A DNA stretch of 10,959 bases from NCBI GenBank assembly GCA_021443285.1, contig JABUUG010000024.1, positions 1-10,959 of the forward strand, written 5' to 3'. Positions 1 to 10,959 of the stretch are shown in pieces. The notes under the pieces were generated by a model. The model was not told the origin of the DNA and ran no database searches. It saw nothing but the letters and a program-made list of their open reading frames with translations. Position 1 is the stretch's first letter; the number at the start of each line of letters is the position of its first letter. A program made the position numbers and the translations under genes. Origin of the DNA: Bacteroidaceae bacterium. Lineage in GTDB: Bacteria; Bacteroidota; Bacteroidia; Bacteroidales; Bacteroidaceae.

Positions 1-102
1 ACTCCTTTAACTCCTTTAACTCCTTTAACTCCATAATTAAACCACATAGGTAATGTCTTTAACTTCTTTAACTTCTTTAACTCCTTTAACTCCATAATTA
101 AT
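1..102. repeat. Two blocks of 9-bp tandem repeats upstream of ilvB
   Basis: Positions 1-26 hold nearly three copies of the nonamer AACTCCTTT (the first is cut by the window edge), followed at 27-40 by AACTCCATAATTAA. After a 16-bp spacer the pattern recurs: two AACTTCTTT units (61-78), one AACTCCTTT (79-87), then the same AACTCCATAATTAA end (88-101). The shared terminal segment shows that a whole module was duplicated, not only the unit. The reverse strand carries regularly spaced AAGGAG. This is the only non-coding stretch longer than 100 bases in the window. I see no tRNA, riboswitch, leader peptide or terminator in it, and no convincing Bacteroidetes promoter (TAnnTTTG). Function is unknown. 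It may be a dispersed intergenic repeat. Confidence 0.85.
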
Positions 103-116
103 AGATATTGCAATAA

Positions 117-1847
117 ATGAAAAATGATATGATGGAGAAAGGAATGATGAGTGGCGCAGAGATACTGATGGAATCGCTGAAGGCGGAGGGTGTCAGTACG
201 ATATTCGGGTACCCAGGTGGCTCGATTATGCCCGTTTATGATGCGCTTTATGACTATACACGTGGCGCGAGAAAGTGTTTTGAACACATATTGGTTAGGC
301 ATGAGCAAGGTGCAGTACATGCAGCGCAAGGATATGCTCGTGTGAGTGGTGGTGTGGGGACTGTGATTGTTACGAGCGGTCCTGGTGTGACGAACACCCT
401 GACGGGTATTGCTGACGCGATGATAGACTCAACTCCGATAGTGGTTATAGCTGGTCAGGTGGGTATTGGTGTTCTTGGGACTGATGCTTTTCAGGAGGTT
501 GACCTTATAACGGTCGCGCAGCCGATATGTAAATGGGTATGTCAGGTGCGTCGTGCTGTGGATATTCCTTCTTTGATAAGTAAGGCGTATTATCTTGCCC
601 GGGCTGGCAGACCTGGCCCTGTTGTAATAGATTTGCCGAAGAATGTTCAGACGGAGCATGCTGAGTATGTGCCGAAACCGGTGAATTTTGTGCGTAGTTA
701 CATTGCTTTTCCTCAGGCAAAGAGAGAGAACCTTTTGGCTGCTGCCGAGCTTATAAATAACGCAGAGAGACCGTTCGCACTTGTCGGGCAGGGCGTGGAA
801 TTGGGAAATGCCAATGCTGAGCTTTTGTGTTTTCTTGAGAAGGGAGATATACCTGCGGGCAGGACGATGCTGGGGCTGTCTGCTCTTTCAAGTGAGCATC
901 GACTGAACATGGGTATGCTTGGTATGCATGGGAATCTTGCTCCGAACCTGAAACAGCAGGAGGCGGATGTCGTAATAGCGATAGGAATGCGTTTTTCTGA
1001 CCGTGTAACGGGTAATCTGAAAACTTACCTGAAGCAAGCGAAGGTTATACATCTGGACATCGACAATGCGGAGATAGACAAGAATGTTAAGGCGGACATT
1101 GCGATTGTGGCGGACTGCAAGGAGTCTCTGCCTGCTCTGACGGAACTGATAAGGAAACGGGCTCACACGGAGTGGATAGAGAGCTTCAAGCCTTTGGCGG
1201 AGACGGAACGCAGTAGGGTTATAGAGAGGGCGATTCACCCTACGGATGGTCCGCTTCTTATGGGTGAGGTTGCACATGTGGTGTCAGAGGTGACAAACGG
1301 TATGGGGGTAACTGTGACGGATGTCGGTCAGAACCAGTTGTTTGCGACTCGCTATTCACGATACCTTACGAGGCGTTCTATAATTACCAGCGGGGGGCTT
1401 GGGACGATGGGGTACGGTCTGCCTGCTGCAATTGGGGCGACTTTTGCTGAGCATGGGCGTCCTGTATGTGTGTTTATGGGCGACGGTGGTTTGCAGATGG
1501 TGATACAGGAATTTGGGACGATCATGGAGCACAAATGTCCTGTAAAGATGATCCTGCTGAACAATAATTTTCTTGGTAATGTGCGTCAGTGGCAGAACAT
1601 GTTCTTTGAGAAGCGCTATGCGTTTACGCATATGCTAAATCCGAATTATGGTGATATATGTAAGGCATACGGGATACCTTATCGGCGTGTGTGGAAACGG
1701 GAGGAACTACGGTCGGCTGTGGAGGAGATGATAGGAACGGAGGGGCCGTTTATGCTTGAGGCTGTGATAAGGGAGGAGGACGATGTGATGCCGATGGTGG
1801 CGCCTGGTGCTTCTGTGAGCGAAATGATGCTGGAGAGTAAGGATTAA
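117..1847 (+). CDS. ilvB: Acetolactate synthase, large catalytic subunit
   Basis: This is the ThDP-dependent enzyme that condenses two pyruvates to acetolactate (valine/leucine branch) or pyruvate with 2-ketobutyrate (isoleucine branch); it is cytosolic. At 576 aa it has the usual family length. Visible motifs are GYPGG (31-35), the RHEQGAVHAAQGYAR block with catalytic Glu63, TSGPGVTN (87-93), GTDAFQE (121-127), the ThDP/Mg motif GDGG (455-458) leading to NNN (482-484), and LGNVRQWQ (486-493). The C-terminus MPMVAPGASVSEM is typical of Bacteroidetes homologues. The residue after GYPGG is Ser36 where most homologues have Ala. The start at 117 follows an AT-rich stretch. Met10/Met11 (144, 147) lie behind GAGAAAGGA and are a plausible alternative start. 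ilvN follows after 9 nt, so the two are cotranscribed. No ilvD lies in the visible upstream sequence. Confidence 0.97.
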   Translation: MKNDMMEKGMMSGAEILMESLKAEGVSTIFGYPGGSIMPVYDALYDYTRGARKCFEHILVRHEQGAVHAAQGYARVSGGVGTVIVTSGPGVTNTLTGIADAMIDSTPIVVIAGQVGIGVLGTDAFQEVDLITVAQPICKWVCQVRRAVDIPSLISKAYYLARAGRPGPVVIDLPKNVQTEHAEYVPKPVNFVRSYIAFPQAKRENLLAAAELINNAERPFALVGQGVELGNANAELLCFLEKGDIPAGRTMLGLSALSSEHRLNMGMLGMHGNLAPNLKQQEADVVIAIGMRFSDRVTGNLKTYLKQAKVIHLDIDNAEIDKNVKADIAIVADCKESLPALTELIRKRAHTEWIESFKPLAETERSRVIERAIHPTDGPLLMGEVAHVVSEVTNGMGVTVTDVGQNQLFATRYSRYLTRRSIITSGGLGTMGYGLPAAIGATFAEHGRPVCVFMGDGGLQMVIQEFGTIMEHKCPVKMILLNNNFLGNVRQWQNMFFEKRYAFTHMLNPNYGDICKAYGIPYRRVWKREELRSAVEEMIGTEGPFMLEAVIREEDDVMPMVAPGASVSEMMLESKD

Positions 1848-1856
1848 TAATAAAAG

Positions 1857-2432
1857 ATGGAGAAGAAATTATATACGATACTGATATACTCAGAGAATGT
1901 TGTTGGTATATTGAATCAGATAACTGCTGTGTTCACTCGTTTGCAGGTTAATATAGAGAGTCTGAACGTGTCGCCTTCAGGGATTCCGAATGTTCACAAA
2001 TACACGGTGACGATATTTAGTGATGCTGTGCAGGTAGATAAGATTGTGAAGCAGATAGAGAAGAAGGTAGATGTGATAAAGGCGGACTTTTATCTTGACG
2101 CTGAGATATTTACGAGTGAGGTTGCGTTGTTCAAACTTTCGGCTCCGAAGGTGATGAATGTGCCGGAAATCTCTCGATTGATAAGGCACTCCGCAGCTCG
2201 TATGCTTGAGGTTAACGAGACTTACATAACGGTTCATGTATGCACCTCGTCGAATGCAATAGTTGAGCTGTATAAGGGTCTTGCCAAGCACAAATGTGTT
2301 CTTCAATATACGAGGAGTGGTCGTGTCGCAATAACTCGTGACAAGGCGGAAAGGGTTTCTCTGTTTCTGAAGGAGCAGAAGAATGCCCAGCTGATGTTTA
2401 TGGAGGAGGGAATAAATAACAGTGAGGAATAA
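1857..2432 (+). CDS. ilvN: Acetolactate synthase, small regulatory subunit
   Basis: This is the regulatory partner of the preceding large subunit. It stimulates catalysis and usually confers valine feedback inhibition. The N-terminal ACT domain spans about residues 4-76, beginning LYTILIYSENVVGILNQI. Gly17 and Asn32 (in VNIESLNV) align with E. coli IlvH Gly14 and Asn29, which lie at the valine site; E. coli Ser17 is replaced here by Asn20. The C-terminal domain, about residues 88-170, matches the ALS small-subunit C-terminal fold. At 191 aa it is longer than E. coli IlvH, with a Glu/Asn-rich tail, as is common in Bacteroidetes. The gene starts 9 nt after ilvB. Its stop codon (2430-2432) overlaps an ATG at 2432, and the ACP gene begins within 20 nt, suggesting read-through into the lipid/polyketide cassette. 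Confidence 0.95.
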   Translation: MEKKLYTILIYSENVVGILNQITAVFTRLQVNIESLNVSPSGIPNVHKYTVTIFSDAVQVDKIVKQIEKKVDVIKADFYLDAEIFTSEVALFKLSAPKVMNVPEISRLIRHSAARMLEVNETYITVHVCTSSNAIVELYKGLAKHKCVLQYTRSGRVAITRDKAERVSLFLKEQKNAQLMFMEEGINNSEE

Positions 2433-2450
2433 TGATGAATGGTATTTGTT

Positions 2451-2717
2451 ATGGAAAAACTGATACAGGAATTGAAGGAGGGGATTATAAAGTGCCTTAA
2501 TCTTGAGGATATCTGTGCGGATGACATAAACGAGAAGATGCCGCTGTTCGGTGAAGGAGGTTTAGGCCTTGACTCGATAGATGCGCTTGAGATTATTGTG
2601 CTACTGGAGCGTAATTACGGTATAAGAATGTTGAATGCCGCAGAGGGTCGTAAAGTGTTTACGAGCATCGAGAATATAGCGAAGTATGTAAAGGAGAACG
2701 CCAAGAAGAATTCGTAG
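2451..2717 (+). CDS. Acyl carrier protein
   Basis: This is a small acidic acyl carrier protein of 88 aa. The phosphopantetheine site is the Ser of GLGLDSIDALE (Ser42 from the chosen start), followed by helix II, IIVLLERNYGI. It should carry the growing acyl chain as a thioester for the ketosynthase encoded immediately downstream. I chose ATG 2451 because MEKLIQELKEG begins as family members do. In-frame ATG 2439 would add only MVFV, and out-of-frame ATGs sit at 2432 and 2435. It lies 18 nt after ilvN and 21 nt before the ketosynthase gene. The sequence is not that of a housekeeping AcpP (it lacks the DSLDTVE signature), so it is probably dedicated to this cluster. A discrete ACP next to KS genes is typical of aryl-polyene/flexirubin-type loci. 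Confidence 0.93.
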   Translation: MEKLIQELKEGIIKCLNLEDICADDINEKMPLFGEGGLGLDSIDALEIIVLLERNYGIRMLNAAEGRKVFTSIENIAKYVKENAKKNS

Positions 2718-2738
2718 CTTTCCGCACGCAAGTTCCTT

Positions 2739-4673
2739 ATGACTAAAGGCATAGCAATCTCTGGATGTGGCATAATATGCGCCATTGGCAATGATGTGGA
2801 CAGTGTCGCTGACTCGCTGAAGAGGGTGAGAAGCGGTGTGGGGAGTGTCAGGCACCTAAACTCAGGCCTTGATATGCCTGTGGGTGAAATTAAACTTTCT
2901 GACGCAGAACTGAAGTGTCATTTGGAGCTTGGCGATGGTGAGGAATACAGCAGGACAGAGCTTGTTGCTGCTGTTGCTCTTCGCGAAGCGATGAAAGATG
3001 CTGGTGTTTCTCAGAGGATTTTGTCGGAAAAACGTATTGCCTTTGTATCGGCGACAACAGTTGGCGGCATGGATTTGACAGAACGTTATTTCCAGGACAT
3101 GTTTTTGGATGAGGACAAGGCACGGATGTTTGCCTGTCATGAAAATTCAAACAGCACCGGCTGGATAGCGTACTTGTGTGGTTTAAGTTGTGAGCAGACG
3201 ACTATCTCAACCGCCTGCTCTTCTGCGTTGAATGCTATAATTTTAGGTGCGAGAATGCTTCTTACTGGTGAAGCAGACATGGTGTTTGCCGGTGGAACGG
3301 AGGCATTGTCGCTATTTCATCTGAATGGTTTCAACAGCCTTCATATACTTGACAATGAGCATTGCCGTCCTTTTGATGTTAACAGGGGGGGGCTGAATCT
3401 TGGTGAAGGCGCTGCATACATTGTGATGGAGCGCAGTGATGATGCTGTGTGCCGCGGTGCGAGCATTTGGGGATATGTAGCTGGATGGGGGAACAGATGT
3501 GATGCTTTCCACCAGACTGCCTCTTCAGATAACGGGGAGGGGGCATATCTTGCCATGAAGGATGCCTTGGAAATGTCTGGTATAGAGGTAAATGCAATTG
3601 ACTATGTTAGCGCACATGGTACGGGAACTCCTGACAATGACAAAAGCGAATCGGCAGCAATGCGGAGATTATTTGGGGGGAACCTTCCGAAAGTGTCAAG
3701 CACGAAGGGCTTTACCGGGCATACCACATCAGCATCGGGCAGCATAGAGACTGTTATCTGTCTGATAGCAATGAGGGATGGCTTTATTCCCGCCAATCTC
3801 GGTTGGGAGATGATGGATGAAGCCTGCATTATCCCCTTTGTGCGGCAAGAAACCCTGTTTAGGGGGGAAGAAGACGTAAGAGAGAGTAAATCCTTCAATT
3901 CGTTTCATATCATGAAAGCTGCTAAAGCTGATTACGGAGATGACACTTTGAACACGGCAACTGGGGCAGTAAGAGAGGATGGAGAAGAGAACGAGGTTTG
4001 TAATGTGCTTTGCAATGCTTTTGGTTTTGGCGGGAATGATTCTTCTCTACTTCTGACGAAGGAAGAATGTCCACTTGATATACATTTTATAGAAGAGGGA
4101 AAAAGTGTTGGCGAACATACGATAATATGGAAGTCATCCGATAAAACAAATGCGACGGAATATGGCTGTGGCTATGATTTTTCTGAACTGAAGCAGTACA
4201 TTCCTGCCATACAACAGCGGAGGATGGACATAATGACAAAGGCTGCAATGCTGACATCATATAAGGCATTGGACTCAGCCGGCATTGACAAGCCAGATGC
4301 AATAGTAATTGCCACAAGATACGGAATGCTTGAAGCGGGCGAGAAGATACTCCGCCATCTGTGCGAAGAGGGTGAAGACGGAATAAGTCCTACTCTGTTT
4401 ATGCAGAGTACGCATAACACGATAGCAGGTATGCTTGCCATTAGACTTGGTTGCCATGGCTATAACATAACCTACTCGCATGGTGAAGATTCGCTGCAAT
4501 GGGCTATCAGGGATGCTAACCGTCTGATTTCAGAAGGCAAGGCGAAGACGGTGCTTGTTGGTGTTCATGACTATTTTCCTGAGGGTTTCAGAGAGATAAT
4601 GGGTATTGCGGGGATGAAGATTCCGTTTGATCTATACTCGAAAAGCATGGTTATAATGAAGAACGGAGATTAA
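2739..4673 (+). CDS. Ketosynthase fused to a chain-length-factor-like half domain
   Basis: The protein has 644 residues in one uninterrupted frame. Residues 4-440 form a complete beta-ketoacyl-ACP synthase of the FabF/KAS-II type: Cys160 in STACSSALNA, His293 in AHGTGTPDND, Lys323 and His328 in KGFTGHT, and FGFGG at 428-432. A roughly 43-residue charged insertion (about 376-418) separates PFVRQE from the terminal core strand. Residues 450-644 resemble the KS N-terminal half found as standalone proteins in dialkylresorcinol/aryl-polyene clusters (Ketoacyl-synt_2 type): KAAMLTSYKALDSAGI, IVIATRYGMLEAGEKI and QSTHNTIAGMLAIRLGCHG. Where the active Cys should be it reads YSHGEDSLQWAI, so this half is probably non-catalytic and acts as a chain-length factor or partner. 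The expected role is decarboxylative elongation of a polyketide or polyene chain on the upstream ACP. A G8 run at 3385-3392 lies in the KS core. Confidence 0.9.
   Translation: MTKGIAISGCGIICAIGNDVDSVADSLKRVRSGVGSVRHLNSGLDMPVGEIKLSDAELKCHLELGDGEEYSRTELVAAVALREAMKDAGVSQRILSEKRIAFVSATTVGGMDLTERYFQDMFLDEDKARMFACHENSNSTGWIAYLCGLSCEQTTISTACSSALNAIILGARMLLTGEADMVFAGGTEALSLFHLNGFNSLHILDNEHCRPFDVNRGGLNLGEGAAYIVMERSDDAVCRGASIWGYVAGWGNRCDAFHQTASSDNGEGAYLAMKDALEMSGIEVNAIDYVSAHGTGTPDNDKSESAAMRRLFGGNLPKVSSTKGFTGHTTSASGSIETVICLIAMRDGFIPANLGWEMMDEACIIPFVRQETLFRGEEDVRESKSFNSFHIMKAAKADYGDDTLNTATGAVREDGEENEVCNVLCNAFGFGGNDSSLLLTKEECPLDIHFIEEGKSVGEHTIIWKSSDKTNATEYGCGYDFSELKQYIPAIQQRRMDIMTKAAMLTSYKALDSAGIDKPDAIVIATRYGMLEAGEKILRHLCEEGEDGISPTLFMQSTHNTIAGMLAIRLGCHGYNITYSHGEDSLQWAIRDANRLISEGKAKTVLVGVHDYFPEGFREIMGIAGMKIPFDLYSKSMVIMKNGD
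3385..3392 (+). repeat. G8 homopolymer inside the ketosynthase gene
   Basis: Eight consecutive G encode part of Arg-Gly-Gly (residues 216-218) just before the conserved GEGAA strand. Codon synonyms could have broken the run. It is a potential slippage site. Shorter G6 runs occur at 3675-3680 and 3862-3867 in the same gene. Confidence 0.9.
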
Positions 4674-4688
4674 AGAACTGGCGGTTGC

Positions 4689-4709
4689 GGTTTTTGCAGA
4701 GCAAAAGCC
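4689..4709 (+). promoter_or_regulatory. Possible RNA hairpin between KS and the ArnE-like gene
   Basis: GGTTTTTGC (4689-4697), loop AGA and GCAAAAGCC (4701-4709) can form a 9-bp stem with one U-G pair. It sits in the 84-nt gap between the KS stop and ATG 4758, the largest gap inside the cassette. No T-run follows, so it is not a canonical intrinsic terminator. It could be an mRNA stability or processing element, or chance. Confidence 0.35.
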
Positions 4710-4757
4710 TCAAACAACAGTGGCATATTGATAATAGTATATAGCGGTGCCGGCGAT

Positions 4758-5123
4758 ATGACGAGTGTATCCTTATTTTCCTTAGCCTTACTGCAGAGCA
4801 TTGTCCTGACATCGGGGCAGGTATTCCTTAAGATTGCCCTGACAAGAATGTCGTCGTTCAGCTGGACATTTGAATTCTGGAAATCAGTGCTTCTGAACTG
4901 GCATTTTGCTTTGTCAGGAATAAGTTTTGGGGCAGCGAGTCTGCTGTGGATGTATATCATAAAGCATTATCCACTGAGTATGGCATACCCGCTGGTGAGC
5001 CTGAGCTACGTTTTCGGACTGGTGGCAGCTGCCTGGATATTCAATGAGGAGGTAAATGCCCTCAGATGGTTAGGCGCACTACTGATAGTTTTGGGATGTG
5101 TAATCGTATCAAAACCTCTATGA
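4758..5123 (+). CDS. ArnE/EmrE-like small four-helix membrane protein
   Basis: This hydrophobic protein of 121 aa has four predicted membrane helices: about 4-24 (FSLALLQSIVLTSGQVFLKI), 43-63 (FALSGISFGAASLLWMYII), 70-92 (LSMAYPLVSLSYVFGLVAAA) and 99-118 (LRWLGALLIVLGCVIVS). The motifs SGQVFLK, YPLSMAYPLVSLSYV and RWLGALLIVLG resemble ArnE/ArnF, the SMR/DMT-fold subunits that flip aminoarabinose-phosphoundecaprenol, more than drug-exporting EmrE. In this context it may flip a lipid-linked intermediate or act as an exporter accessory; this is inference. I chose ATG 4758 because helix 1 follows directly. A TTG at 4728 would add ten residues. Its TGA overlaps the ATG of the LolA-like gene (ATGA, 5120-5123), which suggests translational coupling. 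Confidence 0.8.
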   Translation: MTSVSLFSLALLQSIVLTSGQVFLKIALTRMSSFSWTFEFWKSVLLNWHFALSGISFGAASLLWMYIIKHYPLSMAYPLVSLSYVFGLVAAAWIFNEEVNALRWLGALLIVLGCVIVSKPL

Positions 5124-5707
5124 TTATGAAACGCATATTTATAACATTGACCATCTGCCTGTATGCAATGTTTATTTACGGCCAACAGATTAATCAGGAA
5201 AAAGCCATAAGCGAGATAAGCACAGCTGCTGCGACTATAAAAAGCATGAAGTGCGACTTTATACAGACGAAGTCGCTAAAGATTCTTGGCGACAAAATGG
5301 TGTCAAAGGGCAATATGCAGCTGAAGCAACCCGACTTGCTGAAGTGGCAATATACAACGCCATATTCTTACACATTCACTCTGGATGGCAATAAAGTGAG
5401 CATAGAGAAAGGTGGTCGTAAGGACGTTATAGATATAAACGAGAGCAGAATGTTCAAAGAGATAACCCGTATAATGATGAACACTCTACTGGGTAAATGC
5501 TTGACAGACAGAAAGTCGTTCAAGACAACAGTAATGCAAAAAGACCAGATGTATCTCGCCACTCTTGTTCCGCTGAAGAAAGACATAAAGCAGATGTTCA
5601 CAAAAATTGTACTGCACTACAACAGGCAGATTGCTAAGGTAACGAAAGTGGAGCTGCATGAAAAGAACGGAGATTCTACACTGATAGAGTTACTGATTAA
5701 GAATTAA
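5120..5707 (+). CDS. LolA-like periplasmic lipid/lipoprotein carrier
   Basis: This 195-aa protein begins with a signal peptide (MIMKRIFITLTICLYAMFIYG, cleavage likely before QQ; alternative start ATG 5126). The mature part follows the LolA fold pattern: an early helix with MKCDFIQTKSL, then KGNMQLKQPDLLKWQYTTPYS and YTFTLDGNKVSI strands, and a C-terminal MFTKIVLHYN strand pair. The KWQY/PY-Y block corresponds to the LRW-Y-P motif of LolA relatives. In aryl-polyene-type clusters a LolA-like protein is thought to carry the finished lipid-like product across the periplasm, whereas canonical LolA carries lipoproteins. Its clustering with an exporter and acyltransferase favours the former. It starts by ATGA overlap with the upstream gene and its TAA shares a base with the next ATG (TAATG at 5705-5709). 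Confidence 0.85.
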   Translation: MIMKRIFITLTICLYAMFIYGQQINQEKAISEISTAAATIKSMKCDFIQTKSLKILGDKMVSKGNMQLKQPDLLKWQYTTPYSYTFTLDGNKVSIEKGGRKDVIDINESRMFKEITRIMMNTLLGKCLTDRKSFKTTVMQKDQMYLATLVPLKKDIKQMFTKIVLHYNRQIAKVTKVELHEKNGDSTLIELLIKN

Positions 5708-6123
5708 TGCGACTCATAATTTCTTTTTTTTTCTCATTCATTATCGCTGCCAGTTCTAAGGCACAGGCGACATATCCTCAGAATAATGGCGAGAGCGTGA
5801 GGTATGATTTGATTATTGAGATGTCCAAAGCTTATCTCAGCGGAATACTTATAATGTTAAGAGACGGAGACAATACTGTCAATGCAAGCATCGTAAATGA
5901 GTTCGGACTGTCTCTTATGGATTTCACATATCATGAGGTTAAAGACAAAGTAACATTTCATACTCTTATGGGGAAATTGAACAAATGGTATATCAAGCGT
6001 ATATTGAAAAAAGACCTCCGAGCAATCTTGAAACTTATGCAAGAGGGGAAAGAAAAGACATACTTCGGTAGCCGCAATATAAAATATAGCTTTGAACTAC
6101 AGACAACAGCCAATCAGCCGTAG
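5707..6123 (+). CDS. Small exported protein of unknown function
   Basis: This 138-aa protein has a signal peptide (MRLIISFFFSFIIAASSKAQA, AxA-type cleavage near residue 21) and no lipobox cysteine, so it is probably soluble and periplasmic rather than a lipoprotein. The mature part has beta-rich stretches (VRYDLIIEM, AYLSGILIMLRDG, NASIVNEFGLSLMDFTYHE) and a basic helical part (LNKWYIKRILKKDLRAIL). I do not recognise the family securely. Its place right after the LolA-like gene, where polyene clusters often encode a small envelope protein (DUF3261-type), suggests a LolB-like accessory in delivering the product to the outer membrane; this is a guess from context. A T9 run (5724-5732) lies in the signal-peptide codons. 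The start shares one base with the upstream stop, and the next gene begins directly after the TAG. Confidence 0.7.
   Translation: MRLIISFFFSFIIAASSKAQATYPQNNGESVRYDLIIEMSKAYLSGILIMLRDGDNTVNASIVNEFGLSLMDFTYHEVKDKVTFHTLMGKLNKWYIKRILKKDLRAILKLMQEGKEKTYFGSRNIKYSFELQTTANQP
5724..5732 (+). repeat. T9 homopolymer in signal-peptide codons
   Basis: Nine T in a row encode the end of Ser7 and the Phe-Phe-Phe of the small exported protein, six codons after its ATG. One-base slippage would truncate it almost at once. It may equally just reflect hydrophobic Phe codons. Confidence 0.9.
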
Positions 6124-7605
6124 ATGATTAGTAGCCGACAAGTGATGCAACAGAGAGGCATTTGCGTGATTATACCAACGTATAACAACGGCAAGACCGT
6201 AGTAGATGTCATAGAGCGTACGCAGAAGCAGTGTGCTGACGTGATAGTTGTGAACGATGGCAGCACCGACAATACCCCTACCCTACTCCACCACACTGCA
6301 GGTATAACGATTATAGATAGAGAACGTAACGAAGGCAAAGGGGCTGCACTGAAACATGGTTTCAGAAAAGCTGTTGAGATGGGATTTGCTTACGCCATAA
6401 CACTTGACGCAGATGGGCAGCACTTCCCAGAAGACATTCCGCTGTTGATAGAGGCAAATGTAAAGCATCCACACAGCATCATCATGGGGCAAAGAATGCT
6501 TGAAGGTGCGGACAGATCGGGCGGTAGCAAGTTTGCCAACGCATTCAGCAACTTCTGGTTCTGTGTGCAGACATTTCACTATCTCGCTGATACACAGACG
6601 GGTTTCAGGCTTTATCCTCTCCACAGACTTAAGGGGCTGTCCTTGCTAACATCACGCTATGAGGCAGAACTTGAACTCCTCGTTTTCTCATCATGGCATG
6701 GCGTGGACATCATACCAGTTGATGTAAAAGTCTATTATCCCCCAAGAAATGAGCGGGTTTCGCATTTCAGGCCAATTCCTGACTTTACCCGTATCACCAT
6801 CCTCAATACATTCCTCTGTATGCTTGCAGTGGTGTATGGTCTGCCTTGCGCCATATATCGTGTTCTTTACATTGCGCTTTTCACAATAGTCTCGCTTATT
6901 GTTTATCTTGTCGGGGCATTGCTCGTTATCACGCCGTACACAGCAGCGGTGAAATGTTTAAAAAAAGGAACTCTGCCTGTCCACAAAATACTACACATTT
7001 CTGCAAGGTTTGCCACAGCTGTATTGCAGATATTCTGCAGCAAGGTTATTATTCGCAATAAGCATTGCGAGGATTTTACGAAGCCTGCCGTTATAATATG
7101 CAATCACCAGAGCCACCTCGATCTGATTCTGCAAATGGGTCTTACCAGTAAAATAGTGTTCCTTACCAACGACTGGGTATGGAAAAGCCCATTCTTCGGA
7201 TATGTTATCAGAAATGCAGAATACCTTCCTGCATCAGAAGGAATAGACCAACTCCTGCCCAAAATAAAGTCGCTTGTAGAGCGAGGATACTGTATTTCTA
7301 TCTTCCCAGAAGGCACGCGCTCTACAGACTGTTCAATAGGGCGTTTTCACAAAGGCGCGTTCCATATCGCCAAAGAACTGGGTATAGATGTACTCCCTCT
7401 TGTACTATATGGCGCAGGGAAGGTACTTCCCAAGAACGGTGTGTATATGAGGCGACAAACCATCTGTCTTGACATAGACCGCAGAATCCCATATATACAT
7501 AGGGAAGAGGCAGGCATGTTGACCATACGGGAGGAAAGCAATCGTTTCCGCAAATATTACAGACAACGCTATGCCGAACTATGCAACGAAATGGAAAAAA
7601 TATAA
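6124..7605 (+). CDS. Glycosyltransferase family 2 - acyltransferase fusion
   Basis: This 493-aa bifunctional membrane protein has an N-terminal GT-A glycosyltransferase of the dolichyl-phosphate-mannose-synthase type. It shows IIPTYN (16-21), VVNDGSTDNT (42-51), NEGKGAALKHGF (69-80) and the metal-binding DADGQH (95-100); residues 158-162 read TQTGF. A hydrophobic segment at about 228-270 holds one or two helices. The C-terminal half (about 300-475) is a PlsC-type lysophospholipid acyltransferase with NHQSHLD (327-333, catalytic His328 and Asp333), FPEGTRS (394-400) and VLPLVLYGAG (423-432). The same domain pair occurs in aryl-polyene and flexirubin clusters. It is inferred there to join the acyl chain to a glycerol- or sugar-containing lipid anchor at the inner membrane. 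The donor sugar and acceptor cannot be read from sequence. ATG 6124 abuts the upstream TAG, and the TAA shares a base with the next ATG. Confidence 0.93.
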   Translation: MISSRQVMQQRGICVIIPTYNNGKTVVDVIERTQKQCADVIVVNDGSTDNTPTLLHHTAGITIIDRERNEGKGAALKHGFRKAVEMGFAYAITLDADGQHFPEDIPLLIEANVKHPHSIIMGQRMLEGADRSGGSKFANAFSNFWFCVQTFHYLADTQTGFRLYPLHRLKGLSLLTSRYEAELELLVFSSWHGVDIIPVDVKVYYPPRNERVSHFRPIPDFTRITILNTFLCMLAVVYGLPCAIYRVLYIALFTIVSLIVYLVGALLVITPYTAAVKCLKKGTLPVHKILHISARFATAVLQIFCSKVIIRNKHCEDFTKPAVIICNHQSHLDLILQMGLTSKIVFLTNDWVWKSPFFGYVIRNAEYLPASEGIDQLLPKIKSLVERGYCISIFPEGTRSTDCSIGRFHKGAFHIAKELGIDVLPLVLYGAGKVLPKNGVYMRRQTICLDIDRRIPYIHREEAGMLTIREESNRFRKYYRQRYAELCNEMEKI

Positions 7606-8510
7606 TGCAGTATATACTCATAACCATACTCTATTTCATCCCCGTCTGCGTCTCTTCGCAGATAAATATCTGGGACTATCCCTCAAACGACAGAGCCACC
7701 ATACCTAAATTATCACTCCCCTACAAAGGAGAAAGTCAGAAGAGGAACTGCGTAGAACTATATCCATACATCATATCAGGCACCAACAACACAGCTGTAA
7801 TTGTTTGTCCAGGAGGCAGTTATTTCTGGCATGACATGGAAACAGAAGGCCATCTTGTCGCAAAATGGCTCAACTCACAGGGAATATCGGCGTTTGTGCT
7901 CAACTATCGTACAGCCACCGTTCCTGCGTTCATTTTCCACTACAGAATATTTTTTCGAGGCAATAGGTATCCAGATGCACAGGACGATTTGAGACAGGCG
8001 CTGAAAGTCGTTCGAGATAAGTCAAAAGAGTTTGGTATAAACCCCAATGCCATAGGAGCAATGGGGTTCTCCGCAGGAGGACATCTCGCCATGTCCTCCG
8101 CAGAACTGTTCCCCTTTCAGGAACGCCCGGATTTCCTCGCAATAATATACCCTGTCGTCTCATTCACAGACGACTGTACACACAAACGATCACGTCGAGG
8201 ACTACTGGGAGAAAACAAAAAAAACAACGAATATCTTACCAATCTCCTCTCACTTGAGAAGCATGTGCCCAACAATTGTCCACCAGTTTTCCTCGTTAAC
8301 TGCAAGGATGACCCCATAGTCCACTGCCACAACTCCGAACTTCTCGATTCCGCGCTCTCCGCAAAAAAACAGCCGCACCTCTATATACAATACCAAACTG
8401 GAGGCCATGGCTTTGGGGCATCAGAAACTAAAGGTACAGAAGAATGCAGGCAATGGAAACCAGCATTTATTCAATGGTTGAAGAATAACAACCTCCTAAA
8501 GAAACATTAA
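7605..8510 (+). CDS. Exported alpha/beta hydrolase (esterase-like)
   Basis: This 301-aa protein starts at ATG 7605, which overlaps the preceding TAA by one base and gives a clean signal peptide (MQYILITILYFIPVCVSSQ). In-frame ATG 7581 would add eight polar residues and spoil it. The fold signature is clear: oxyanion-hole loop VIVCPGGSYF (Gly70-Gly71), nucleophile elbow GFSAGG (Ser156), acid Asp235/236 in NCKDDPIV and catalytic His268 in TGGHGFG. Closest in feel are Bacteroidetes acetyl-xylan-esterase/BD-FAE-like carboxylesterases. An unusual aromatic/basic stretch, PAFIFHYRIFFRGNRYPD, stands between the YR strand and the DAQDD helix. In this operon it may trim or transfer an ester-linked acyl product in the periplasm, but an unrelated carbohydrate-esterase role cannot be excluded. 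An A8 run lies at 8217-8224. Confidence 0.88.
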   Translation: MQYILITILYFIPVCVSSQINIWDYPSNDRATIPKLSLPYKGESQKRNCVELYPYIISGTNNTAVIVCPGGSYFWHDMETEGHLVAKWLNSQGISAFVLNYRTATVPAFIFHYRIFFRGNRYPDAQDDLRQALKVVRDKSKEFGINPNAIGAMGFSAGGHLAMSSAELFPFQERPDFLAIIYPVVSFTDDCTHKRSRRGLLGENKKNNEYLTNLLSLEKHVPNNCPPVFLVNCKDDPIVHCHNSELLDSALSAKKQPHLYIQYQTGGHGFGASETKGTEECRQWKPAFIQWLKNNNLLKKH

Positions 8511-10959
8511 GTGCATTACATACTAAAAATATTCGATTTAATTTCAAGGAACAAATATGCCGGAGGATTATCGCTCATTGCAATAACCCTGCTCCTTTTA
8601 TGTCTTGCACTCAGGATAAATCTTAACGAAGATATCACCGCATTCCTGCCACTAAATGAACAGCAGCAAAAAGCACTCGCTGTATATCAAGACACCTCTG
8701 GCGCAAACAAGATACTCGCTATTTTTCAAAACAACGCCCCTGCATGTAAAGACTACGATGCCATACTCCTCGCTATCGAAAAATTCAAGGACACCCTTCA
8801 GCAGAAAGACACTGCACACATAGTGCACAACCTCGTAACAGAGTTCAACACAGAGGAAATCACCCAAATGACAGAATTTGTCTATGCCAACATACCCTAT
8901 TTCCTCACATCATCCGATTACCAGAGAATAGACAGTCTGCTCAGCAATAAAGACTTCATCAGCAGGCAGATACAAGAAGACAAAGCCATGCTACAAATGA
9001 CAATGTCTGGACCAGTCGCTGACCATCTCGCAATAGACCCCCTCAACCTCTTCCAGCCAGTCCTCGCAAGACTAAAACAGCACACACACAGCAAAGTCGA
9101 GATATACCAAGGAGCAATCTTTACACCAGATATGTCAAGAGCCATCGTCATGATGGACTCCCCTTTCGGAAACAACGAGACGAAAAACAACACCCGTCTC
9201 ATGAACCTGTTGCAAAGCGTTGCAGACACCGTCCAACTCAGTACTACCAATGTCAATATACATTTCATCGGAGGCCCCTCAATAGCTGTTGAAAACGCAA
9301 AGCAAATAAAAGCCGACAGCACACTCGCTGCCGTCATTGCAATAGCACTCATAGTCCTACTGCTATACATCCACCTTCGTAGTACAAGAAATATACTACT
9401 TATACTCCTGTCAGTAGCATGGGGTAGCCTCTTCGCCATAGCAGCACTTGCAGTCCTCAGCCAAAGACCCTCACTAATCGTCATCGGCATATCAAGCATT
9501 ATCATCGGACTTGCCGTCAATTATCCACTCCACCTCATTGCACACACAGCACACACACACACACAACGACAGGCACTGCGGGAAGTTATCACACCGCTCG
9601 TAATAGGAAACATCACAACCGTAGGAGCCTTTATCGCACTCCTCCCACTACAAGCCACAGCCCTACGCGACCTAGGTATCTTCAGCGCATTCCTACTCGT
9701 TGGCACACTCATCTTCACCATCATTTTCCTCCCGCATCTTATAAAAAAACACGCACCCTCAATTCCTCCCCCCGCGTCTGAAGACTCTGCTTCGGATAAA
9801 ATAACCCTCCCCTCCCCCGGAACCTCCGCCCTTCCCACTACCGTGTCCAATAACAAGAAAATCATAGCACTATTGCTCATCCTCACACCCATCTTTGCAT
9901 ATTACAGCACACTCACAGGTTTCGATGCAGACATCAGCCATATCAACTACATGACCGACCAGCAAAAAGCCGATATACAAGCCTTCCAAAACATCACATC
10001 CAACAATCCCACCAACAACAATGCCATCTATATCGTAGCAGAAGGAAAAACAATCCAACAAGCACTTAATCTAAATCAGAAAAATATCAACAATCTCACC
10101 ACAAGCGCGGTCACATCACAATGCGCCCTCACCACACTACAGTTCCTCCCCTCCAAGCGTCAACAGCAGCAGCGCATACAAAAATGGCAGGCATTCATTA
10201 AAAAAAACTCCCATAAACTCATACATCAACTAAATACCATATCCACACAAAACGGATTCTCACCCGATGCATTCAACCAATTCCATAACATACTTACGTC
10301 CACCTATCCCATAAAAGAATACACATATTTCTCACCCCTCACCCTCATAAACAACCCATTCCTCAGCATTGACACCATCAACAAATCTTATCGCGTCATA
10401 ACATACCTCCATACCACTGCCACCGTGTCTGAAGCGTCGGCTTCCAATAAAACAATTTCCCGCAGCTGTGACTGCCCCCCCCCCTATCTCGACACCCCGG
10501 CAGCCTGGAATATAGCTCAAACCATAAACTCCACCCCAACCAAGCCCAAAGACAACACATTCGCCTTCCATGTCAAAAGTCTCAGCAGCGCAGCAACAAG
10601 AGCACTCTCCGACAACTTCAACTACATCGGATACGCCTGCGCACTCATAGTTTTTCTCTTCCTCACCTTATCATTCCAGTCCATAGAACTCGCACTCATC
10701 TCATTCCTCCCCATGGCAATAAGCTGGATATGGATACTCGGAATAATGGGAATAGCAAACATACAGTTCAATATTGTCAACATCATACTCGCAACATTCA
10801 TCTTCGGACAAGGAGATGACTACACAATATTCATCACCGAAGGATGCACCTATGAATACGCCTATCACAAAAAAATGATTGACTCATACAAGAAGTCAAT
10901 CATCATCTCCGCCACAATAATGTTCATAGGTATCGGAACACTCATCATCGCAAAGCATC
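8511..10959 (+). CDS. MMPL/RND-family exporter, truncated by window end
   Basis: I translated one open frame of 816 codons from GTG 8511 to the edge with no stop. The layout is that of two-repeat MMPL/RND exporters: TM1 about 17-36, a large periplasmic domain about 37-268, TM2-6 about 272-413, a Pro/Ser-rich loop about 418-448, TM7 449-468, a second periplasmic domain about 470-700, then TM8-11 to about 816. Only TM12 and the tail are missing. The proton-relay position is Asp770 in repeat two (FGQGDDYTIF), but Asn337 in repeat one (GLAVNYPLHL). It should pump the lipid-like product out of the inner membrane. The gene starts directly after the hydrolase TAA, in the same frame, with GTG and no nearby ATG; the first in-frame Met lies about 120 codons in. 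Codons are strongly C/A-rich. C10 and (CA)8 tracts occur inside it. Confidence 0.9.
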   Translation, partial: MHYILKIFDLISRNKYAGGLSLIAITLLLLCLALRINLNEDITAFLPLNEQQQKALAVYQDTSGANKILAIFQNNAPACKDYDAILLAIEKFKDTLQQKDTAHIVHNLVTEFNTEEITQMTEFVYANIPYFLTSSDYQRIDSLLSNKDFISRQIQEDKAMLQMTMSGPVADHLAIDPLNLFQPVLARLKQHTHSKVEIYQGAIFTPDMSRAIVMMDSPFGNNETKNNTRLMNLLQSVADTVQLSTTNVNIHFIGGPSIAVENAKQIKADSTLAAVIAIALIVLLLYIHLRSTRNILLILLSVAWGSLFAIAALAVLSQRPSLIVIGISSIIIGLAVNYPLHLIAHTAHTHTQRQALREVITPLVIGNITTVGAFIALLPLQATALRDLGIFSAFLLVGTLIFTIIFLPHLIKKHAPSIPPPASEDSASDKITLPSPGTSALPTTVSNNKKIIALLLILTPIFAYYSTLTGFDADISHINYMTDQQKADIQAFQNITSNNPTNNNAIYIVAEGKTIQQALNLNQKNINNLTTSAVTSQCALTTLQFLPSKRQQQQRIQKWQAFIKKNSHKLIHQLNTISTQNGFSPDAFNQFHNILTSTYPIKEYTYFSPLTLINNPFLSIDTINKSYRVITYLHTTATVSEASASNKTISRSCDCPPPYLDTPAAWNIAQTINSTPTKPKDNTFAFHVKSLSSAATRALSDNFNYIGYACALIVFLFLTLSFQSIELALISFLPMAISWIWILGIMGIANIQFNIVNIILATFIFGQGDDYTIFITEGCTYEYAYHKKMIDSYKKSIIISATIMFIGIGTLIIAKH
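9541..9565 (+). repeat. CA dinucleotide tract in exporter gene
   Basis: (CA)4, one G, then (CA)8 at 9550-9565 encode His-Thr repeats (AHTAHTHTQ) in the loop after TM4. The length is not a multiple-of-three unit, so gain or loss of one CA would shift the frame. Confidence 0.9.
9774..9804 (+). repeat. Intragenic hairpin repeat, copy A
   Basis: This sequence begins GCGTCTGAAG and contains TCTGAAG...CTTCGGA, which could form a 7-bp stem (one U-G pair) with a 6-nt loop. It encodes ASEDSASDKI in the TM6-TM7 loop of the exporter. It matches copy B at 10425 at about 23 of 31 positions in the same reading frame. Confidence 0.55.
10425..10455 (+). repeat. Intragenic hairpin repeat, copy B
   Basis: This sequence begins GTGTCTGAAG and contains a perfect GAAGC-GTCG-GCTTC hairpin (10431-10444). 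It encodes VSEASASNKT in the second periplasmic loop of the exporter and is followed closely by the C10 tract. It lies 651 bp from copy A, a multiple of three. Confidence 0.55.
10475..10484 (+). repeat. C10 homopolymer inside exporter gene
   Basis: Ten consecutive C encode the end of Cys and Pro-Pro-Pro in the segment SCDCPPPY of the second periplasmic domain. In the sequence as given the frame is open on both sides. This is the longest homopolymer in the window and a classic length for slipped-strand phase variation, or for sequencing error. Confidence 0.95.

Follow-up and report, generated by a model that had tools for sequence, protein, structure and literature searches.

Judged from its sequence, the stretch of DNA analysed here (10,959 nucleotides, referred to as the window) very probably forms the latter half of a lipid cluster of the aryl-polyene type, carried by a Prevotella-like bacterium. 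The window makes up the whole of contig C166 in a MAG of 2.56 Mb in 309 contigs, estimated to be 76.8% complete, and would hold about half of the gene set for a predicted aryl polyene lipid and its delivery to the outer membrane. Clusters of this type are already known and widespread. The form found here is specific to its clade, and its arrangement, behind two amino-acid synthesis genes, is unusual. We know of no product for any of the clusters compared in this study. All genes of the window lie on the + strand, all frames are open, and neighbouring genes overlap slightly or lie at most 54 bp apart. The genes are as follows:

117..1847, + strand: IlvB, large subunit of acetolactate synthase, opening the run; shares 64-72% identity with its counterparts in five relatives.
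1857..2432, + strand: IlvN, small subunit of acetolactate synthase; shares 56-62% identity with the IlvN of 29 relative loci.
2451..2717, + strand: ACP2, acyl carrier protein (ACP); PP-binding domain PF00550, PRK09184 at 73.7 bits (cut-off 70).
2739..4673, + strand: ketosynthase (KS) fused to an ApeC-like half-size chain-length factor (CLF); PF00109/PF02801 at 4-355, PF13723 at 486-620.
4728..5123, + strand: ArnE-like small membrane protein, EamA/SMR type; EamA above cut-off, best NCBIfam matches ArnE and ArnF, both below cut-off.
5120..5707, + strand: LolA2-type periplasmic carrier; NF053544 LolA2_flexi at 181 bits (cut-off 125), signal peptide by eye.
5707..6123, + strand: LolB-like protein; LolB2_flexi-like below the curated cut-off, plus fold, signal peptide by eye.
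6124..7605, + strand: GT2 glycosyltransferase fused to a PlsC-type acyltransferase (GT2-AT), ApeJ-like; PF00535 and PF01553, HQSHLD and EGTR motifs.
7605..8510, + strand: alpha/beta hydrolase, BD-FAE esterase family; PF20434, signal peptide by eye.
8511..10959, + strand: MMPL/RND transporter, cut by the contig end; PF03176, HpnN-like below cut-off.

The initial annotation described ACP, KS-CLF, LolA, GT2-acyltransferase and MMPL genes on one strand with almost no gaps. Pfam, curated models and the reading frames confirmed this set, to which we add the LolB-like gene and the neighbouring ilvB and ilvN genes. The annotation went on to read the set as an aryl-polyene- or flexirubin-like lipid cassette. 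The aryl polyene part of that reading is upheld by the ApeC-like CLF, the LolA2_flexi match above cut-off, the combination of GT/AT, RND, LolA and LolB genes found also in E. coli ape, and fuller clusters in relatives. The flexirubin and dialkylresorcinol part is not supported, as described below.

ACP2 has a second in-frame ATG at 2439, and its phosphopantetheine site is DSI, a motif kept in 67/67. The active site of the KS (Cys-His-His) is intact, with residues C160, H293, K323 and H328 kept in all 61 aligned sequences, that of the window among them. For the CLF half the best PDB match was 6qsp_B, the ApeC of a solved aryl-polyene synthase (E 5.9e-9). The KS-CLF model aligned with the single-chain KS-CLF of PfaC (6riw) at a Foldseek TM of 0.69 by query length, but with an rmsd of 10.2. 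Of the 398 genomes of this genus, 75 had a KS-CLF match at E<=1e-110, the window's own being one of them; for the more complete genomes the count was 26 of 175. Among the 76 matches listed, 62 had open frames of at least 562 residues, as expected of a KS-CLF fusion, and 14 had frames of at most 472. The relatives compared below were picked by KS-CLF protein similarity, a choice that favours fused forms.

The genes for anchoring and transport are likewise present: GT/acyltransferase, RND, LolA-like and LolB-like, the last below cut-off, plus fold. The GT2-AT matched dolichol-P-mannose synthase/ArnC and 1-acylglycerol-3-phosphate acyltransferase in the PDB. The esterase motifs GFSAG, DDPI and GGHG are kept in 53, 52 and 52 of 53 sequences, respectively, and the window MMPL matches those of the two nearest clusters at 48-49%. 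In several relatives (L087:8610-12164 and L036:11979-15551 among them) the C-terminus of MMPL is fused to a stretch resembling the acyltransferase half of GT2-AT; the window MMPL is cut too early to show or exclude such a fusion.

Gene order was scored in 67 relative loci by profiles built from those loci. LpxL plus MMPL or AMPL occur on the same strand in 47 of them, termed spanning loci, and the other 20 are outside the counts given per 47. One genome (G411) is represented twice among the 67 (L091, L183) and is not in the 47; three further loci (L035, L049, L086) were annotated but lie outside the 67. A KS of a second type, KS567, was found in all 47 spanning loci, ACP2 in 46, the ArnE-like gene and MMPL in 45 each, GT2-AT in 44, LolA in 41, the methyltransferase (MT) and the esterase in 39 each, ACP1 in 38, LolB in 37, the acyltransferase AT375 in 36, a thioesterase in 34, CrtD-like genes in 31-32 and an AMP-ligase in 31. 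The ArnE-like gene directly followed KS-CLF in 63 of 65 cases. The order ACP2-KSCLF-ArnE-LolA-LolB-GTAT-Est-MMPL was matched exactly in L098 (G260) and L171 (G258); these two genomes thus have the downstream order of the window, without an ApeI-like dehydratase. The ArnE-like protein and the esterase had been considered less usual members, pointing to a possible variant lipid. Both are regular in the clade (45 and 39 of 47), and so neither marks the locus as a variant. The CrtD/CrtI-like oxidoreductases occur as two genes, mostly right after GT2-AT (L034, L097, L101 and others), and do not appear in the E. coli ape list in the available portion of PMC8253772; the window has no such pair between GT2-AT and the esterase.

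The genes that precede ACP2 in relatives appear to lie on a second contig of the same MAG. Contig C110 carries a KS, an O-methyltransferase, an ACP (ACP1), an LpxL-like acyltransferase, a thioesterase and a third of another KS, so that each contig contributes one dedicated ACP. For each of the 8 window genes and 6 C110 genes compared, the two nearest relatives included G120 or G096, which fits a single cluster, and the two contigs fall in the same compositional class. The two halves, together in 47 relative loci, are on separate contigs here. C110 ends within its last KS gene after 193 residues, and the remainder was not found in a search of the 76.8% complete MAG. By BLAST, the resemblance of KS567 to the window KS-CLF extends into the C-terminal CLF half (L042:3183-4976, L047:2331-4118, L048:16692-18392); in the L046 copy PF13723 did not reach 0.001. 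KS567 keeps Cys, His, Lys and His in 59/59, and the Cys is also present on C110. Perhaps, then, one cluster contains two KS-CLF fusions.

IlvN ends 18 bp upstream of the ACP, and ilvB is not an aryl-polyene gene. The two ilv genes occupy the slot before the ACP that relatives usually fill with a KS gene: KS567-type KS was found there in 58 of 65 scored cases and a thioesterase in 5. None of the 67 relative loci matched IlvB or IlvN profiles, nor did 54 short loci (many of them overlapping the 67) on the KS strand, the only strand reported for these. It is possible, if somewhat unlikely, that the contig is an assembly chimera that fuses ilvBN from elsewhere with the latter half of an ordinary cluster. 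The expected KS gene is the one inside which C110 breaks off, and the last 23 bases of C110 have no other occurrence in the MAG, which is itself uneven in composition. Against a chimera, the skew at synonymous sites runs on across the ilvN-ACP border, with keto shares of 0.80, 0.77, 0.67 and 0.65 in half-overlapping windows of 60 sites each, an overlap that would blur a small compositional step, and the window and C110 have no identical stretch of at least 15 bases in common. Among 14 relatives whose ilvN surroundings were read, ilvN is followed in 10 by one gene type, presumably an acyl-ACP thioesterase, with ilvC next in the four that were followed furthest; in the other four (G006, G018, G025, G037) a different gene follows, frames being judged by eye throughout. 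Since ilvBN is apart from the ilvC pair in those four, it can move and is not always tied to ilvC in the genus. On contig C1 of the MAG a thioesterase-like gene and ilvC stand behind a divergent methylmalonyl-CoA mutase gene (PF01642) without ilvBN, as would be expected had ilvBN been displaced; the composition of C1, however, puts it in another class, and it may therefore come from a different organism. The ilvBN neighbours of the cluster are thus unusual, and the uneven composition of the MAG leaves their junction with the ACP gene unconfirmed. Before ilvB, positions 1-100 of the window hold repeated ACTCCTTTA-like units, with 18-base matches to them on contig C247.

Composition was compared over the 30 MAG contigs with at least 4 scored genes. 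At fourfold-degenerate sites of the window (117-10959) the share of G/T falls from about 0.9 near 1.7-2.2 kb to about 0.5 at 4-7 kb and 0.05 at the right end. The GC-skew difference from KS-CLF to MMPL is 0.61, the next highest among the other 53 loci being 0.27. A change in this sense, from + to -, is what a replication terminus would show, but C309 switches likewise and C210 switches back. In six contigs, C166, C110, C210, C295, C300 and C309 (L082, L083, L223-L225), fourfold GC lies at 0.38-0.47 and the lowest gene skew between -0.57 and -0.87; fourfold GC is at least 0.52 in the other 24, a few of them also being strongly skewed. Either the bin is mixed, or the six contigs belong to a chromosomal region with a composition of its own.

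The genes expected to form the double bonds of a polyene are a second point of departure. In relatives, an ApeI-like gene sits between LolB and GT2-AT. It scored 21.7 bits against the Pfam ApeI-like model, below the cut-off of 28.5, and gave a profile match to 6qsr, which we take to be the ApeI of X. doucetiae, at E 4.8e-6, tied with 3esi. A small partner gene gave a weak FabZ match (E 8.8e-4) and no Pfam match, its likeness to FabZ/ApeP otherwise being in motifs seen by eye. Of the 47 loci, 34 have the two genes and 13 have neither, counted as raw loci with kinship ignored. There is no room for the former between LolB and GT2-AT in the window, nor for the latter between LpxL and the thioesterase on C110, and a scan of 45 of the 309 contigs, some in part, the window and C110 included, found neither. 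An AMP-ligase lies within the stretch covered in 31 of 47 spanning relatives, some loci ending before its position. A cluster-type AMP-ligase was not found in this MAG at 76.8% completeness; C268 gave one 28% partial match and also one at 4.6e-25. A stripped cluster that makes a non-polyene aryl lipid, or one that is decaying, would account for the missing dehydratase pair, itself absent from 13 relatives, and for the lack of the CrtD pair. We consider this unlikely, as all frames of the window are open and catalytic motifs are kept; moreover, the ordinary FabZ of fatty acid synthesis may serve in place of dedicated enzymes. A more elaborate scheme, which we hold to be distinctly improbable, is a two-locus system whose half for carrier, elongation and export functions was captured by the ilvBN operon and whose dehydratase pair was dropped, FabZ supplying the double bonds, with the ArnC/DPM-like GT2 and an ArnE-like flippase hanging the chain on a polyprenyl-linked sugar. 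If such a capture had occurred, lipid production would follow the demand for branched-chain amino acids.

Flexirubins are aryl polyenes that form an ester with a dialkylresorcinol and whose synthesis begins with a tyrosine ammonia lyase, according to the accessible part of PMC3992019, and LolA2 and LolB2 are tied to flexirubin-type loci in the corresponding part of PMC11885536. The LolA2_flexi and LolB2_flexi-like proteins of the window could thus suggest a flexirubin cluster proper, as could a FlxB-family reductase elsewhere in the MAG (400 bits, cut-off 340). The reductase, which is also the candidate noted for the ketoreductase, is on C242, a contig that, like C1, is in a different compositional class from the window, and has no link to this cluster. 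An ammonia lyase, which the initial annotation had named among the genes to be sought beyond the window, was not found: PF00221 had no match in the incomplete MAG. Among 25 relatives, 19 have no PF00221 match, including the single-contig genomes G016, G024 and G297, and the other six have it on a contig other than that of the cluster (0 of 25 on the cluster contig). No DarA or DarB was recognised among the frames of L034, which were assigned mostly through L040/L046 homologues rather than by DarA/DarB models. A flexirubin cluster proper is accordingly very improbable; the cluster is of the aryl-polyene type of known kind. On C242, positions 3-2924 (L213 of G000:C242) contain the C-terminal part of a second MMPL protein, a protein of 186 residues that matched neither Pfam nor NCBIfam, and the FlxB-family reductase. 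These may be the terminal portion of a further polyene-type cluster of the MAG. Finally, a housekeeping role in ordinary phospholipid, lipoprotein or hopanoid-type transport, which the PlsC-type acyltransferase and the HpnN-like MMPL might suggest, is hardly credible, given the separate FabF-like KS of the MAG on C247, the ApeC-like CLF of the window KS and the presence of KS-CLF at E<=1e-110 in 75 of 398 genus genomes (26 of the 175 more complete).

For the preferred aryl polyene cluster, we infer the following pathway from the gene identities. An aromatic acid, activated by the AMP-ligase that is present in relatives and was not found in this MAG, would prime the ACP, and the KS-CLF fusion would add malonyl units. 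A ketoreductase and a dehydratase, the latter possibly FabZ, would create the double bonds, and the O-methyltransferase and thioesterase of C110 would tailor the chain and set it free. Two acyltransferases, one LpxL-like and one linked to GT2, would then fix the chain to an anchor, a lipid or glycolipid, which the ArnE-like protein may help to flip. Export of the product from the inner membrane would fall to MMPL and its transfer to the outer membrane to LolA and LolB, and the esterase may trim or remodel it in the periplasm. No product was named for a Prevotella aryl polyene cluster in the titles and abstract openings covered. The comparison provides a testable parts list for the clade, with the fused KS-CLF, the ArnE-like protein and the secreted esterase as regular members and the dehydratase pair kept or lost as a unit in 47 loci. 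A cultured member of the G258/G260 type, without the ApeI-like dehydratase, would show whether polyene synthesis requires the ApeI-like gene.

Several known systems share parts of this architecture. The KS-CLF didomain of PfaC (6riw) likewise has KS and CLF on a single chain. The CLF of PfaC is full size, whereas that of the window is half size, as in ApeC. The Flx clusters of Chitinophaga pinensis and Flavobacterium johnsoniae share LolA, acyltransferase, glycosyltransferase and exporter genes with the window (in the portions of PMC3992019 and PMC11885536 at hand), and LolB2 of the F. johnsoniae cluster (PMC11885536, same portion) is the counterpart of the LolB-like protein; in contrast to them, none of the 25 relatives carries an ammonia lyase on the contig that holds its cluster. 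The list of E. coli ape genes, as far as the text of PMC8253772 at hand extends, includes the GT/AT ApeJ, the LolA-like ApeL, the RND ApeM, the LolB-like ApeN, ACPs, KS and CLF, and does not include an ArnE-like gene or the esterase. The aryl polyene (APE) systems of E. coli CFT073 and Xenorhabdus doucetiae (ApeA-R), judged from partial texts, share with ours the ACPs, KS with half-size CLF, the ApeJ, ApeL, ApeM and ApeN types, the thioesterase and the methyltransferase. They differ in that KS and CLF are separate chains, ApeO and ApeC (PMC8358021, in part), rather than fused, while ilvBN stands upstream and dehydratases were not found in the present case. In rumen genomes, aryl polyene clusters made up 2,800 of 14,814 clusters identified by antiSMASH in 8,160 genomes, and some of those from Prevotella were differentially expressed (PMC8241843, in the excerpt available). 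The cluster described here is of the same kind as these rumen Prevotella clusters, the comparison being at the level of cluster class.
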